A DNA stretch of 64,000 bases, taken from Ruegeria halocynthiae (GTDB lineage: Bacteria > Pseudomonadota > Alphaproteobacteria > Rhodobacterales > Rhodobacteraceae). The position numbers were made by a program, and so were the translations under genes. This document shows positions 1 to 64,000 of the stretch, one piece after another. The notes under the pieces are model-generated. The model did no database searches and was not told the origin of the DNA. It was given only the letters and a program-made list of their open reading frames with translations. Within the stretch, counting starts at the first letter, position 1. Each line of letters begins with the position of its first letter. Location of the stretch: contig NZ_JQEZ01000001.1 in the NCBI RefSeq assembly GCF_000743705.1, positions 240,070 through 304,069 of the forward strand, in the 5' to 3' direction.

Positions 1-563
1 CCCCGGGGGGCCTGAACCAGGCCGTATGGAATGACGTCGTTGGGCACCATGGTCAACGCGCCGATGATTGCGCCGCGGCCCACCCGCACCCATTGGTGCA
101 GGCCCGAAATACCGCCGACGATCACGTCGTCTTCGATGATACAATGGCCGGCCGCGCCAGCATGGTTTACCATGATCACCCGGTTCCCGATCTGCACGTC
201 ATGCGCCACGTGAACACCCGCCATCAACAGGCAATCATCCCCGATACGAGTGACACCGCCGCCGCCCTCTGTGCCGGTGTTTATCGTGACGTGTTCGCGA
301 ATACGGTTGCGCTTGCCGATCTCCAGCCGCGTGTTTTCGCCGCCAAACTTCAGGTCCTGCGGAATTTCACCGACGACCGAGAAATTGAAAACCACGGTTT
401 CGTCGCCAATCGATGTTTCGCCTGTCACGACCACATGCGACTTCAGCTCGACCCGATCACCCAGTTTCACCCGACTGCCGACATAGCAGAACGGGCCGAC
501 AACGCAGCCCTCTCCGATCTGCGCGCCGTCTTCGATAATTGCGCTTGGGTGGATACCGCTCAT
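1..563 (-). CDS. lpxA: UDP-N-acetylglucosamine acyltransferase LpxA (3' end cut by window)
   Basis: First step of lipid A synthesis: transfer of a 3-hydroxyacyl chain from ACP to UDP-GlcNAc in the cytoplasm. Reading from the ATG at 563 gives about 187 codons of left-handed beta-helix hexapeptide repeats (starting [18 protein letters not shown]). The AHD motif within [11 protein letters not shown] matches the family's catalytic histidine. Family members are about 260 residues, so the C-terminal part lies outside the window. The start overlaps the fabZ stop by 4 bases (ATGA), implying translational coupling. This is the usual fabZ-lpxA order. Confidence 0.95.
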
Positions 564-1033
564 GTCGTTTTTTCCATGTCCCAATCCACATAGGCCGAGA
601 ATTCAGCCTCGGCCGCAACCTCGCCGTCGACGGTTGCGCGACCGCTGAACTTGAATATCTTTCCGCCCTTTTTACCACGCACGGTCTGAACATGCATATT
701 AAGCACGTCGCCCGGGATCACTTTGCGGCGGAATTTGCACTTATCGATGTTCATGAAGTAGATCAGCAGCTCGCTGTCGATCACATCCATTCCGACACCC
801 AGCATAACACCAGCCGTCTGTGCCATTGCTTCCACAATCGTGACACCCGGCATAATCGGGGTTCCGGGGAAATGGCCCTGAAAGTGCGGCTCGTTCATGG
901 TGACGTTCTTGACGCCGACAGCAGACTGATAGCCTGAGATTTCCACGACCTTGTCGACCAAAAGAAACGGATAGCGATGCGGCAATATCCGCTGAATCAG
1001 CTGAATGTCGGCGCTCTTGGTTTCCGTGCTCAT
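560..1033 (-). CDS. fabZ: 3-hydroxyacyl-ACP dehydratase FabZ
   Basis: Dehydrates 3-hydroxyacyl-ACP in type II fatty acid synthesis, next to lpxA, which uses the same 3-hydroxyacyl-ACP pool. The single hotdog domain shows [11 protein letters not shown] with the active-site His and [12 protein letters not shown] followed by the catalytic Glu in VEAMAQ. I chose the ATG at 1033 ([11 protein letters not shown]), which gives 157 residues, close to the family norm of about 150. The frame stays open to 1099, where an in-frame alternative start would add 22 non-conserved residues. No strong ribosome site decides between them. Confidence 0.95.
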
Positions 1034-1105
1034 CGTGTTGGTGTCCCGTTCTGGATTTCTCATTGTCGCGTGGTTAGCAATACCGCGCCGCAAGAGCAAG
1101 CGACC

Positions 1106-1690
1106 CTAATCGCCTGCCTCGTTCTCAAAGGTGCCTCCATCGCCTATTGCGGTGTCGATGCGGGCAATGGCGGCCTCGGTAACATCGGTCTGGTCCGAGC
1201 TGAGAAACACGCTGGATCGTTCAATAATGACCGACGCACCGGTTTCCCGCAGCAGGTCGATTAACACCGGCTGCGCCATTTCGAAGAACATCTGTTGCGC
1301 GTCTTCGCTGCGCCGCGCCAACGCGTCGAGCTTAGCGCGCTGCCCCTCGCGGTGTGACTGGACCTTTCTGTCGAAGGCTTCGGCAAGGGGGCGAAATTCG
1401 TCGGGCTGAAGCTCTGCGCGTTTGTCTGTCAGATCTTTTTCTTCCCGACTCAGTTCGGCAACGATCCGTTCGTTTTCCTCAGCCAACAGAACGCTTTCGG
1501 CCTCAATCTCACGCAGAACGCGCTGACCAAAGGCAGAGCCCGCAAACAACCGATCGCTGGACACTGTCAACACGCTGGTTTGGGGCACACCCAATTGTTG
1601 CGCCGCAGCCGGGGCCGCGCAGGCCAGGATCAGAAAAACACACAGGGCCCGGAAAGGGCCCTGCAGTTTCGTAAACAGCAACTTACGCAT
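1106..1690 (-). CDS. Periplasmic chaperone, OmpH/Skp family
   Basis: Probable periplasmic holdase for unfolded outer membrane proteins on their way to BamA. The 194-residue product has a signal peptide ending near AAPAAAQQ (about residues 14-31). A charged helical region rich in Glu, Arg and Lys, about residues 60-130, should form the coiled-coil tentacle of Skp. The C-terminal part, including TGASVIIERSSVFL and SDQTDVTEAAIARID, fits the OmpH domain. The gene follows bamA by 6 bases, the standard bamA-skp order. Sequence divergence within the family makes the family call firmer than one-to-one orthology with E. coli Skp. Confidence 0.88.
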   Translation of the reverse strand: MRKLLFTKLQGPFRALCVFLILACAAPAAAQQLGVPQTSVLTVSSDRLFAGSAFGQRVLREIEAESVLLAEENERIVAELSREEKDLTDKRAELQPDEFRPLAEAFDRKVQSHREGQRAKLDALARRSEDAQQMFFEMAQPVLIDLLRETGASVIIERSSVFLSSDQTDVTEAAIARIDTAIGDGGTFENEAGD

Positions 1691-1696
1691 TCAGGA

Positions 1697-4057
1697 TCAG
1701 AACCGCGCCTGAACAGTCAGGTCGAAATTCTGTTCGTTGTCGAAATCCTCTTTTTTCAGAGCTTTCGAGAAGTTGAAGCGCAGCGGACCAAAGGGCGTTT
1801 CCCAAAGAACCGAAACCCCGATCACGTGACGGACCGAGCCATCAGCGCCGACGATATCCGCACCAGCTGTATTTACGTTGCTGATATTGTACAGGTTGCC
1901 AACATCATAGAATAGGCCACCGCGCAGCCCCAGTTCCTCGGGCAGACCCAGCGGGAAGTCAGATTCAAATCGGGCAACCCAGTAATAGTTACCGCCGATT
2001 GCGTCATCCTGACCATTCGACAGATCACGCGGACCAAGACCCGCAGGCTCGAACCCTCGGAAAACGCTGGGACCAAGCACAAAGCGGTCGATCGTCCGGC
2101 TAAAGTCGTCGCCTCTCCAATGCAGAGCGCCCAGTTCCAGAGTGGCCCGCAGAACAACTTCTTCGTTCCACACGCGGGTCTGTGCGATGCTACGCGCCGT
2201 TGTCTTGAAGAACTCATTGTCCCCACCCAGACCGGCTGCATCCACGCCAACTTCGAACAACACGCCAGCGTTGGGGTTTAGACCGCCAATACGGCTGTCA
2301 TAAACATAGGACACACCCAACGAGCTTGTCGTCCGTTTACCCTGGTCGATTTCCGAAGAAATCACCGCACCGTTGGTTTCGTTGTCCTGCTGAGTCATCT
2401 CGCTGCGTTCCCAGCCGTACCGCAGTCTCAGGGAAGACAACTCGCTGATCGCATAGCTGATCTGAGGGTTGAAAAACAGCCGCTCGGTATCATAGCTGGC
2501 AAAGCTTGAGTTGGTTGTTGCCAAACCCAGACCCAGATCAAAGCGCAGCCTGCGGCCCAGCAGATAAGGCTCGGTAAAGTTCAGCGTAGCCTGTCGCGAA
2601 TCCTGCGCGGTCGACAACGTCACACCGACATTCTGTCCACGGCCCAGAAAGTTCGATTCGTTCAGGCCAATCGCGATGCCGAAACCGTCGGAAACCGAGT
2701 AGCTGCCGCCAAGGCTCAGCGAGCCTGTGGGCTGTTCTTCGACATCTACGTCCACAATCACCTGGCTGGGTGTCGACCCTTCGCGCGGTTCGACGTCAGC
2801 AACTGCGAAAAAGCCCAAAGCCCGGATGCGCTCAGCGGCCTGCCGAATTTCACGCGGGTTGAACGGATCGCCTTCGACAGTGTCGAACTGGCGGCGGATC
2901 ACGCGGTCCAGTGTTGTTGTGTTGCCTTCAATGTCGATCCGCTCCACAAAAATCCGCGGACCTTTGGTCAGAACAAATTGAACATCCAATGTCAGCTCAC
3001 GCGGGTTGCGCGTCACCCGAGGTTCGACCCGCAAGAAGTCGACGCCCTGCTTTAGCCCCAAACGTTCCTGCCGCGCAATCGAGTTTTCGATCAACGACGG
3101 AGAGTATGTAACACCCGGTTTGATTTTCAGCGCTTTTTGGTAGTCGGCCGCGTTCACGCCGGGAATTTCACTGACTGTCGTGATTTTGCCGAACGAGAAT
3201 TTCTGACCCTCGGTAATATTCATCACCAGGAAAAACGCGTCGCGTTCCCGTGTGAATTCAACATTGGCGCTGTTGACCCGGAAATCCACGTAACCGCGCG
3301 AAAGGTAAAAGTCGCGAATGACCTGTTTGTCGAACTCGATCCGGTCCGCGATGAATGTGTCACCGCGCAGGAAGGTCCGCAGGAAGTTCGCCTGTTTCGT
3401 TTCCAGAATCCGACGCAGACGTCGATCGGAGTAGGCCCGGTTTCCAACAAAGCTAACGCGCTCCACCTCGATGGTGGTGCCTTCGGCGACTTCGAAAATC
3501 AGATCGACCCGATTATCGCTGCGGCGGATGATGCGTGGAATAACCGTTGCAGAGACACGCCCTTGCGCCGAATAGATTTCAGCAATCAGATCAGCATCCG
3601 TTTCAGCAACCTGCGGTGTGAAAACCCGCCGTGATTCCGAAGAAATTGCGTCGAGAAGAACATCGTCCTTAACGCGCCGGTTTCCTTCGATACTGATCTG
3701 GTTGATCGTCGGATATTCCTGAACTTCGATCAGCAATGTGCTGCCACGAGGCGTAAGTTCGACTGTTTCAAAAACGCCACTGTCAAGCAAACGCTGAAAG
3801 GCATCGTTCAATTCACCGGCGGTTACCGTCTGGCCCGGTGCGATCCCGGTTCGGGCAATGATGGTCGATGTTTCGATACGTTGGTTTCCCTCAACATCAA
3901 ACGAGTTGATCGTGAAGGATTGCGCCCATGCCGCCTTTGGCAATGGGGCTAAACTCATAATGGTTACTAGGAAAAAAAACGTTAGTGCCCGCCACAAAAT
4001 CTTGTTTTCCGGCTTTTGTCCCCCGCAGGATGTGCCCGCGCCTCGCCTATCAGTCAT
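1697..4057 (-). CDS. bamA: Outer membrane protein assembly factor BamA
   Basis: Central beta-barrel of the BAM complex that inserts outer membrane proteins. The 786-residue product has a long N-terminal signal region (hydrophobic segment ending PKAAWAQ near residue 46). Successive POTRA repeats begin at FTINSFDVEGNQRI, with further ones at ISIEGNRRV, VSFVGNRAY and IDIEGNTTT. A C-terminal Omp85 barrel follows from about residue 440 and ends in Phe (VQARF), the usual barrel end signature. Its neighbours rseP and skp match the conserved envelope cluster. Start ATG 4057 follows a weak purine-rich site. Confidence 0.97.
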   Translation of the reverse strand: MTDRRGAGTSCGGQKPENKILWRALTFFFLVTIMSLAPLPKAAWAQSFTINSFDVEGNQRIETSTIIARTGIAPGQTVTAGELNDAFQRLLDSGVFETVELTPRGSTLLIEVQEYPTINQISIEGNRRVKDDVLLDAISSESRRVFTPQVAETDADLIAEIYSAQGRVSATVIPRIIRRSDNRVDLIFEVAEGTTIEVERVSFVGNRAYSDRRLRRILETKQANFLRTFLRGDTFIADRIEFDKQVIRDFYLSRGYVDFRVNSANVEFTRERDAFFLVMNITEGQKFSFGKITTVSEIPGVNAADYQKALKIKPGVTYSPSLIENSIARQERLGLKQGVDFLRVEPRVTRNPRELTLDVQFVLTKGPRIFVERIDIEGNTTTLDRVIRRQFDTVEGDPFNPREIRQAAERIRALGFFAVADVEPREGSTPSQVIVDVDVEEQPTGSLSLGGSYSVSDGFGIAIGLNESNFLGRGQNVGVTLSTAQDSRQATLNFTEPYLLGRRLRFDLGLGLATTNSSFASYDTERLFFNPQISYAISELSSLRLRYGWERSEMTQQDNETNGAVISSEIDQGKRTTSSLGVSYVYDSRIGGLNPNAGVLFEVGVDAAGLGGDNEFFKTTARSIAQTRVWNEEVVLRATLELGALHWRGDDFSRTIDRFVLGPSVFRGFEPAGLGPRDLSNGQDDAIGGNYYWVARFESDFPLGLPEELGLRGGLFYDVGNLYNISNVNTAGADIVGADGSVRHVIGVSVLWETPFGPLRFNFSKALKKEDFDNEQNFDLTVQARF

Positions 4058-4183
4058 ATTTTTCTCTACCCAATATTTTTGGACTTTAATGCTGAGTAGC
4101 GAGAATATTTGGCCTTGTCAAAAGACCAAAACACAAAGCGACCCAGAGGGCCGCTAATTGTGGTTTTCATAACAGTAAAGGAA

Positions 4184-4312
4184 TCAGTTGCTGATAAGGT
4201 ATGCCCAGCCCGCCAGCGCCATGGCCGTCGCGCAGAAAAAGAGAATTGAATCCCAATTCAGCACGAAGAGAACGCTGAAACTTTGGAAGGACTTTCTCAG
4301 TGCCTTTGACAT
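4184..4312 (-). CDS. Candidate 42-aa single-pass membrane protein
   Basis: The 345-base gap between rseP and bamA contains a minus-strand reading frame from ATG 4312 (MSKALRKSFQSFSV) to a TGA at 4184. After a basic N-terminus, residues about 14-41 are almost entirely hydrophobic (LFVLNWDSILFFCATAMAL, then AGWAYLISN), which predicts one membrane helix with N-in topology. AGGG lies 4 bases before the start. It reads in the same direction as both neighbours. I recognise no family. The remaining 126 bases before bamA look AT-rich and may hold a bamA promoter. Being short, it could be chance. Confidence 0.45.
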   Translation of the reverse strand: MSKALRKSFQSFSVLFVLNWDSILFFCATAMALAGWAYLISN

Positions 4313-4402
4313 GGTACCCTCGGACGCGGTTCAGATTGCGCCACAAACAATACGGATCAAATGGGGCGCAAATGCGGCATTCTCGTGCAGGAATTGCCGC
4401 AA

Positions 4403-5755
4403 TTAGCAGAACAGATCATTCGAGACAGAGAACACCATCAGGCCAAGAATAAGCGACACGCCCACGCCCATCAGCACGCGAAGAACTCCGTCACTTGGTG
4501 GTTTGCCGGCTACTGCCTCGTAGGCGTAGAACACCAGATGGCCGCCGTCCAAAGCCGGTATCGGGAACAGATTCAGCAAACCAACGGCCGTGGACAACAC
4601 GGCGATAAAGAAAATAAAGCTCTGCGCGCCTTGACTAGCCATGGCCCCCGACGTTTCGGCGATACCAATGGGGCCGGACATGTTGCAGGTGCTGATCGCG
4701 CCAGTGACCATATGCCAGATTCCCGAAAGCGATCCGTCGACGATGCGCATCGTCTGCCGTACACCGCCAGACAATGCCGTCAATACACCCGCCGATTCTG
4801 TCGCGGGTTCCAGGAACATGCCCCCGACAATCCCGATGCGCCAATGGGTGACAAAACCCCCTTCGGCCTGTGGTTCATCTGTCCGGCGTGGCGTAAGCGC
4901 GAATTCAAGCTCTTGCCCATCGCGCCAGACGTTCAGCATCAAAACCTCGCCGTCAGATCCCTCGACGTGTTCCTTGAGTTGCTCAAAGGCAAAAACCGGG
5001 TCGCCGTTGATTGCCGTGATCACATCGCCCTGCTGCAGGCCAATATCAAATGCCGCGCTGCGCGGTGCAAGTTGCTGGATCAGCGGTGGGAACAACCATG
5101 GCGCAGAGACGTCCAACGTTTGCCCATCACGGATCACCGTATAGGTCAGTTCGGGTTGAACCGGCAAAGATTCAGTGAAATCTCTCCACGCCCCGTCCTG
5201 ATCGAAATCAGGCAGTGCCTGGCCCGCAATGGCAACAATTTCATCCCCGTCCTCAAGCTGCTGAACCGCGCCCGGCACCGGATGCAAGTTGCCCACAGTC
5301 AGCGGGTCTTTGGTTACACCCTGAGACAGAAAAATCAGGCCGAAGATCAGAATTGACATCACAAAGTTGAAAACCGGCCCCGCCGCAACTGTGGCGCTGC
5401 GCGCCCACAGGGGCGCACCGTGCATGGTCCGCCGCAACTCTTCGGGGCTTTGGTCGGAAATCTCGCTCATCGCTGCTTCGTCTTTGCCCGACGCCGCATT
5501 GGCGTCGCCCAGAAACTTGACATAGCCGCCAAACGGAAGTGCCGCGATCTGCCATCTGGTTCCGCGCTTGTCGATGCGGCTCCACAAAACCGGGCCAAAG
5601 CCAATCGAAAAGACCTCGGCATGGATGCCAGACCAGCGCCCTACGATGTAGTGGCCGTATTCATGCACCGCCACGATGGCGGACAAGGCGACCACAAAGG
5701 CAACTATGGTGTAAAGCAGGCTGCCAAATTCAGGGATCAGAGAGAGTGCGTCCAA
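4403..5755 (-). CDS. rseP: Site-2 protease RseP (zinc intramembrane metalloprotease)
   Basis: Inner membrane protease that cleaves anti-sigma factors and signal peptide remnants. The 450-residue protein has the zinc motif HEYGH at residues 31-35 in the first membrane segment. Two PDZ-like regions follow (LEDGDEIVAIAGQ and LQQGDVITAINGD). The second zinc ligand motif is LNLFPIPALDGGH near residue 400. The start is a TTG at 5755, 3 bases after the dxr stop, preceded by AGGA, so it looks coupled to dxr. Order and strand match the alphaproteobacterial dxr-rseP-bamA cluster. Confidence 0.96.
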   Translation of the reverse strand: MDALSLIPEFGSLLYTIVAFVVALSAIVAVHEYGHYIVGRWSGIHAEVFSIGFGPVLWSRIDKRGTRWQIAALPFGGYVKFLGDANAASGKDEAAMSEISDQSPEELRRTMHGAPLWARSATVAAGPVFNFVMSILIFGLIFLSQGVTKDPLTVGNLHPVPGAVQQLEDGDEIVAIAGQALPDFDQDGAWRDFTESLPVQPELTYTVIRDGQTLDVSAPWLFPPLIQQLAPRSAAFDIGLQQGDVITAINGDPVFAFEQLKEHVEGSDGEVLMLNVWRDGQELEFALTPRRTDEPQAEGGFVTHWRIGIVGGMFLEPATESAGVLTALSGGVRQTMRIVDGSLSGIWHMVTGAISTCNMSGPIGIAETSGAMASQGAQSFIFFIAVLSTAVGLLNLFPIPALDGGHLVFYAYEAVAGKPPSDGVLRVLMGVGVSLILGLMVFSVSNDLFC

Positions 5756-5758
5756 GTT

Positions 5759-6931
5759 TTATCCTGCTCTTTGGATTACGGCGTCATCTGCCCACTTACG
5801 TGCCAGATGGTCGGTTTGAAGTATGTTATCAAGTGTCAACGGTGCATCAAGAAGGCCGTCTGCGGCATCAAATCGGTTCAATACCGTCTCGACAATATCA
5901 GCCATCTGAAGAAAACCGACACGGCGCGCGATAAAGTGATCCAACGCGCGTTCTTTCGCGGCATTGAATACGGCGCCTGATTGGCCGCCCCGCTCCATCA
6001 CATGGCGTGCAAGGCGCAAGGCAGGATAGCGGGCCTCATCCGGTTCTTGAAAGCGCAGTTGCCCCAGTTTAGCCAGATTAAGCCGCTCGACCGGCAAATC
6101 GCGCCGGTCGGGCCAATGCAGGGCATAACCGATTGCATGGCGCATATCCGGCGCACCCATATGGGCCATTACCCCACCGTCGTTGAAGCCAACCAGCGCA
6201 TGAACGATTGATTCCGGGTGCACGAGCACTTCGATCTGCCCCGGGTCCACGTCAAAGAACTCTTTGGTTTCAATCAACTCCAACGCCTTGTTGAACATCG
6301 AAGCGCTGTCAATCGTGATCCGCTGCCCCATGTTCCAGTTCGGATGGCTTGAGGCTTGTTCAACCGTAGCACTGGCCAGATCGCTCAGCGGCCAATCCCG
6401 GAATGCGCCACCGCTTGCGGTGATGATGATACGTTCGACCGCAGACATATCTTCACCCGCCAGCGCCTGAAACACGGCGGAATGTTCGCTATCCACCGGC
6501 AAAAGTCGGGCATTATGCGCCCGCGCCGTGTCCAGCACCAATGCGCCTGCGCAAACCAGGGTTTCTTTGTTCGCCAATGCCAGGGTCACGCCTTGTTTCA
6601 ACGCCTCGATACCGGGTGGAAGACCCGCCGCGCCGACAATCGCCGACATGACCCAATCCGCCGGACGCGCCGCAGCTTCGGTCAGCGCTGCCTGACCTGC
6701 TGCAACCTCGACCCCGCTGCCAGACAGCGCATCGCGAAGATCCTCAAGCCGGTCCTCATGCGCCGTGACCGCCAGATCGGCATTCAGTCGCCGCGCGTCT
6801 GCTGCCAGCTTCTCGATATTCGCGCCGCCAGTCAGCGCCACCACGTCATAGGCCGACGGGTTTCTATCAATAAGATCAATGGTGTTTTGCCCGATCGAAC
6901 CGGTGGCGCCAAAAATCGAAACTCTGCGCAT
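5759..6931 (-). CDS. dxr: 1-deoxy-D-xylulose 5-phosphate reductoisomerase
   Basis: Second step of the MEP isoprenoid pathway, converting DXP to MEP with NADPH. The N-terminus carries the nucleotide-binding GATGSIGQNT. Metal and substrate motifs are visible as LLPVDSEHSAVFQ and the flexible-loop region MGQRITIDSASMFNK. The ATG at 6931 overlaps the cdsA stop (TGATG) and gives 390 residues. A GTG one codon earlier is possible. The product feeds undecaprenyl diphosphate synthase, encoded two genes upstream. Confidence 0.97.
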   Translation of the reverse strand: MRRVSIFGATGSIGQNTIDLIDRNPSAYDVVALTGGANIEKLAADARRLNADLAVTAHEDRLEDLRDALSGSGVEVAAGQAALTEAAARPADWVMSAIVGAAGLPPGIEALKQGVTLALANKETLVCAGALVLDTARAHNARLLPVDSEHSAVFQALAGEDMSAVERIIITASGGAFRDWPLSDLASATVEQASSHPNWNMGQRITIDSASMFNKALELIETKEFFDVDPGQIEVLVHPESIVHALVGFNDGGVMAHMGAPDMRHAIGYALHWPDRRDLPVERLNLAKLGQLRFQEPDEARYPALRLARHVMERGGQSGAVFNAAKERALDHFIARRVGFLQMADIVETVLNRFDAADGLLDAPLTLDNILQTDHLARKWADDAVIQRAG

Positions 6932-7713
6932 CACATGGCCCCGGGGGAATACAGCAACCCGGCAATCAGAACAAACAGGGCCGCCCCCATCATGCCGTCA
7001 AAGCGATCCAGAAAGCCGCCATGACCCGGGATCAGGTTCGAGCTGTCCTTGACCCCGAATTTCCGTTTTGTCGCGCTTTCGACGATGTCACCGATCTGAC
7101 TGGCCATCGAAGCCAGCACCGAAACCACGACGAACAGGAACCCAAACCCGGCATAAGCGGCGAAAATGGCCCCGACCAAAGCGGCAGCCACCCAACCCCC
7201 GGCGGTTCCGGACCATGTTTTCTTGGGGCTGACTTTGGGCCAGAACTTGGGGCCGCCAAAGGTCTTGCCCACAAAATACCCGGCCACATCCGTCGCAACC
7301 ACAACCGAGATCAGCCAGACCATCCAGCCAAAGCCCATGTTTTCACGGATTGAGATAAACCCCAGACCCGCAGCGGCGATCCATATCGCAAACAGCGCAT
7401 AGGTGCCTTTGGATTGGCGTACTTGCCCTGCCCCGACCAATGCCGGCGCCAGCAGAAACGGCAGTTTGTAAAGGGGTGGCAAATGATAGCTGAGGATGAC
7501 CGCAATTCCGGTCAAAATGCCAAGCTGTATCGCGACACCGACCCTGTCCGGATCGACCATGCGCACCAGCTCCCATGTCATCAACCCACAGGCCGCAGCT
7601 ATGAACGCTTCGAACCACAGACCGCCCAGCCAGACTTCGATCGCGCCGATAGCGACAAGAACAGCCGCGGACAGAACGCGAGCGGTCAGGTCTGACCATC
7701 GGCCATCGCTCAT
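6931..7713 (-). CDS. cdsA: Phosphatidate cytidylyltransferase CdsA
   Basis: Makes CDP-diacylglycerol from phosphatidate and CTP at the inner membrane, the branch point for all phospholipids. The 260-residue protein is highly hydrophobic with several membrane helices. Near the C-terminus it carries the CdsA signature region KRKFGVKDSSNLIPGHGGFL followed by DRFDGM. It overlaps the uppS stop (ATGA at 7710-7713) and its own stop overlaps dxr, so the run is translationally coupled. Confidence 0.95.
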   Translation of the reverse strand: MSDGRWSDLTARVLSAAVLVAIGAIEVWLGGLWFEAFIAAACGLMTWELVRMVDPDRVGVAIQLGILTGIAVILSYHLPPLYKLPFLLAPALVGAGQVRQSKGTYALFAIWIAAAGLGFISIRENMGFGWMVWLISVVVATDVAGYFVGKTFGGPKFWPKVSPKKTWSGTAGGWVAAALVGAIFAAYAGFGFLFVVVSVLASMASQIGDIVESATKRKFGVKDSSNLIPGHGGFLDRFDGMMGAALFVLIAGLLYSPGAM

Positions 7714-8441
7714 GCCGAAACCGCCCCGAAACGACGATCACGGGCCCCGAAGCTGCGGCAAAGCCGTTCCAGCTCGGCTGCCGTGAAATCCGGCCACAGT
7801 GTATCAATGAATTCGTATTCCGAATACGCCGACTGCCACAGCAGGAAATTTGAGATACGAGCCTCACCGCTTGTTCGTATCACCAGATCGGGGTCGGGAA
7901 GAACATGAGTGTCCAGATATTTGGGCAAGGTTTCTTCGTCCACATCATCAGGATGCAGGTGCCCGTCTGCCACATCACGCGCCAGTCGCTTGGTTGCCCT
8001 GGCGACCTCATCCCGCCCGCCATAGTTCAACGCGATGGTCAGGTGAACCAGATCGTTTTCCCTGGTTTCCTTCTCCAGCGTGTCCATCAACCCGGTCAGC
8101 TTGGCGTCAAGGCGAACCCGGTCGCCGATAAAACGCACCCGAATGCCGTTGTCCTTCAGCGTCCGCGTTTCCTTGATGATGTACCGCCGGAACAAGCTCA
8201 TCAGCCCCGCGACCTCAACCTGCGTTCGCTTCCAGTTTTCGGTCGAAAAGGCGAATACTGTCAGATATTTAACACCCAACGAGGGGCAGGCCTCGACCAC
8301 TTCGCGCACGCGCCGCGCGCCAGCATGATGCCCAAACAGCCTTGGTCGTCCACGCGCCTGTGCCCAGCGGCCGTTGCCGTCCATAATAATCGCGATATGA
8401 CACGGCCCTGCCACGGGCGCAGTATGTGGGGTGTTAAGCAT
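7710..8441 (-). CDS. uppS: Isoprenyl (undecaprenyl) diphosphate synthase UppS
   Basis: cis-Prenyltransferase that builds the C55 lipid carrier for peptidoglycan and LPS. The 243-residue product shows the diagnostic IIMDGNGRWAQ (catalytic Asp) near residue 20. It also has HHAGARRVREV, FAFSTENWKR, and the C-terminal DPDLVIRTSGEARISNFLLW with WPDF. It begins 9 bases after frr and overlaps cdsA by 4 bases. The chain-length assignment to C55 is inferred from its place in the cluster. Confidence 0.96.
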   Translation of the reverse strand: MLNTPHTAPVAGPCHIAIIMDGNGRWAQARGRPRLFGHHAGARRVREVVEACPSLGVKYLTVFAFSTENWKRTQVEVAGLMSLFRRYIIKETRTLKDNGIRVRFIGDRVRLDAKLTGLMDTLEKETRENDLVHLTIALNYGGRDEVARATKRLARDVADGHLHPDDVDEETLPKYLDTHVLPDPDLVIRTSGEARISNFLLWQSAYSEYEFIDTLWPDFTAAELERLCRSFGARDRRFGAVSA

Positions 8442-8450
8442 GATCCGTTC

Positions 8451-9014
8451 TCAGACCTGCATGATCTCGGTTTGCTTGGTCTCAAGCGCGGCATCAACGG
8501 TTTTGATCATTTCGTCGGTCAGCTCTTGAACTTCGCTTTCCCAGAATTTCTGGTCATCTTCGGACATACCGTCGGCTTTGGCCTTTTTGATCTGATCCAT
8601 CCCGTCACGCCGCACATTCCGGACCGAAACCCGGGCGTGTTCAGCATACTGACCGGCGACCTTGCCCAACTCGCGGCGGCGTTCTTCGTTCAGTTCAGGG
8701 ATCGGCAACATGATGATCGTACCGTTCAATTGCGGATTGATCCCCAGCCCGCTTTCCCGGATTGCCTTTTCAACCTTACCCACCAGGCCCTTGTCCCAGA
8801 CATTGATCGTAACCATGCGTGGTTCAGGTACATTGACCGTTCCCACCTGGTTAATCGGCGTCATCGAACCATAAGCGTCCACCATGACCGGTTCCAGCAT
8901 CGAGGCCGACGCCCGCCCGGTCCGAAGCGAAGCGAATTCGGTTTTGAGGTTGGCCATGGCGCCGTCCATGCGGCGTTTCAGATCATCGGTATCCAGTTCA
9001 AAATCGTCAGACAT
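8451..9014 (-). CDS. frr: Ribosome recycling factor
   Basis: Splits post-termination ribosomes together with EF-G and IF3. The 187-residue product has the RRF features [20 protein letters not shown] near the N-terminus and [20 protein letters not shown] and [14 protein letters not shown] in the helical domain. I chose ATG 9014 because GGGGAG lies 8 bases upstream. The frame itself runs open to a GTG at 9023. pyrH, often directly upstream of frr, is not here: the gene upstream is acuI, followed by its own terminator. Confidence 0.97.
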
Positions 9015-9153
9015 GCTGCTCACTCCCCGTCTTCAGGTGATGTTTGGATGGCTCATAAGCCATCACATTTGGGATGTATAGCAATGATGATCGGGAATTG
9101 CGTCAATGACCAGAGGTGTTTCCGGCATTTTCTTGGCCTTTTCAGAACAAACA

Positions 9154-9181
9154 AACCGGCCAGTGTTCAGACTGGCCGGTT
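9154..9181 (-). terminator. Rho-independent terminator after acuI
   Basis: A perfect 10-bp inverted repeat (AACCGGCCAG / CTGGCCGGTT) with an 8-base loop. On the minus strand it is followed by TTGTTTGTT. It lies 18 bases past the acuI stop and separates the DMSP genes from frr. Confidence 0.85.
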
Positions 9182-9199
9182 GCGTCTTATACTGATGGA

Positions 9200-10195
9200 T
9201 CAGGCGTTTACATCAATGACCACACGGCCCTTCACCTGCCCGTTTAGGATATCCGCCCCCAATTGCGGCAGCTCGCCAAAGGTCGCGGGATGAACCATGG
9301 CATCCAGTTTTTCCATCGGCAAATCCGTGGCAATGCGCTGCCATGCCCGTAAGCGGTTGTCATAAGGCTGCATCACACTGTCGATGCCCAGCAAGTTAAC
9401 GCCGCGCAACAAGAAGGGAATGACCGTCGCAGGCAACCCTGCCCCACCAGCCAACCCGACAGCGGCGACCGAGGCCCCATATTTCATCTGCCCAAGAACC
9501 CGCGCCAGCATCTCGCCACCGACCGCATCGACACATCCGGCCCAGGTTTCGCTTTCCAGCGGACGCTTGGTTGTCTCATTCAGATCACCCCGAGGCACAA
9601 TTGTCGTGGCACCCAGCGATTTCAGGTAGTCGCCGGCTTCAGGACGCCCCGTCACAGCAGCGACCTCATAGCCGAGATTGGCAAGGATCGCTGTCGCGAC
9701 GGATCCCACACCACCGGCGGCCCCGGTTACCAGAACCGGCCCTTGACCCGGCTTCAGCCCCTGATCTTCAAGCGCCATGACCGCAAGCATGGCCGTAATT
9801 CCAGCCGTACCCACCGCCATCGCCTGCCGGGCATCCAGCCCGTCGGGCAAAGGCACCAGCCAATCGGCCAGCGCATTGGCTTTTTGCGAATAGCCGCCCC
9901 AATGGGCCTCGCCAACGCGCCACCCGGTCAACACAACCTTGTCGCCCGGTTTGTACCGATCATCCGATGACGCCTCGACCGTTCCGGCATAGTCGATACC
10001 GGGAATGTGCGGATAGCTGCGCACCAACCCGCCGCCCTTCGGCGACAAGCACAGACCATCCTTGTAGTTGACCGTCGAGTACTCAACAGCCACGGTGACC
10101 TCTCCGTGTGGCAAGTCATCCGTAGACAGCTGTTTCACCGAAGCGGCCGCCAAACCACTCTCTTCATCCTTCTCCATAACCAAAGCGTTAAACAT
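9200..10195 (-). CDS. acuI: Acrylyl-CoA reductase AcuI (MDR family)
   Basis: NADPH-dependent reduction of acryloyl-CoA to propionyl-CoA, the step that detoxifies acrylate from DMSP. The 331-residue protein is a zinc-free quinone-oxidoreductase type MDR. It has the N-terminal GroES-like part (STVNYKDGLCLSPKGG) and a Rossmann segment VTGAAGGVGSVATAILA. AAAGGA lies before ATG 10195. The position directly after dmdA on the same strand, as in other roseobacters, supports AcuI over a generic YhdH assignment. A 100-base gap with a repeat element separates it from dmdA. Confidence 0.93.
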   Translation of the reverse strand: MFNALVMEKDEESGLAAASVKQLSTDDLPHGEVTVAVEYSTVNYKDGLCLSPKGGGLVRSYPHIPGIDYAGTVEASSDDRYKPGDKVVLTGWRVGEAHWGGYSQKANALADWLVPLPDGLDARQAMAVGTAGITAMLAVMALEDQGLKPGQGPVLVTGAAGGVGSVATAILANLGYEVAAVTGRPEAGDYLKSLGATTIVPRGDLNETTKRPLESETWAGCVDAVGGEMLARVLGQMKYGASVAAVGLAGGAGLPATVIPFLLRGVNLLGIDSVMQPYDNRLRAWQRIATDLPMEKLDAMVHPATFGELPQLGADILNGQVKGRVVIDVNA

Positions 10196-10230
10196 ATTGT
10201 TTTCCTTTCACTTTTGTCGTCAGACCCGAC

Positions 10231-10292
10231 GCTTCATCTGGCTCCAAATATCCCGGGGGAGTCGCGCAGCGACGGGGGCAGCGCCCCCGCCT
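10231..10292. repeat. Intergenic repeat with GC-rich hairpins, copy 1
   Basis: The block GCTTCATCTGG-nn-AAATATCCCGGGGG is followed by a hairpin (GTCGC-gca-GCGAC) and then a GGGGGC-ag-CGCCCCC inverted repeat. The same arrangement in the same orientation recurs at 29481-29549. It sits between dmdA and acuI, so it would be transcribed as the intercistronic spacer and may act as an attenuator or RNA-stability element. Confidence 0.7.
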
Positions 10293-10296
10293 GCCC

Positions 10297-11400
10297 TCAA
10301 ATCCAGAACGAGTCCTGAACGGTCGCATTCCGCATCCCGTCCGGGGTTTCGACTTCTACCTCTGTCCCGGCGTCCCAATGGCTCAACCGCAGCATGCCCA
10401 CGGACACGTTTGTCTGGAAATCCGGAGACCACACAGAGGATGTCACCTGCCCCACACGTCTGCCCCCCGCGAATACCGCCCAGGGCCGATCACAGGGCGG
10501 CACGGCGTCCCCTTTGATCGCAATCGGGCGGATCTGCTGCACCGGACCTTCCTTGGCCACACGCAACAAAGCGTCCCGCCCGATACAACCAATCGCCGTA
10601 TGCGTGTTGCAAAACTTGCCCAGACCACACTCATGCGGGGTGTTATCGTCGGTCATATCGTTGCCATAAGACAGCAACCCGCCTTCGATCCGTTCAATCA
10701 GGTTCGGACACCCCGCCCGGACCTGCAGGTCTTGGCCCGCAGCAAACAGCGCGTTCCACAGCGGCATACCAATCTGTGCGTTCGAGACATAAATCTCATA
10801 CCCGCCCTGCTTGGAATACCCCGACCGGGCGATTGCCAGATCGTGACCTTCAAATTCGAACACACCGAATCGAAAGAACCGAATATCCCGAACACTGTCA
10901 CCAAACACCCGCGCCATCAGATCGTCAGCCTTCGGCCCCTGAACGGCAAGCGGCGACACGTCCGGTTCATCAACCAGAACGTCCAGACGGTATCCGTTTG
11001 CGATGCCTTTGACCCACAGCAACAGATCGCTGTCGGCGATTGAGATCCACCAACGATCATCAGACAGTTTGATGGCGACAGGATCGTTCAGCATTCCGCC
11101 CGTCTCATCCACGATCGGGACATAATAACATTGACCGGGCAGCATGCCCCGCAAGTCCCGAGGCGTCAGCATTTGCATAAGTCGGGCCGCATCGGGCCCG
11201 CGCAGTTCAACCTGCCGTTCGCAGGACACATCCCAAACCTGAACATGGGTTTTCAGATGCCTGTAATCTGCCTCGGCGCTTTCGAAAACTGTCGGCAATA
11301 ACATATGGTTATAAACCGTGTATGCCTTGACACCAGCAGCTTCGACACCTTCGGAAAAAGGTGTTCGGCGCAGGCGTCGAGACGGGGAAATCTGAACCAC
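10297..11400 (-). CDS. dmdA: Dimethylsulfoniopropionate demethylase DmdA
   Basis: Tetrahydrofolate-dependent demethylation of DMSP to methylmercaptopropionate, first step of the DMSP demethylation pathway. The 367-residue protein is of the GcvT/aminomethyltransferase fold. It retains family blocks such as SRRLRRTPFSEGVEAAGVKA, YTVYNHMLLPTVF, QVWDVSCERQVEL, RSGYSKQGGYEIYV and GLLSYGNDMT. The GTG start at 11400 abuts the DinB stop TAA and has AGGAGG 5 bases upstream. Pairing with acuI makes this DmdA rather than a general GcvT. Distinction from GcvT paralogues rests on these blocks. Confidence 0.93.
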   Translation of the reverse strand: MVQISPSRRLRRTPFSEGVEAAGVKAYTVYNHMLLPTVFESAEADYRHLKTHVQVWDVSCERQVELRGPDAARLMQMLTPRDLRGMLPGQCYYVPIVDETGGMLNDPVAIKLSDDRWWISIADSDLLLWVKGIANGYRLDVLVDEPDVSPLAVQGPKADDLMARVFGDSVRDIRFFRFGVFEFEGHDLAIARSGYSKQGGYEIYVSNAQIGMPLWNALFAAGQDLQVRAGCPNLIERIEGGLLSYGNDMTDDNTPHECGLGKFCNTHTAIGCIGRDALLRVAKEGPVQQIRPIAIKGDAVPPCDRPWAVFAGGRRVGQVTSSVWSPDFQTNVSVGMLRLSHWDAGTEVEVETPDGMRNATVQDSFWI

Positions 11401-11907
11401 TTAGACCTCCTCGGGTAAAAAGACCAAATCACTCACCGGGGCGGCAGAACCCGTTTCGGTCAACATCTGATGCAGCTGTCCGCGATGGTGGGTTTGATGG
11501 TTGAAGAAATGCATGACACATTGCGCATAAGGCTTTGTCACATCGGCGTTTTTGGCCGCCGAATACCACGTGAAGGAACCCGTAAGCTGACCATCCGGCA
11601 AGGACGCAGCCCACCCTGAGATTCTGGTGTCGACCGTGTCCCGCAACGCCAGCCATTCTGAAATATCAGCGCACACAGACTTGCTTTCCGGTATGCCACC
11701 ACCCGGCCCCTGACCCTTGTCAAAGCGCGACATCCAGATCCAATCGCCCCACAGCAGGTGATTGGCAGTTCCCAGAATTGATCCGAAAAATGCCCCGCAT
11801 TCGCGGGTCAGTTCATCCTGCGAAAGGGATGAAAGAAAGCCTTTTAACTGACTGTTCTGCCAGTGATTATACCGCGCCATCTCTTGCGTATATGCCGCGG
11901 TGATCAT
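11401..11907 (-). CDS. DinB-family four-helix protein, putative metal/thiol enzyme
   Basis: A 168-residue DinB/YfiT-like four-helix bundle. The three family metal ligands are visible: His in TANHLLWGDWIW and the pair in FFNHQTHHRGQ. Known members include thiol-dependent S-transferases, but the substrate here is unknown. ATG 11907 overlaps the DUF1326 stop (TGATG). The gene's TAA is followed immediately and in the same frame by the dmdA start codon. Placement before dmdA suggests, but does not show, a role in the sulfur or thiol chemistry of DMSP breakdown. Confidence 0.85.
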   Translation of the reverse strand: MITAAYTQEMARYNHWQNSQLKGFLSSLSQDELTRECGAFFGSILGTANHLLWGDWIWMSRFDKGQGPGGGIPESKSVCADISEWLALRDTVDTRISGWAASLPDGQLTGSFTWYSAAKNADVTKPYAQCVMHFFNHQTHHRGQLHQMLTETGSAAPVSDLVFLPEEV

Positions 11908-12611
11908 CACTTTGGTCCATGCCAGTCGATTGGGCAGATTTCAGCAGATTTACCGCCGAAATCCCAAACGCGGCCATAATCACGCACTTTGGATTTGGTC
12001 CCTCGCGCGACGATGATATCCGGCCCCATCCAGTATTTCGAATTCGACACCATCACCGGGTGCTCGGGATCTTTCCCGCCCAGCATTTCGATCTCACCCT
12101 GAATTTTGCGACCAATCGAAATCCGGCGTTTGGTTCCGTCCCGCTCAATCACAACCGGGGCGCGCTCGGCCCCGATGATCTCGCTGACCAGCATCGTGAA
12201 CAGGCCCGTCGTGCCGCCCGCCTGACCACTGAAAATCTGCAACAAGCCGTTGTACGCCTTGCCGCTGGCGCGCTCGTCCACATAGGCGGCAACTTTCCAT
12301 TGTCCTTCGCCCATGCGCCCCGGAATATCGACCAACAAACCAACGTTCAGCCCCGAGAGGTCTTCGCCTTCGTAATGCCCCTCGTCAATGATGATGCCCA
12401 TCCAGGCATGGCAATGACCCTCTGTCGGCGGGTGCGCGCCCAGCGATACAACGCAGGGGCAGAACACATCGCAAGAACAGTTCAGGATCAGTTCGCCCTT
12501 GATGGACCAATCCGTGGGGCTCATCTCGCGCCGCTTGGGGTTGGGCATACGGCTGTCGATGCGCTGACTGATCGGCAACCTGTCGGAATCCGGTTTTCTG
12601 TTTTTAGCCAA
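11907..12611 (-). CDS. DUF1326 domain protein (Cys-rich N-terminus)
   Basis: Cytosolic protein of the DUF1326 family, function unknown. The conserved part starts at WSIKGELILNCSCDVFCPC, whose CxC...CPC cysteines look like a metal site. Hydrophobic and Gly-rich core segments follow (FSGQAGGTTGLFTML). I place the start at TTG 12611 because GGAGG lies 8 bases upstream. In-frame ATGs at 12548 (MPNPKRRE) and 12521 (MSPTDWS) would give shorter forms that keep the whole domain. The DUF2182 stop lies just upstream, so the two genes are coupled, as in many genomes. Confidence 0.82.
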   Translation of the reverse strand: MAKNRKPDSDRLPISQRIDSRMPNPKRREMSPTDWSIKGELILNCSCDVFCPCVVSLGAHPPTEGHCHAWMGIIIDEGHYEGEDLSGLNVGLLVDIPGRMGEGQWKVAAYVDERASGKAYNGLLQIFSGQAGGTTGLFTMLVSEIIGAERAPVVIERDGTKRRISIGRKIQGEIEMLGGKDPEHPVMVSNSKYWMGPDIIVARGTKSKVRDYGRVWDFGGKSAEICPIDWHGPK

Positions 12612-12615
12612 AAGC

Positions 12616-13407
12616 TTATCCTCCGTAAGCAAAGGGATAGATGAGCAGGACAAGACCGCCTGCGATCAGTAGAAACCCCAGTGGCCGTGTAATCACGTGG
12701 CCGACCTGAGGAAGTTTTTCCAACACCATGAACAAGGTCGCCAGCCCCATCCACAAAAGGCTCATGACGCCGCCAACAAAGCCAAGCGCCATGAAGCCCC
12801 AGCAGCACCCGACGCAAAACGCGCCCAACCCAAGACCCATGCGAAACCCTCCCGAGAAGCCGGTTTTCCAATGGGTCAGAAAATAGGACATGGGGGCGTG
12901 GCAGACACCGTGGCAAACCTCTTTGGCGCGGGTGAACTGGAACGCGCCCACCGCGATCATCAACCCACCCGCAAGCACGCCGGATCTGGCGATGCCCAGC
13001 ATATCGACCACTCCGCCAAAGAGCAGAAGCAGTTGAACCCCTGTAATCAACGCAGCAAAACCCACCCACACCGTGAAATAACCGGCCAGAACGCCGATCC
13101 ATCCGGCGCGGGTGCCATTGGCGCTGCGGATCAGATCGTCATAGCTGCGCAGGGTCGGTACCAGCGTTGGCAGCATCATCGCCGCCATCATGATCGCCCA
13201 CATCCAGAACAAAGGCCCGAATTCGGCCATCGGCATATACATGTCCATGCGCGGGTCCATGGTGCGCATGGCCTCGCCCATCGGGCCAGGGCGGCCGATC
13301 CAGTCCAGATCCATGTCGCGGCTCATGGTGAACATCATCCACCACGACCACAGGATCAGGATGTAGAATCCCAGCCACATACCACTGCGAAGAACTGCGC
13401 GACTCAC
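12616..13407 (-). CDS. DUF2182 multi-pass membrane protein, Met/Cys-rich
   Basis: A 263-residue inner membrane protein of the DUF2182 family with about six to seven helices. After helix 1 comes a periplasm-facing Met-rich stretch (MDPRMDMYMPMAEFGP) and a helix with further Met (MWAIMMAAMMLP). Later loops carry CHGVCHAP and FCVGCCWGF. Such Met, Cys and His clusters resemble soft-metal ligands, but no function is established. The GTG start at 13407 has GGGAGG 5 bases upstream. It heads the five-gene run DUF2182-DUF1326-DinB-dmdA-acuI. Confidence 0.87.
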   Translation of the reverse strand: MSRAVLRSGMWLGFYILILWSWWMMFTMSRDMDLDWIGRPGPMGEAMRTMDPRMDMYMPMAEFGPLFWMWAIMMAAMMLPTLVPTLRSYDDLIRSANGTRAGWIGVLAGYFTVWVGFAALITGVQLLLLFGGVVDMLGIARSGVLAGGLMIAVGAFQFTRAKEVCHGVCHAPMSYFLTHWKTGFSGGFRMGLGLGAFCVGCCWGFMALGFVGGVMSLLWMGLATLFMVLEKLPQVGHVITRPLGFLLIAGGLVLLIYPFAYGG

Positions 13408-13437
13408 TGATCCCTCCCGACTCAGCCCTTGCTTTTC

Positions 13438-13463
13438 AAATGTCAGACTTTTAAATGTCAGAC
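13438..13463. promoter_or_regulatory. Direct repeat, candidate operator between DUF2182 and gntR
   Basis: AAATGTCAGAC occurs twice, at 13438-13448 and 13453-13463, one and a half helical turns apart in the 86-base divergent spacer. The position suits binding by the adjacent FadR-type regulator and control of both directions, but this is inferred only from layout. Confidence 0.5.
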
Positions 13464-13493
13464 AAATAAAAATTCACCAGCGGTTCCTGAAAA

Positions 13494-14225
13494 ATGAAAA
13501 TAGACCCTCAGAAACCTGCGGATCTGTCAGCGCAGATCGCTCAGGCCATTCGTGACGCTATCGTCTCGGGCGCATTGATCGTCGATGAAAGACTTCCGTC
13601 CGAGGCCGAGTTGTCTGACCAGTTTCAGGTCTCGCGCCCGACTGTGCGCGAAGCGTTGAAACGACTTGCGGCGCAGTCGCTGATCCGGACGCAACGCGGC
13701 GCGACCGGCGGCGCATTTGTCAACCGGCTGAGCTTTGAGGACGCCTATGCGCAGCAAATCACCACCTCGACCCTTTTGCTGTCAATGAATGCGGTGCGTT
13801 TCGATACCGCTTGTGAGGCGCGCTATGCGCTGGAGCGGGCCTGCGCGCCCCTTTCGGCGCAACGCCGGACCGCAGATCAACTGGCCACCATGCGCGCCGA
13901 GATTTTCCGACAGGCGCAGCCCGGCCTCACGGATGAGGCGTTCTGCGCCTCGGATGTGGCCTTTCACCGGGCGCTTGTTGACGGCGCGGGCAATCCGGTG
14001 CTGTCCTATCAACTGGCTGGCGCGGTCGAGGCCATGCAACCGCTGATGAACATGATCACCTTCACGGCCCGGTCGCGCGAGGAAATCATCGCCCTGCACA
14101 GTCAAATCACAGATGCGCTGGAAGGTCGGGATGCGGCCAAAGTAGATTTGACGCTGGTCGAGCTTGAAAACTACACGCGCAAACTGGCGCAGGATGTGGC
14201 CCAACAACGACGCAAACCAGCTTGA
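13494..14225 (+). CDS. FadR-subfamily GntR transcriptional regulator
   Basis: A 243-residue regulator. The N-terminal winged helix is LSAQIAQAIRDAIVSGAL followed by LPSEAELSDQFQVSRPTVRE and ALKRLAAQSLI. The C-terminal all-helical FCD ligand domain shows the metal-binding His in FHRALVDGAGN and later ALHSQI. It is divergent from the dmdA-containing run, so it is the natural candidate regulator of it. The effector is probably a small carboxylate, but the sequence does not say which. A direct repeat lies in the shared promoter region. Confidence 0.93.
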   Translation: MKIDPQKPADLSAQIAQAIRDAIVSGALIVDERLPSEAELSDQFQVSRPTVREALKRLAAQSLIRTQRGATGGAFVNRLSFEDAYAQQITTSTLLLSMNAVRFDTACEARYALERACAPLSAQRRTADQLATMRAEIFRQAQPGLTDEAFCASDVAFHRALVDGAGNPVLSYQLAGAVEAMQPLMNMITFTARSREEIIALHSQITDALEGRDAAKVDLTLVELENYTRKLAQDVAQQRRKPA

Positions 14226-14235
14226 TGAGGGTAAG

Positions 14236-14598
14236 ATGACGACCACATTCAACGCGATAGCCGCAATTCTGACCATCGGTTTTGGTCTGTTCGGGTTTCT
14301 GGCACCGGCTTTCACCGCCGCCTCGCTGGATTTGGCACCAAATGGCAGCAACATGGGGCTGAGTGAAATGCGGGCTTCGGTTGGCGGGGTGTTCGTGGTC
14401 ACCGGTATTGCGGTGTTGTGGCTGAACAATCCTATGGCCTATGCCGTGCTAGGGGTTGTGTACGCCGGTGCCACCCTTGGGCGGATCGTGTCGATCATTC
14501 TGGACAACCCGCCCTTGATCAAAGCGGCGATTTTCGGAGGAATCGAGTTGATCCTTGCGTTGTGGCTGATACTGGCCAACTTCAACAAGACCTCTTAA
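14236..14598 (+). CDS. Small membrane protein, DUF4345-like
   Basis: A 120-residue protein with four predicted membrane helices (FNAIAAILTIGFGLFGFLAP, SVGGVFVVTGIAVLW, AVLGVVYAGATLGRIVSIIL, AAIFGGIELILALWLILA). The short conserved motif MRASVGG fits the DUF4345 family, whose role is unknown. ATG 14236 is preceded by GAGGG. The open frame extends upstream into gntR but lacks support there. It follows gntR by 10 bases and is probably cotranscribed. Confidence 0.8.
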   Translation: MTTTFNAIAAILTIGFGLFGFLAPAFTAASLDLAPNGSNMGLSEMRASVGGVFVVTGIAVLWLNNPMAYAVLGVVYAGATLGRIVSIILDNPPLIKAAIFGGIELILALWLILANFNKTS

Positions 14599-14638
14599 GC
14601 GACTGTTTTCAATACAACCCGTACTTTGCATTCCGGGT

Positions 14639-14667
14639 TTGCATCCCGGCGTCCGCTCACCTATATA
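14639..14667 (+). promoter_or_regulatory. Promoter of ssrA
   Basis: TTGCAT at 14639-14644, a 17-base spacer, and TATATA at 14662-14667: a near-consensus housekeeping promoter. Transcription should start near 14674, just ahead of the permuted tmRNA. Confidence 0.75.
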
Positions 14668-14673
14668 AGGGGT

Positions 14674-14990
14674 GTCCTTCGGGACTATGGACATAAACGC
14701 GCTCGTAATAAGCGGATTGGACCCGGGGGCGGTACCCGGCGGCTCCACCAAAATCCTTCATTTGGGGATCATGGGGCCGAAATAGGATCGACGAACGTCT
14801 AAAGGGGTTAGCTTTGTTTCGGCGGGGTGCCACCGTACCGGCCCAAAAAGTACAATTGCAAATGACAATCGTGCTCCGGTTGCAGTTGCTGCGTAAGCAG
14901 TAGCAAGACCGAAACTTAAGCCCTTGCGCCTAGCAGCGTAAGGCGGGGTTCGCAGGTACCTGGCAACAGAAACCTGCATTTCCACCTTAA
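14674..14990 (+). ncRNA. ssrA: Transfer-messenger RNA, circularly permuted two-piece form
   Basis: Rescues stalled ribosomes and tags their products for proteolysis. The 3' acceptor piece comes first and ends in encoded CCA at 14750, after a T-arm-like CCGGG-N7-CCCGG. A 22-base intervening segment follows, then the 5' piece begins GGGGCCGAAATAGGATCGAC at 14773. GGGGCCG pairs with CGGCTCC to close the acceptor stem. The tag frame at 14858-14896 reads ANDNRAPVAVAA then TAA, ending in the ClpX-recognised AVAA. Exact processed ends are estimated. The permuted form is typical of alphaproteobacteria. Confidence 0.95.
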
Positions 14991-15080
14991 TGTCTGTGTT
15001 TTATCCGCGATCTTGCGCACGTTCAGAGATTGTTCATTCTTGTACGCCATGCTCGGCCTGACGAGAAAAGGAGAGCTGGG

Positions 15081-15512
15081 ATGTCACATGCAGATGTGCT
15101 CAGAGAATGGTATTCCGAGGTTTGGGAAAATGGGAACACCGACGTCATTGATCGCTATTTTGCGCCTGAAACAACGGCTGAGGGGCTGATCCCTGAAATG
15201 CAGGTCGGTGTCGAAGAATTCCGTGATCTGGTCATGGCCTTCCGGCATATTCTTGGCGACATAAAGGTCGATTTGCCTAAAATCATCGTAGATGGCGATT
15301 GGATTTCCGCCATTCTGCACCTCAGCACCACCCGCGCAGACAACGGTGCCCCGCTGCAAGCCACCGGCAGCGTCATTGGGCGGATCAAGGATGGGCGCGT
15401 GGTCGAAGCTTACAATCAGTTCGATTTCATTTCGCTTTTCGAACAGCTTGGCCAGTTTCCACAAGACACTCTGCCCGTCTGCATGACCGGTCAAAGGCTG
15501 GATTGGGCCTGA
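15081..15512 (+). CDS. SnoaL-like/NTF2-fold protein (ester cyclase type)
   Basis: A 143-residue single-domain protein. Features are SHADVLREWYSEVWENGNTD, the pocket segment YFAPETTAEGLIP, and IGRIKDGRVVEAYNQFDF. This pattern is shared by SnoaL-like polyketide cyclase relatives of the NTF2 fold. The substrate is unknown. ATG 15081 is preceded by AAGGAGAGCTGGG, and the open frame upstream is not supported. It lies between the tmRNA gene and chrB on the same strand. No link to chromate resistance is evident from the sequence. Confidence 0.8.
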   Translation: MSHADVLREWYSEVWENGNTDVIDRYFAPETTAEGLIPEMQVGVEEFRDLVMAFRHILGDIKVDLPKIIVDGDWISAILHLSTTRADNGAPLQATGSVIGRIKDGRVVEAYNQFDFISLFEQLGQFPQDTLPVCMTGQRLDWA

Positions 15513-15642
15513 CCGGCAGTCCGGACAATCTTGACCCCCATGGCGCTTGCACGTAATCAAAGGTCATGGGGTCAGATTGCGAACGCCCCGTGAGGCGTCA
15601 GCCCAAGCTTCGCATGTATCCGCATATATCAGGAGACATGCT

Positions 15643-16458
15643 ATGCCCGCCCCGAACTCGATAACTTCCAAGCAGCTATTACGTCTGATCGGAACTCCAC
15701 AGGCACCTTTGTTGATTGACGTCTGTCTGGACCCGGATTTTGAGGCTGACCCCTTTCTGATCCCCGGATCTGTACGCCATCCGGCGCAGGACATCACTGA
15801 CCTTGCCAAACTGATTGGCGATCAGGCCGCTGTTATCATTTGCCAAAAAGGAAAAAAGCTCAGTCAGGGGGTGGTGTCGTGGCTGCGCAGCGAAGGCTGC
15901 ATCGCCGAATATCTGGAAGGTGGCATGTACGCCTGGCGAGACACGACCGACGCGCCTAGGGTGCCAGTATCTGCATTGCCATTGCTTGCCGGTGGTCAAT
16001 CCGTATGGGTCACGCGTCACAGGCCCAAGATCGACCGAATAGCCTGCCCCTGGCTGATCCGCCGGTTTGTGGACCCCAACGCTCGTTTCCTGTTCGTGGC
16101 CCCGAACGAAGTTGCAAATGTGGCCCAAGTTTTTGATGCAATTCCATTTGATGTAGAAAACACCTTTTGGACGCACCGGCAGGATCAATGCACCTTTGAC
16201 ACCATGCTGGATGAATTCGGGCTGCGCACAGCCGCATTGGACAGGCTGGCAACCGTCGTGCGGGCAGCGGACACCAACCGCCATGACCTGGCCCCCGAAG
16301 CCGCCGGTCTGCTGGCTGTCTCGGTGGGTTTGTCGCGGCAATATCGGGATGATCACCAAAATCTTGCGGCGGGTATGCATTTGTATGACGCGCTGTATCG
16401 CTGGGCCCGCGACGGGTTTGAAGAACAACACGACTGGCCGATGGATCGCAAAGCATGA
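15643..16458 (+). CDS. chrB: Rhodanese-ChrB fusion, chromate resistance protein
   Basis: A two-domain protein of 271 residues. The N-terminal half (about residues 5-105) is rhodanese-like, with the active-site loop ICQKGKKLSQGV carrying the Cys. The C-terminal half is a ChrB-type domain starting VTRHRPKIDRIACPWLIRRF and ending in a His-containing helical part (GMHLYDALYRWARDGFEEQ). AGGAG precedes ATG 15643. The stop overlaps the chrA start (ATGA), so the two are cotranslated. ChrB homologues act as chromate sensors or accessory proteins. The rhodanese part suggests sulfane-sulfur chemistry. Confidence 0.87.
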   Translation: MPAPNSITSKQLLRLIGTPQAPLLIDVCLDPDFEADPFLIPGSVRHPAQDITDLAKLIGDQAAVIICQKGKKLSQGVVSWLRSEGCIAEYLEGGMYAWRDTTDAPRVPVSALPLLAGGQSVWVTRHRPKIDRIACPWLIRRFVDPNARFLFVAPNEVANVAQVFDAIPFDVENTFWTHRQDQCTFDTMLDEFGLRTAALDRLATVVRAADTNRHDLAPEAAGLLAVSVGLSRQYRDDHQNLAAGMHLYDALYRWARDGFEEQHDWPMDRKA

Positions 16459-17708
16459 CGCCCTCACTGACGGACTTGGTCAAGATCTTCGGCCGAATTG
16501 GGCTGCTGTCATTTGGGGGGCCAGCGGCGCAGATTTCGCTGATGCATCAGGAATTGGTCGAACGGCGACCCTGGCTGGATGAACAAAGCTATTTGCGGGC
16601 GTTATCGCTTTGCATGTTGCTGCCGGGGCCTGAGGCAATGCAATTGGCCACCTATGCCGGGTGGCGGTTGCGCGGTGTCACAGGTGGCATGATCGCCGGG
16701 ACCCTGTTTGTACTGCCCGGAGCCATCGTTATCGCAATTCTGGTCGGTCTGTACGCCAGCTTTGGCGATCTGCCGCTGGTCCAAGCAGGGTTTCTGGGGG
16801 TAAAAGCAACGGTCATCGTCATCGTTCTTCAGGCGCTCAGGAACCTGTCGCGCAAGGCGCTTACCGATGTTGAACATCGCGCGATTGCCGGTCTGGGCTT
16901 TCTTTCGATCTTTGCGCTGAACCTTCCCTTTCCCCTGATCATTCTTGCAGCGGCGGCGTGGGGTTACATCAGTTTTCGGGGCGACGTTAACCCTGTGCAG
17001 GCCGCCCCTGCCCCCAAAGTGACAGGCACAATCCGAACCTGCGCCATTTGGCTGACATTGTGGCTGGCCCCGCTTTTTCTGTTGGGCCTGACCGGCCAAA
17101 AACTGCTGAGCGATCTGGGCTGGTTCTTTGCCCGCCTTGCCGTTGTCACCTTTGGCGGTGCCTATGCGGTTCTGGCCTATATGACGCAGACGGTCGTAGA
17201 GAAGTATCAGTGGATCACCACCGACCAGATGATTGACGCGCTGGGCCTGGCTGAAACCACCCCCGGCCCTCTGATTCTGGTGACGCAATTCGTCGCCATG
17301 CTGACCGGGCAAGTCACAGGCGGCGCGTCTTTGGCAATTGCTGCTGGCGCAGTTGCGCTATGGGCTACTTTCGTACCGTGTTTTCTGTGGATCTTCCTGG
17401 CCGCCCCCTATCTGGACCAACTGGCGACGCGCCCCAGATTGTCCGCTGCGCTGCATGGGATCACGGCGGCGGTGGTGGGTGTGATTCTCAACCTTTCGCT
17501 GTGGTTCGGCCTAAATGTTCTTTTCGCATCCGTTCCCGAAAAATCATGGGGGCCGGTGACGATTCCCCTGCCCGAACTGAACAGCCTGAATCCCGTGGCC
17601 CTGATCCTGACGCTGATTGCGGGCGTGTTGATTTTCAAGTTCAAATTTGGAATGGCCACGACATTGAGCCTTGTCGCCCTGGCAGGAATTGGTTTTCATT
17701 TTCTTTGA
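16455..17708 (+). CDS. chrA: Chromate transporter ChrA (CHR family, two-domain)
   Basis: Inner membrane exporter of the CHR superfamily, driven by ion gradient, exporting chromate and sometimes related oxyanions. The 417-residue protein shows both tandem CHR domains. The first has GRIGLLSFGGPAAQISLMH and LLPGPEAMQLATYAGW. The second has FFARLAVVTFGGAYAVLAYM and LGLAETTPGPLILVTQFV. It overlaps chrB by 4 bases. Whether chromate is the physiological substrate in this organism is inferred from family and partner only. Confidence 0.94.
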   Translation: MTPSLTDLVKIFGRIGLLSFGGPAAQISLMHQELVERRPWLDEQSYLRALSLCMLLPGPEAMQLATYAGWRLRGVTGGMIAGTLFVLPGAIVIAILVGLYASFGDLPLVQAGFLGVKATVIVIVLQALRNLSRKALTDVEHRAIAGLGFLSIFALNLPFPLIILAAAAWGYISFRGDVNPVQAAPAPKVTGTIRTCAIWLTLWLAPLFLLGLTGQKLLSDLGWFFARLAVVTFGGAYAVLAYMTQTVVEKYQWITTDQMIDALGLAETTPGPLILVTQFVAMLTGQVTGGASLAIAAGAVALWATFVPCFLWIFLAAPYLDQLATRPRLSAALHGITAAVVGVILNLSLWFGLNVLFASVPEKSWGPVTIPLPELNSLNPVALILTLIAGVLIFKFKFGMATTLSLVALAGIGFHFL

Positions 17709-17784
17709 ACAATCCATGCATGCCCGGTCTTTCGTTTCCCTTGAAATCCCTTATGCTGAGGGTAACCACTTTTGAGGATGACAC

Positions 17785-18246
17785 ATGTCGCAAGACATCG
17801 ACTATGGGAACCTGATGCACACCGCTATGCGGGGGCTAATCAAGACTGTGCTGACCAGCATTTCCGATAACGGGCTGCCGGGGAATCACCACTTTTTCAT
17901 CACGTTCGACACTCGTCAGGACGGTGTTGAGCTGGCTGATTGGCTGCGTGAACGTTACCCGGACGAAATGACCGTCGTCATGCAGCACTGGTTCGAAAAT
18001 CTTGAGGTCGGAGATGACGGCTTTGCGATCACGCTGAACTTTGGCGATGCGCCAGAACCGCTGTACATCCCCTATGGGGCGATCAAGACTTTCGTGGACC
18101 CTTCGGTTGAATTCGGGCTGCGCTTTGAAAGCCCCGAAGATGACGACGACGAGATCGAACATACCCTTGAGGAAACGATTGAGGTTGAAGAAGAACCGGA
18201 ACAGCACGACGCTGATGTCGTATCGCTGGACAGCTTCAGAAAGTAA
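17785..18246 (+). CDS. sspB: SspB-alpha, ClpXP adaptor for ssrA-tagged proteins
   Basis: Delivers ssrA-tagged substrates to ClpXP. The 153-residue product has the compact SspB fold (MHTAMRGLIKTVL, HHFFITFDTRQDGVELADW, MTVVMQHWFENLEV, LYIPYGAIKTFVDPS). A low-complexity acidic linker follows, and a short C-terminal basic/hydrophobic tail VVSLDSFRK corresponds to the ClpX-binding module. The gene lies about 2.8 kb downstream of ssrA itself on the same strand. GAGG precedes ATG 17785. Confidence 0.93.
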   Translation: MSQDIDYGNLMHTAMRGLIKTVLTSISDNGLPGNHHFFITFDTRQDGVELADWLRERYPDEMTVVMQHWFENLEVGDDGFAITLNFGDAPEPLYIPYGAIKTFVDPSVEFGLRFESPEDDDDEIEHTLEETIEVEEEPEQHDADVVSLDSFRK

Positions 18247-18279
18247 CTGCCGGTTCCCCGGATCAAACCGTATTCAGGG

Positions 18280-18843
18280 TTATTTCTTCTTTAGAAATGT
18301 CTCGACAGATCGCGATTTAATTCCGTTGTGAAACCGCGAAAACGCCAAATTCAGACCGCCATCCGCCAGGGTGCGGTCGAATTGTTGGAGTTCGTATCCT
18401 CCGTTCTCGGCAATAAACAGGGAGAACACCGTCAAGGTCTGACCTTCTATCCGGCCCCAGACAAATGGTTCACCCTGCATCGGGTCCAGCGGCACCTCGT
18501 GCCCGAACACGTTGCGCTTCATGGCGGCGGAATAAACGTCTGATCGTTCGGACTGTTTGAAATCTATCGAAAATTTCTGTGCTTTGACCCGACCATCTGC
18601 TTTGTAGGTCGTTGTAGTCCAACTGACGTTGAACCCATCCTTGGCTTCATGGATGGAAACACTCATGTCGCGCGGGGTTTCTGATCCGTCATCGTCAACG
18701 ATATTCGCGGACCCTATATAATCCCCGACAAAGGGCGCTATGTTCCCGGCATGGGCCTGAACGGTGGAAAACACTGCCCAAAACAGAGCGCTCAGCGTAA
18801 ATACGACCAGTGCCAGGGGACGCGTTCGATCCAGATTGCCCAC
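18280..18843 (-). CDS. Secreted protein of unknown family
   Basis: A 187-residue product with a GTG start at 18843 and GGAGG 5 bases upstream. A signal peptide runs MGNLDRTRPLALVVFTLSAL to about the AHA cleavage motif near residue 32. The mature part is polar and looks beta-rich (FVGDYIGSANIVDDDGSETP, then repeated alternating strands), with a basic end FLKKK. I do not recognise a family; a lipocalin-like barrel is possible. The same frame stays open far upstream, but that part is antisense to fumC and not coding. Confidence 0.7.
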   Translation of the reverse strand: MGNLDRTRPLALVVFTLSALFWAVFSTVQAHAGNIAPFVGDYIGSANIVDDDGSETPRDMSVSIHEAKDGFNVSWTTTTYKADGRVKAQKFSIDFKQSERSDVYSAAMKRNVFGHEVPLDPMQGEPFVWGRIEGQTLTVFSLFIAENGGYELQQFDRTLADGGLNLAFSRFHNGIKSRSVETFLKKK

Positions 18844-19050
18844 CAGAGCCTCCAATGTTGTTTTCAATGCATTGTAGCTAAGCGGTTCCTGCGCACAATG
18901 GCGCTGTTTGGGACGTTCACAATAAAAATGACGCACCCCCGCGCCTATACCTTTTCCAGCCGGGCGTTTATGGTGCGCGCAACTGGCCGATTGCACGATG
19001 ACAGCGTCACGGGTAAACGGCATACGATTGCATACACGACGGAGTGACAG

Positions 19051-20445
19051 ATGTCTCAGACCCGCACCGAATCCGACAGCTTTGGCCCGTTGGAAGTACC
19101 TTCCGACAAGTATTGGGGTGCCCAAACGCAGCGGTCGATCATGAACTTTCCCATCGGCTGGGAAAAACAGCCCACCGCCATCGTGCGTGCGCTGGGCGTG
19201 ATCAAAAAAGCCTGTGCCATGGAAAACAAGGCGATTGGCAAGCTGGATGCAAAAATCGCGGACGCCGTTATTCAGGCCGCTGGTGAGGTGATCGAGGGCA
19301 AGTTTGACGACAACTTCCCGTTGGTCGTCTGGCAGACCGGTTCGGGCACGCAGTCGAACATGAACTCGAACGAGGTAATCGCCAACCGCGCGATTGAGAT
19401 TATGGGCGGCGTCATCGGCTCGAAAGACCCCGTTCACCCGAACGATCACTGCAACATGGGTCAGTCGTCGAACGACACCTTCCCCACCGCCATGCACATC
19501 GCCACCGCCATGAGCGTGCGTGATGTCCTGTTGCCCGGTCTCGACAAATTCGCGTCGGCGCTGGAAGCAAAAGCCAAAGAGTTCGCAGGCATCATCAAGA
19601 TCGGCCGGACCCACACACAGGACGCAACGCCGCTGACGCTGGAACAGGAATTCGGCGGTTATGCGCATCAGATCCGTCAGGGCATCGCCCGGGTTGAGGT
19701 CGCAATGCCCGGCATTTACGAACTGGCACAGGGCGGTACCGCCGTCGGCACCGGCCTGAACACGCACAACGGCTGGGATGAGGCCGTGGCGGCGAATATG
19801 GCCGAAATCACCGGCCTGCCCTTTGTCACCGCGCCCAACAAGTTCGAAGCGCTGGCCGCCCATGACGCCATGGTGTTCCTGTCCGGCGCACTGGCGACCA
19901 TCGCGGGCTCTTGCTACAAGATCGCCAACGACATCCGCCTGCTGGGCTCGGGTCCCCGCTCGGGGCTGGGCGAACTGATCCTGCCAGAGAACGAGCCGGG
20001 ATCGTCGATCATGCCCGGCAAGGTGAACCCCACCCAGGCCGAGGCGCTGACCCAGGTTGCCGCCCATGTGATTGGCAATGATGCGGCGATCAAATTCGCC
20101 GGCTCGCAGGGGCATTTCCAGTTGAACGTCTACAACCCGATGATGTCCTACAACCTGCTGCAATCCATTCAGCTGCTGGGTGACGCCACCGACAGCTTTA
20201 CCGAGCGGATGTTGCTGGGCATCAAGGCCAATGAACCGCGCATCGACAAGCTGATGAAGGAATCGCTGATGCTGGTGACGGCGCTGGCGCCGACCATCGG
20301 TTATGACAACGCCACCAAGGTCGCCAAGACCGCGCATAAAAACGGCACGACCCTCAAGGAAGAGGCCATCGCGCTGGGCTTTGTCGATGAAGAAACCTTT
20401 GACGCCGTTGTCCGTCCGGAACATATGATCGGCCCCAAAGGCTGA
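19051..20445 (+). CDS. fumC: Class II fumarate hydratase FumC
   Basis: Interconverts fumarate and malate in the TCA cycle without an iron-sulfur cluster. The 464-residue length matches the family. The signature [15 protein letters not shown] is present around residue 316, along with [28 protein letters not shown] and GTAVGTGLN. Start ATG 19051 has GGAG 6 bases upstream. Two tiny genes overlap its end and appear coupled to it. Confidence 0.98.
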
Positions 20446-20621
20446 TGGGTAAGCCGGTCAATCTGAACCGGTACAGAAAAGATAAAGCACGGGCCGAGAA
20501 AAAGGCCCGTGCCGACCAGAACGCTGTGAAATTCGGGCGCAGCAAGGCTGAAAAAACCACAACCAAATTCGAACGTGACAAGCTCTGCCGAGATTTGGAT
20601 GATCGGGAGCTGGACGAATGA
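20445..20621 (+). CDS. DUF4169 family small basic protein
   Basis: A 58-residue product whose ATG overlaps the fumC stop (TGATG) and whose stop overlaps the next start (ATGA). The sequence begins GKPVNLNRYRKDKARAEKKA and continues with FGRSKAEKT and FERDKLCRDL, the pattern of DUF4169. It is highly charged and probably helical. Function unknown. Positive charge and the RHH partner hint at nucleic-acid binding, but that is only a guess. It is too short for most gene callers. Confidence 0.85.
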   Translation: MGKPVNLNRYRKDKARAEKKARADQNAVKFGRSKAEKTTTKFERDKLCRDLDDRELDE

Positions 20622-20833
20622 GCGGCCGCCCCGTGAAACGGTCTCTGACGCTAAAGGGGCACCGCACCTCGGTTTCTCTTGAGGATGAATTCTGGCAGGC
20701 TTTTCGCGATATAGCGAAAGAAAAAAACTCTGCAATCAATGCATTGGCCGCTGAAATTGATGTTTCGCGCGACCCCGAAGTCGGGCTTGCGTCGGCCATT
20801 CGGGTCTTTGTGCTGAATTGGTATCGCCCCTGA
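20618..20833 (+). CDS. Ribbon-helix-helix domain protein
   Basis: A 71-residue protein resembling ribbon-helix-helix DNA-binding domains of the arylsulfate-sulfotransferase/RHH_4 type. A beta-strand segment (RTSVSLEDEFW) is followed by two helices (FRDIAKEKNSAINALAAEID, then LASAIRVFVLNWY). Overlap with the DUF4169 gene by 4 bases makes fumC, DUF4169 and this gene a coupled trio. Target genes are unknown. It could also act in a toxin-antitoxin-like pair, but no toxin is seen. Confidence 0.82.
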   Translation: MSGRPVKRSLTLKGHRTSVSLEDEFWQAFRDIAKEKNSAINALAAEIDVSRDPEVGLASAIRVFVLNWYRP

Positions 20834-20897
20834 TCACTCCCCTTGCGCCCATCATCATAATCGGCCTATTCTGATCGAGAACAAAAAGGGTACAAGC

Positions 20898-21500
20898 ATG
20901 AGTCAAACCGTTACCGGCCCAGATGGCCATCCGCGTTGTGCCTGGTGTCAGTCCGCGCCCGAGTTCTTTGAGTATCACGATCGCGAATGGGGCTATCCGG
21001 TGGGTGATGATCAACGCTTGTTCGAAAAACTGTGTTTGGAGAGTTTTCAGTCCGGCCTGAGCTGGCGCACAATTCTGGCCAAACGCGAGAACTTTCGCAG
21101 TGCGTTCAATCACTTTGATTTCAACGCCGTAGCTGCGTTTGATGACACGGATGTTGAACGCCTGCTGCAGGACAAAGGCATCATTCGTCATCGCGGCAAG
21201 ATCGAAGCCGTGATCAACAACGCCCGCCGCGCGCAAGAACTTGTCACCGCCGAAGGATCGCTGGCCGCTTACGTGTGGCGATATGAGGCCAGCGACCCAC
21301 CCGCGCCGCAAACCGCGTCAACGTCGGCCGAGTCTGTTGCAATGTCGAAAGATCTAAAGAAACGGGGGTGGAAATTCGTTGGGCCAACCACGGTTTTTGC
21401 CTTCATGCAGGCCATGGGGCTGGTGAACGATCATGCCATCGGCTGTTCCAAACGTGAAAAAGCGGCGCAATTGCGCCGCGAATTCACCAAACCGCAATAA
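20898..21500 (+). CDS. tag: DNA-3-methyladenine glycosylase I
   Basis: Excises 3-methyladenine from alkylated DNA. The 200-residue protein has the zinc-binding RCAWC at the N-terminus and the partner HAIGCSKRE near the C-terminus. The core shows YHDREWGYPVGDDQRLFEKL, SGLSWRTIL and the helix-hairpin region WKFVGPTTVFAFMQAMGLVN. ATG 20898 is preceded by AAGGG. It ends 6 bases from the convergent aldolase gene. Confidence 0.96.
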   Translation: MSQTVTGPDGHPRCAWCQSAPEFFEYHDREWGYPVGDDQRLFEKLCLESFQSGLSWRTILAKRENFRSAFNHFDFNAVAAFDDTDVERLLQDKGIIRHRGKIEAVINNARRAQELVTAEGSLAAYVWRYEASDPPAPQTASTSAESVAMSKDLKKRGWKFVGPTTVFAFMQAMGLVNDHAIGCSKREKAAQLRREFTKPQ

Positions 21501-21506
21501 CGCGCC

Positions 21507-22388
21507 TTAGACCGACGCGCGGAAAATCTTGTCGATGTTCCCACCCAAGGCCGCGTTGAACTCGGCATCAGACAGCTGCTTGGACAGCCCCTCGGTCAGC
21601 GCGCGCGAGAAGGACGCGATCATTTTACCGTTCTGCTTAAGCAGATCACAGGCTTGCTCGGTCGAATAACCGCCTGACAGGGCCACAACACGCACGACGC
21701 GCGGGTGATCGGCCAATTCGTCGTAAAGGTTGGCCTTGTTCGGAATGGTAAGTTTCAACATGACGTCCTGCCCCGCATCCAGTTGATCCAGGTTCTTCAG
21801 GATTTCGTTCTTCAGGATATCCTCGGCTTCGGCCTTGGTGGCAGAGTTGATGTTTACCTCGGGTTCGACAATCGGAACCATACCCGCCGCGACAACCTCG
21901 CGGGCGACGTCGAACTGCTGAGCGACCACTGCCGCGATCCCTTCGGCGTTGGCCTCATGGATCACCGAGCGTTCCTTGGTGCCAAACACGCCATCCGCCT
22001 TGGCCAGCGTATCGGCCAGCCCGGGGATTGGTTTCATCATCTGAACGCCATTGACCTGATCTTCCAGGCCCTTGTCGATCTTCAGGAATGGCACGATGCC
22101 TTTTTGGGACCAAAGATAGTCTGCCACCTTACGGCCGTCGATCTCTTCGCCAAGGGTGCGTTCGAACAGGATCGCACCGATCACCTTGTCCTTGATAAAA
22201 TCATCGGCCAGGATGATGCGGGCGCGCATCTTTTGGATTTCGCCGAACATTTCCTCGTCCGTGCTGAAATCCGATGCCTCGACCCCGTAAAGAGCCAGCG
22301 CCTTGGGCGTCGATCCGCCACTTTGGTCCAGTGCTGCAATGAAACCCGAGCCATTGGACATCTGCGCGCGCTGTTCTGCTTTGGACAT
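21507..22388 (-). CDS. fba: Fructose-bisphosphate aldolase class I
   Basis: Cleaves or forms fructose 1,6-bisphosphate through a Schiff base, so no metal is needed. The 293-residue product resembles the bacterial class I group. It starts SKAEQRAQMSNGSGFIAALD followed by QSGGSTP, with later PIVEPEVNI, LKLTIPNK, and ALSGGYSTEQACDLL carrying the phosphate-binding Gly-Gly. Start ATG 22388 is chosen over the longer open frame because family members begin there. A palindrome-like operator at 22461-22473 lies 73 bases upstream. It matches the sites at both gap genes. Confidence 0.94.
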   Translation of the reverse strand: MSKAEQRAQMSNGSGFIAALDQSGGSTPKALALYGVEASDFSTDEEMFGEIQKMRARIILADDFIKDKVIGAILFERTLGEEIDGRKVADYLWSQKGIVPFLKIDKGLEDQVNGVQMMKPIPGLADTLAKADGVFGTKERSVIHEANAEGIAAVVAQQFDVAREVVAAGMVPIVEPEVNINSATKAEAEDILKNEILKNLDQLDAGQDVMLKLTIPNKANLYDELADHPRVVRVVALSGGYSTEQACDLLKQNGKMIASFSRALTEGLSKQLSDAEFNAALGGNIDKIFRASV

Positions 22389-22460
22389 AAGACTTTCCCG
22401 TTCGATAATGATTCCGCGTTTTTCAACCGCATACAGCAAGGCGACGGGTGATGGTAGTTT

Positions 22461-22473
22461 GTTAGCGCTCAAC
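22461..22473. promoter_or_regulatory. CceR-like palindromic operator upstream of fba
   Basis: GTTAGCGCTCAAC differs by one inserted base from the perfect palindrome GTTAGCGCTAAC found before gap2. It overlaps the stop codon of the P450 gene and lies 73 bases before fba. The central CG is typical of LacI-family operators. Confidence 0.6.
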
Positions 22474-23811
22474 CACGCGCAACCAGATTCCATCTTTGGA
22501 CCTGACCGTCAGATGGGCCACCGGAACGGGCGTGCGGCCCTCGACCAGCTTAAACCGAAAGTTCCGCAGCAGCATCGACAGCAACAACGGTCCTTCGACC
22601 ATGGCAAACCCGGCCCCGGTGCAGACACGCGGACCCGTGGAAAACGGAACATAGGCCTGTCGTTGACAGGTTTTCCCGTTCTCGGTGCCCCAGCGCATCG
22701 GGTCGAATTCATCCGGTCGGTCCCACAGGCGTTCATGGCGGTGCAGGTGCCAGGGGCTGATGACAATCTGCGCGCCCTTCGGGACGTCCCTGCCCCTGAA
22801 CTTGTCGGGACATTGGGCTTCGCGGACCATCATCGGAACCGGCGGGTACAGGCGCAGGGCCTCGCGGAATACATCCCGGCTGAGCTTTAGTCGGGACACA
22901 GATCCGAAACTTGGGTCATCCAGAATCTGCGCCTCGGCCGCAATCTTATCCTGCCAATCGGGGAACAGCGCCACCAGATACAACGTCCAAGCCAGCGCGG
23001 ACGCACTGGTTTCATGCCCGGCCAAAAAGAAAATGGCCACCTGATCGACCATTTCCCGGGTGTCGAAACACCGCCCCGTTTCCGGGTCTGGCGTTGTCAT
23101 GATCTTGGTGGCCAAATCATCCGGTGCCTGACCCGCCGCAATCAACCGGGCGCGTTCCGCGGTAAGAGACGCAATCAAAGCCCTGATTTCTTTCGCGTTT
23201 TTCCGCGTCCTGCGTGAATGCAACCGTGGCACCCATCGCGGCACAGGGACAAAGGCCGCCAGGTTCAACAAGGGTTGTTCACGTTGGTAAGTTCTGAATT
23301 TCTCGAACACCTGGGTCGCCACTTCGTTTTCAATCGGCACAGAAAACAAAGTTCGAAAGATCACATCTGCCGCCGCGTGGCTGGTGAGTTCCTCACATTC
23401 AATATCCTTGCCAACATGGTCGCGTAACCGCGCGACACAGGCCTGCGCGGCCTCAATCATGGCGGGGAATGTGTCTTTCAGACGCCCCCCTTCGAACGCG
23501 GGGTCGATAATCCGGCGCTGCCGTTTCCAGGTTTCACCATTGGTCAGAAAGACCGAGTTCCCCAACAGCGGGCGCAGCCCTTCGCTTATTCGCCCGGACT
23601 TTGGGAAGCCTTCGGGTCGCTGCTTTAGGACCGTATCCACCAATTCCGGCTGGTTGATCATGAACGACCGGAAAAACGGAGTGCGAAATTCGGCCATCCA
23701 GGCGCGATACAGGCGTTGCGGTTGGGCCGACAACAGGTCCTTGCGAAACAGCTTCAGGTATCGCCAAAGCGAGACTTTATCCGGGCGTGGCGTCGGTTTC
23801 GGCGGTATCAT
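22462..23811 (-). CDS. Cytochrome P450
   Basis: Haem monooxygenase, 449 residues, soluble bacterial type. The I-helix motif is AGHETSA. The K-helix ExxR is in REALRLYPPVPMM. The haem loop FSTGPRVCTGAGFA carries the Cys ligand. The FxxGxRxCxG consensus is intact, so it should be active. Substrate cannot be told from the sequence. It overlaps the upstream membrane hydrolase by 4 bases (ATGA at 23808-23811), so the two probably work together. No dedicated ferredoxin or reductase gene is adjacent. Confidence 0.95.
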   Translation of the reverse strand: MIPPKPTPRPDKVSLWRYLKLFRKDLLSAQPQRLYRAWMAEFRTPFFRSFMINQPELVDTVLKQRPEGFPKSGRISEGLRPLLGNSVFLTNGETWKRQRRIIDPAFEGGRLKDTFPAMIEAAQACVARLRDHVGKDIECEELTSHAAADVIFRTLFSVPIENEVATQVFEKFRTYQREQPLLNLAAFVPVPRWVPRLHSRRTRKNAKEIRALIASLTAERARLIAAGQAPDDLATKIMTTPDPETGRCFDTREMVDQVAIFFLAGHETSASALAWTLYLVALFPDWQDKIAAEAQILDDPSFGSVSRLKLSRDVFREALRLYPPVPMMVREAQCPDKFRGRDVPKGAQIVISPWHLHRHERLWDRPDEFDPMRWGTENGKTCQRQAYVPFSTGPRVCTGAGFAMVEGPLLLSMLLRNFRFKLVEGRTPVPVAHLTVRSKDGIWLRVVER

Positions 23812-25025
23812 GTGGGCACGATCGAGCGGTATTTTGAAACCGGCCGTTCAATACGGGATTTCGAGGGCGCGCGCCCTTCGAACCGCTGTTGCAAAAACCT
23901 TGGCCCCGCCGTGATGCGAAAATAGTCGTATTCGCCAGGTCGATCAAACGCGCAAAGATATTGAAAATGCAGCCGAAAAAACCGCCAGCGCAAGGCCTGC
24001 CAGCGCTCTGGCGACAAGGTTTGGGTAAAGGCGGCAGACAGGACCAGAGGCCATTTTGCACCCTCTGTTGCAACGCCGCTGACCCCGACGGGATCGCACA
24101 GCGCAAACGCACAGCCATCCCCCGGCGCGGACACATCAACCCAGCTTAGATCACCCTGCTGAGCCAGAAACTGAAGATCGGCGCGCAAGTCATGCGCATT
24201 GGGCAGAAAGGACACCATCGGCACCACCTGCCCAAGGGTCAGAAAGGACAGTTTGGGCCGCTGGTCCGCAACCCCACCGGCGCGGATCAGATCAGCCAGT
24301 ACCATGACACCCAGATGCGCGCCGGAACTGTGGCCAACAACCAGCACCTCATCCACGTCGGTTTCAAGGGCGTCTTGGATCAGGGCCACAAAGGTGGACA
24401 GGCGCGACCTTAGCCCGGCGGGAACGGCCCCTCTGAGTTGGGCGGAATAGGCGTAATCATGCATCAGGTAGTAGGCGAACAGACGGTTGTCGATCTTGCG
24501 AAACCAGCGCATCAGCGCCCCTGCGGCCACTATGGCCGGTATCACGGCGCCCCAAGTCAAAACAGGCTTCAGGGCCGCGATCACAATGCCCGCAAGCACA
24601 ACAGCCAACGCAAGCTGCACAACCAGCATCCCAACCGGATACAACGCCGCAATCACCGGCCCTTTGCGCAGACGCATCAACCGCCAGAGTGTTCCCGTGG
24701 CAATGTAAATCCACGCCGTCCGGATCAATTGAACATAGGTCGCAGGGATCGAGGTCGACATGCTGTCGCGCACGATATCCGACCAAACCAGAACGTCGAT
24801 ATCCGACTCAACCTCGGCCCCGTCCTGATGTGAACGCACGTGCCAGCCATAGGGGCCTTGCCCCGATTTGGCCGAAACCGAAACCTCATACCCCGAGATT
24901 TCCGCCTGCGCCCGGCTTTCCTTGCGGTATAGCTCGCGATATCGCCGCGGGTGAATCGGGTCATAGCCGGGAATGTAGAACACCCGGCGTTTCCGCACCC
25001 GAGGCTGATTTGTCTGACTGCTCAT
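23808..25025 (-). CDS. Membrane-anchored alpha/beta-hydrolase-like protein
   Basis: A 405-residue protein beginning RKRRVFYIPGYDPIHPRRYR, an oxyanion-hole-like GYDP segment. Two or three membrane helices lie near residues 130-170 (GPVIAALYPVGMLVVQLAL onward). The nucleophile motif GHSSGAHLGVMVLADLI comes near residue 230. The order suggests an esterase or thioesterase fold interrupted by membrane helices. No experimentally known relative is evident to me. It is coupled to the P450 by ATGA overlap, so it may release or hydrolyse the P450 substrate or product. Confidence 0.72.
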   Translation of the reverse strand: MSSQTNQPRVRKRRVFYIPGYDPIHPRRYRELYRKESRAQAEISGYEVSVSAKSGQGPYGWHVRSHQDGAEVESDIDVLVWSDIVRDSMSTSIPATYVQLIRTAWIYIATGTLWRLMRLRKGPVIAALYPVGMLVVQLALAVVLAGIVIAALKPVLTWGAVIPAIVAAGALMRWFRKIDNRLFAYYLMHDYAYSAQLRGAVPAGLRSRLSTFVALIQDALETDVDEVLVVGHSSGAHLGVMVLADLIRAGGVADQRPKLSFLTLGQVVPMVSFLPNAHDLRADLQFLAQQGDLSWVDVSAPGDGCAFALCDPVGVSGVATEGAKWPLVLSAAFTQTLSPERWQALRWRFFRLHFQYLCAFDRPGEYDYFRITAGPRFLQQRFEGRAPSKSRIERPVSKYRSIVPT

Positions 25026-25088
25026 GGCCTTACCTTCTGCGGTGCAGGTTAGCGCAGCAATACCGCGAAGGTAAGCCAGATCGTAAAA

Positions 25089-25841
25089 TCAGCCGAAATT
25101 GGCAAGCGCCGGAAAGGTCTCAAGCAACCACCAGCTGAATTCCGTGAACAAGCCAGTAATCAGCATGATGCCAACAAACAGAAGCAGACCGCCCATGACT
25201 TTTTCGATAGTCGCCATGTGGGGCTTGATCCGGTTCATGACCGCCATCGACCGGTTCAGGAACATGGCCGCCAGCAGAAACGGAATGCCAAGCCCGGCCG
25301 CATACACGCCCAACAGCAAGGTACCGCGCGCGACCGAGGCCTCGGACGCGGCCAGCGAAAGGATTGCGCCCAACTGCGGACCGATACACGGGGTCCAGCC
25401 AAAGGCAAAGGCAAGGCCCAGAATATACGCGCCAAAAACGGAACCACCGGAATCGCCTGCTTCGATGCGGGCCTCGCGATCAAGGAAAGGAATACGGAAA
25501 ACGTTCAGAAAGTGCAGACCAAAAACGATCACAACCGCGCCGGACAGCTTGGCAAAAAGCACCTGATTTTGCAGCACAAACGCCCCAAAGGCTGATGCAG
25601 TGAAACCCAGCAACAGGAACACTGTGGACAGGCCCATAACAAAGAACAGCGCTGCCAGCGTGGCCTTTCGCCGTGCTTTCGCTTCGTCCTGCATTTCGTT
25701 GATTGTCACGCCGCTCATGTAAGCCAGATAGGGCGGGACAATGGGCAACACACAGGGCGACAGAAAGCTGATAAGCCCCCCCAGCATCGCCACGAGCATG
25801 GCAGGCAGCAGGCCTGCGTCTATGATTTCTATTCCGAACAT
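25089..25841 (-). CDS. ccdA: Cytochrome c biogenesis thiol-disulfide transporter CcdA
   Basis: Carries electrons from cytoplasmic thioredoxin across the membrane to periplasmic thioredoxin-like proteins that reduce apocytochrome c. The 250-residue protein has six membrane helices. The redox Cys pair is in the paired motifs SPCVLPIVPPYLAY (helix 1) and TPCIGPQLGAI (helix 4). Other cytochrome c maturation genes lie about 12-17 kb downstream (ccmH, ccmF, ccmE). It is divergent from the TusA-like gene. Confidence 0.95.
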   Translation of the reverse strand: MFGIEIIDAGLLPAMLVAMLGGLISFLSPCVLPIVPPYLAYMSGVTINEMQDEAKARRKATLAALFFVMGLSTVFLLLGFTASAFGAFVLQNQVLFAKLSGAVVIVFGLHFLNVFRIPFLDREARIEAGDSGGSVFGAYILGLAFAFGWTPCIGPQLGAILSLAASEASVARGTLLLGVYAAGLGIPFLLAAMFLNRSMAVMNRIKPHMATIEKVMGGLLLFVGIMLITGLFTEFSWWLLETFPALANFG

Positions 25842-25946
25842 GCATCAGCACATATGGTATGAAACCTGCCACGTCACCGGGCCATACGGTCACATCCTCG
25901 TGGTTGCCCGCTGGACACCATCGGAAAGTGGAAATATCTGACTTGT

Positions 25947-26180
25947 ATGTCAAAACCGACCGAAACACTCGACGCGCTTGGGCTGCTGTGCCCTCTGCCC
26001 GTCCTGAAGGCCCGCAAACGCCTTAAATCCATGCCTGCCGGGGCGTTCCTGAAAGTGCTTGCAGATGACCCGGCCGCCATCATTGACGTCCCGCATTTCT
26101 GCGCTGAAAGCGGTCACAATCTTGTGTCGCAAGAGGATGCCGACGGGCACCAAGTCTACGTCATTCAAAAGTCAGGCTGA
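25947..26180 (+). CDS. TusA/SirA-like sulfurtransferase
   Basis: A 77-residue protein of the TusA/SirA fold. The active-site motif LLCPLPVLKARKRL has the single Cys that carries persulfide. The remaining sequence matches the beta-alpha-beta core (FLKVLADDPAAIIDVPHFC). A second Cys at about residue 51 is unusual but seen in some homologues. It is divergent from ccdA. Whether it serves tRNA thiolation or another sulfur relay cannot be told here. Confidence 0.88.
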   Translation: MSKPTETLDALGLLCPLPVLKARKRLKSMPAGAFLKVLADDPAAIIDVPHFCAESGHNLVSQEDADGHQVYVIQKSG

Positions 26181-26203
26181 CTTCGGATCATAGCCTGTTC
26201 AAG

Positions 26204-26233
26204 AAAAAGGCGGGCTCTTGGCCCGCCTTTTTT
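26204..26233. terminator. Bidirectional rho-independent terminator
   Basis: AAAAAGGCGGGC-tcttg-GCCCGCCTTTTTT: a 7-bp GC stem flanked by A and T tracts. It can end both the TusA-like transcript (plus) and rne (minus), whose stop codon lies 3 bases away. Confidence 0.92.
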
Positions 26234-26235
26234 AA

Positions 26236-29043
26236 TTATTGTCCCAAAGACCACCAACCGCGCTTCTTGGGTTTGGCAGGCTCGCTGGGCTTTTCCGGTT
26301 CATCAGAGACGACCTCCAACACCGGTTCGGGTGCTTCTTCGGTGGGCGCTTCAATCACGGCCTCTGGCGTTTCTTCCTGGGCCGGTTCTGCAGCCACAGG
26401 CGCGGGCGCGTCCTCGACTACCGGTTCTTGGGCCTTGGGTTCGGTCACTTCTTCTGCAACCGCTTCTTCAACCTTGGGCTCCGGTGCGGCGTCAGGCGCG
26501 GGCGTGTCCTCGGCTGTCGGCTCAACGGCGACTGGGTCAGAGGTCTGCGCGTCTTCGGTCACCACATCATCTGATGTTTCGGCGACCGCTTCAGGCGCGC
26601 TTTGATCTGCGGCCTCAACCGGCTCCACTTCTTTTTTCTTGCGACGGGGTGCGCGGCGGCGTTTGGGTTTCGCCGCTTTCTCTTCCTCACCGGCCTCAGC
26701 AGCCTCAGCAGCTTCAGCGGCAGGTTCGGCAATTTGCTCGGCTACTACGGCTTCACTGTCCTCATCGTTGGCTTCATCATTGGCCTCAGGTGTGTCACCA
26801 GATCCGTTGCCCTTTTTCCGACGCCGACGCCGACGCTTGCGCTTGGGCTTTTGTTCTTCATCGGTCTGAACCGCTTCTTCTTCGACCGGCTCCTCTTCGG
26901 TGGCATCGACCAGTTCCATCAATGTTGCATCCACAGACACAACAGGCGCGCTGGCTTCAGGCACAACCCGGGTCGCTGTCTTGAACTTCTCCATCGAGAA
27001 ATCAGGGCTGACCAGATGAACATCTCCTTCGATCCGAACCGACAAACCATACCGCGCTTCAATCTGGGCGATATGCTCGCGCTTCTGGTTCATCAGGAAA
27101 TTGGCGATGCTGATCGGGCACCGCACCAGAACCTCGCGCGAGCGGCGGCGCGTGCCTTCTTCTTCGATCTGACGCAGGATGGTCAGCGCCATATTGTCGT
27201 CCGAACGGATCAACCCGGTGCCATGGCACGACGGGCAAGGCTGCGTGGTTGCCTCAAGCATACCGGGGCGCAGACGCTGACGGCTCATTTCCATCAGGCC
27301 AAAGCCGGAAATCCGGCCAACCTGAATGCGCGCACGGTCGGTTTTCAGCTTTTCCTTCATGCGCTTTTCGACGGATGCGTTGTTCTTGCGCTCGTCCATG
27401 TCGATAAAGTCGATGACAATCAGCCCGGCAAGGTCGCGCAGCCGCAATTGGCGCGCCACTTCTTCCGCAGCCTCAAGGTTGGTCTTGAGAGCGGTTTCTT
27501 CGATCGACCCCTCTTTGGTCGCCCGGCCCGAGTTCACGTCGATCGCCACCAGCGCCTCGGTCACACCGATCACGATGTAACCCCCGGATCTCAGCTGAAC
27601 CGTCGGGTTAAACATCCCCGCCAGATAGCTTTCTACCTGATAGCGCGCAAACAAAGGCAGCGCGTCCTCATACCGTCTGACGTTCTTGGCGTGGGACGGC
27701 ATGATCATTTTCATGAAGTCCTTGGCAATGCGATATCCGCCCTCGCCCTCAACCAGAACCTCGTCAATCTCGCGGTTATAGAGGTCGCGGATCGACCGTT
27801 TGATCAGGTCGCCTTCTTCATAGATTTTCGCGGGCGCAATGGATTTCAGCGTCAGCTCGCGGATTTGCTCCCACATACGCTGAAGATATTCATAGTCGCG
27901 CTTGATCTCGGACTTGGTGCGCTTGGCACCTGCGGTTCGGATAATCAGACCCGCACCAGTGGGCACGTCGATTTCCGCCGCAATTTCCTTGAGCTTCTTG
28001 CGATCGGGTGCGTTTGTGATCTTGCGGCTGATACCACCACCGCGCGCGGTATTGGGCATCAGAACGCAATAGCGGCCTGCCAGCGACAGGTATGTGGTCA
28101 GAGCAGCGCCTTTATTGCCACGCTCTTCCTTGACGACCTGCACCAGCAGAACCTGGCGAACCTTGATGACTTCTTGAATCTTGTAACGCCGTGGGCGCGG
28201 TTTACGCGGGGGGCGAATGTCGTCGCTGTCGTCTTCGTCGGCGACAGATTCAATGGTGTCATCCTTGGCAGTGGCATCAGCCCGTGCCTCGGCCTCGTCA
28301 CCCTTGTCGGATGCGTCCGCCTGCTCTGCCTCAGCGGCTTCGGCTACCTGCGCTTCAGGTTCGGCTGGGGTGTCCTGCGCCTCGGCCTCGTCCGCTTGTT
28401 CAGTATCAGCCGCTGTGTCGCCCGAGGCATCTTCTGCCTCAGCTTGCGCTTTAACGGGTTCTTCTACCACGGCATCGTCAGTCGCTGTTTCAGCGGCCTC
28501 AACCGCATCGGCAGGTTCTTCGACAGGGGTGTCCGCGACATGATCCGCAGGCGAAGTTCCCTCAGGAACCGAAAGATCGGCCCCCTCTTCACCTTCGTCC
28601 AGATCAATCGTCTCCATGCCTGTCGGCTCAGAAGACACCTCGATTGTTTCGACTACATCGTCGGATTTTACATCCGCTGCCTTGGTCCGGGACCGGGACC
28701 GGCGTCTCTTGGGTTTGGGTTCCTCGTCCTCATCCCGGGCTTTCATCGCCTCGGCATAAGCGCGCTCTTCTTCCATAAGCGCTTCGCGGTCCGCGACGGG
28801 GATTTGGTAGTAATCCGGGTGAATCTCGGAAAACGCCAGAAAACCATGCCGGTTTCCACCATAGTCCACAAATGCCGCCTGCAGCGACGGCTCAACCCGG
28901 GTTACTTTTGCAAGATAGATGTTGCCAGCAAGCTGGCGTTTGTTTTCGGATTCAAAATCAAATTCCTCGACCTTGTTTCCGTCAACCACCACAACGCGGG
29001 TTTCTTCCGCGTGGGTGGCATCGATAAGCATTTTCTTAGCCAT
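26236..29043 (-). CDS. rne: Ribonuclease E
   Basis: Endoribonuclease that organises the RNA degradosome. The 935-residue product starts AKKMLIDATHAEETRVVVVD, with an S1 domain split by a long acidic Glu/Ala-rich insertion (about residues 100-285). The catalytic DNase-like domain has AIDVNSGRATKE and the metal-binding Asp in DFIDMDERKNN. The Zn-link is PCPSCHGTG. A natively disordered, Glu/Ala/Pro-rich C-terminal scaffold with Arg/Lys clusters (KRKRRRRRRKK) ends in WWSLGQ. The start ATG 29043 with AAGGAAAC upstream is preferred over 29058. Confidence 0.97.
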   Translation of the reverse strand: MAKKMLIDATHAEETRVVVVDGNKVEEFDFESENKRQLAGNIYLAKVTRVEPSLQAAFVDYGGNRHGFLAFSEIHPDYYQIPVADREALMEEERAYAEAMKARDEDEEPKPKRRRSRSRTKAADVKSDDVVETIEVSSEPTGMETIDLDEGEEGADLSVPEGTSPADHVADTPVEEPADAVEAAETATDDAVVEEPVKAQAEAEDASGDTAADTEQADEAEAQDTPAEPEAQVAEAAEAEQADASDKGDEAEARADATAKDDTIESVADEDDSDDIRPPRKPRPRRYKIQEVIKVRQVLLVQVVKEERGNKGAALTTYLSLAGRYCVLMPNTARGGGISRKITNAPDRKKLKEIAAEIDVPTGAGLIIRTAGAKRTKSEIKRDYEYLQRMWEQIRELTLKSIAPAKIYEEGDLIKRSIRDLYNREIDEVLVEGEGGYRIAKDFMKMIMPSHAKNVRRYEDALPLFARYQVESYLAGMFNPTVQLRSGGYIVIGVTEALVAIDVNSGRATKEGSIEETALKTNLEAAEEVARQLRLRDLAGLIVIDFIDMDERKNNASVEKRMKEKLKTDRARIQVGRISGFGLMEMSRQRLRPGMLEATTQPCPSCHGTGLIRSDDNMALTILRQIEEEGTRRRSREVLVRCPISIANFLMNQKREHIAQIEARYGLSVRIEGDVHLVSPDFSMEKFKTATRVVPEASAPVVSVDATLMELVDATEEEPVEEEAVQTDEEQKPKRKRRRRRRKKGNGSGDTPEANDEANDEDSEAVVAEQIAEPAAEAAEAAEAGEEEKAAKPKRRRAPRRKKKEVEPVEAADQSAPEAVAETSDDVVTEDAQTSDPVAVEPTAEDTPAPDAAPEPKVEEAVAEEVTEPKAQEPVVEDAPAPVAAEPAQEETPEAVIEAPTEEAPEPVLEVVSDEPEKPSEPAKPKKRGWWSLGQ

Positions 29044-29480
29044 GTTTCCTTGGTGCACCGCGCCAAACGCATTGTCCTTACCTGTCCGGGGGGACAGGCG
29101 CTTTTGGGGTGGTGTCTTGTCAGGGCGATATCGGACGGCGCGCGGCAGGGTCTGGCGCTGTGGCCCCCTGCCCGTACATTCAGTTGTAGCGCGCGCGTCA
29201 TCGCGGTTCTTCTCCGACAGATGCGGCTCGCCGCGACCTGCCCATTTATTCCTTTCGCCCTTTAGGTCGGGCTCAGGCGTTCTTCTGCCCCGTATTGGGG
29301 CACAATCGGTCTGCGTTGCCGTGTGGGATAGGTCACCACCTGCGGCAAAGCAGCGAAACTCAAAGATTCGGGGCTTATGAGCACTAAAAAGTGTCCTGCC
29401 CGTTCAGACACAATAAAAGCAGTCCTGTGGAAAAGACAATGGGCAAACTGCATCGCGCCCTCACAACAGGGCACGGGATC
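29044..29480 (-). promoter_or_regulatory. Long rne upstream region with proximal hairpin
   Basis: The 511-base space between dctD and rne has no convincing gene. Just before rne, CCTGTCC-gggg-GGACAGG (29081-29098) can fold into a strong hairpin in the leader RNA. A long 5' leader is known to mediate RNase E autoregulation in enterobacteria, so a similar role is plausible. The rest is GC-rich without clear repeats. A promoter on the minus strand could not be placed with confidence. Confidence 0.4.
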
Positions 29481-29549
29481 GCTTCATCTGGCCAGAAATA
29501 TCCCGGGGGTGAATTGAGCCTACGGCTCAAGAGGGGGCTGGCCCCCTCC
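29481..29549. repeat. Intergenic repeat with GC-rich hairpins, copy 2
   Basis: GCTTCATCTGG-nn-AAATATCCCGGGGG recurs as at 10231, followed by TTGAGCC-tac-GGCTCAA and then GGGGGC-tgg-CCCCCTC. The first block is nearly identical while the hairpin sequences differ, so structure rather than sequence is kept downstream. It lies just past the dctD stop codon. Confidence 0.72.
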
Positions 29550-29554
29550 CTCCT

Positions 29555-30889
29555 TTACAAATAGTCCGACCGCTGAAGCCCATATTTGGCCATTTTCTCA
29601 TTCAATGTCCGGCGTGGCAGGCACAATTCATCCATCACCGATGCGATCGAGCCCTTGTGTCGCCGCATGGTGTTGTCAATCAGCATCCGCTCGAACGCTT
29701 CTACATATTCCTTGAGCGGTTTGCCCTCGGTCGTCATCACCGGTTGCATTTCCTCATGGTCGGACATCAACAGCGACGCAATCGTCCCCGACCCGCGCCG
29801 CGACTGCAGCACCGCGCGTTCGGCGATATTGATCAATTGCCGCACATTACCCGGCCATGGGGCCTGCAACAGCTGCGCGGCCTCCTGCGCGCTGACCTGC
29901 GGCGCGTCACAACCATATTCTTCGGCAAACTGCTCGCTCAACCGGGTGAACAGGGTCAGGATATCCTCACCGCGCTGGCGCAGAGGTGGCATGGTGATCC
30001 GCAAAGCGGCCAGGCGATAGAACAGGTCCGGGCGCAAAACGTCCTCACTGGTCTTACCCGCCTCTTGCAGGTTCGAAATCGCAACAATCCGGGTTTCTGC
30101 GGGCGTGCCCTGATCGTTCATGACGCTCAGCAACCGGGCCTGCAGCGTGTCGCTCAGCGCTTCGATATCCTCCAGAACCAAAGTACCGCCGCGTGCCTCT
30201 TCGATGGCAGGCAGTTGCGCGTCTTCAGGCATCATCGGGCCGAACAGACGTTTCGACAGCACTTCTTCTTCAAGCGCCGCGCAAGACACCAAGACAAACT
30301 TCTTGCCCGCCCGGCTACCCACCGCGTGCAAGGCATGGGCCACCAATGTTTTGCCAGTGCCGGTCTCACCGTCGATCAGCACATGACCGTCAGCCTGCCC
30401 CAGATCCAGAATATCCTCGCGCAGGCGCTCCATCACCGGGCTGGCACCGATCAGCTTGTTCATGATCTGAGTGCCACCCGAAAGCTCGCGCCGCAGCGCC
30501 CGGTTATCCAGGGTCAGCCGGCGCGCATTGCTGGCGCGTTTGGCCAGTTCCGACATCCGGTCGGGATTGAACGGCTTTTCAAGGAAATCAAACGCACCGA
30601 CGCGCATCGCCTCGACCGCCATCGGAACGTCGCCGTGACCGGTGATCATGATGACCGGCAGGGTGCTGTCAGCCCCCATCAGTTTTTTCAGCAGCTGAAT
30701 GCCGTCCATACCCGGCATCTTGATGTCCGAGATGACAATACCCGGATAATCCGGCCCCAACACTTTCAGCGCGTCCTCGGCGCTGGAAAAGGTCTCGGTG
30801 TCATATCCCGACAGCGCCAGCCATTGGCTGATCGACTGGCGCATGTCCTGTTCGTCATCCACAATGGCGATTTTCATGGCCTGTGCCAT
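29555..30889 (-). CDS. DctD-type response regulator lacking GAFTGA
   Basis: A 444-residue regulator. The receiver domain has VDDEQD, phosphorylation Asp55 in VISDIKMPGMDG, and EKPF. An AAA+ domain has Walker A GETGTGKT and the sensor region RPDLFYRLAAL. The C-terminal Fis-type helix-turn-helix contains SIASVMDELCLPRRTLNEKM. The segment after LFG reads PMMPEDAQLPAIEEARGGT, so the sigma54-contacting GAFTGA loop is gone. Walker B reads LVLEDIE rather than LFLDEI. It pairs with the dctB-like kinase 12 bases upstream. It probably does not act through sigma54. Confidence 0.88.
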   Translation of the reverse strand: MAQAMKIAIVDDEQDMRQSISQWLALSGYDTETFSSAEDALKVLGPDYPGIVISDIKMPGMDGIQLLKKLMGADSTLPVIMITGHGDVPMAVEAMRVGAFDFLEKPFNPDRMSELAKRASNARRLTLDNRALRRELSGGTQIMNKLIGASPVMERLREDILDLGQADGHVLIDGETGTGKTLVAHALHAVGSRAGKKFVLVSCAALEEEVLSKRLFGPMMPEDAQLPAIEEARGGTLVLEDIEALSDTLQARLLSVMNDQGTPAETRIVAISNLQEAGKTSEDVLRPDLFYRLAALRITMPPLRQRGEDILTLFTRLSEQFAEEYGCDAPQVSAQEAAQLLQAPWPGNVRQLINIAERAVLQSRRGSGTIASLLMSDHEEMQPVMTTEGKPLKEYVEAFERMLIDNTMRRHKGSIASVMDELCLPRRTLNEKMAKYGLQRSDYL

Positions 30890-30901
30890 ATCATTTCCTC
30901 G

Positions 30902-32680
30902 TTATTCCGCGGCCTCAAGGCCGTCGCTTCCCAATATGGGCAGTTGCATCTCAAACACCGCGCCGCCGTACTGGCTGTTGCGCGCGGTCAGCCGTCCACC
31001 ATGGTCGTTCACGATACCTGATGAGATGGCAAGCCCCAACCCAACCCCATCGCCGGGTTGCTTGGTGGTGTAGAAGGGTTCAAACAGGTTCTCGATATTC
31101 TCGATCCCGTGACCGTTGTCGCGCACGGCCAACACCGCTGTGTCGCCTGCTGCCAGAATGATTTCCACATCCGGCTCTGATACAGATTTGGTGGCGTCCA
31201 GCGCATTGCGCAAGAGGTTCACCATAACCTGTTCGATCCGCATCCGATCCCCCATCACTATGACAGGTTCTTCCGGCAAAATCTGAGTTATTTTCACATG
31301 GCGCTGGCGCAGTTGCGGCTCCATCATAGATAGGGACGAAGCCAGTGCTTCACCCAAATTTACAGGCGAAAACGCATCTGCCCCCTTGCGCGCATAAGAT
31401 TTAAGCTGACGCGTGATCGCCCCCATCCGTTCGATCAGCCCGTCGATGCGTCCAAAGCTGGCCAGGGCCTCTTCGGGGCGGTTCCGGCGCAACAACAGGC
31501 GCGCGCCGGCCAGATAGGTTTTCATTGCAGCCAGCGGCTGATTCAACTCGTGGCTGACGGCGGCAGACATCTCGCCCAAGGCGGCCAGTTTCGAGCTTTG
31601 GGCCAGTGTCTGCTCGGCGACTTCCAGTGTCTTTTCAACGCGTTCACGTTCAGCGATTTCCCGCTGCAACCTTGCGTTCAATGCGCGAAGCTCTGCCGAC
31701 TCGCGCTGGAACAAAGTCATCCGCAGCGTGGCCCGGCGGCTTAGGGCGTAAAACGCCAGCGCCAATAGAATCGCAAAGCCCATGATTTCCAGCGCAATGA
31801 CACTGTTCACTTTTTCACGAATCGACGCGTAGGTCGTGAACGAGGTCATCTTCCAACCCCGGAACGGTATGCGGGTTTCCATACGCATCACCGCCTCGCC
31901 CTGCAGATAGGCATCGGGCGGCAGCGCGGTCCAATCAGTCGTGGCCCGGATCGCGCGTTGGATTGCACCCTCGGGCGGTTGGCGCAGCATGGCAGCACCT
32001 TCTTCAAGCCCGCGCCACTGCGGCTCGGTCGACAGGATGATCGTTCCCGTGCTGTCCGCAACCATCACAGCGTCAGAAATCCCAGCCCAGGCGCGCTCAA
32101 ACTTTTGCAGATCAACCTCAACAACAATAACGCCCAGAAATTCCGCATTTGCGTCAATCCGACGTGAATAAACAAAGCTGTACCCGCCCGTATCCTTTTC
32201 GATGACAGTGAAAATCGTGGCGTTTGAACGCACAGCATCAATGAAATACGGGGAACTGCGGTGCGCCTCGCCCAGTCGGTTCCGGTTTGTGGCCGCCACT
32301 GAACGCCCGTCCCCATCCAATAACATCAAAGACGCCGCCCCGATCTCTTCGACAAAAGAAATCAGGCGTTGCGTCGACAGTGTGAAATCGCTGGATTGAA
32401 GCGCCGAAATCAGCGTGGGATCACGGGCCAGAAGCTGTGGGACAATAGCGTTCCGGCGCAGTTCGCTCAGCAAGTTGCCAGAGTACAAGGCCAGCCGCAG
32501 TTCGGCCCGATTGCGCGTGGATTCCGTGAAACGGTCGGTCAGCAGCCGGTTCGTTACCCAAACCGTCGCCACCGTTGCCATCAGCAGGATCAAAATCGCA
32601 ATGCGCAGCCGCCACCCCAGTGGCGCGCCGCGGAATGGTTTTTTCAAGACGGACCAGCCTGAGCGAAGATTGGAATTCAT
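30902..32680 (-). CDS. DctB-like sensor histidine kinase
   Basis: A 592-residue membrane kinase. A membrane helix at about residues 26-46 precedes a periplasmic double-Cache-like sensor domain to about residue 295. A second helix follows (VIALEIMGFAILLALAFYAL). The kinase core has H-box AAVSHELNQPLAAMKTY, N-box NLLRNALDAT, and G-boxes DNGHGI and GVGLGLAISSGIV. The family senses C4-dicarboxylates, but no dct transporter genes are nearby, so the ligand is unproven. It lies 36 bases after purQ and 12 before the regulator. Confidence 0.88.
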   Translation of the reverse strand: MNSNLRSGWSVLKKPFRGAPLGWRLRIAILILLMATVATVWVTNRLLTDRFTESTRNRAELRLALYSGNLLSELRRNAIVPQLLARDPTLISALQSSDFTLSTQRLISFVEEIGAASLMLLDGDGRSVAATNRNRLGEAHRSSPYFIDAVRSNATIFTVIEKDTGGYSFVYSRRIDANAEFLGVIVVEVDLQKFERAWAGISDAVMVADSTGTIILSTEPQWRGLEEGAAMLRQPPEGAIQRAIRATTDWTALPPDAYLQGEAVMRMETRIPFRGWKMTSFTTYASIREKVNSVIALEIMGFAILLALAFYALSRRATLRMTLFQRESAELRALNARLQREIAERERVEKTLEVAEQTLAQSSKLAALGEMSAAVSHELNQPLAAMKTYLAGARLLLRRNRPEEALASFGRIDGLIERMGAITRQLKSYARKGADAFSPVNLGEALASSLSMMEPQLRQRHVKITQILPEEPVIVMGDRMRIEQVMVNLLRNALDATKSVSEPDVEIILAAGDTAVLAVRDNGHGIENIENLFEPFYTTKQPGDGVGLGLAISSGIVNDHGGRLTARNSQYGGAVFEMQLPILGSDGLEAAE

Positions 32681-32716
32681 CCCGAGAAACTACGCGGGCT
32701 CTGGTCCGATCTCAAG

Positions 32717-33385
32717 TCATGCGGGGGCAAGAACACCTGACAATGCGCGGAACAACGCCGTTCCGTCGGTTCCGCCATGGCCCTCATCAGCCGCCCGCTC
32801 GGGGTGTGGCATCATTCCCAACACCCGACGGTTTTCAGACAGGATACCAGCAATATCCCCGGCTGAGCCGTTCGGATTCTCGGTATAGGAGAACGCGATG
32901 CGATCCTGATCGCGCAACGCCGCAAGCACATTGTCGTCGGCGAAATAGTTACCGTCGTGATGCGCGACCGGAATGCCGATCACATCCCCGGCGTTGTACC
33001 CTTCGGTAAAGGCGCTGTCGCTGCTTTCGACCTTCAACCCAACGGTGCGGCAGATGTATTTCAACCCGGCATTGCGCAGCAGCGCGCCGGGCAGAACGCC
33101 GGTTTCGGTCAGAATTTGGAAACCATTGCAGATACCAACGGCATAGCCACCGCGATCAGCGTGATCCACCACAGCCTTGCAGATCGGCGATTGCGCGGCG
33201 ATGGCCCCGCATCGCAGATAATCCCCATAGGAAAATCCGCCCGGAACGCCGACGATATCCACGCCATCGGGCAGCGACGCGTCCTTGTGCCAGACCATAT
33301 CAACCTTAAAACCCGCCTGTTCGAAAGCGACGGCAAGGTCCCGGTCACAGTTTGAACCTGGGAATACAATGACAGCTGCGCGCAT
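32717..33385 (-). CDS. purQ: Phosphoribosylformylglycinamidine synthase subunit PurQ
   Basis: Glutaminase subunit of FGAM synthase, passing ammonia to PurL. The 222-residue class I amidotransferase shows [14 protein letters not shown] at the N-terminus, nucleophile Cys in [10 protein letters not shown], and the catalytic His-Pro-Glu in [12 protein letters not shown]. Start ATG 33385 matches the family; the longer open frame overlaps purS and is not supported. It lies 22 bases after purS. PurL is encoded separately at 52277. Confidence 0.97.
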
Positions 33386-33407
33386 GGCGGGCCCTCCGGC
33401 TAGTGGT

Positions 33408-33638
33408 TCAGACCAGTTCGATCTCAAAGCGTTCGATGACCGTGTTGGCCAACAGCTTTTCGCACATCTCGGTGATGTCCGCCTCGGTCGCGCCTTCGGC
33501 CAGCTCAAGGTCGATCACTTTGCCCTGGCGCACACCTTCGACCTGATCGAAACCCATGGCACCCAGCGCATGACGCACTGCCTCGCCCTGCGGGTCCAGA
33601 ACCCCGTTCTTGAGCATCACATGCACCCGTGCTTTCAT
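33408..33638 (-). CDS. purS: Phosphoribosylformylglycinamidine synthase subunit PurS
   Basis: Small structural subunit joining PurQ and PurL. The 76-residue product has the typical [20 protein letters not shown] start, then [20 protein letters not shown] and a C-terminal strand IERFEIELV. The start is ATG 33638, which fits the family length of about 80. It leads purS-purQ on the minus strand. Confidence 0.95.
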
Positions 33639-33755
33639 TCTCGCAACTCCAGCTGAGGGCCTCGGTTTCCGGCCCATTCCGTTGCGCGGGGGATAGCGTG
33701 CCCAAGGGCATTCCACAACCCTTGTCAGCACACAGTTTGCCACAGGCCGCTGCGA

Positions 33756-34418
33756 TCAGCTTCCGCCGGTCAATCCCGGGTAATGCGCGTCAATGGCGTG
33801 GAAAGCCCCGGTCAGAACCATCTCAACGGCAACCGCCACCAGGATGATCGCCATAACGCGGGTGATCACGTTGATCATCGTTGGCCCGAAAAACCGCGAA
33901 ATCGGGTCAGCAAACAGCAACCCAATGCCCACAATCGCGCAGGCAATCAGCACGGCCGAGCCCAATGTCACGATCTCGGCCCCGTCAGACAGCGTATGCG
34001 CGAAAACGATGGTAGTTGCGATGGTTCCGGGACCAATGGTCAATGGAATGGCCAGCGGCACAACTGCGATATTGTTTTTCTTCTTTTCGCCTTCGACCAC
34101 GGCTTGCTGATCACCCTGCGGCCGGTCCGAAGAATTCAACATCGCCATCCCTACCCCCAATATGATCAACCCACCGGCGATCCGAAACGACGGGATGTCG
34201 ATCCCAAAGACCGCCAGGATCTCTTCTCCGATCAAAACTGCGATCAGGGCTACGATGACAATGGTCGCCGTCACGGTCAAAGCGACGCGCTTGCGTTCGG
34301 GGGGCGAATAGCCCTCGGTCATACTCAGGAAAATCGGGATGCCGTATAGCGGGTTAAAGATCGCAAGCAACGCTGCGAGGAATTTCAGAAATACCGCCTG
34401 ATCAAACAATTCGGCCAT
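33756..34418 (-). CDS. MarC family integral membrane protein
   Basis: A 220-residue protein with six membrane helices, UPF0056/MarC family. The first helix region reads FLKFLAALLAIFNPLYGIPI and the central motif PLAIPLTIGPGTIATTIVFA is characteristic. A cytoplasmic loop is short and basic (EKKKN). The cellular role of the family is unsettled; earlier links to multiple antibiotic resistance have not held up. It precedes purS with 117 bases between. Confidence 0.9.
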   Translation of the reverse strand: MAELFDQAVFLKFLAALLAIFNPLYGIPIFLSMTEGYSPPERKRVALTVTATIVIVALIAVLIGEEILAVFGIDIPSFRIAGGLIILGVGMAMLNSSDRPQGDQQAVVEGEKKKNNIAVVPLAIPLTIGPGTIATTIVFAHTLSDGAEIVTLGSAVLIACAIVGIGLLFADPISRFFGPTMINVITRVMAIILVAVAVEMVLTGAFHAIDAHYPGLTGGS

Positions 34419-34498
34419 GTCGGGGGATCACCTTGATTAAATTTGCACTGACAATGCGGGACGATAGCCAACCCTGTCAAACACCGTATTTAAAAGAA

Positions 34499-34529
34499 AA
34501 AAGCGCTGTCTTTTTCAAACAGCGCTTTT
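34499..34529 (-). terminator. Rho-independent terminator after purC
   Basis: AAAAGCGCTGT-N9-ACAGCGCTTTT, an 11-bp perfect stem, followed on the minus strand by TTCTTTTA. It lies 26 bases past the purC stop. Confidence 0.88.
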
Positions 34530-34555
34530 GATCAGTTTTCCGGTCGAACGATTGA

Positions 34556-35311
34556 TCAGTTGATCAGGGTCGGCTTAGCCACGTTGCTTTTGGGCAGCAC
34601 ACCCAAACGGCGCGCGACTTCGGAATAAGCGTCGGTCAAACTGCCCAGATCCCGGCGGAACACGTCCTTGTCCAGCTTCTGGCCGGTCTCGATATCCCAA
34701 AGGCGGCAGCTGTCCGGGCTGATCTCATCCGCGACGATCAGGCGCTGAAAGTCGCCTTCGAACACGCGGCCGATTTCGATCTTGAAGTCGACCAGGCGGA
34801 TACCCACGGCCAGCATCATGCCGCTCATGAAATCATTCACCCGCAGCGCCAGGCTAAGAATGTCGTCCATGTCCTGCTGGCTGGCCCAGCCAAAGGCAGC
34901 AATATGTTCCTCGGTGACCAACGGATCACCCAGCGCGTCATCCTTATAGCAATATTCCACGATCGGACGCGGAAGCTGTGTGCCTTCGGCAATGCCCAGA
35001 CGCTTTGACATGGTTCCTGCGGCATAGTTGCGCACGATGATTTCAAGCGGAACAATCTCGCAATTGCGCACCAGTTGTTCGCGCATGTTCAGGCGACGGA
35101 TGAAATGTGTCGGGACACCGATCTGGTTCAGGCCGGTCATGAAGAACTCGCTCAGACGGTTGTTCAGAACACCTTTTCCGTCGATAACGTCTTTCTTCTC
35201 GGCGTTGAACGCAGTCGCATCGTCCTTGAAATACTGAACGATGGTGCCCGGTTCGGGGCCTTCATACAGAATCTTGGCCTTGCCTTCGTAGATTTTCTTG
35301 CGACGCGCCAT
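34556..35311 (-). CDS. purC: SAICAR synthetase PurC
   Basis: Condenses CAIR with aspartate in purine synthesis. The 251-residue product begins [20 protein letters not shown] and shows [13 protein letters not shown], the substrate-binding [20 protein letters not shown], the metal/ATP region [10 protein letters not shown], and [12 protein letters not shown]. Start ATG 35311 is chosen over the frame's 35326 start since AAGGGG sits before it and family members start here. It is divergent from the DUF1476 gene across 251 bases of spacer. Confidence 0.97.
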
Positions 35312-35562
35312 CGGGGCCCCTTCCATATCGGCAATGCGCGATTACCACGCAGTTGCGGCCCTCATAGTGCAGCGCGCCGCAACCCGCAAGTTATCAGGCA
35401 TCCCGACCATTCCGCTTTGACCTTTTGAAAGCACGGGTTGCCGCCGATCACCGCACTCGGCTGCACGGCACATTTGGTCGCGCAATGGCTGATTTCGCTA
35501 TACATTCCGATGTGGTTTTTTTATCTGTTCTACAAGATATCAAGATATGAGGCCCTCAATCA

Positions 35563-35880
35563 ATGACCACGTTTGACGAACGCGAAAACGCCTTTGAAGC
35601 CAAGTTTGCGCATGACGAGGAAATGCAGTTCAAGGCCCAGGCCCGCTGCAACAAACTGCTTGGCCTTTGGGCTGCTGAAAAGATGGGCAAAACCGGGGAC
35701 GCGGCGGACGATTACGCGAAAACCGTCGTGATCGCCGATTTTGAAGAAGCCGGGCACGAAGACGTTGTGCGCAAGGTCGCCGGCGACCTGGGTGCGCTGT
35801 CATCGGACGATGAAGTCCGCGCCAAGCTGGCCGAACTTTTGCCCGAAGCCAAAGCCCAGGTTCTGACTGAAACCGATTAA
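35563..35880 (+). CDS. DUF1476 protein, F1-ATPase zeta inhibitor subunit
   Basis: A 105-residue helical protein of the DUF1476 family, identified in Paracoccus as the natural inhibitor (zeta) of the F1Fo-ATPase. The conserved start TTFDERENAFEAKFAHDEEM is the inhibitory N-terminal segment. ARCNKLLGLWAAEKMG and VVRKVAGDLGA follow. Here it is a monocistron with its own terminator at 35929-35968, far from the atp genes. Function as a brake on ATP hydrolysis is by homology. Confidence 0.9.
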   Translation: MTTFDERENAFEAKFAHDEEMQFKAQARCNKLLGLWAAEKMGKTGDAADDYAKTVVIADFEEAGHEDVVRKVAGDLGALSSDDEVRAKLAELLPEAKAQVLTETD

Positions 35881-35928
35881 GGCGCTTTGCCGTCCTCATG
35901 ATCTTCATGAGTTTTATGAATTTGATTT

Positions 35929-35968
35929 GACGCCCCGGTCATGAGACATGGGGCGTCTCTGTTTTTAT
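35929..35968 (+). terminator. Rho-independent terminator after DUF1476 gene
   Basis: GACGCCCC (35929-35936) pairs with GGGGCGTC (35950-35957), followed by TCTGTTTTTATT. It lies between the zeta inhibitor gene and the methyltransferase, only 32 bases before the next start codon. Confidence 0.85.
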
Positions 35969-35999
35969 TGGCCACCTGTGCCGTTTCTCGGATAATCCA

Positions 36000-37013
36000 A
36001 TGACAAATGCACTGACCAACTTTCTGGATACAAATGGCGTCATTCTGGCGGATGGGGCTACGGGCACCAATCTGTTCAATATGGGATTGCAGGCGGGCGA
36101 CGCCCCCGAAATTTGGAACGTGGAAGAAGCCGACAAAATTCGTGCGCTGTACCAGGGTTCCGTCGATGCGGGCAGCGACCTGTTTCTGACAAACACGTTT
36201 GGCGGCACCTCTGCGCGGCTAAAACTGCACGAGGCGCAAAACCGCGTTGGCGAATTGAACCGCATCGGGGCCGAATTGGGTCGGGAAGTTGCTGACAAGG
36301 CCGGGCGACCCGTCATCGTGGCCGGATCAGTTGGCCCGACGGGCGAGATCATGCAGCCCGTGGGCAGCCTGTCACATGCTGATGCGGTCGAGATGTTTCA
36401 TGAACAGGCTGACGCGCTCAAGGCGGGCGGCGCGGACGTTCTGTGGCTTGAAACCATCAGCGCACCGGAAGAGTTTCGCGCGGCGGCCGAGGCTTTTGCC
36501 CTGGTGGATATGCCGTGGTGCGGCACCATGAGCTTTGATACCGCAGGTCGCACCATGATGGGCGTGACCTCTGCCGATCTTGCCCAATTGGTCGAGACCC
36601 TGCCGAACCCGCCCGCCGCCTTTGGGGCCAATTGCGGGACCGGCGCATCGGATATCCTGCGCACCGTCCTTGGCTTTGCGGCGCAAGGCACCGAGCGGCC
36701 GCTGATTTCAAAAGGGAACGCAGGCATTCCGAAATATGTGGACGGTCATATCCATTATGACGGCACGCCCGAACTGATGGGGCAATATGCGACCATGGCG
36801 CGGGATTCGGGGGCTACAATCATCGGTGGCTGCTGTGGCACGATGCCAGCACACTTGCGTGAGATGCGCAAAGCTTTGGATAGTGCTCCGAGTGGATCGC
36901 GCCCAACGCTGGACCAGATCACGGATGCACTGGGGCCGTTTTCCTCGGCCTCGGACGGGACCGGCGATGATGCCGCGCCCGAGCGGCGGACGCGCCGCCG
37001 CCGCCGCGCCTGA
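36000..37013 (+). CDS. bmt: Betaine--homocysteine S-methyltransferase (Bmt type)
   Basis: Moves a methyl group from glycine betaine to homocysteine, giving methionine and dimethylglycine. The 337-residue TIM barrel has DGATGTNLFNMGLQAGDAPE near the N-terminus. The zinc-binding cysteines lie in FGANCGTG and IIGGCCGTMP. It lacks cobalamin domains, so it is not MetH. An Arg-rich tail (RRTRRRRRA) ends the protein. Family members may also use DMSP or related betaines as donor, of interest because the window carries dmdA. It ends convergent with the hydratase gene. Confidence 0.88.
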   Translation: MTNALTNFLDTNGVILADGATGTNLFNMGLQAGDAPEIWNVEEADKIRALYQGSVDAGSDLFLTNTFGGTSARLKLHEAQNRVGELNRIGAELGREVADKAGRPVIVAGSVGPTGEIMQPVGSLSHADAVEMFHEQADALKAGGADVLWLETISAPEEFRAAAEAFALVDMPWCGTMSFDTAGRTMMGVTSADLAQLVETLPNPPAAFGANCGTGASDILRTVLGFAAQGTERPLISKGNAGIPKYVDGHIHYDGTPELMGQYATMARDSGATIIGGCCGTMPAHLREMRKALDSAPSGSRPTLDQITDALGPFSSASDGTGDDAAPERRTRRRRRA

Positions 37014-37018
37014 GCGTT

Positions 37019-37795
37019 TCAGCGCCCCTCGAATTTCGGGGGGCGTTTTTGCATGAAGGCCACGACGCCTTCGGCGAAATCGCGCGAGCGTCCGCAATCC
37101 CCTTGCAGGTGGGCCTCGATCTCTAACTGCTGTGAAAGCGTTGTTTCATAGGTTCCACGGATCGCCTTTTTGATCGCACCGAAGCCTGCCGTTGGGCCTT
37201 TGGCAAGATATTGCGCCCGGCTGCGCCAATGGGCTTCAAACTCGGCATCCGGAACGGCTTCCCAGATCAACCCCCAGTCATCGGCCTGACGCGCACTGAT
37301 CTTATCGGCAAACAGCGCGGCCCCCATGGCTTTGGCAAAGCCCATCTGGCGCGGCATGAACCATGTTCCGCCCGCATCCGGCAACAGGCCAATCCGCGCG
37401 AAGGCCTGCAGGAAATAGGCACTTTCGGTCGCGATCACCACATCAGCACACAACGCAAGGTTGGCCCCTGCCCCGGCCGCCGGTCCGTTCACTGCTGCAA
37501 TCGTGGGAACCGGACAATCATAGATCGCTTCCAGCATCGGCTCGTATTCATCACGCAGCGTTTTTTCTAGGTCGATCTTGCCGGTGCTGGACGCATCCCC
37601 AAGATCCTGACCGGAACAAAACGCATCCCCTGCGCCCGTCAGAACAATGGCCCGGGCGTTTTGGGCGGCGTGTTTCATCGCATAGGTAACCTCGGCTCGC
37701 ATCTGCGAGGTCATCGCGTTCAGTTTCTCTGCCCGGTTCAAGGTCAGCACGGCCAAGTCGTCCGTGATGTCCAGCAGCACTGTTTCGTAGTCCAT
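37019..37795 (-). CDS. Enoyl-CoA hydratase/isomerase family, PaaG-like
   Basis: A 258-residue crotonase-fold protein. The oxyanion-hole motifs are AFCSGQDLGDA and NGPAAGAGANLALCADVVIA. The Asp in RIGLLPDAGGTWFMPR matches the PaaG isomerase group, which lacks the first hydratase Glu. The C-terminal helix MQKRPPKFEGR is typical. The likely role is in phenylacetyl-CoA or related acyl-CoA breakdown, but other paa genes are not here. The 3' end overlaps the bmt terminator hairpin. Confidence 0.87.
   Translation of the reverse strand: MDYETVLLDITDDLAVLTLNRAEKLNAMTSQMRAEVTYAMKHAAQNARAIVLTGAGDAFCSGQDLGDASSTGKIDLEKTLRDEYEPMLEAIYDCPVPTIAAVNGPAAGAGANLALCADVVIATESAYFLQAFARIGLLPDAGGTWFMPRQMGFAKAMGAALFADKISARQADDWGLIWEAVPDAEFEAHWRSRAQYLAKGPTAGFGAIKKAIRGTYETTLSQQLEIEAHLQGDCGRSRDFAEGVVAFMQKRPPKFEGR
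37022..37050 (+). terminator. Terminator hairpin after bmt
   Basis: GCGCCCCTCG (37022-37031) pairs with CGGGGGGCGT (37037-37046), allowing G-U pairs, then TTTTT. It lies inside the last codons of the convergent hydratase gene, so it serves double duty. Confidence 0.7.
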
Positions 37796-37867
37796 ACATC
37801 CCCCTGCAAGCTTAAAGCACGATCAAACCTGCCTTAAATGCCGGGGAAGGAAAAGGTGAACCAAAGG

Positions 37868-38323
37868 TCACTCATCCAGAATTTGGCGCAAACGCTCTTT
37901 CTCGGCATCGCTTAGGGCGTCCGTATCAGCGGTGCCATGCGCGTTGGATCTATTGCGCAGAAAATTCCACCCCATCCCGGCGGCAATCAACAACATGATT
38001 GGGCCAGCCAGCCACAGCATCAGGTTCGAACCGGTCGTGGTGGGTTTCAGCAGTACATATTCACCATAGCGGTCCACGATAAAGTCGATTGCTTCTCTAT
38101 CCGTATCGCCTGCCACCAGACGTTCACGCAGCAGCAAGCGCAAATCGCGGGCAAGTTCCGCGTTGCTTTCGTCGATGCTTTCGTTGCGGCACACCAGACA
38201 CCGCAGTCCGACGCTCAGATCGCGGGCGCGTTGTTCAAGCACCGGGTCATCCAGTACCTCATCGGGCTGGACAGCAAAAAGCGGCGAGGCCAGCACTGCG
38301 AGGATGAGAATCAGACGTTTCAT
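37868..38323 (-). CDS. ccmH: Cytochrome c maturation protein CcmH
   Basis: Periplasm-facing thiol oxidoreductase that presents reduced apocytochrome c for haem ligation. The 151-residue product has a signal peptide (LILILAVLASPLFAVQPDEV), the conserved LRCLVCRNESIDESNA Cys pair, and one C-terminal membrane helix (LMLWLAGPIMLLIAAGMGW). Its short cytoplasmic tail ends in RLRQILDE. It overlaps ccmF by 4 bases (ATGA). This is the short CcmH/CycL form. Confidence 0.94.
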   Translation of the reverse strand: MKRLILILAVLASPLFAVQPDEVLDDPVLEQRARDLSVGLRCLVCRNESIDESNAELARDLRLLLRERLVAGDTDREAIDFIVDRYGEYVLLKPTTTGSNLMLWLAGPIMLLIAAGMGWNFLRNRSNAHGTADTDALSDAEKERLRQILDE

Positions 38324-40284
38324 TCTGCGGGCACTCCGGCAGTCGGCGTCTTACGTGCGCCGGCCGCGACGCGGAACCTGCGGTCAGACAGGCTGAGAAG
38401 GCCGCCCAACGCCATCAGGATACACCCGCCCCAGATCCAGTTCGCAAGCGGCTTGATATAGGTTCGCATCACCCAGCCGCCATCGTCTTGCTGATCGCCG
38501 ATAACCACGTAAAGGTCACGCAAAAGACGATAGTCGATTGCGGCCTCGGTGGTGGGCATCCGCGCGACTGGATAGTTGCGCTTTTCCGGGTGCAGCGTCG
38601 CAACGGGCTGCCCGTCCGCTTCGATCCGAACATCCGCCATGGTCGAGAAATAGTTGGGGCCCTGAACATTCCGGACGCCATCCAACGTCAGCGTGAACTG
38701 ACCCACCGTGAACGGCTGACCGGGTTGTGCGACGCGGATATCCTCAACCTCCCACGCGGTCAGGCCCGCGATGGCAAACATAGTCACGCCCATGCCTGTA
38801 TGCGCCACGGCCTTGCCCCAATCCGCTCTGGGCAGACGGAACAACCGTCCAAAGCTGCCCTTGCGGCCCGTGCGGCCCCATAGATCCACAGCGGCACCGA
38901 AGGTAACCCAAGCCCCCAGGAACAGACCAACCGGACCCAGCGCGCTGCGCCCTGATTGCATGACCCACACCAGCAAGGCCAGCGCAACGGCAAGCACAAA
39001 CGCATAGCGCAGCGAATAGGCCGCTTTGCCCAGCTTTCCGCGTTTCCAGGGCAGCATGGCCCCAACCGGCAATACGATCCCCAAAGCGATCATAAATGGT
39101 GTGAATGCGGAATTGAAAAATGGCGCCCCGACCGAGAGTTTGCGATCGAACGCCATTTCAGCCACCATCGGCCACAAAGTTCCGAAGAAGACGACAAAAC
39201 AGCTGACGGCCAATAGGATGTTGTTAAGCAACAGCGCGCTTTCGCGGCTGACCATGCCGAACACGCCCTTCGCCTCCATCGCTTGTGCGCGGGCGGCGAA
39301 CAATGTCAGCGCGCCGCCGATGAAGACCACCAGGATGATCAGGATAAAAACGCCACGCTCAGGATCGTTGGCGAATGCATGAACCGACGTCAGCAGCCCG
39401 GATCGTACAATAAACGTACCGATCAACGAGAACCCGAAGGCGATGATCGCTAGCAGGATGGTCCAGCTTTTCAACGCTTCGCGCTTTTCCACAACGATGG
39501 CAGAATGCAGCAGCGCAGCCGCCAGTAACCACGGCATGAACGAGGCGTTTTCGACCGGGTCCCAGAACCAGAAACCGCCCCAGCCCAGCTCATAATACGC
39601 CCACCAGGACCCCAGCGCGATTCCGATGGTCAGGAATATCCAGGCCGCCAGCGTCCATGGCCGGACCCACCGGCCCCATGCCGCATCCACGCGCCCCTCG
39701 ATCAACGCGGCGACGGCAAAGCTGAACGCCATGCTCAGACCAACGTATCCCAGATATAAAAACGGCGGGTGGAACGCCAAACCCGGATCCTGAAGCAACG
39801 GGTTAAGGTCGCGCCCGTCAAACGGGGCAACGATCAGCCGGTCGAACGGATTGGACGTGAACAGGATAAAGGCAAAGAACGCCACGCCAATGGCTGCCTG
39901 AACCGCCAGAACGCGCGCCTTGAGTGTCGGGGGCAAGCCACCGCCAAAGAAGGCGGCCGTCGCACCAAACAGGGCAACAATCAGCACCCACAACAGCATC
40001 GACCCTTCGTGATTTCCCCATGTCCCGCTGATTTTATACAGCATCGGTTTGGCCGAATGGCTGTTTTCGACAACCACCCGCAGCGAGAAGTCGGACGTGA
40101 TAAACGCCCAGACCAAAGCCCCAAACGAAAAGGCGACAAGCAGGAACTGCGCAATCGCTGCAGTTTCTGCAAATGCCATCCATCCTGTCCAGCGTTTTGC
40201 AGCTCCGACAAGGGGCACCACCGACTGCGCGATAGCGACAAGGAAGGCGAGGATAAGGGCGAAGTGGCCAAGTTCGGTAATCAT
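38320..40284 (-). CDS. ccmF: Haem lyase subunit CcmF
   Basis: Large inner membrane protein that attaches haem to apocytochrome c. The 654-residue product has many membrane helices. The tryptophan-rich motif WGGFWFWDPVENASF faces the periplasm near residue 240. A second Trp/His set is near GTWGNHEGSMLLWVL. Start ATG 40284 (MITELGHFALILAF) is preferred over the frame's 40320 start because it begins directly at helix 1. It overlaps ccmH downstream. A holin gene precedes it by 74 bases. Confidence 0.95.
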   Translation of the reverse strand: MITELGHFALILAFLVAIAQSVVPLVGAAKRWTGWMAFAETAAIAQFLLVAFSFGALVWAFITSDFSLRVVVENSHSAKPMLYKISGTWGNHEGSMLLWVLIVALFGATAAFFGGGLPPTLKARVLAVQAAIGVAFFAFILFTSNPFDRLIVAPFDGRDLNPLLQDPGLAFHPPFLYLGYVGLSMAFSFAVAALIEGRVDAAWGRWVRPWTLAAWIFLTIGIALGSWWAYYELGWGGFWFWDPVENASFMPWLLAAALLHSAIVVEKREALKSWTILLAIIAFGFSLIGTFIVRSGLLTSVHAFANDPERGVFILIILVVFIGGALTLFAARAQAMEAKGVFGMVSRESALLLNNILLAVSCFVVFFGTLWPMVAEMAFDRKLSVGAPFFNSAFTPFMIALGIVLPVGAMLPWKRGKLGKAAYSLRYAFVLAVALALLVWVMQSGRSALGPVGLFLGAWVTFGAAVDLWGRTGRKGSFGRLFRLPRADWGKAVAHTGMGVTMFAIAGLTAWEVEDIRVAQPGQPFTVGQFTLTLDGVRNVQGPNYFSTMADVRIEADGQPVATLHPEKRNYPVARMPTTEAAIDYRLLRDLYVVIGDQQDDGGWVMRTYIKPLANWIWGGCILMALGGLLSLSDRRFRVAAGARKTPTAGVPAE

Positions 40285-40358
40285 GACCCGCGTATAATCC
40301 TGTCGCGGGGCAATCACCAATCACTTTAGCCCATTTTGGGCGAACATAGTGTCGCGGT

Positions 40359-40937
40359 TCAGGCCCTTCGCCCGCGCCGCCAGTCTTCTAGCGCGCGGTT
40401 GTCATCGGGGTGGCTAACCGCATCGGCCAATGCCGCGTCCGTACCGGGATCGGCGGCCCCAATTCCGCTGTCCTGCAGTCTTTCCAGTGCTTGAAGGTTC
40501 TCGATAACCATCGGGGTGCGCAGCATTATGGCCGAAATTTCCCGTTGCAGATCCTGAACCTTGGCCTGATGGCGCGCGCCGAAATAGAATGAGACGACCA
40601 CCCCCAGCAGCCACCACAACGGCTCTGGCACTAGCGCGATGCCCTGCATACGCGCTGCGAACCACAGCGGATCAACCATGGCGGCAATGAACAGGCCAAG
40701 TGTTCCCAGCGCCAGCGCCGGGCGCGGTAAACGGTTCAACCCATCCATGAACCGATCAAAAGCGCCCCTTTGCGGTATTTGAAACTCGGCCCCGAACTGG
40801 GCCACGGCCTGCTGTTTCAACACAGCGCTTCGGTCGGCGCCTGCCTCGGCATTTTCCCGAAAAACTTCGGCCGTCTCACGCACCACATTGCGCCCACCGC
40901 CAAACAGAAGGGCGAATATTCCTGAAATTAATCCCAC
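40359..40937 (-). CDS. GTA/phage-type holin, three membrane segments
   Basis: A 192-residue protein of the Rhodobacterales holin family (GTA_holin_3TM type). An N-terminal hydrophobic segment LISGIFALLFGGG is followed by RLPRPALALGTLGLFIAAMV and PLWWLLGVVVSFYFGARHQ. A charged C-terminal tail follows. It should permeabilise the inner membrane and release the muramidase. GTG start 40937 overlaps the muramidase stop by 10 bases. In Rhodobacter capsulatus the homologous pair (rcc00555/rcc00556) is needed for gene transfer agent release. No capsid genes are in the window. Confidence 0.87.
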   Translation of the reverse strand: MGLISGIFALLFGGGRNVVRETAEVFRENAEAGADRSAVLKQQAVAQFGAEFQIPQRGAFDRFMDGLNRLPRPALALGTLGLFIAAMVDPLWFAARMQGIALVPEPLWWLLGVVVSFYFGARHQAKVQDLQREISAIMLRTPMVIENLQALERLQDSGIGAADPGTDAALADAVSHPDDNRALEDWRRGRRA

Positions 40938-41539
40938 CCCGAAACCCTTTTTTGAAACTCGGCGTTGCTCAAGTGATAAGACGCAGACAGGAATTCCTCG
41001 GCCCGGCGTATCCAGCCGCCTTTGCCCCCTGCCCGCGTGCGCGCATATTTCCGGGATGCCCGCCTGCGGTCTGCCAACCTGAAATAGTAGTTGCGCCGCG
41101 CCACGCCGTACGCGTCCCTCAGCGCGATCGGATCGGGATCAGCAGCATTGCGACAAGCCCGCGCCGTTTGCGGCCCGACAATGCCATCCACGGCGACGTC
41201 ATACCCCATGGCGCGCAGCAAGCGCTGCAGGATTTTAACCGCCTGCGCACCAGCATTGACGTACATATCAAATACCGAAGCCTGAACCGCCTGCGGCAAC
41301 ACCCCAAGCTGCGGCAATTCAAAGTAATGTCGCACAAAAATATCCACCGCCCGGGATTTGCTGAGCATACGCACATCAGCCTTGTTCACTGCCCCGTCGC
41401 CCGATAAATCAAGACCCAGCCTGCGCAGAGTATGAACGGTTACACCGTATTTCGTAGCACCCCCGGGATCATCCGGGTCATCTATAAAGCCCCCCTCTCG
41501 TGCCACAATCTCAGTCGCAATCTGCCGAACCGTCCGCAT
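40928..41539 (-). CDS. Holin-associated N-acetylmuramidase (endolysin)
   Basis: A 203-residue lysozyme-like enzyme of glycoside hydrolase family 108. The catalytic Glu is in EIVAREGGFIDDPDDPGGAT, with KYGVTVHTL next. A peptidoglycan-binding-like part has AVDGIVGPQT. ATG 41539 is chosen because GGAGG lies 6 bases upstream. The open frame continues to 41629 with an alternative ATG at 41578. It is coupled to the holin and separated from ccmE by a terminator, so it likely has its own promoter within 41540-41600. Confidence 0.9.
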   Translation of the reverse strand: MRTVRQIATEIVAREGGFIDDPDDPGGATKYGVTVHTLRRLGLDLSGDGAVNKADVRMLSKSRAVDIFVRHYFELPQLGVLPQAVQASVFDMYVNAGAQAVKILQRLLRAMGYDVAVDGIVGPQTARACRNAADPDPIALRDAYGVARRNYYFRLADRRRASRKYARTRAGGKGGWIRRAEEFLSASYHLSNAEFQKRVSGWD

Positions 41540-41600
41540 CGCACCCTCCGCAATTGTTTGCACAAACGCTCGGGCCATCGGGTTAATTCCAGACAACAAG

Positions 41601-41634
41601 AAAGGGCGCTGCGACCCCTTGGTACGCAACGCCC
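41601..41634 (-). terminator. Rho-independent terminator after ccmE
   Basis: On the minus strand GGGCGTTGCG-N11-CGCAGCGCCC, one mismatch, then TTTCTTGTTG. It lies 32 bases past the ccmE stop and isolates the muramidase-holin pair from ccmE. Confidence 0.82.
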
Positions 41635-41666
41635 CGTTGAATTCTCAGCCATTTCCAGCGTGCGGA

Positions 41667-42113
41667 TCAGCTTTCGCCAGATTCCTGATAAACGCCCTGT
41701 TCCTTCAGCGCATCCACAACCTCTTTCGGCATGTATGTCTCATCATGTTTTGCAAGTATTTCCGTGGCTTGAAATACACCGTTCACGTAACTTCCAGTGC
41801 CGATCATCCCCTGATTTTCGGTAAATAGATCTGGCAAAACACCCTTATAAGCAACCGGAACACTTTCCCCGCCATCTGTCACAACGAAATGCACCGTTTC
41901 CCCCTGCCCACGAATGATCGAGCCTTCTTCGACCAGCCCACCGATGCGAAACACCTCGGACGGCTTTGGGGGTTCGGCGATCACCTGACTGGGTGAGCGG
42001 AAAAAGTTGATCCCATCGCGCATCGCATACCCAATCAACACCGTCGACAATGCCAAGGCGACAACGGCCAGCGTAATGACTTGAATTCGGCGGCGTTTCT
42101 TGAGCGTTTTCAT
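41667..42113 (-). CDS. ccmE: Cytochrome c maturation haem chaperone CcmE
   Basis: Periplasmic haem carrier, bound to the membrane by one N-terminal helix, that passes haem to CcmF. The 148-residue protein has the anchor VITLAVVALALSTVLIGYAM at about residues 12-31. The covalent haem ligand His is in KHDETYMPKEV. The OB-fold core shows FRIGGLVEEGSI and VHFVVTDG. It follows argC by only 7 bases, so it is cotranscribed with arginine synthesis rather than with ccmF. Confidence 0.95.
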   Translation of the reverse strand: MKTLKKRRRIQVITLAVVALALSTVLIGYAMRDGINFFRSPSQVIAEPPKPSEVFRIGGLVEEGSIIRGQGETVHFVVTDGGESVPVAYKGVLPDLFTENQGMIGTGSYVNGVFQATEILAKHDETYMPKEVVDALKEQGVYQESGES

Positions 42114-42120
42114 TTCATCC

Positions 42121-43149
42121 TCACGGGAACAGCGGGGCCATTGTCAGGCCCGCGGTTTCAGGTTCACCTAACATCAGGTTAGCGTTCTGCAAGGCCTGCC
42201 CGCTGCTACCTTTTGTCAGGTTATCCAATGCGCCGATCACAATGGCGCGACGTTCGATCCGGTCTGCGACAACACCGATATGGCAATAGTTCGAGCCCCG
42301 CACATGATGGGTCGAGGGCGTCTCGCCAAATGGAAGCATCTGGATAAACGGCTCATTTTCATAAGCTTTCTGCAGTGTCTCATACACGCTGACCGGATCA
42401 CCTTTGACATAAGTCGTGGCCAGAATACCCCGGTTTGCCGGGATCAGATGCGGCGTGAACTGCACGTGAACAGGACGTCCGGCCAGTTCCGAAAACTCCT
42501 GATCGAACTCGCCCAGATGCCGATGCGTGCCGCCCACGGCGTAGGCGCTGTACCCCTCGCTGAGTTCCGCGTGCAGAAGATTTTCCTTCAGCGACCGCCC
42601 CGCCCCGGAAACCGCGCATTTCAGGTCCAGAATGATATCGTCCAGATCAATGACATTGGCCGAGATCAGAGGTCGCAGCACATACTGCCCCGTCGCCGCG
42701 TTACAGCCGGTTCCGGCCACCAGCCGGGCAGCGCGGATGTCGTCGCGGTAAAACTCGGTCAGACCATAAACAGCCTCTTGCTGCTGTTCCAAGGCGACGT
42801 GTGGGTTGCCGTACCACTTTTCGTATTCGGCCGCATCGCGCAGCCGAAAATCTGCTGATAAATCAATGATTTTCAGGTTTTTTGGCAGGTCCCGAATGAC
42901 CTCTTGGCTGGTTTTGTGCGGCAAGGCGCAGAAACACAGGTCGATCCCGGCAAAGTCGATTTCCGAGATTTTGCACAGATCGGGCAGGTCCATATGCCGC
43001 AGATGTGGGAAAACCTGCGCCATTGGCTGACCGGCCTTACGTTCGGCGGCCAGTGCCGTGATCTCCAGGTTCGGGTGCTCGGCGATCAGCCGCACCAATT
43101 CAGCGCCGGTGTACCCGGATGCGCCCAGAATTGCGATTTTATGGGTCAT
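42121..43149 (-). CDS. argC: N-acetyl-gamma-glutamyl-phosphate reductase ArgC
   Basis: Third step of arginine synthesis, NADPH reduction of N-acetylglutamyl phosphate. The 342-residue product has the Rossmann motif [15 protein letters not shown] and the active-site Cys in [15 protein letters not shown]. The catalytic-pocket Gly-Ser set is in [13 protein letters not shown]. The length fits the long ArgC type. It leads ccmE with 7 bases between. Confidence 0.96.
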
Positions 43150-43243
43150 GTCAGACCTCTTGTTTCACTGTGTCACATGTCACGACCGCCGATGCGACGG
43201 TCTTTGGATTACGGAATCGGAAAGCGGCTGTCCTTGACCTAAG

Positions 43244-44053
43244 TCAGACAGCCTGGAACGTGATTTGTCGTCGGAGAAACTGAGTCGCCCTGTCACTGAC
43301 AAACTCGGGTTTGCCACTTGTCAAAAAGCCACCCTGACCTTCGCCCAGCATGTTTGGGTGCCTCTGAAGGTAATCTCTCAGGCTTTCGGCGACCAGATCG
43401 CCCTGGCTGAACACCTGCACATCCGGCCCAAGTGCCCGGCGAAAGGTTTCGACCATCAAGGGGTAATGGGTGCAGCCCAAAATAGCCGCCTGCGGCTCGG
43501 GCATCTTGCGTTTCAGAGCGTCCACATGGGACCGCACCAGCGCTTCGGCCAGGATCAAATCACCGTCCTCGATGGCGTCGACAACGCCACCGCAGGCTTG
43601 TGCTTCGACATCCACACCGATGGCGCGAAAGGCCAACTCACGCTGAAACGCGCGGCTGGATACGGTCGCAGGCGTCGCAAACAGGGCAACGTGCTTGACC
43701 GCAACCTCGCGCGGGGGGCTGTTGTCGCCCCACTGGCGTTCAGTCAGTGCCTCGATCAAAGGGACAAAGACCCCGAGAACACGTTTGTCTTGCGGTACGC
43801 CCTCTTCCTGCATCCGGCGTAGCGCTGCGGCGCTGGCCGTATTGCAGGCCAGAATCACCAGATCGCAACCCCGGTTCCAAAGGTCGTTCACCGCTTTGCG
43901 TGTCAGATCATAGATGTTCTCTGCGTCGCGCACGCCATACGGCGCATGTGCGCTGTCGGCAAAGTACAGGAAATCCACGTCCGGCAGGTGTTTCTGCGCG
44001 GCCTCCAGAACGGTAAGACCGCCCAAACCAGAATCAAAGATGCCTACTGCCAT
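43244..44053 (-). CDS. murI: Glutamate racemase MurI
   Basis: Supplies D-glutamate for peptidoglycan. The 269-residue protein has the two catalytic cysteines: [15 protein letters not shown] (first) and [16 protein letters not shown] (second). [15 protein letters not shown] marks the N-terminus. It follows the acyltransferase gene by 8 bases. An imperfect hairpin with only a weak T run lies across the stop codon (about 43226-43253); I did not count it as a terminator. Confidence 0.96.
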
Positions 44054-44061
44054 TTGCCCCT

Positions 44062-44940
44062 TTAGGCGCGATGCCGTTCCTCGAATTCATAGCCGTAGTC
44101 ATAGGACTTCAACGGCTTCGGAGACAGCTCATACGTTGCTTTGCGCAGGAAATCCATCATCTTGCGCGTATCCTTGCCCAAGGGGTCCAGAACGTCGCGG
44201 CCTATGGGCTCTCCGATCACCACTTTGACGGGCGTATCAACGCGCTTTTTGAATTCCTTGATCAACAGACCCATCCGCAACGTGTTGTGCAGATGGCTGG
44301 CAATTTGAAACAGACGCGAGGTATGGCCATCAAAGAACACCGGCACCACAGTGGCATTGGATTTGGCCACCATCCGGGCCGTAAACCCACGCCATCCCGG
44401 GTCCATCGGATGGGCAAATGGCTTGACCGCCGTGCTGACGGTTCCGCCCGGGAAAATCCCGATTGCACCGCCGTCACTCAGGTAATTCAACGCGGTTTTC
44501 CGTGTCTCCAAGTTCAGCTTCATCGCCTCTTTCGTTTCATCAAACGAGATCGGCAGAACGATGCGATCCAGGTCTTCGGCTTTGCGGAAAATGCGATGCG
44601 CCAAAATCCGGAAATCTCCGCGTGTCTGGGACAACATGTGCCCCATCATCAGACCATCCAGAATGCCATAAGGATGATTGGCGATCAGGATCAGCGGCCC
44701 GGTGCGCGGAATATTAGCCAGCGACCCGCCAGCAACATCCAGCGACAACCCATACCGTTCGACCATGACCGACCAGAAATCGCGGCCATTCGAGACCTCT
44801 TTTTCATAGCCGTCCGCACGTTTGATCAGACGCAGGCGTCCAGTCGTGTTCTCCATCAACTTAATCACCATGCGCCCGCCTTTGGTTTCGGCGGAATACG
44901 CATAGGAAATGTCACGTGCGACATGGCGGCGCGAGGGCAT
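44062..44940 (-). CDS. PlsC-like lysophospholipid acyltransferase family protein
   Basis: A 292-residue acyltransferase-domain protein. The acceptor box reads [13 protein letters not shown], five residues between His and Asp rather than the four of classic PlsC. This variant occurs in a subset of bacterial acyltransferases. Further blocks are [12 protein letters not shown] and [17 protein letters not shown] 44940 has CGGAG upstream. The substrate could be a lysophospholipid or an aminolipid precursor; the sequence does not settle this. It is cotranscribed with murI. Confidence 0.85.
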
Positions 44941-45019
44941 GGGCGACTCCGGATTTGCTGCCTGCAAGATAGGTGTGGGTAGCAATCTTGACTAGATATC
45001 GTGACACGCCCGTGACAGT

Positions 45020-48000
45020 TTATTCTGCCGCGGCGCGCAACTCTGGCCCTCCGTCACGTATGGTTGCAAGCAGTTCCTCACGCCGTTTCGCGGCCTTGGC
45101 CTCATTTGCCAGCAACACTGGCCCGAACCCGCGAATATCCAGTGGTAACCGTGCCAAAGCGATCACCGCGTCCCGTGTTTGCACGGATATCAACGGGGTG
45201 ATTTCCCTGAGGTCTTTTTCATATTGCTTGATCAACGCGCGCTCCAACCGCCGCTCGGCGCTGTACCCAAATACATCCAACGGGGTGCCGCGCAGCGATT
45301 TCAGTCTTGCCAGCAGTTTCAGCGGTTTCAGCATCCATTCGCCATAGGTCCGCTTTTTCGGCCGCCCATCCGTACCTGTGCCCCCCATCATTGGTGGAGC
45401 CAGATGGAAGGTCATCTTGAAGTCCCCATCAAACTCAGCCGCTGCCTTCTCGCGGCTGCTCAACAGCAGGCGGGCAACTTCGTATTCATCCTTGTAGGAC
45501 AACAGCTTATGATAGCCTTTTGCCACCGCCTCGCGGATGCCTTCGTCTTCGAAGGTTGTGACCAGCTTGCGGTATCGTTTGGCCAAACGGCTGCTTTGGT
45601 ATTCGGTCAGGTGCCCTGCCCGATATTCGATCAACTGATCCAGCGTTTTGGGCAGCTCGGCAACCTTGGGCGTCAGTATTGCGGCGACTTCATCGGGGTG
45701 CAGAACCGCCCAACGGCCAATATCAAAGGCGCGCTTGTTCCGCTCAACAGCGGTTCCGTTCAGTTCAATCGCCTTCAGAACTGCCGAATGGCTGATCGGC
45801 AGCAAACCACGCTGCCATGCCGCGCCAAAGATCATCATGTTTGAATATATCGAATCCCCCATGACCGCCCGCGCCAAATCAGTGGCATCAAACAGGGACA
45901 CATCCTGTTTCAAACGCGCCTGCAAGGCCAGCTCCAGCCGGTCGCCCGGTATCTGGAATTCTGTGTCGCGTGTGAAATCGCCGGTGACGGTTTCGTGGCT
46001 GTTCACGACGGCACCGGTTTGCCCCGCACGCGTCAGGCCCAGCGTCTTGGCCCCGGCAGAGACAACCAGATCCCCACCGATCAACGCATGTGCCTCGCCC
46101 GTGGCGACACGAATGGCGCTGATGTCTTCGGGCCGGTTGGCCAGACGACAATGAATATGCACGGCCCCGCCCTTTTGGGCCAGCCCGGCCATCTCCATCA
46201 TCCCGGCGCCCTTGCCGTCGATCTGGGCGGCCTGTGCCAGCACGGCCCCCAGGGTCACAACGCCGGTTCCGCCTATGCCGGTGATCACCACGTTATGGGT
46301 TCCCTTGATGGCGGGCAGCTGGGGCAACGGCAGGTCAGGCAGATCAATCTCGGTTGTCGCCTCTTTGCGAATTTTCGCGCCCTCAAGCGTCACGAAGGAC
46401 GGGCAAAATCCACTGAGGCACGAGAAGTCTTTGTTGCAACTGGACTGGTCGATCGCACGTTTACGGCCCAATTCGGTTTCCTTGGGCACGATCGAAACGC
46501 AATTCGACTGCACACCGCAATCGCCACACCCTTCGCAAATGTCGGTATTGATAAAGACACGCTTGTCGGGGTCCGGGAACTCTCCGCGCTTGCGGCGACG
46601 GCGCTTTTCGGCGGCGCAGGTCTGGACGTAGACAATGACCGAGGTTCCTTCGATCTTGCGGAATTGCTCCTGCACTTGCATCAGATCGGCGCGTTCATGG
46701 GTTTCGACACCCGCTGGCAGCGCCTTGAAGTTCACATCTTCTTTTTCGTCATACACAAGGGCCACGTCCTTGACGCCCATGGCCTTGACCTCGGCAATAA
46801 TCCGTTCGGCGGTCAGATCCCCTTCGTTCCCCTGCCCGCCGGTCATGGCAACGGCGTCGTTGAACAGGATTTTGAAGGTAATGTTCGTGCCCGCAGACAA
46901 GGCCGCCCGGATCGCCTGAACGCCGGAATGGTTATAAGTCCCGTCACCCAGGTTTTGAAACACATGCGTGGTGGTTGAAAACGGTTCTTCCCCGATCCAA
47001 TTCGCCCCTTCGCCCCCCATTTGCGTAAAGCCCGAGGTGTTCCGGTCCATCCACTGAACCATGTAATGGCACCCAATGCCCGCATAAGCGCGGCTGCCAT
47101 CGGGCACTTTGGTCGAACTGTTGTGCGGACAGCCGGAACAGAAATACGGCAAACGCGTTGCGATTTCCTGCGCATTGTCAGCCCGGCGCGCTTCGGACAA
47201 TTTTGAAAGGCCAGCGCGTAGGCCATCGGTATCCCGGCCCTCTTCGATCAGGATATCACCCAGTTTTTCGGCAATCATGATCGGGTCCAGCGCGCCGCGC
47301 GTCGGGAACAATTCCTCGCGGTGCAACGTTCCTGCGCCGCCCTTGTACCAGCCGTACACACGGCGACCACGCCGGTCATCAAAGATGGCCTCTTTGACCT
47401 GAACCTCGATCAGCTTGCGCTTTTCCTCGACGATCACGATCAGGTCCAGCCCTTCGGCCCAGTCGTGGAATCCGGCCATGTCCAGCGGGAAGGTCTGGCC
47501 GACCTTGTAAGTGGTAATCCCCAGACGCTCGGCCTCGGCTTCGTCTATGTTCAACAGCGACATCGCATGGGCCAGATCCAGCCAGTTCTTGCCAGCCGCA
47601 ACAAACCCGATCTTGGCCCCGGGCTTGCCCCAGACGCGCCTGTCCATCTTGTTGGCCCGCGAAAACGTCTCGGCGGCGAAGCGTTTATAGTCGATGATCC
47701 GCGCCTCTTGCAGATGCGGGGTATCGCCCAGCCGAATGTTCAGCCCGCCTTCGGGCATGCCAAAGTCAGGCACGACAACCTTCATGCGATCAGGGCTGCC
47801 ATCGACAACCGACGTAACCTCGATCGTGTCCTTCATCGTCTTCAGGCCGACCCAGACACCGGCAAACCGACTGAGTGCAAAGCCGTAGATGCCATAATCC
47901 AGAATTTCCTGCACACCTGCCGGGCTGACCACTGGCATATATGTATCGACCAGCGACCATTCGGACTGATGCAGCACAGTAGAGCTTTCGCCAGTATGAT

Positions 48001-48439
48001 CGTCGCCCATCGCCATAAGCACACCGCCATGCTGCGCCGTGCCCGCCATATTTGCGTGGCGCATCACATCGCCAGAGCGGTCCACCCCAGGTCCTTTGCC
48101 ATACCAAAGCCCGAACACACCGTCGAACTGGCCATCTCCGCGCAATCCGGCCTGCTGGCTGCCCCACAGGGCTGTTGCCGCCAGATCTTCGTTCAGGCCA
48201 TATTGAAAGGTGACATCGCTGCCTGCCAGTTGCTTTTGCGCCCGCATCATCTGTTGATCGACCGCGCCCAAGGGTGAGCCGCGATAGCCGGTCACCAATC
48301 CTGCGGTATTCAGACCCGCCTGCGCGTCCCGGGCTTTTTGCATCAGCATCAGACGAACCAATGCCTGCGTTCCGTTCAGTAGAACCGGGTTCTTTTCAAG
48401 GTCGAACCGGTCGTTTAGCGATATTTGTGGCTGACTCAT
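45020..48439 (-). CDS. Fused indolepyruvate ferredoxin oxidoreductase
   Basis: A 1139-residue enzyme oxidatively decarboxylating aryl-pyruvates to aryl-acetyl-CoA, with thiamine diphosphate and Fe-S clusters. The N-terminal part is the pyrimidine-binding IorA-like portion (TGYRGSPLGAVDQQM). The diphosphate-binding part has GCHYMVQWMDRNTSGFTQMG and ILFNDAVAMTGGQ. Cys clusters CEGCGDCGVQSNC and CNKDFSCLSGFC follow. The IorB-like gamma domain follows VVITGIGGTGVVTLGAVLAQ. Both subunits are in one chain, as in many aerobic proteobacteria. A LysR regulator is divergent. Confidence 0.93.
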   Translation of the reverse strand: MSQPQISLNDRFDLEKNPVLLNGTQALVRLMLMQKARDAQAGLNTAGLVTGYRGSPLGAVDQQMMRAQKQLAGSDVTFQYGLNEDLAATALWGSQQAGLRGDGQFDGVFGLWYGKGPGVDRSGDVMRHANMAGTAQHGGVLMAMGDDHTGESSTVLHQSEWSLVDTYMPVVSPAGVQEILDYGIYGFALSRFAGVWVGLKTMKDTIEVTSVVDGSPDRMKVVVPDFGMPEGGLNIRLGDTPHLQEARIIDYKRFAAETFSRANKMDRRVWGKPGAKIGFVAAGKNWLDLAHAMSLLNIDEAEAERLGITTYKVGQTFPLDMAGFHDWAEGLDLIVIVEEKRKLIEVQVKEAIFDDRRGRRVYGWYKGGAGTLHREELFPTRGALDPIMIAEKLGDILIEEGRDTDGLRAGLSKLSEARRADNAQEIATRLPYFCSGCPHNSSTKVPDGSRAYAGIGCHYMVQWMDRNTSGFTQMGGEGANWIGEEPFSTTTHVFQNLGDGTYNHSGVQAIRAALSAGTNITFKILFNDAVAMTGGQGNEGDLTAERIIAEVKAMGVKDVALVYDEKEDVNFKALPAGVETHERADLMQVQEQFRKIEGTSVIVYVQTCAAEKRRRRKRGEFPDPDKRVFINTDICEGCGDCGVQSNCVSIVPKETELGRKRAIDQSSCNKDFSCLSGFCPSFVTLEGAKIRKEATTEIDLPDLPLPQLPAIKGTHNVVITGIGGTGVVTLGAVLAQAAQIDGKGAGMMEMAGLAQKGGAVHIHCRLANRPEDISAIRVATGEAHALIGGDLVVSAGAKTLGLTRAGQTGAVVNSHETVTGDFTRDTEFQIPGDRLELALQARLKQDVSLFDATDLARAVMGDSIYSNMMIFGAAWQRGLLPISHSAVLKAIELNGTAVERNKRAFDIGRWAVLHPDEVAAILTPKVAELPKTLDQLIEYRAGHLTEYQSSRLAKRYRKLVTTFEDEGIREAVAKGYHKLLSYKDEYEVARLLLSSREKAAAEFDGDFKMTFHLAPPMMGGTGTDGRPKKRTYGEWMLKPLKLLARLKSLRGTPLDVFGYSAERRLERALIKQYEKDLREITPLISVQTRDAVIALARLPLDIRGFGPVLLANEAKAAKRREELLATIRDGGPELRAAAE

Positions 48440-48487
48440 CAGACGCCTCCCCTCGTCAGATCAGTGTGCTTTATTCGATCGTATTTT

Positions 48488-48506
48488 AGGTCATAATTTC
48501 TGACCT
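48488..48506. promoter_or_regulatory. LysR-type binding site, AGGTCA-N7-TGACCT
   Basis: A perfect 6-bp inverted repeat with 7-base spacer. Inside it, T at 48491 and A at 48503 form the T-N11-A signature of LysR regulators. It lies in the 169-base spacer between the oxidoreductase gene and the divergent lysR gene. Confidence 0.75.
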
Positions 48507-48608
48507 GTATAGAGTTTATCCACTGAAACATAAGGATTTCGACCTTTGAATGTGGAAGTTCCTATCTATTTCATATAGGCATTCCCGGGGATAACGAAAG
48601 TTGCGGCG

Positions 48609-49517
48609 ATGGATTGGGACAAGCTTAGGATATTTCACGCAGTGGCAGATGCAGGTAGCCTGACCCATGCAGGCGACAAGCTGAACCTGTCACAATCTGC
48701 GGTCAGCAGGCAAATTCGCGCGCTCGAGGATTCGCTTGATTCGATCCTCTTTCACCGCCATGCCCGCGGCCTGATCCTGACCGAACAAGGAGAGCTTCTG
48801 TTCGACGCGACCTCGGCCATGTCCAAACGTCTGGACGCCGCCTCTGCGCGCATTCGCGACAGCGAAGAAGAAGTGTTCGGGGTTCTGCGTGTCACCACGA
48901 CCTTCGGCTTTGGAACCCTATGGCTGGCACCCCGTCTACCGAAGCTGTACAAGCAATATCCCGATCTCAACATCGACCTGATGCTGGAAGAACGCGTTCT
49001 GGACCTTCCCATGCGCGAGGCTGACGTGGCCATCCGCATGAAAGAGCCCAGTCAGGCCGACCTTGTGCGCAAGCGGCTGATGACAGTGCAGATGCAGCTA
49101 TATGCAACGCAGGAATATCTGGAAGGTGAAAACGGACGCCCCGAAAAGCTGGAAGATATTTCGAAACACCGGCTGATCTGCCAAAACCCATCCGCGCCGC
49201 AGGTCGGTGCCAGTGCGACGATGGTCCGGCATCTGATGACCTACAATCCCGGATCGTTGCTGACGGTCAACAATTACTTTGGCGTGCTTCAGGGTGTGTT
49301 GCACAACCTCGGGATCGGCGTCTTGCCGGACTATGTAACACAGGATTTCCCGCATCTTGTACCGATCCTGTCCGACACCGAAATTGCAGATGTCCCCGTA
49401 TACCTCGCCTACCCCGAGGAATTGCGCCATTCCAAACGTGTTGCTGCGTTCCGGGACTTTGTGCAGGAAGAAATCATCGCCCAGCGTAAACAATTGAAGC
49501 AGATGGGAAAACTGTAG
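48609..49517 (+). CDS. LysR family transcriptional regulator
   Basis: A 302-residue regulator. The N-terminal winged helix is WDKLRIFHAVADAGSLTHAG followed by LNLSQSAVSRQIRALEDSL. The C-terminal periplasmic-binding-protein-like effector domain begins near residue 92 (LRVTTTFGFGTLWLAPRLPK). It is divergent from the indolepyruvate oxidoreductase, with a T-N11-A inverted repeat between, so control of that gene is likely. The effector is not known. Confidence 0.94.
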   Translation: MDWDKLRIFHAVADAGSLTHAGDKLNLSQSAVSRQIRALEDSLDSILFHRHARGLILTEQGELLFDATSAMSKRLDAASARIRDSEEEVFGVLRVTTTFGFGTLWLAPRLPKLYKQYPDLNIDLMLEERVLDLPMREADVAIRMKEPSQADLVRKRLMTVQMQLYATQEYLEGENGRPEKLEDISKHRLICQNPSAPQVGASATMVRHLMTYNPGSLLTVNNYFGVLQGVLHNLGIGVLPDYVTQDFPHLVPILSDTEIADVPVYLAYPEELRHSKRVAAFRDFVQEEIIAQRKQLKQMGKL

Positions 49518-49601
49518 CTATGCGCCTTTGTCATAGCGGGCATGTTCATCGAACAGCCTGAAACATCTTGATCGCGCTCAAACTGATCCCTAAATGACCT
49601 C

Positions 49602-49685
49602 TCGAAGGCGGTGATGCTGTAACGCTCATCATCTTCATACCTCCCTGTTGGACTATGGCCGAGCTTAATGCTCGGCCTTTTTTTT
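49602..49685 (+). ncRNA. Candidate small RNA with strong terminator
   Basis: In the 279-base space after lysR, a promoter-like TTGATC (49568) - 17 bases - TAAATG (49591) precedes about 84 bases. These hold a hairpin (GTGATG-N10-CATCAT), an unpaired CCTCCCTG stretch, and a strong terminator GGCCGAGC-ttaat-GCTCGGCC-TTTTTTTT (49657-49685). No reading frame with a ribosome site is visible. It could instead be the 3' end of the lysR mRNA. Confidence 0.45.
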
Positions 49686-49796
49686 GGCCAACGGTAATGG
49701 ATTTCCGCGCCAAGCCGGGAAACATCTGGGAAAATCGGGCACTTATGCCTATGATCACGAAAAAATCATCAAGACTTACGTTCGAGGACAGATTCG

Positions 49797-52064
49797 ATGT
49801 TTCACCCCATTCGCCTATTGATGGCGTTGATTTCAGTTGTGCTGCTATCTGGACCAGTACTTGCTCAGGTCGGCAGCACCAGCGGCACATCAGCCACGGT
49901 CAGCATTCCCGATGATCTAACGCCTGAACAAGTGGACGATCTGGTCGCCCGGATGTCCGACGATCAGGTCCGCTCGATTTTGCTGGACCGGCTGGATGCC
50001 GTGGCCGAAAAACAGGCCGAGGTGACAGCAGGCAAGAAAGGTCTGATTCAGTCCGCCTCTGACACGGCAAGCAGCATGGTTGCGTCCTGGCTGGATGTGA
50101 TCCGAAAAATCCCCCTGCTGATTACGGCCCAGATCGAGGCGTTTTCCAATTTCGGCAACACCTTCGGCGCTGGCGGAATCGTCACGATGATTGGCTATAC
50201 CTTCCTGGCCCTTGCCGTTGGGTTCGCCGCAGAAAAGCTTGTGGGACTGTGGACCAGGCGGTGGATCAAAGTCGTCGACGGCGATGCCTCGACCGATTTG
50301 CGCGGCGCGGTGACGTTTCTGTTCAAACGGTTCTGCTGCGAGTTTCTGGGGCTGTTGGTGTTCTACTATGTCGTGGTGTTCATCGGTCGTCATTTGCTAA
50401 CGCCCGAACAGATTTCTCAGGCCGGGCCATTCGTGTTCTATTTGATCTGGTTCCCGCGCTTGGGCGCTGCGGTTTCGCGGTTCGTCATTGCCCCGAACCA
50501 AAGCAGCCTGAGGCTGGTCAATGTGGACGATCATTGGGCGAAATACCTGCATCGTAACTTGATCGGATTGTTCCTGCTGATCGGCTTCACGCTGTTCATA
50601 CTGGACTTCAACGCGCTGAACGATGTTCTGCCCGGCGAATCCCGGTTGGGCTTTTGGCTGAACACCTCGATCCACATCTATGTCGGCATCATCGCTTGGA
50701 CCGCCCGCAAAGGTCTGTCGGACATGATGCTTGGGTCCGACCCTGATCGCACCCATTTTGATGAGGAAGCCGCACGCCTTTACCCCTATTTCGCGATTGG
50801 CGTAACGGTTGGTATGTGGTTGCTGGTCGAATATTTGACCTCGCAGCGAGACCCGCGAATTTTCGCCCTGCTGGCGCATGGTGCCCATTTCATCACGATG
50901 TTCTGGCTGCTGATCGCACCGGCGCTTGATACCTTGATCCGCGGTCTGGTGCGCCATCTGCAACCACCGATGATCGGGGGTGGCGCTGTGGCCGAAAAAG
51001 CCTATCAGTCGAGCAAGCGCAGCTATATCCGCATCGGGCGCGTTCTGGCAGGGATTCTGGTAATCCTGCTGATCGCCAACGCCTGGGATCTGGATCTGCA
51101 GGAAATCGCAGGTGCCGGAACGGATTCCGGCAGCAAGGTCATTCAGTTCTTCATCATTGTCGCGATTGGCTACATCCTGAACGAAGGTGTCTCGCTTTGG
51201 ATCAACCGTCGCTTGGCCAAGGAGCAAACCTCGGCCGAACAAAGCCCCGATGAAGAGGCTGGCGAAGGCGGCGGTGCCGGCGGATCGCGCCTGGCAACCG
51301 TGCTGCCGCTGCTGCGCGTTACGGCTCAGGTCACGATTGCGGTGATCTTTGTTCTGCTTGCGCTGGGCGCACTGGGCGTCAATATCACGCCGTTGCTGGC
51401 CGGTGCCGGTGTTCTTGGTCTGGCAATTGGTTTTGGCGCGCAAAAGCTGGTGGCCGATATTGTTGGCGGCGTCTTCTTCCTGATTGATGACGCTTTCCGC
51501 GTTGGCGAATATGTCGATGTTGGCGGCACGATGGGGACGGTCGAAAAGATCTCGATCCGCTCAATGCAGTTGCGGCACCATCGCGGGCCGGTCCACACCA
51601 TCCCCTATGGCGAGATTCAGAAGCTGACGAACTTCAGCCGCGACTGGGTCATCATGAAGCTAAAATTTACCGTGCCGTTCGATACTGACCCGAACAAGGT
51701 AAAGAAAATCTTCAAGAAGATCGGTGCTGAAATGATGGCGGATGAGATCCACAAAGACGGATTCCTGCAACCGTTCAAGTCGCAGGGCGTCTTTGACTTT
51801 GACGATGTCGGCATGATCATTCGCGGTAAATTCATGGCCAAACCCGGCAAGCAGTTCACCCTGCGCAAGGAAATCTTCAACCGCGTGAAATCCTCGTTCA
51901 AGGAAAACGGCATCGACTTTGCCCGCCGCGAGGTACGCGTCGCGATCCCGGGTCTGGAAGATACCGAACATCTGAGCGAGGAGCACAAAGCTGCAATCGG
52001 CGCTGCCGCAGGCGACGCAGTTGCCCAGCAGGTGCAGCAACAGCAGGAAGATCTGAAAAAGTAG
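49797..52064 (+). CDS. Large MscS-family mechanosensitive channel
   Basis: A 755-residue membrane protein. A signal peptide ends near VLAQ (residue 24) and a periplasmic region with short helices extends to about residue 105. Eight or more membrane helices follow. The MscS core starts near residue 500: VTAQVTIAVIFVLLALGALG, then the pore helix TPLLAGAGVLGLAIGFGAQK, and LVADIVGGVFFLIDDAFRVG. A cytoplasmic beta/vestibule domain and a Gln-rich tail (QQVQQQQEDLKK) complete it. It probably protects against hypo-osmotic shock. GAGG precedes ATG 49797. Confidence 0.92.
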   Translation: MFHPIRLLMALISVVLLSGPVLAQVGSTSGTSATVSIPDDLTPEQVDDLVARMSDDQVRSILLDRLDAVAEKQAEVTAGKKGLIQSASDTASSMVASWLDVIRKIPLLITAQIEAFSNFGNTFGAGGIVTMIGYTFLALAVGFAAEKLVGLWTRRWIKVVDGDASTDLRGAVTFLFKRFCCEFLGLLVFYYVVVFIGRHLLTPEQISQAGPFVFYLIWFPRLGAAVSRFVIAPNQSSLRLVNVDDHWAKYLHRNLIGLFLLIGFTLFILDFNALNDVLPGESRLGFWLNTSIHIYVGIIAWTARKGLSDMMLGSDPDRTHFDEEAARLYPYFAIGVTVGMWLLVEYLTSQRDPRIFALLAHGAHFITMFWLLIAPALDTLIRGLVRHLQPPMIGGGAVAEKAYQSSKRSYIRIGRVLAGILVILLIANAWDLDLQEIAGAGTDSGSKVIQFFIIVAIGYILNEGVSLWINRRLAKEQTSAEQSPDEEAGEGGGAGGSRLATVLPLLRVTAQVTIAVIFVLLALGALGVNITPLLAGAGVLGLAIGFGAQKLVADIVGGVFFLIDDAFRVGEYVDVGGTMGTVEKISIRSMQLRHHRGPVHTIPYGEIQKLTNFSRDWVIMKLKFTVPFDTDPNKVKKIFKKIGAEMMADEIHKDGFLQPFKSQGVFDFDDVGMIIRGKFMAKPGKQFTLRKEIFNRVKSSFKENGIDFARREVRVAIPGLEDTEHLSEEHKAAIGAAAGDAVAQQVQQQQEDLKK

Positions 52065-52276
52065 AACCACAATCGGCGCGCGGCCTGTTCGGGTCGCGTG
52101 CCGGAATTTGCACGGGCTCACTTAATTCCTGTGCCAAAGGCAAACCAGATTTGCACGCATCCCACAATTGCCGTTGAAACACTGGCGCAAAGCCAACAAT
52201 TCCGGTTTCCTCTTTCCCCCGGCGGCCCCTTACCCTAAAAGGCGCCAACCATTGCCATCTCGGGGACTGATACAGG

Positions 52277-54436
52277 ATGCAAGAGCCAGCCATCACACCG
52301 GATTTGATTGCCGCGCACGGGCTGAAGCCTGACGAATACGATATGATCCTGGGGATCATCGGACGCGACCCGACATTTACTGAACTCGGCATCTTTTCAG
52401 CGATGTGGAACGAACATTGCTCTTACAAATCCTCGAAGAAATGGTTGCGCACCCTGCCCACATCCGGCCCTCAGGTCATCTGCGGCCCAGGTGAGAACGC
52501 GGGCGTCGTCGATATCGGCGACGGACAGGCGGTGGTGTTCAAGATGGAAAGCCACAATCACCCCTCGTACATCGAACCCTATCAGGGTGCGGCAACCGGC
52601 GTGGGCGGCATCCTGCGCGACGTCTTCACCATGGGCGCGCGCCCCATCGCCTCGATGAACGCGCTGTCCTTTGGTGAGCCGGGGCATCACAAAACCCGTC
52701 AGCTGGTCAACGGCGTGGTGGAAGGCATTGGTGGCTATGGCAATTGCTTTGGCGTGCCCTGCGTGGGTGGCGAAGTCCGCTTTCACCCCGCCTATAACGG
52801 CAATTGCCTTGTGAACGCATTCGCGGCTGGTCTGGCCGACAGCGACAAGATTTTCTACTCGGCGGCTTCCGGCGTCGGTATGCCCGTGGTGTATTTGGGC
52901 GCCAAAACCGGCCGTGATGGCGTGGGCGGTGCCACCATGGCCAGTGCCGAATTCGATGACACGATCGAAGAAAAGCGCCCCACCGTTCAGGTCGGTGACC
53001 CCTTCACCGAAAAGCGCCTGATGGAGGCGACGCTTGAGCTGATGCAGACCGGTGCCGTGATCTCGATCCAGGACATGGGCGCTGCTGGCCTGACCTGTTC
53101 CGCCGTTGAAATGGGCGACAAGGGTGGTCTGGGCGTGCGTCTGGATCTGGAAAACGTCCCCCAGCGCGAAGATGACATGACCGCATATGAGATGATGTTG
53201 TCGGAATCTCAGGAACGTATGCTGATGGTCCTCAAGCCCGAGCTTGAGGCTGAGGCCCGCGCCGTGTTCGAAAAATGGGATTTGGATTTCGCCATCGTCG
53301 GTGAAACCATCGCCGAAGACCGCTTCCTGATCGTTCATAACGGCGAGGTCAAAGCCGATCTGGTCCTGTCCAAACTGTCATCGACCGCACCGGAATACGA
53401 CCGCCCGTGGGAGCCAACAACCGCAGCCGAGGAGCTGACCGAAGTTCCCCAAATCGATCCGATCGACGGTCTGCGCGCCCTGCTCGCCTCGCCCAATTAT
53501 GCGGGTAAGCAATGGGTTTACGAACAATACGACACGATGGTCATGGCCGACACCGCCCGCACGCCGGGTCTGGGCGCGGGCATGGTGCGCATCCACGGAA
53601 CCGACAAGGCGCTGGCCTTCACCAGCGATGTTACCCCGCGCTATGTGCGCGCAAACCCTGTTGAGGGCGGTAAGCAGGCTGTGGCCGAGGCCTATCGCAA
53701 CTTGATCGCTGTCGGTGCCAAACCGCTGGCCACGACCGACAACCTGAACTTCGGCAATCCCGAAAAGCCCGAGATCATGGGCCAATTCGTCGGTGCCATT
53801 CAGGGAATTGGCGAGGCCGTCGCGGCGCTGGACGTGCCGATCGTGTCCGGCAATGTGTCGCTTTACAATGAAACTGACGGTCAGGCGATCCTGCCGACGC
53901 CGACCATTGGCGCCGTGGGCCTGTTAGAGCATACGGACGAGATCATCGGCAACGAGGTCCGCGAAGGCCATGTTGCACTGGTTATCGGTGATACACACGG
54001 TCACCTGGGTCAGTCCGCCCTACTGGCCGAGGTGTTCAACCGCGAAGACGGTGACGCCCCGCATGTCGATCTGGACGCCGAAAAGCGCAACGGTGATTTT
54101 ATCCGCGCCAATCGTGAGATGATCAAAGCCTGCACCGATCTGGGCGATGGCGGCCTTGCGCTGGCGGCGTTCGAGCTGGCCGAAGCGGCTGGTGTCGGCG
54201 TTTGCCTGGATGACGCCTCGACCGAGTTCCTGTTTGGCGAAGATCAGGCGCGTTATCTGGTTGCCTGCAACTTTGATCAAGCCGAGGCGCTGATGATCGC
54301 CGCTGGTCAGACCGGTGTTCCACTGGTGTCGGTTGGCCGGTTCACCGGTGACTGCGTCCGCATCGGCGGTTCCGAAGCCCCGCTGGCGGAACTGGCCGCA
54401 ACCTTCCGCAGCAGCTTTGCCGAGGCCGTCGCCTGA
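52277..54436 (+). CDS. purL: Phosphoribosylformylglycinamidine synthase subunit PurL
   Basis: Synthetase subunit of FGAM synthase, partner of PurS and PurQ (encoded 19 kb away on the other strand). The 719-residue small-type PurL lacks the fused glutaminase domain. ATP and substrate motifs are seen in [39 protein letters not shown] and [18 protein letters not shown]. The second half repeats the fold ([18 protein letters not shown]). The 212 bases upstream hold no gene. A terminator follows at 54465. Confidence 0.98.
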
Positions 54437-54464
54437 ACTAACGCCTGCAGAATTGAAACGACGG

Positions 54465-54500
54465 AACCTGCGCCCTCACCGGCGCAGGTTTTGTTGTTTT
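54465..54500 (+). terminator. Rho-independent terminator after purL
   Basis: AACCTGCGCC-ctcacc-GGCGCAGGTT, a 10-bp perfect stem, followed by TTGTTGTTTT. It is 29 bases past the purL stop and 76 bases before bolA. Confidence 0.9.
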
Positions 54501-54575
54501 CAAGCCGCCAACACACCCTTGCACGCCCCGTCCCGGCGCTCTACATCTTGATAAAGACCTTCAGGAGAAACCTAC

Positions 54576-54812
54576 ATGCCGATGAGCACCCACGAGATCG
54601 AAAACCTGCTGCGCGAAGCCTTTCCCGATGCGGAGATTCAGGTCGGCGGGCATGATGGCGTGCATATGTCCGCCATGGTCGTGGATGAAAGCTTTCGCGG
54701 AAAAAACCGGGTGCAGCAGCAACGTGCGGTCTATGCCGCGTTGAAAGGTAAAATGGACGGCCCAGACGGGGATTTGCACGCGCTGGCCTTGACCACGAAA
54801 GTGCCTGAATGA
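54576..54812 (+). CDS. bolA: BolA family protein
   Basis: A 78-residue BolA domain. In this family BolA partners monothiol glutaredoxins in Fe-S cluster handling. The conserved block HMSAMVVDESFRGKNRVQQQ with RAVYAALKG is intact, and His in GGHDGVHM sits where cluster-ligand His residues occur. AGGAG precedes ATG 54576. The stop overlaps the next start (ATGA). A CGFS glutaredoxin lies at the end of the same four-gene run, supporting the BolA-Grx role. Confidence 0.95.
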   Translation: MPMSTHEIENLLREAFPDAEIQVGGHDGVHMSAMVVDESFRGKNRVQQQRAVYAALKGKMDGPDGDLHALALTTKVPE

Positions 54813-55051
54813 GCACGACAATTTGGATTTACGGCATTTGCGGACTGATCGCAGTCTTCGGCAGCGTCTTTATTGTCAGATCTGTGATAAAAAATGAGCG
54901 GTCTGAGAAAATTCGGGGCGTGGAACCTGGTCAGGGTGAACAACTGATTGACCACGGAACCGTATTGGGTGGCGGTGGCGGACACGTAACAGTTTCCCGG
55001 ATCACCAGAGACCCTCAGGAATATGCTAAAGCCATGGCTCCGAAGAAATGA
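54809..55051 (+). CDS. Small single-pass membrane protein (bolA-grxD operon)
   Basis: An 80-residue protein. One N-terminal membrane helix (IWIYGICGLIAVFGSVFIV) is followed by a basic stretch (RSVIKNERSEKIR) and a Gly-rich loop (VLGGGGGHV). No family is recognised. It is coupled to bolA and to the next gene by ATGA overlaps on both sides, which argues that it is a real gene with a role linked to the BolA-glutaredoxin pair. Confidence 0.8.
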   Translation: MSTTIWIYGICGLIAVFGSVFIVRSVIKNERSEKIRGVEPGQGEQLIDHGTVLGGGGGHVTVSRITRDPQEYAKAMAPKK

Positions 55052-55338
55052 GTACATGGCTGGTTTGGATATCAGCAATCGCAGCTTTGATAGTTGCCGC
55101 CGCGCTGATCGAAGCCTATGTGAAACGCAACAGAAAGCGCAAACTGTCGGACATGCGCCCTGACCCGGACAAGCTCAGCAAGGTTGGCGGCATAGAAAGA
55201 TACGGGCTTGATCCGGTGACCATGGCGCAGGCCGAACACCGACGCCTGATGGAAGAAGGCTGGACACCCGGCCAACAGATTGACGAAACGACCGCCGCAG
55301 ATGCGGCTGAAGAGGATAAGCAAGATGAGCGACGTTAA
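55048..55338 (+). CDS. Small single-pass membrane protein (bolA-grxD operon)
   Basis: A 96-residue protein. One N-terminal membrane helix (STWLVWISAIAALIVAAALI) is followed by a basic region (KRNRKRK) and an acidic C-terminus. The helix VTMAQAEHRRLMEEGWTPGQ lies in the middle. No family is recognised. It overlaps the preceding gene by 4 bases and the glutaredoxin gene by 14 bases. The N-in helix followed by a cytoplasmic charged tail suggests a small adaptor at the membrane. Confidence 0.8.
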   Translation: MSTWLVWISAIAALIVAAALIEAYVKRNRKRKLSDMRPDPDKLSKVGGIERYGLDPVTMAQAEHRRLMEEGWTPGQQIDETTAADAAEEDKQDERR

Positions 55339-55687
55339 GACCCAGATCGACGAAACCGTCAAAGCCAATGATGTTGTGCTGTACATGAAAGGCACCAAGG
55401 AAATGCCGCAATGCGGGTTCTCGTCCCGCGTGGCCGGTGTTCTGAATTTTATGGGTGTTGAATATTCCGACGTAAACGTGCTGGCCGACGAAGGTGTCCG
55501 TCAGGGTATCAAGGATTATTCGGACTGGCCGACCGTTCCACAGTTGTATGTCAAAGGCGAATTCGTTGGCGGATGCGACATCATCACCGAAATGACCCTG
55601 TCGGGCGAGTTGGACACGCTGTTTGACGAAAACGGTGTCGGCTACAACAAAGATGCAGCCGACAAGATCCGCGAAGCGAACGCCTGA
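55325..55687 (+). CDS. grxD: Monothiol glutaredoxin Grx4/GrxD
   Basis: A 120-residue single-domain glutaredoxin with the CGFS active site (KEMPQCGFSSRVAGVL), TVPQLYVKGEFVGGCDII and the glutathione-binding WPTVPQ. It binds a bridging [2Fe-2S] cluster with BolA. ATG 55325 (MSDVKTQIDE) is chosen since GAGG lies 9 bases upstream and homologues start here; the frame is open from 55280. It ends directly against the convergent MliC-like gene with no gap. Confidence 0.96.
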   Translation: MSDVKTQIDETVKANDVVLYMKGTKEMPQCGFSSRVAGVLNFMGVEYSDVNVLADEGVRQGIKDYSDWPTVPQLYVKGEFVGGCDIITEMTLSGELDTLFDENGVGYNKDAADKIREANA

Positions 55688-56041
55688 TCAGCGGCTAACG
55701 CAGTTTTCCAGAATGACCTGCTCACTGGCGGCATCCGCACTTGTCGCCAGAAAGCTGACCGTCGCGTCCCAGCCTTTGGAGCGCAAAATATAGGTCCCTG
55801 CCCCTCCGTCCGATTCATAGCGGATGCCCGAGCCACTTTGGACCTGGCGCAGAGTGACCAGTTGACTATCCACCATCATCGCCGCCGCGCTTGATCCATC
55901 CGGGGCGTTGAAATAGGCGACTTGCAGGGGAACGCCGTTCTGACAGGTGAAGGTAACCGGCAGAATGTCGATTTCCGCCCATGCCAGACTTCCGGGCATC
56001 GCCAACACCGCAGCATAGGCGATCCTTTTCAAAGCTTTCAT
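55688..56041 (-). CDS. MliC/PliC-like lysozyme inhibitor family protein
   Basis: A 117-residue secreted protein with signal peptide RIAYAAVLAMPGSLAWAE. The mature part has the MliC pattern: FTCQNGVPLQVAYFN, MVDSQLVTLRQVQSGSGIRY and YILRSKGWDATVSF, with Cys near both ends likely to form a disulfide. The family binds and inhibits c-type lysozymes. No lipobox Cys is visible after the signal peptide, so it is probably periplasmic. It overlaps zapA by 4 bases. Confidence 0.78.
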   Translation of the reverse strand: MKALKRIAYAAVLAMPGSLAWAEIDILPVTFTCQNGVPLQVAYFNAPDGSSAAAMMVDSQLVTLRQVQSGSGIRYESDGGAGTYILRSKGWDATVSFLATSADAASEQVILENCVSR

Positions 56042-56433
56042 TCGGCAGACCTTTCTTCGATCACAGATGCTAACGCCTCGGCCCGCGCGGCCAGTTCCGC
56101 CAGGGTATCAGTCACCGAAGGCGGCACCACGGCCACCTCGATCCGTTCCGGTTCAGGTTGCGGCATGTTTCTGAGGGTCAGCAATTCGGCCTCAACCTCG
56201 GCCAGTTTCGCCTCAAGCGCCTTGATCTTGTCATCCGTTCCAGCGGTTTTATCCGCCAGCATCAGCCCGGCCATCAGCAGCATCCGCGATTCCGGCATGC
56301 GGCCAATCTGATCGGATAATACCTGAGCCTCATCATCCAGCATCTTGGCTGCGGATTGCAGGAACGGCTCTTCGCCTACCTGGCACGAGACTTCAAAACC
56401 ACGTCCACCGATTTGAATGGTAACTTCAGGCAT
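56038..56433 (-). CDS. zapA: Cell division protein ZapA
   Basis: Bundles FtsZ protofilaments at the division site. The 131-residue product has the ZapA N-terminal beta-hairpin VTIQIGGRGFEVSCQVGEEP and LLMAGLMLADKTAG. A coiled-coil follows (ALEAKLAEVEAELLTLRN). ATG 56433 overlaps the stop of the upstream coiled-coil gene (TGATG). Its C-terminal extension of about 30 residues is common in alphaproteobacteria. Confidence 0.92.
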   Translation of the reverse strand: MPEVTIQIGGRGFEVSCQVGEEPFLQSAAKMLDDEAQVLSDQIGRMPESRMLLMAGLMLADKTAGTDDKIKALEAKLAEVEAELLTLRNMPQPEPERIEVAVVPPSVTDTLAELAARAEALASVIEERSAE

Positions 56434-57230
56434 CACTCTACCTCTCCCTCAGCCAATTTCGCCTGCGACAGCAAGGGTTCAAGCCTTGCCAGAACAGCGT
56501 GCGCCTCGGCGGCGTCCGTGGCCCGGGCTGCGCGCGTTGCCTCAAGCTCAGCCACTGTGGCGCGATTGAGCAATTCGGCATCCGGCACCCCACCTTCAGC
56601 GGCTGCGCGCAATTCATCCACTGAATTGCGCAGTTGGTCGTTCGCTTTGCGCATTCTCTGCAGATCATCATCCAAACGGGACATTGCGGCCCCGTGACTG
56701 CTGCGTTCTGCGCGCAACATTTCCAACTCGGCGCTCAGGTCGGCCACCCGCTCGCTATCGGCCAGTTCAGACCGCAGGCGGGCATTTTCGGCTTTAATCT
56801 CTTGTGCGGCGGCAACAGCAGAATTCAGCTGCGCATTTTCGGCCTTTAGCGCCTCAAGCTCATCCTGATTTTCCAGCGCGGCCTTGGCGGCCGCCAGTTC
56901 AGCGCGCGCCGCCTCAACCGAGGCAAGCCTTACCTGCGCTTCTTCCAGCTGCTCGCGCAAAGCACCGTTTTCCGGATCTTCTACCGGCGCCGCCCGTAGA
57001 GTTTCCATGTCGGCGCGCATGGCGTCGACTTCGCGGTCATGTTGATCCTTTAGGGATTTCAACCGTTCATGCAGCTGCGCATTTGCCACGCGCTCGTCAT
57101 CCAACTCTGTCCGCAGAACGTCGTTTTCGCCCACACTTGGTGATGTCGTCTCGGGCAACGCAGCCAAGCCGCTTCCGATCCGCTCCATCGCTACCACGAT
57201 ACGACGCTGTAATTCTTCGATCTGGCTCAT
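56433..57230 (-). CDS. Coiled-coil protein, ZauP-like candidate
   Basis: A 265-residue protein, almost entirely coiled coil. Heptad-rich Glu, Ala, Leu and Arg stretches run from about residue 35 to the end (LREQLEEAQVRLASVEAAR, LKAENAQLNSAVAAAQEIK). It is directly upstream of zapA and coupled to it. In Caulobacter, ZauP is a coiled-coil partner encoded with zapA that helps focus the Z-ring, so this gene is a candidate ortholog. Low sequence complexity limits certainty. Confidence 0.72.
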   Translation of the reverse strand: MSQIEELQRRIVVAMERIGSGLAALPETTSPSVGENDVLRTELDDERVANAQLHERLKSLKDQHDREVDAMRADMETLRAAPVEDPENGALREQLEEAQVRLASVEAARAELAAAKAALENQDELEALKAENAQLNSAVAAAQEIKAENARLRSELADSERVADLSAELEMLRAERSSHGAAMSRLDDDLQRMRKANDQLRNSVDELRAAAEGGVPDAELLNRATVAELEATRAARATDAAEAHAVLARLEPLLSQAKLAEGEVE

Positions 57231-57465
57231 GCCCCTGCCACCTCTTTACCAAGGTTCCTTGTGTCGCGGTTTTGTCCGAATCAACATAATCCACGTCTTG
57301 CCCCAGTCTAACCGAACGGGGCGGAAAATACCCACTGTTTGCTTTCAATAACTTGGGCCGCATTCTTGAACCGCCCACCCCAAGCAAGTCCCGGTTCTAC
57401 TTGCACTTTGAGGGCTGGATGGTATTGAGCGCCCCATCTGCCTGTAATCCAAAGGAACAACGCCC

Positions 57466-59487
57466 GTGGACCTGACTGCGCTGCGCAATGCCAACCCTGA
57501 ACACTGGGACAAGGCTGCGGCCATCCGCACCCTGACCCTTGACGCCGTCGTCGCCGCCAATTCCGGCCATTCCGGCATGCCGATGGGCATGGCCGATGTT
57601 GCGACCGTGCTGTTTGAAAAGCACCTGAAATTCGATGCCTCGGCCCCGAACTGGCCGGACCGCGACCGGTTCATCCTGTCGGCGGGGCATGGCTCGATGC
57701 TGATCTATTCGCTGCTGTATCTGACAGGCAACGCGGATGTCACGCTGGATGAGATCAAGAATTTCCGCCAGTTGGGCGCGAAGACCGCAGGTCACCCCGA
57801 AAACTTTCTGGTCAACGGGATCGAGACCACCACCGGCCCCTTGGGTCAGGGTATTTCGAATGCTGTGGGTTTTGCCATGGCCGAAGAAATCCAGCGCGCG
57901 CAATACGGCAAGAAGGTCGTTGACCACTATACCTATGTCATCGCGGGCGATGGCTGCCTGATGGAAGGCGTCAGCCAAGAGGCAATCACCCTCGCCGGTC
58001 GTCACGAACTGAGCAAGCTGATTGTTTTCTGGGACAACAACAAGATCACCATCGACGGCACCGTCGATATTGCCGACCGCACAGATCAGGTTCGCCGGTT
58101 CTCTGCCTCTGGCTGGCATGTGATCGAAATCGACGGCCATGACCCCAAGGCCATCGACACGGCCATCACTCAGGCGAAGAAATCGAACAAGCCGACCATG
58201 ATCGCCTGCGAAAGCCATATCGCATTGGGTCACGCGGCACAGGATACGTCCAAAGGCCACGGTGCCCTGACCGATCAGGATCAGCTGAAAGCTGCCAAAG
58301 ACGGCTATGGCTGGCCGCATGATGCGTTTGAAATCCCCGCCAACGTGAAATCCGCATGGGAATCCATCGGCACCCGTGGTTCAGCCGAACGCGCCGAATG
58401 GGAAGATCGTTTCGCACAGCTGTCCGAACGTAGGCAGGCCGAATTCAACCGCGCCTACGCGTTTGAGGCCCCTAAGAAACTGGCGGGCGCGATCCGTGCG
58501 TTCAAGAAACAGATTTCGGAAGATCAGCCCAAGCTGGCCACCCGCGCCTCGTCTGAGAAGGTTCTGAACATCGTGAACCCGATCATGACCGAAACCGTCG
58601 GCGGTTCTGCCGATCTGACCGGATCGAACAACACCAAATCGGCTGATATGGGCGTGTTCCTTCCGGAAAACCGCAAGGGCCGTTACATCCACTACGGTAT
58701 CCGCGAACACGGCATGGCTGCCGCGATGAACGGCATGGCGCTGCACGGTGGCATCCGCCCCTATGGCGGCACGTTCATGGCCTTCACCGACTATGCCCGC
58801 CCATCCATGCGTCTGGCTGCGCTGATGAAGGTGCCCAGCGTCTTTGTCATGACCCACGACTCGATCGGCCTGGGCGAAGACGGGCCGACGCACCAGCCGG
58901 TTGAGCATCTTGCGATCTCGCGCGCGACGCCGAATACCTATGTGTTCCGCCCCGCCGACTCTGTTGAAACGGCCGAAGCCTGGGAACTGGCACTGACCTT
59001 CAAGGATAGCCCCTCGGTCCTGTCGCTGACCCGTCAGGGCGTGCCAACCTTGCGCACCCAGCACAAGGCCAAGAACCTGACCGCACAGGGCGCTTACGTT
59101 CTGGCCGAGGCTGAAGGCAAACGTCAGGCCATCCTGATCGCCACCGGGTCCGAGGTTTCGCTGGCCATGGAAGCCAAAGCGCTGCTTGAGGCCGAAGGCA
59201 TTGGCACCCGTGTCGTTTCGATGCCCTGTATGGAACTGTTCGCCGAGCAGGACGAAGCCTATCGCAAACGCGTTCTGCCTGCCGGTGCTGTGCGCGTTGG
59301 TATCGAGGCTGCGGTTCGTGCCGGTGGCTGGGACCGCTGGCTGCTGGGCGAGCGTGGCCGCGAGGCCAAGGCGGGCTTTATCGGCATGTCCAGTTTTGGT
59401 GCATCCGCCCCGGCGGATGAGCTGTACAAGCATTTCGGCATCACCGCCGAAGCGACCGTTGCCAAGGTCAAAGACCTGCTGGGCTGA
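57466..59487 (+). CDS. tkt: Transketolase
   Basis: Thiamine-dependent two-carbon transfer in the pentose phosphate pathway. The 673-residue product has [12 protein letters not shown], the [14 protein letters not shown] motif, and the ThDP motif [13 protein letters not shown] with the distal DNNKITIDG. The catalytic Glu is in [13 protein letters not shown]. Start is GTG 57466 with AAGGA 10 bases upstream. No calvin-cycle genes are near, so it serves central metabolism. Confidence 0.98.
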
Positions 59488-59509
59488 TTTTCTGCGCCCT
59501 TGGAATCGG

Positions 59510-59537
59510 AAAGGCGGCCCAGGTGGCCGCCTTTTTT
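59510..59537 (+). terminator. Rho-independent terminator after tkt
   Basis: AAAGGCGGCC-caggt-GGCCGCCTTTTTT: a 10-bp perfect stem and T tract, 22 bases past the tkt stop. Confidence 0.92.
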
Positions 59538-59641
59538 GTACCCGTCACAGATCGGTGACTTGCCGTGACTGGGATGTGACTATCCGTACCCCTCAATCGT
59601 CTTACCTGCGGTTGAGAGACCACGGACAGGAATACAACCGC

Positions 59642-59992
59642 ATGATACGTCGAACTTTTATCATTCTTGCAACCATGGCCGCAGCCAGCTCTGCCGCGGC
59701 AGGTTCATTTGCGTCCAAGGACGAGATTCAAAACGCCATAAGCGATCATACCTATCAGGGTGGTATGCTGTCTGGCGCCTTCACCGAGTATTACGCGCCG
59801 GATGGCACCATCAAGGGCGATGGATACATCGGGGCCTGGAAGGCCACGGACCATGGCATGTGTTTTCAGTACGGCACCGATCCGGAAAACTGTTGGGATC
59901 TGAAGATCGAGGGTGCCGCCATCACATTGTTCAAGGATGGCAAGGTCGATGGCGCGGGCGTTGTTGTGGAAGGTAACCCGAATTCATACTAA
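59642..59992 (+). CDS. Small secreted protein of unknown family
   Basis: A 116-residue product with signal peptide IRRTFIILATMAAASSAAAG. The mature part is about 95 residues with repeating Gly/Asp/Tyr strands (YYAPDGTIKGDGYIGAW) and two cysteines (GMCFQYG, NCWDLK) that may form a disulfide. No family is recognised. It is alone between tkt and the convergent DUF808 gene. The frame extends upstream into tkt but is not coding there. Confidence 0.75.
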   Translation: MIRRTFIILATMAAASSAAAGSFASKDEIQNAISDHTYQGGMLSGAFTEYYAPDGTIKGDGYIGAWKATDHGMCFQYGTDPENCWDLKIEGAAITLFKDGKVDGAGVVVEGNPNSY

Positions 59993-59999
59993 AACACCT

Positions 60000-60038
60000 G
60001 TCCCATGCCAGGCGCACTGAAACGCCTTGGCATGGGAC
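60000..60038. terminator. Hairpin between convergent genes
   Basis: GTCCCATGCCAGGCG pairs with CGCCTTGGCATGGGAC with one bulged base; the loop is 8 bases. It stands between the 59642 and 60047 genes. The T run is short, so termination efficiency is uncertain. Confidence 0.6.
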
Positions 60039-60046
60039 CCCTTTGA

Positions 60047-60985
60047 TCAATGGGATTTGATCAGCTTTGTCGCCACCGGGATCAGCACCATCCCCCAGGC
60101 CAAGCCAAAGACACCGTCCAGAGTTGCCTTGGCAGCCCATTTGACAACCGCTTGATACTGTTCGGACACCGAATGACCGAGGGCATAGGCCCAGTCATGG
60201 ATATGATGACCCAGCCAGCCAAAGCCCAGAACCTCCATCCCGTGAATCAAGATCGAGCCGCCTACCCATAGCATCGCGGCGGTGCCGACAACGGACAGGG
60301 TTTTCATCACCGCTGGCATAGCCTTGACCAGACCACGGCCCAGCCCCCGCCCGATTGGCGTCGGCGCGTTCTGCGCCAAAAATAAGCCAACGTCGTCCAT
60401 TTTTACGATCAGCGCGACCGAACCATAGACGGCCACGGTAACCCCTATCCCGACAACGGCCAGGGTCGCGGCCTGCATCCAAAAGTTCGGGGCCTCAATC
60501 GCGGCCAGGGCAATGGTCATGATTTCCGCAGACAGGATGAAATCGGTCTTGATCGCACCTTTGACCTTTTGCTCCTCCAGATGCCCGGGGTCGCGCACAT
60601 CCATGTCTTTTTCGATGGCCTGGTTGCCATGGGGAAACAGGACATGAAAAATCTTCTCGGCCCCTTCGAAACACAGGTATGAGCCGCCGATCATCAGCAA
60701 GGGCGTAATCAGCCACGGCGCGAAATTGGCCAATAACAGAGCGACCGGCAACAGCAGCACGAGCTTGTTGAACACGGACCCGCGCGCAATACGCCAGATG
60801 ATCGGCAATTCACGCGCCGGCGCAAAGCCCTGAACAAATTTCGGCGTGACGGCTGCATCATCAATGATGACCCCTGCGGTCTTGGCCCCGGCCTTGCCCG
60901 CCGCCGCAACCACATCATCCACGGATGAGGCCGCAACCTTTGCAATCCCTGCAACATCATCCAATAGGGCCAACAGACCACTCAT
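60047..60985 (-). CDS. DUF808 family membrane protein
   Basis: A 312-residue protein of the DUF808/YedI family. An N-terminal cytosolic Ala/Val-rich segment (GLLALLDDVAGIAKVAASSV) is followed by about six membrane helices. Conserved pieces are KFVQGFAPARELPIIWRIA and GGSYLCFEGAEKIFH. The molecular role of the family is unknown. It is divergent from gap with the operator repeats in the spacer. Confidence 0.88.
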   Translation of the reverse strand: MSGLLALLDDVAGIAKVAASSVDDVVAAAGKAGAKTAGVIIDDAAVTPKFVQGFAPARELPIIWRIARGSVFNKLVLLLPVALLLANFAPWLITPLLMIGGSYLCFEGAEKIFHVLFPHGNQAIEKDMDVRDPGHLEEQKVKGAIKTDFILSAEIMTIALAAIEAPNFWMQAATLAVVGIGVTVAVYGSVALIVKMDDVGLFLAQNAPTPIGRGLGRGLVKAMPAVMKTLSVVGTAAMLWVGGSILIHGMEVLGFGWLGHHIHDWAYALGHSVSEQYQAVVKWAAKATLDGVFGLAWGMVLIPVATKLIKSH

Positions 60986-61037
60986 CGCGCTTCCTTTCCT
61001 TTCACCTGCCGCAATCGGAACCTACCTGATCCGACGC

Positions 61038-61078
61038 TTAGCGCAAGCGTTAGCGCAACCGTCGCAAGTTTGCGCTAA
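61038..61078. promoter_or_regulatory. Three TTAGCGCAA-type operator copies upstream of gap
   Basis: TTAGCGCAA occurs at 61038-61046 and 61050-61058, and inverted (TTGCGCTAA) at 61070-61078. Each is a near-copy of the perfect palindrome TTAGCGCTAA at 62422. They lie about 90-130 bases before the gap start and just upstream of the divergent DUF808 gene. Confidence 0.7.
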
Positions 61079-61166
61079 CACACTAAAAATATGTCACATT
61101 TGGTCTTTTGAGAACGCGGTTTCATGGCTATATGGCCCCAAAGCAAGCGCATTTTGGAGACGTCTG

Positions 61167-62168
61167 ATGACCATCAAGGTCGGTATCAATGGTTTTGGCC
61201 GCATCGGCCGCTGCACCCTGTCGCACATCGCCGCGTCAGGCCGTAACGACATCGAAGTGATCAAGGTCAACGCAACCGGCCCATTGGAAACAACGGCGCA
61301 CCTGCTGAAGTACGACAGTGTCCATGGCCGTTTTCCCCGCGATGTCGCCATCAATGGCAACACCATGGATTTGGGTCGCGGCCCCATGGAGATGTTCTCG
61401 ACCTATGACATGAACGAACTGGATTGGGACGGCTGCGATATCGTTCTGGAATGCACCGGCAAGTTCAACGATGGCCTCAAGGCCAACACGCACTTTGAGC
61501 GTGGCGCGCAAAAGGTTCTGCTGTCCGCCCCCGGTAAGAACGTCGACAAAACGATCGTCTATGGCGTCAACCACAACAGCCTCACCGCCGAAGACAAAAT
61601 GGTCTCGAACGGGTCTTGCACCACGAACTGCCTTGCCCCGCTTGCCAAGGTTCTGGACGAAGGCATCGGGATCGAGCATGGCATCATGACCACGATCCAC
61701 GCTTATACCGGTGACCAGCCGACGCTGGACCGCCGCCACAGCGACTTGTACCGCGCCCGTGCTGCGGCCATGTCGATGATCCCGACCTCGACCGGTGCGG
61801 CAAAAGCGCTGGGTGAGGTTCTGCCCAACCTCAAAGGGCGTCTTGACGGGTCCGCCATCCGCGTCCCGACCCCGAATGTCTCGGCTGTGGACCTGTCTTT
61901 CCGTGCAGCCCGCGATGTCACAGTTGAAGAAGTGAACGCCATCGTTCGCGAAGCCGCACAAGGCCCGATGCAGCGCGTTCTGGGGTATGAACCCGCCCCT
62001 CTCGTGTCGACCGACTTTAACCATACCGAAGAAAGCTCCATCTTCGCGCCCGATCAGACCCGCGTCGTAGACAACCGCATGGTTCGCGTGCTGGCCTGGT
62101 ATGACAACGAGTGGGCCTTCTCGGTTCGCATGGCCGACGTCGCCGTCGCCATGGGCCGGCTTAACTAA
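61167..62168 (+). CDS. gap: Glyceraldehyde-3-phosphate dehydrogenase, first copy
   Basis: Oxidises G3P to 1,3-bisphosphoglycerate. The 333-residue protein has INGFGRIGR and the active Cys151 in SNGSCTTNC. The C-terminal dehydrogenase core includes AMSMIPTSTGAAKALG and LAWYDNEWAFSVRM. At the ribose-binding turn it reads VNATGPLE (Ala36) where the second copy has NDL (Asp36). Lack of that Asp often accompanies NADP use. GGAG lies before ATG 61167. Its operators are listed separately. Confidence 0.96.
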   Translation: MTIKVGINGFGRIGRCTLSHIAASGRNDIEVIKVNATGPLETTAHLLKYDSVHGRFPRDVAINGNTMDLGRGPMEMFSTYDMNELDWDGCDIVLECTGKFNDGLKANTHFERGAQKVLLSAPGKNVDKTIVYGVNHNSLTAEDKMVSNGSCTTNCLAPLAKVLDEGIGIEHGIMTTIHAYTGDQPTLDRRHSDLYRARAAAMSMIPTSTGAAKALGEVLPNLKGRLDGSAIRVPTPNVSAVDLSFRAARDVTVEEVNAIVREAAQGPMQRVLGYEPAPLVSTDFNHTEESSIFAPDQTRVVDNRMVRVLAWYDNEWAFSVRMADVAVAMGRLN

Positions 62169-62195
62169 GATCGATTTGAAATCTTGAACCTTTTT

Positions 62196-62224
62196 GCCCG
62201 CTCAGGTTATCTGGGCGGGCTTTT
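62196..62224 (+). terminator. Terminator after gap
   Basis: GCCCGCTCAG-gttat-CTGGGCGGGC, a 10-bp stem with one G-T pair, then TTTT. It lies 27 bases past the gap stop and 15 bases before the 47-aa gene. Confidence 0.82.
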
Positions 62225-62239
62225 CCGTTCGGGGCCCAA

Positions 62240-62383
62240 ATGACCAATCAAATCGCTATCTGGCTTGGCCTGCTTATTCTTGGCGGGATCATCATCGACT
62301 ATATCGTGGTTGGCCCCGAGCATCTGCTGTTCCTCGGCAAGAAACTTTACGCCTTTCTGGATTGGATCGCCTTCTGGCGCTGA
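62240..62383 (+). CDS. 47-aa membrane protein between the two gap genes
   Basis: ATG 62240 opens a 47-residue frame with one membrane helix (IAIWLGLLILGGIIIDYIVV). A Leu/Lys/Phe/Trp-rich second half follows (HLLFLGKKLYAFLDWIAFWR). Similar small proteins seem to sit beside gap in related Rhodobacterales, from memory. It lies after the gap terminator and before the gap2 operator. No function is known. It is too short for most gene callers. Confidence 0.75.
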   Translation: MTNQIAIWLGLLILGGIIIDYIVVGPEHLLFLGKKLYAFLDWIAFWR

Positions 62384-62420
62384 CTGAGGTTTTGCTTGAC
62401 TTTTCCGCTGATCCGGCTTT

Positions 62421-62432
62421 GTTAGCGCTAAC
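62421..62432. promoter_or_regulatory. Perfect palindromic operator upstream of gap2
   Basis: GTTAGCGCTAAC is a perfect 12-base palindrome 33 bases before the gap2 start. A TTGACT -35-like hexamer lies at 62396-62401, so bound repressor would cover the -10/start region. A LacI-family site related to CceR is likely. Confidence 0.75.
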
Positions 62433-62465
62433 TTATCAATGGCCGACACGCGGACGGAGCAGAAA

Positions 62466-63470
62466 ATGAAACTTAGACTTGCAATCAACGGATTTGGGCG
62501 GATTGGGCGCGCCGTACTGCGGGCCACTATGGAAACGGGTCGCAAGGATATTGAAATCGTAGCCATTAACGATCTGGCCAAACCTGAAATCAATGCGCAT
62601 CTTTTCGAATTCGACAGCGTGCATGGCCGTTACGCTAAGCCAGTGTCGCTTACCAATGATGGTCTGGACGTGGGCGCTGGTCCGATCCGCTTGTCGTCTG
62701 AGCGTGATCCGGAAAACCTGCCTTGGTCCGATGTGGACGTCGTACTGGAATGCACCGGCGTATTTCGCACGCGCGAAGCCGCCGCGCGCCACTTTGCCAA
62801 CGGATCGAAAAAAGTTCTGATTTCCGCCCCCGCACGCGGCGATGGGGACGTGAAAACAATTGTTTACGGGGTGAATGAAACCATGTTGACCGCCGCGGAT
62901 ACCATCGTCTCGAACGCGTCTTGCACCACCAACTGCCTGTCCCCGGTCGCTGCTGCGTTGGACGTCGGGCTTGGTATCGTTCACGGCAACATGACGACCG
63001 TACACGCCTATACCGCCAGCCAACCTGTCCACGATACAGCGGGCAAAGACCCCTATCTGTCCCGGGCAGCCGCATTGTCGATGATCCCGACAACAACCGG
63101 GGCGGCATCCGCCGTGGGTCTGGTCCTGCCGCAGCTGGCCGGAAAGCTGACAGGCCAAGCCATTCGGGTTCCGACACCGAATGTTTCGGTTGTTGATCTG
63201 GTGACAGAAGTCTCTCGCCCGACGACCGAGGTAGAGGTTAACGCGCTGTTTGTTGAGGCGGCAGCCAAGATCCCCGGCGTATTGGCGGCTGAAAACCGCC
63301 CCCTGATCTCGGTCGACTTTAACCATGATTCCCACAGCTCGACCGTGTCGCTGCCCGAAACCAAAGTCACGGACGGCACGTTGGTTCGTGTACTGGCCTG
63401 GTACGACAACGAATGGGGCTTTTCGAACCGGATGCTAGATACGGCCGCGACGATGGGTGCCCTAAGCTAA
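62466..63470 (+). CDS. gap2: Glyceraldehyde-3-phosphate dehydrogenase, second copy
   Basis: Paralogue of the first gap gene, 334 residues. It keeps the NAD-typical Asp36 in AINDLAKPE. The catalytic SNASCTTNC, ALSMIPTTTGAASAVG and VLAWYDNEWGFSNRM are present. GGAG precedes ATG 62466. The stop overlaps the convergent coaD stop by 9 bases. The two copies may split glycolytic and gluconeogenic or NAD/NADP duties. The symbol gap2 is used here only as a label. Confidence 0.95.
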   Translation: MKLRLAINGFGRIGRAVLRATMETGRKDIEIVAINDLAKPEINAHLFEFDSVHGRYAKPVSLTNDGLDVGAGPIRLSSERDPENLPWSDVDVVLECTGVFRTREAAARHFANGSKKVLISAPARGDGDVKTIVYGVNETMLTAADTIVSNASCTTNCLSPVAAALDVGLGIVHGNMTTVHAYTASQPVHDTAGKDPYLSRAAALSMIPTTTGAASAVGLVLPQLAGKLTGQAIRVPTPNVSVVDLVTEVSRPTTEVEVNALFVEAAAKIPGVLAAENRPLISVDFNHDSHSSTVSLPETKVTDGTLVRVLAWYDNEWGFSNRMLDTAATMGALS

Positions 63471-63953
63471 CCGCTCGCGCAGCGCGGCGTTGACGCGGGG
63501 CGTGACGAATTTCGACACGTCCCCGTCCAGTCGCGCGATCTCTTTGACCAGTTTCGACGCAATCGCCTGATGCCGCGCTTCGGCCATCAAAAACACGGTT
63601 TCGATCGAGTCGTCCAGGACCCGATTCATTCCAACCATCTGAAATTCATATTCAAAATCCGCCACAGCCCGCAGCCCGCGCACGATGATCTGGGCGCCCA
63701 CGTCACGCGCGCAGTTGATCAGCAGGTTTTCAAAAGGATGGGCAACGATTTCCGTTCCGGTCTGCTCGGACAGGTGGGCGCATTCCACCTCTATCATCGC
63801 GACGCGTTCTTCCAACGAGAACAAAGGCCCCTTATCCCGGTTTATCGCGACACCGATTACAAGTTTATCCACCAGGGCCGACGCGCGCCGGATGATGTCG
63901 ATATGACCCAAGGTGATCGGATCAAAAGTTCCGGGATACAATCCAACCCTCAT
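63462..63953 (-). CDS. coaD: Phosphopantetheine adenylyltransferase CoaD
   Basis: Fourth step of CoA synthesis, adenylyl transfer to 4'-phosphopantetheine. The 163-residue product has the nucleotidyltransferase motif YPGTFDPITLGHIDII and IIVRGLRAVADFEYEFQM, with the ISSTxxR-like end replaced by ASKLVKEIARLDG. Start ATG 63953 has AGGAGG 5 bases upstream; the frame is open to the window's last bases. It is convergent with gap2, overlapping by 9 bases. Confidence 0.96.
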   Translation of the reverse strand: MRVGLYPGTFDPITLGHIDIIRRASALVDKLVIGVAINRDKGPLFSLEERVAMIEVECAHLSEQTGTEIVAHPFENLLINCARDVGAQIIVRGLRAVADFEYEFQMVGMNRVLDDSIETVFLMAEARHQAIASKLVKEIARLDGDVSKFVTPRVNAALRERLA

Positions 63954-64000
63954 CAGAGCCTCCTGCGCAATAATATTTCTGCGCAAGCAAACATAACTCT

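Follow-up and report, generated by a model that had tools for sequence, protein, structure and literature searches.

The window, a 64,000-nt stretch of Ruegeria halocynthiae DNA (contig NZ_JQEZ01000001.1, positions 240,070 to 304,069), carries a group of minus-strand genes that includes two genes of DMSP catabolism. The first gene, ppoB2 (12616..13407; formerly DUF2182), encodes a predicted multi-helix membrane copper chaperone of 263 aa (PF09948, 200.2 bits, cut-off 28.7). Behind it lie a gene for a 234-aa DUF1326 protein, the candidate five-cysteine partner of PpoB2 (11907..12611; PF07040, 178.1 bits, cut-off 25), and dinB (11401..11910), which encodes a 169-aa DinB-family protein with a putative metal triad (PF05163, 87.2 bits, cut-off 23). 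The 367-aa product of dmdA (10297..11400) is a predicted DMSP demethylase, an assignment given by its equivalog match (NF009133, 695.9 bits, cut-off 410) alongside a match to PDB 3tfh (E 1.3e-111). The last gene, acuI (9200..10195), encodes a 331-aa acrylyl-CoA reductase (TIGR02823, 440.2 bits, cut-off 297.25) that falls narrowly below the cut-off of the AcuI equivalog NF051456 (419 against 440 bits). Divergent from the unit, on the plus strand, is gntR (13494..14225), which encodes a GntR/FCD-family regulator (PF00392 and PF07729). An earlier reading of the letters alone (the sequence-only reading) described a tight unit from ppoB2 to dmdA, and the spacing bears this out: on the one strand, DUF1326 starts with TTG 4 nt past the ppoB2 stop, the dinB start overlaps the DUF1326 stop (AAGTGATG), and the GTG start of dmdA abuts the TAA of dinB with a 0-nt gap. 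The dmdA-acuI gap is 101 nt, so the tight packing stops at dmdA.

A putative tandem GntR-type operator, TTGTCTGACATTTAAAAGTCTGACATTT, lies between gntR and ppoB2 (13438..13465, minus strand). The strict half-site is present in 70 of 80 homologous regions; among 7559 random stretches of 130 nt, 2 contain it. The operator stands upstream of the first gene in either layout of the locus, with or without the PpoB2-DUF1326 pair. A terminator-like hairpin lies 3' of acuI (9154..9181, minus strand; 11 pairs, 7 of them G-C), a kind of site that is no more frequent in the region than in shuffles. A promoter and a terminator between dinB and dmdA would have spoken against co-transcription; a consensus scan gave no promoter- or terminator-like match at this junction. 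It did report two weak same-strand matches elsewhere in the unit, one resembling a promoter within DUF1326 (12041-12013) and one resembling a terminator within dinB (11807-11794, 5 pairs). The region holds 4 promoter-like sites (2.3 in shuffles, sd 1.6) and 4 terminator-like sites (4.9 in shuffles, sd 2.4). Because these counts are close to those in shuffles, neither class is meaningful. DmdR1 is the name of a Roseobacter regulator; a search for it in the open-access literature returned no Roseobacter title among the 20 of 44 matches listed.

The unit recurs widely in relatives, as the survey of dmdA neighbourhoods suggested by the sequence-only reading makes clear. Among the best 80 of 590 dmdA loci, a set biased to close relatives, the PpoB2-DUF1326 pair lies between gntR and dmdA in 73, and DinB, which is less constant than the pair, is present in 52. 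In 51 of these best 80, dinB precedes dmdA in the same order and ends −1 to 36 nt before it, so the dinB-dmdA arrangement is more than chance. The other layout, in which the pair is absent, gntR directly adjoins dmdA and gntR-dmdA-acuI is kept, accounts for 7 of the best 80. Some gene calls in the analysis were made with simple purpose-written callers. In a family sample of 198 genomes, DUF1326 lies upstream of dmdA within 3 kb for 63 of the 77 dmdA matches above 57% identity. The pair also occurs without a neighbouring dmdA, and in 20 of 30 such loci acuI lies within 1.3 kb downstream, an adjacency read from the loci themselves. Because acuI is still near the pair at these loci, dmdA, not the pair, looks like the optional member. 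It had been proposed that three genes were inserted between the regulator and dmdA. This is rejected on the 73 pair-bearing loci and the pairs that keep acuI without dmdA; direct adjacency of gntR and dmdA is the less common state. Outside the family, the pair was found at 1 of 19 dmdA loci, one of which (L314) shows only ~0.76 kb upstream of dmdA, and a general need of dmdA for the pair is not supported.

Are the additional genes passengers, kept through operon inheritance and with no DMSP-linked role? The seven loci that retain gntR-dmdA-acuI without the trio would fit this explanation, as would the usual lack of the pair beside dmdA outside the family. However, the pair changes state (type A, type B or none, with the types cut at 60% PpoB2 identity to the window) six times on a flank tree of 81 rows, a quick tree like the others. 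Moreover, R. lacuscaerulensis ITI-1157 (L017) has a different pair at the same place, with 41% and 66% identity to that of the window, next to a gntR at 91% and a dmdA at 90%. The pair is also associated separately with dmdA and with acuI. We consider passenger status improbable.

Family PF09948 is now named PpoB2, a copper chaperone, in Pfam. PpoB2 residues M69, M73, M77, M78, C165, C169, C198, C201, C202, M206, M220 and M227 are invariant in 34 sequences, and M69, M73, M78, C165, C169, C198, C201, C202, M206 and M215 each also occur in 91% or more of the type I members (11 compared). Across the rows compared (11 of type I, 25 of type II), the Met/Cys clusters are common to distant members. 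In DUF1326, C45, C47, C51, C53 and C67 are invariant in 37 sequences; 11 of the 12 type I rows also have all five, and the remaining row (L231) is a fragment that was misaligned. The conserved Cys and Met of the pair would suit Cu(I). Of the metal or thiol handling that the sequence-only reading had envisaged, the metal part is now plausible, given the PpoB2 family name and these residues. The two genes are adjacent in 38 of 42 phylum matches, and similar subgroups appear in the PpoB2 and DUF1326 trees, which are quick trees with long branches flagged for this comparison. On this evidence, and on the different type of both genes in L017, the pair is a unit that travels together. The best structural match of the PpoB2 model (Z 5.9) is not convincing as a shared fold, and a single-sequence PDB search with PpoB2 gave no match. 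Searches of open-access literature found nothing on DUF2182, DUF1326 or both together and, in one library, no report linking the pair to dmdA.

The DUF1326 model resembles the acetoacetate decarboxylase fold (Z 11.0, rmsd 3.3, 157 aligned). By sequence, PF07040 is the only Pfam match at E 0.001, with none to the acetoacetate decarboxylase family, and a single-sequence PDB search found no match. Acetoacetate decarboxylase catalysis uses a Schiff-base lysine. A filter of the alignment for charged, Cys, His and Met residues conserved in both DUF1326 types passes the five Cys, D112 and R162, and no Lys. The fold is in keeping with a rival reading that places the pair, together with AcuI, in the acrylate/acryloyl-CoA arm: DUF1326 would be an enzyme whose substrate is a small acid or CoA ester, PpoB2 would be its partner in the membrane, and the link to copper would be incidental. 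The proximity of acuI to pairs that lack dmdA is consistent with this, as are the acyl-CoA ligases that adjoin the pair in two loci (L219 and L270) and the induction of R. pomeroyi dmdA-acuI by acrylate and not MMPA, as described in the available text of PMC3338564. On the other hand, the residues kept in both types include five Cys and no Lys, type I pairs sit in varied gene surroundings, and Marinomonas genetics ties PpoB2 to copper (PMC2855505, available in part). An acrylate role is rather unlikely in our estimate.

In an alignment of 73 DinB sequences, H51, H138 and H142, the putative metal triad, each show conservation of 97% or more; together with the PF05163 match, they place the protein in the DinB family. 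A single-sequence PDB search with DinB found no match, and no relevant open-access literature was found for dmdA and DinB together.

A potential copper client is encoded at some related loci. A methanethiol-oxidase-like gene lies behind gntR in 19 of the best 80 of 590 dmdA loci and in a genome of the same genus (G043), and on the flank tree two larger clades contain the oxidase-bearing loci. One such neighbour (L262) has an SBP56 domain (PF05694, 578.2 bits); three of the proteins score 103.7 to 108.8 bits against the NCBIfam MtoX equivalog NF052453, for which the cut-off is 650. The motifs GWNACS, HT[VI]HC and GGDC[ST] of methanethiol oxidase cluster 1 (PMC10936201) are all present in 20 of 21 proteins; the L015 oxidase lacks one motif and contains a stop. 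The Cys spacing and numbering (from M8) of the L017 oxidase fit C76/C140/C456 of RlMTO, the characterised R. lacuscaerulensis enzyme. Across genomes, DUF1326 and SBP56 co-occur (50/45/14/89, p 3.7e-9, with phylogeny ignored and three genomes with distant SBP56 set aside); when only genomes with dmdA are counted, the link is no longer significant (38/28/4/6, p 0.33, likewise with phylogeny ignored), and 28 of the 66 genomes with dmdA and DUF1326 have no SBP56. No SBP56 gene was found in the window's genome, so an SBP56 oxidase cannot be the sole client of the pair; as a general rule, a methanethiol oxidase as sole client is rejected on this genome and the many others without SBP56.

The pair might nonetheless mainly load copper into the SBP56-type methanethiol oxidase of the locus, as proposed elsewhere for SCO1/SenC, which is found with mtoX and MauG (PMC5739008, available in part). 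The 19 loci and their two clades agree with this idea. Against it stand the window's genome, the 61 of the best 80 loci with no oxidase nearby, and the low MtoX equivalog scores; furthermore, of 50 genomes with both genes, DUF1326 and SBP56 are less than 10 kb apart (distances by eye) only in G043, and the literature, as far as available, yielded no demonstration of copper in this oxidase type. The oxidase as main client is quite doubtful.

We tentatively prefer a GntR-controlled DMSP/acrylate operon that opens with a Cu(I)-handling pair, and judge this possible, a little short of an even chance. The divergent GntR would act at the tandem operator that precedes ppoB2. Repression would be lifted by acrylate or by another, related catabolite of DMSP, and a single transcript, ppoB2-DUF1326-dinB-dmdA-acuI, would be made; induction has been published only for R. 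pomeroyi dmdA-acuI (PMC3338564, available in part). Family and residues suggest that Cu(I) would be exchanged between the Met/Cys clusters of membrane-bound PpoB2 and the five Cys of DUF1326. This may keep cuproenzymes supplied with copper while methanethiol, other copper-binding thiols or reactive acrylate form. The SBP56-type methanethiol oxidase, where encoded behind gntR, could be one client, with perhaps a respiratory client elsewhere, as in the window's genome. DinB would have an auxiliary role, as an enzyme that depends on a metal or a thiol. In favor of the copper reading are the recurring gene order, the operator in both layouts, the pair as a unit, the conserved soft-metal residues, Marinomonas PpoB2, the methanethiol-oxidase-like neighbours, and the DUF1326-SBP56 co-occurrence. 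Against it are the lack of SBP56 in the window's genome, the weak SBP56 link within dmdA-positive genomes, the single genome (G043 of 50) with the two genes within 10 kb, the single pair-bearing locus among 19 out-of-family dmdA loci, the pairs with acuI but without dmdA, the enzyme-like fold of DUF1326, and copper evidence for PpoB2 that comes solely from a distant member. The R. pomeroyi fusions, which answer acrylate and not MMPA, favor the acrylate arm over methanethiol.

A bolder proposal, which we regard as rather unlikely, is a dedicated Roseobacter Cu(I) supply in the DMSP regulon: a new two-part PpoB2-DUF1326 relay induced with DMSP catabolism, in which DUF1326 would be a metallochaperone with five Cys on a scaffold like that of acetoacetate decarboxylase. 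It would supply methanethiol oxidase where present and a respiratory oxidase elsewhere while copper-binding thiols form. Work on the model strain, R. pomeroyi, would have missed such a relay, since this strain apparently lacks the pair at dmdA, to judge from the 350-bp promoter fragment described below.

What are the implications? First, dmdA is a widely used marker of DMSP demethylation, which is a major flux of marine sulfur. If copper handling is part of its operon in many Roseobacters, copper supply may affect the routing of DMSP sulfur and carbon, and the copper link would go unnoticed in the usual model strain. Second, DUF1326 gains a testable role as the copper partner of PpoB2. Third, the R. 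lacuscaerulensis methanethiol oxidase is placed at a dmdA locus, in a strain for which the step from methanethiol to sulfide had been puzzling (PMC7157515, available in part). In many marine bacteria, dmdA is preceded by a conserved pair that resembles copper-handling genes, a hint that copper supply may be part of the pathway.

Three known systems resemble parts of this locus. In R. pomeroyi DSS-3, dmdA lies directly upstream of acuI, the same two enzymes as in the window, an arrangement shared by 24 of the 26 dmdA-bearing Roseobacter strains in that study; the promoter lies on a 350-bp fragment extending into dmdA, and fusions to dmdA-acuI are induced by DMSP and by acrylate, not by MMPA (PMC3338564). 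The window differs in having three further genes between operator and dmdA, of which no mention was found in the available part of that paper, where the terms 'hypothetical', 'DUF' and 'metal-binding' are absent. In the PpoB1-PpoB2 operon of Marinomonas mediterranea, too, a PpoB2-family membrane protein (COG5486) is encoded with metabolic genes, and PpoB2 moves copper to tyrosinase (PMC2855505); the available text names this client and does not name DUF1326, whereas the window's operon is without a known cuproenzyme. Finally, the mtoX-SCO1/SenC-mauG cluster (PMC5739008) likewise encodes a copper chaperone near a methanethiol oxidase, but here the chaperone family and the oxidase subgroup are different, and the oxidase is present at some of the related loci only.

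In the window, the genes for PpoB2 (PF09948, formerly DUF2182), DUF1326, DinB, DmdA and AcuI follow one another in that order on the minus strand, from 13407 to 9200, with a GntR/FCD regulator gene (gntR) divergent from them. The sequence-only reading had described a five-gene unit with almost no spacing up to dmdA, and this was confirmed: the successive junctions are 4 nt, an overlap and 0 nt, and acuI comes after 101 nt. At 695.9 bits, the DmdA protein scores far above the 410-bit cut-off of the DMSP demethylase equivalog. In a consensus scan, the junction of dinB and dmdA was free of promoter-like and terminator-like matches; on the strand of these genes, a single weak promoter-like match fell within DUF1326 and a single weak terminator-like one within dinB, and match numbers were about those of shuffled sequences. 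The dmdA-acuI gap (10196-10296) holds a G+C-rich inverted element (GGGGGCGCTGCCCCC). A DUF4345 gene (14224-14598, start taken at 14224; weak NF051484 match, 56.1 bits where the cut-off is 120) overlaps the end of gntR by 2 nt.

A conserved unit with a common upstream operator is well supported at dmdA loci. The best 80 of 590 loci from a DmdA search of genome contigs were taken; they carry mostly Roseobacter-group or Rhodobacteraceae names, with L020, L024 and L074 named only as Alphaproteobacteria. Among these best 80, the layout gntR / ppoB2-DUF1326-dinB-dmdA-acuI occurs in 51 and a dinB-less version in 21; dinB lies behind dmdA in one, and gntR adjoins dmdA in seven. Recurrence, which the sequence-only reading had set as a check, also held in an even draw of 198 Rhodobacteraceae genomes from 197 genera: a same-strand DUF1326 gene lies no more than 3 kb upstream of 63 of the 77 DmdA matches above 57% identity (in 76 genomes). 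Of these dmdA-bearing genomes, 66/76 have DUF1326 above 50% identity, versus 29/122 others, kinship ignored. In three of the 66 the two genes lie apart, by 54 kb in G128 and on different contigs in G001 and G158. Outside the family, the pair of ppoB2 and DUF1326 adjoins dmdA in one (L313) of 19 loci above the NF009133 cut-off, from 18 genomes. The tandem candidate operator TTGTCTGACATTTAAAAGTCTGACATTT lies at 13465-13438, in the gntR-ppoB2 intergenic region. Its strict half-site recurs in 63/73 pair loci and in 7/7 loci with dmdA first (among the best 80 of 590), against 2 of 7559 random 130-nt stretches from those loci; the other ten pair loci have, by eye, apparent degenerate copies.

Is dmdA a fixed partner of the pair? 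We took 30 DUF1326 loci without a neighbouring dmdA above 57% identity. The 29 genomes lacking such a dmdA contributed 27 of them, and G001, G128 and G158 the other three; G059 (adjacent 55% DmdA) and G180 (contig end) were left out. In 20 of the 30, a same-strand acuI follows downstream at no more than 1.3 kb, with dinB between DUF1326 and acuI in ten, nothing recognised in nine and a DmdA-like gene in one (L149:6852-7938, ~42% identity, matched in two pieces). Among the remaining ten, the contig ends within less than 500 nt in two, and in two more acuI lies divergently on the far side of gntR. Conversely, in G056 the pair and an acyl-CoA ligase gene (PRK08162 subfamily, L270:8688-10283) precede dmdA, and acuI is on another contig. 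The pair occurs with acuI without a neighbouring dmdA and with dmdA without a neighbouring acuI, and is therefore tied separately to each; dmdA looks like an optional member beside it. The strict site lies within 400 nt upstream of ppoB2 in 5 of the 30 loci, which makes the operator much less consistent among them than at the dmdA loci. The DUF1326-dmdA gap is 1646-1662 nt in G008, G032, G125, G140 and G185. At L267:8034-11502, gntR is followed divergently by acyl-CoA dehydrogenase, dinB and acuI genes, without pair or dmdA. A BCCT-family transporter gene stands behind acuI at L163:10086-11741 (+), and its protein cluster (c5; seven loci, one member tested) places such a gene close to the pair at further loci without dmdA.

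The pair itself behaves as a unit. Across 249 Pseudomonadota genomes, a PpoB2 neighbours 38 of 42 DUF1326 matches, and the reverse count, of above-cut-off PpoB2 matches with a DUF1326 alongside, is likewise 38 of 42. The pair comes in two gene orders, DUF1326-PpoB2 (type I) and PpoB2-DUF1326 (type II), separated by one change per tree in quick trees of both proteins that carried long-branch warnings. Type I neighbours varied among the dozen loci opened. Type II occurs at the acuI/dmdA locus; at loci under one further genus code (g216), next to an oxidoreductase and ABC transporter genes; and in G205, next to an acyl-CoA ligase gene. The window's genome also has a type I pair (C1:900073-901494) and a lone DUF1326 (C3:707291-707830). 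At L017, the R. lacuscaerulensis ITI-1157 locus, a pair of another type (PpoB2 41%, DUF1326 66%) stands beside gntR (91%) and dmdA (90%) and appears to have been replaced in place.

Methanethiol-oxidase-like (SBP56) genes occur in 67/198 family genomes; the same search found none in the window's genome. One lies directly behind gntR in 19 of the best 80 of 590 dmdA loci and in same-genus G043, behind dmdA without a pair in G066, and 1.8 kb behind gntR without pair or dmdA in G003. DUF1326 and SBP56 are associated overall, kinship ignored: with three genomes with distant SBP56 set aside, 50 have both, 45 DUF1326 only, 14 SBP56 only and 89 neither. The association holds in dmdA-negative genomes (12/17/10/83 in the same order, p 0.0005) and is not significant in dmdA-positive ones (38/28/4/6, p 0.33). 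Against a linkage, the two are no more than 10 kb apart (by eye) in only one, G043, of the 50 genomes in the sample that carry both. All three cluster 1 cysteine motifs, as given in the available part of PMC10936201, are in 20/21 SBP56 proteins; the exception, L015:3646-5073, has an internal stop, lacks one motif and may be broken or misread. Directly behind the oxidase-like gene in loci inspected is a gene for a protein of ~220 aa that begins much like YHGLNPGMGWPLAV (L018:2968-3633 (-), L187:10615-11271 (+); also L036, L013, L020, L050 and L267); two members tested had no Pfam or NCBIfam match. A DmdA-like paralogue (~39-40% identity) lies within ~4 kb of the SBP56 gene in G006, G032, G036, G113, G123 and G161.

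What might the pair do? DUF1326 cysteines C45, C47, C51, C53 and C67 are invariant in 37 sequences and present in 11/12 type I rows; the remaining row is a misaligned fragment. PpoB2 C165, C169, C198, C201 and C202 and M69, M73, M78, M206 and M215 are at least 91% kept in both types. The DUF1326 model (pLDDT 75.0, pTM 0.77) resembles acetoacetate decarboxylases (4zbo_B, Z 11.0, rmsd 3.3, 157 aligned; 4jmd_B, Foldseek E 5.9e-05); no sequence match of the window's DUF1326 to that family was seen. Structure comparison of the PpoB2 model (pLDDT 79.6) gave no convincing match. Judged by family and residues, the pair likely handles Cu(I). A search of one open-access collection found no paper naming its linkage with dmdA.

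Marinomonas PpoB2 is described, in the available text of PMC2855505, as moving copper to a tyrosinase. RlMTO, an enzyme reported to consume methanethiol, has cysteines numbered 76, 140 and 456 in the available text of PMC10936201; cysteines 83, 147 and 463 of the L017 oxidase take these numbers when counted from M8, and RlMTO is therefore probably encoded in this locus. The accessible portion of PMC7157515 calls mtoX absent from R. lacuscaerulensis ITI-1157 and notes two relatives. The pair and dinB would, from their position, be co-induced in the window, and in R. pomeroyi the available text of PMC3338564 reports ~10- to 14-fold induction of dmdA-acuI by DMSP and acrylate and none by MMPA.
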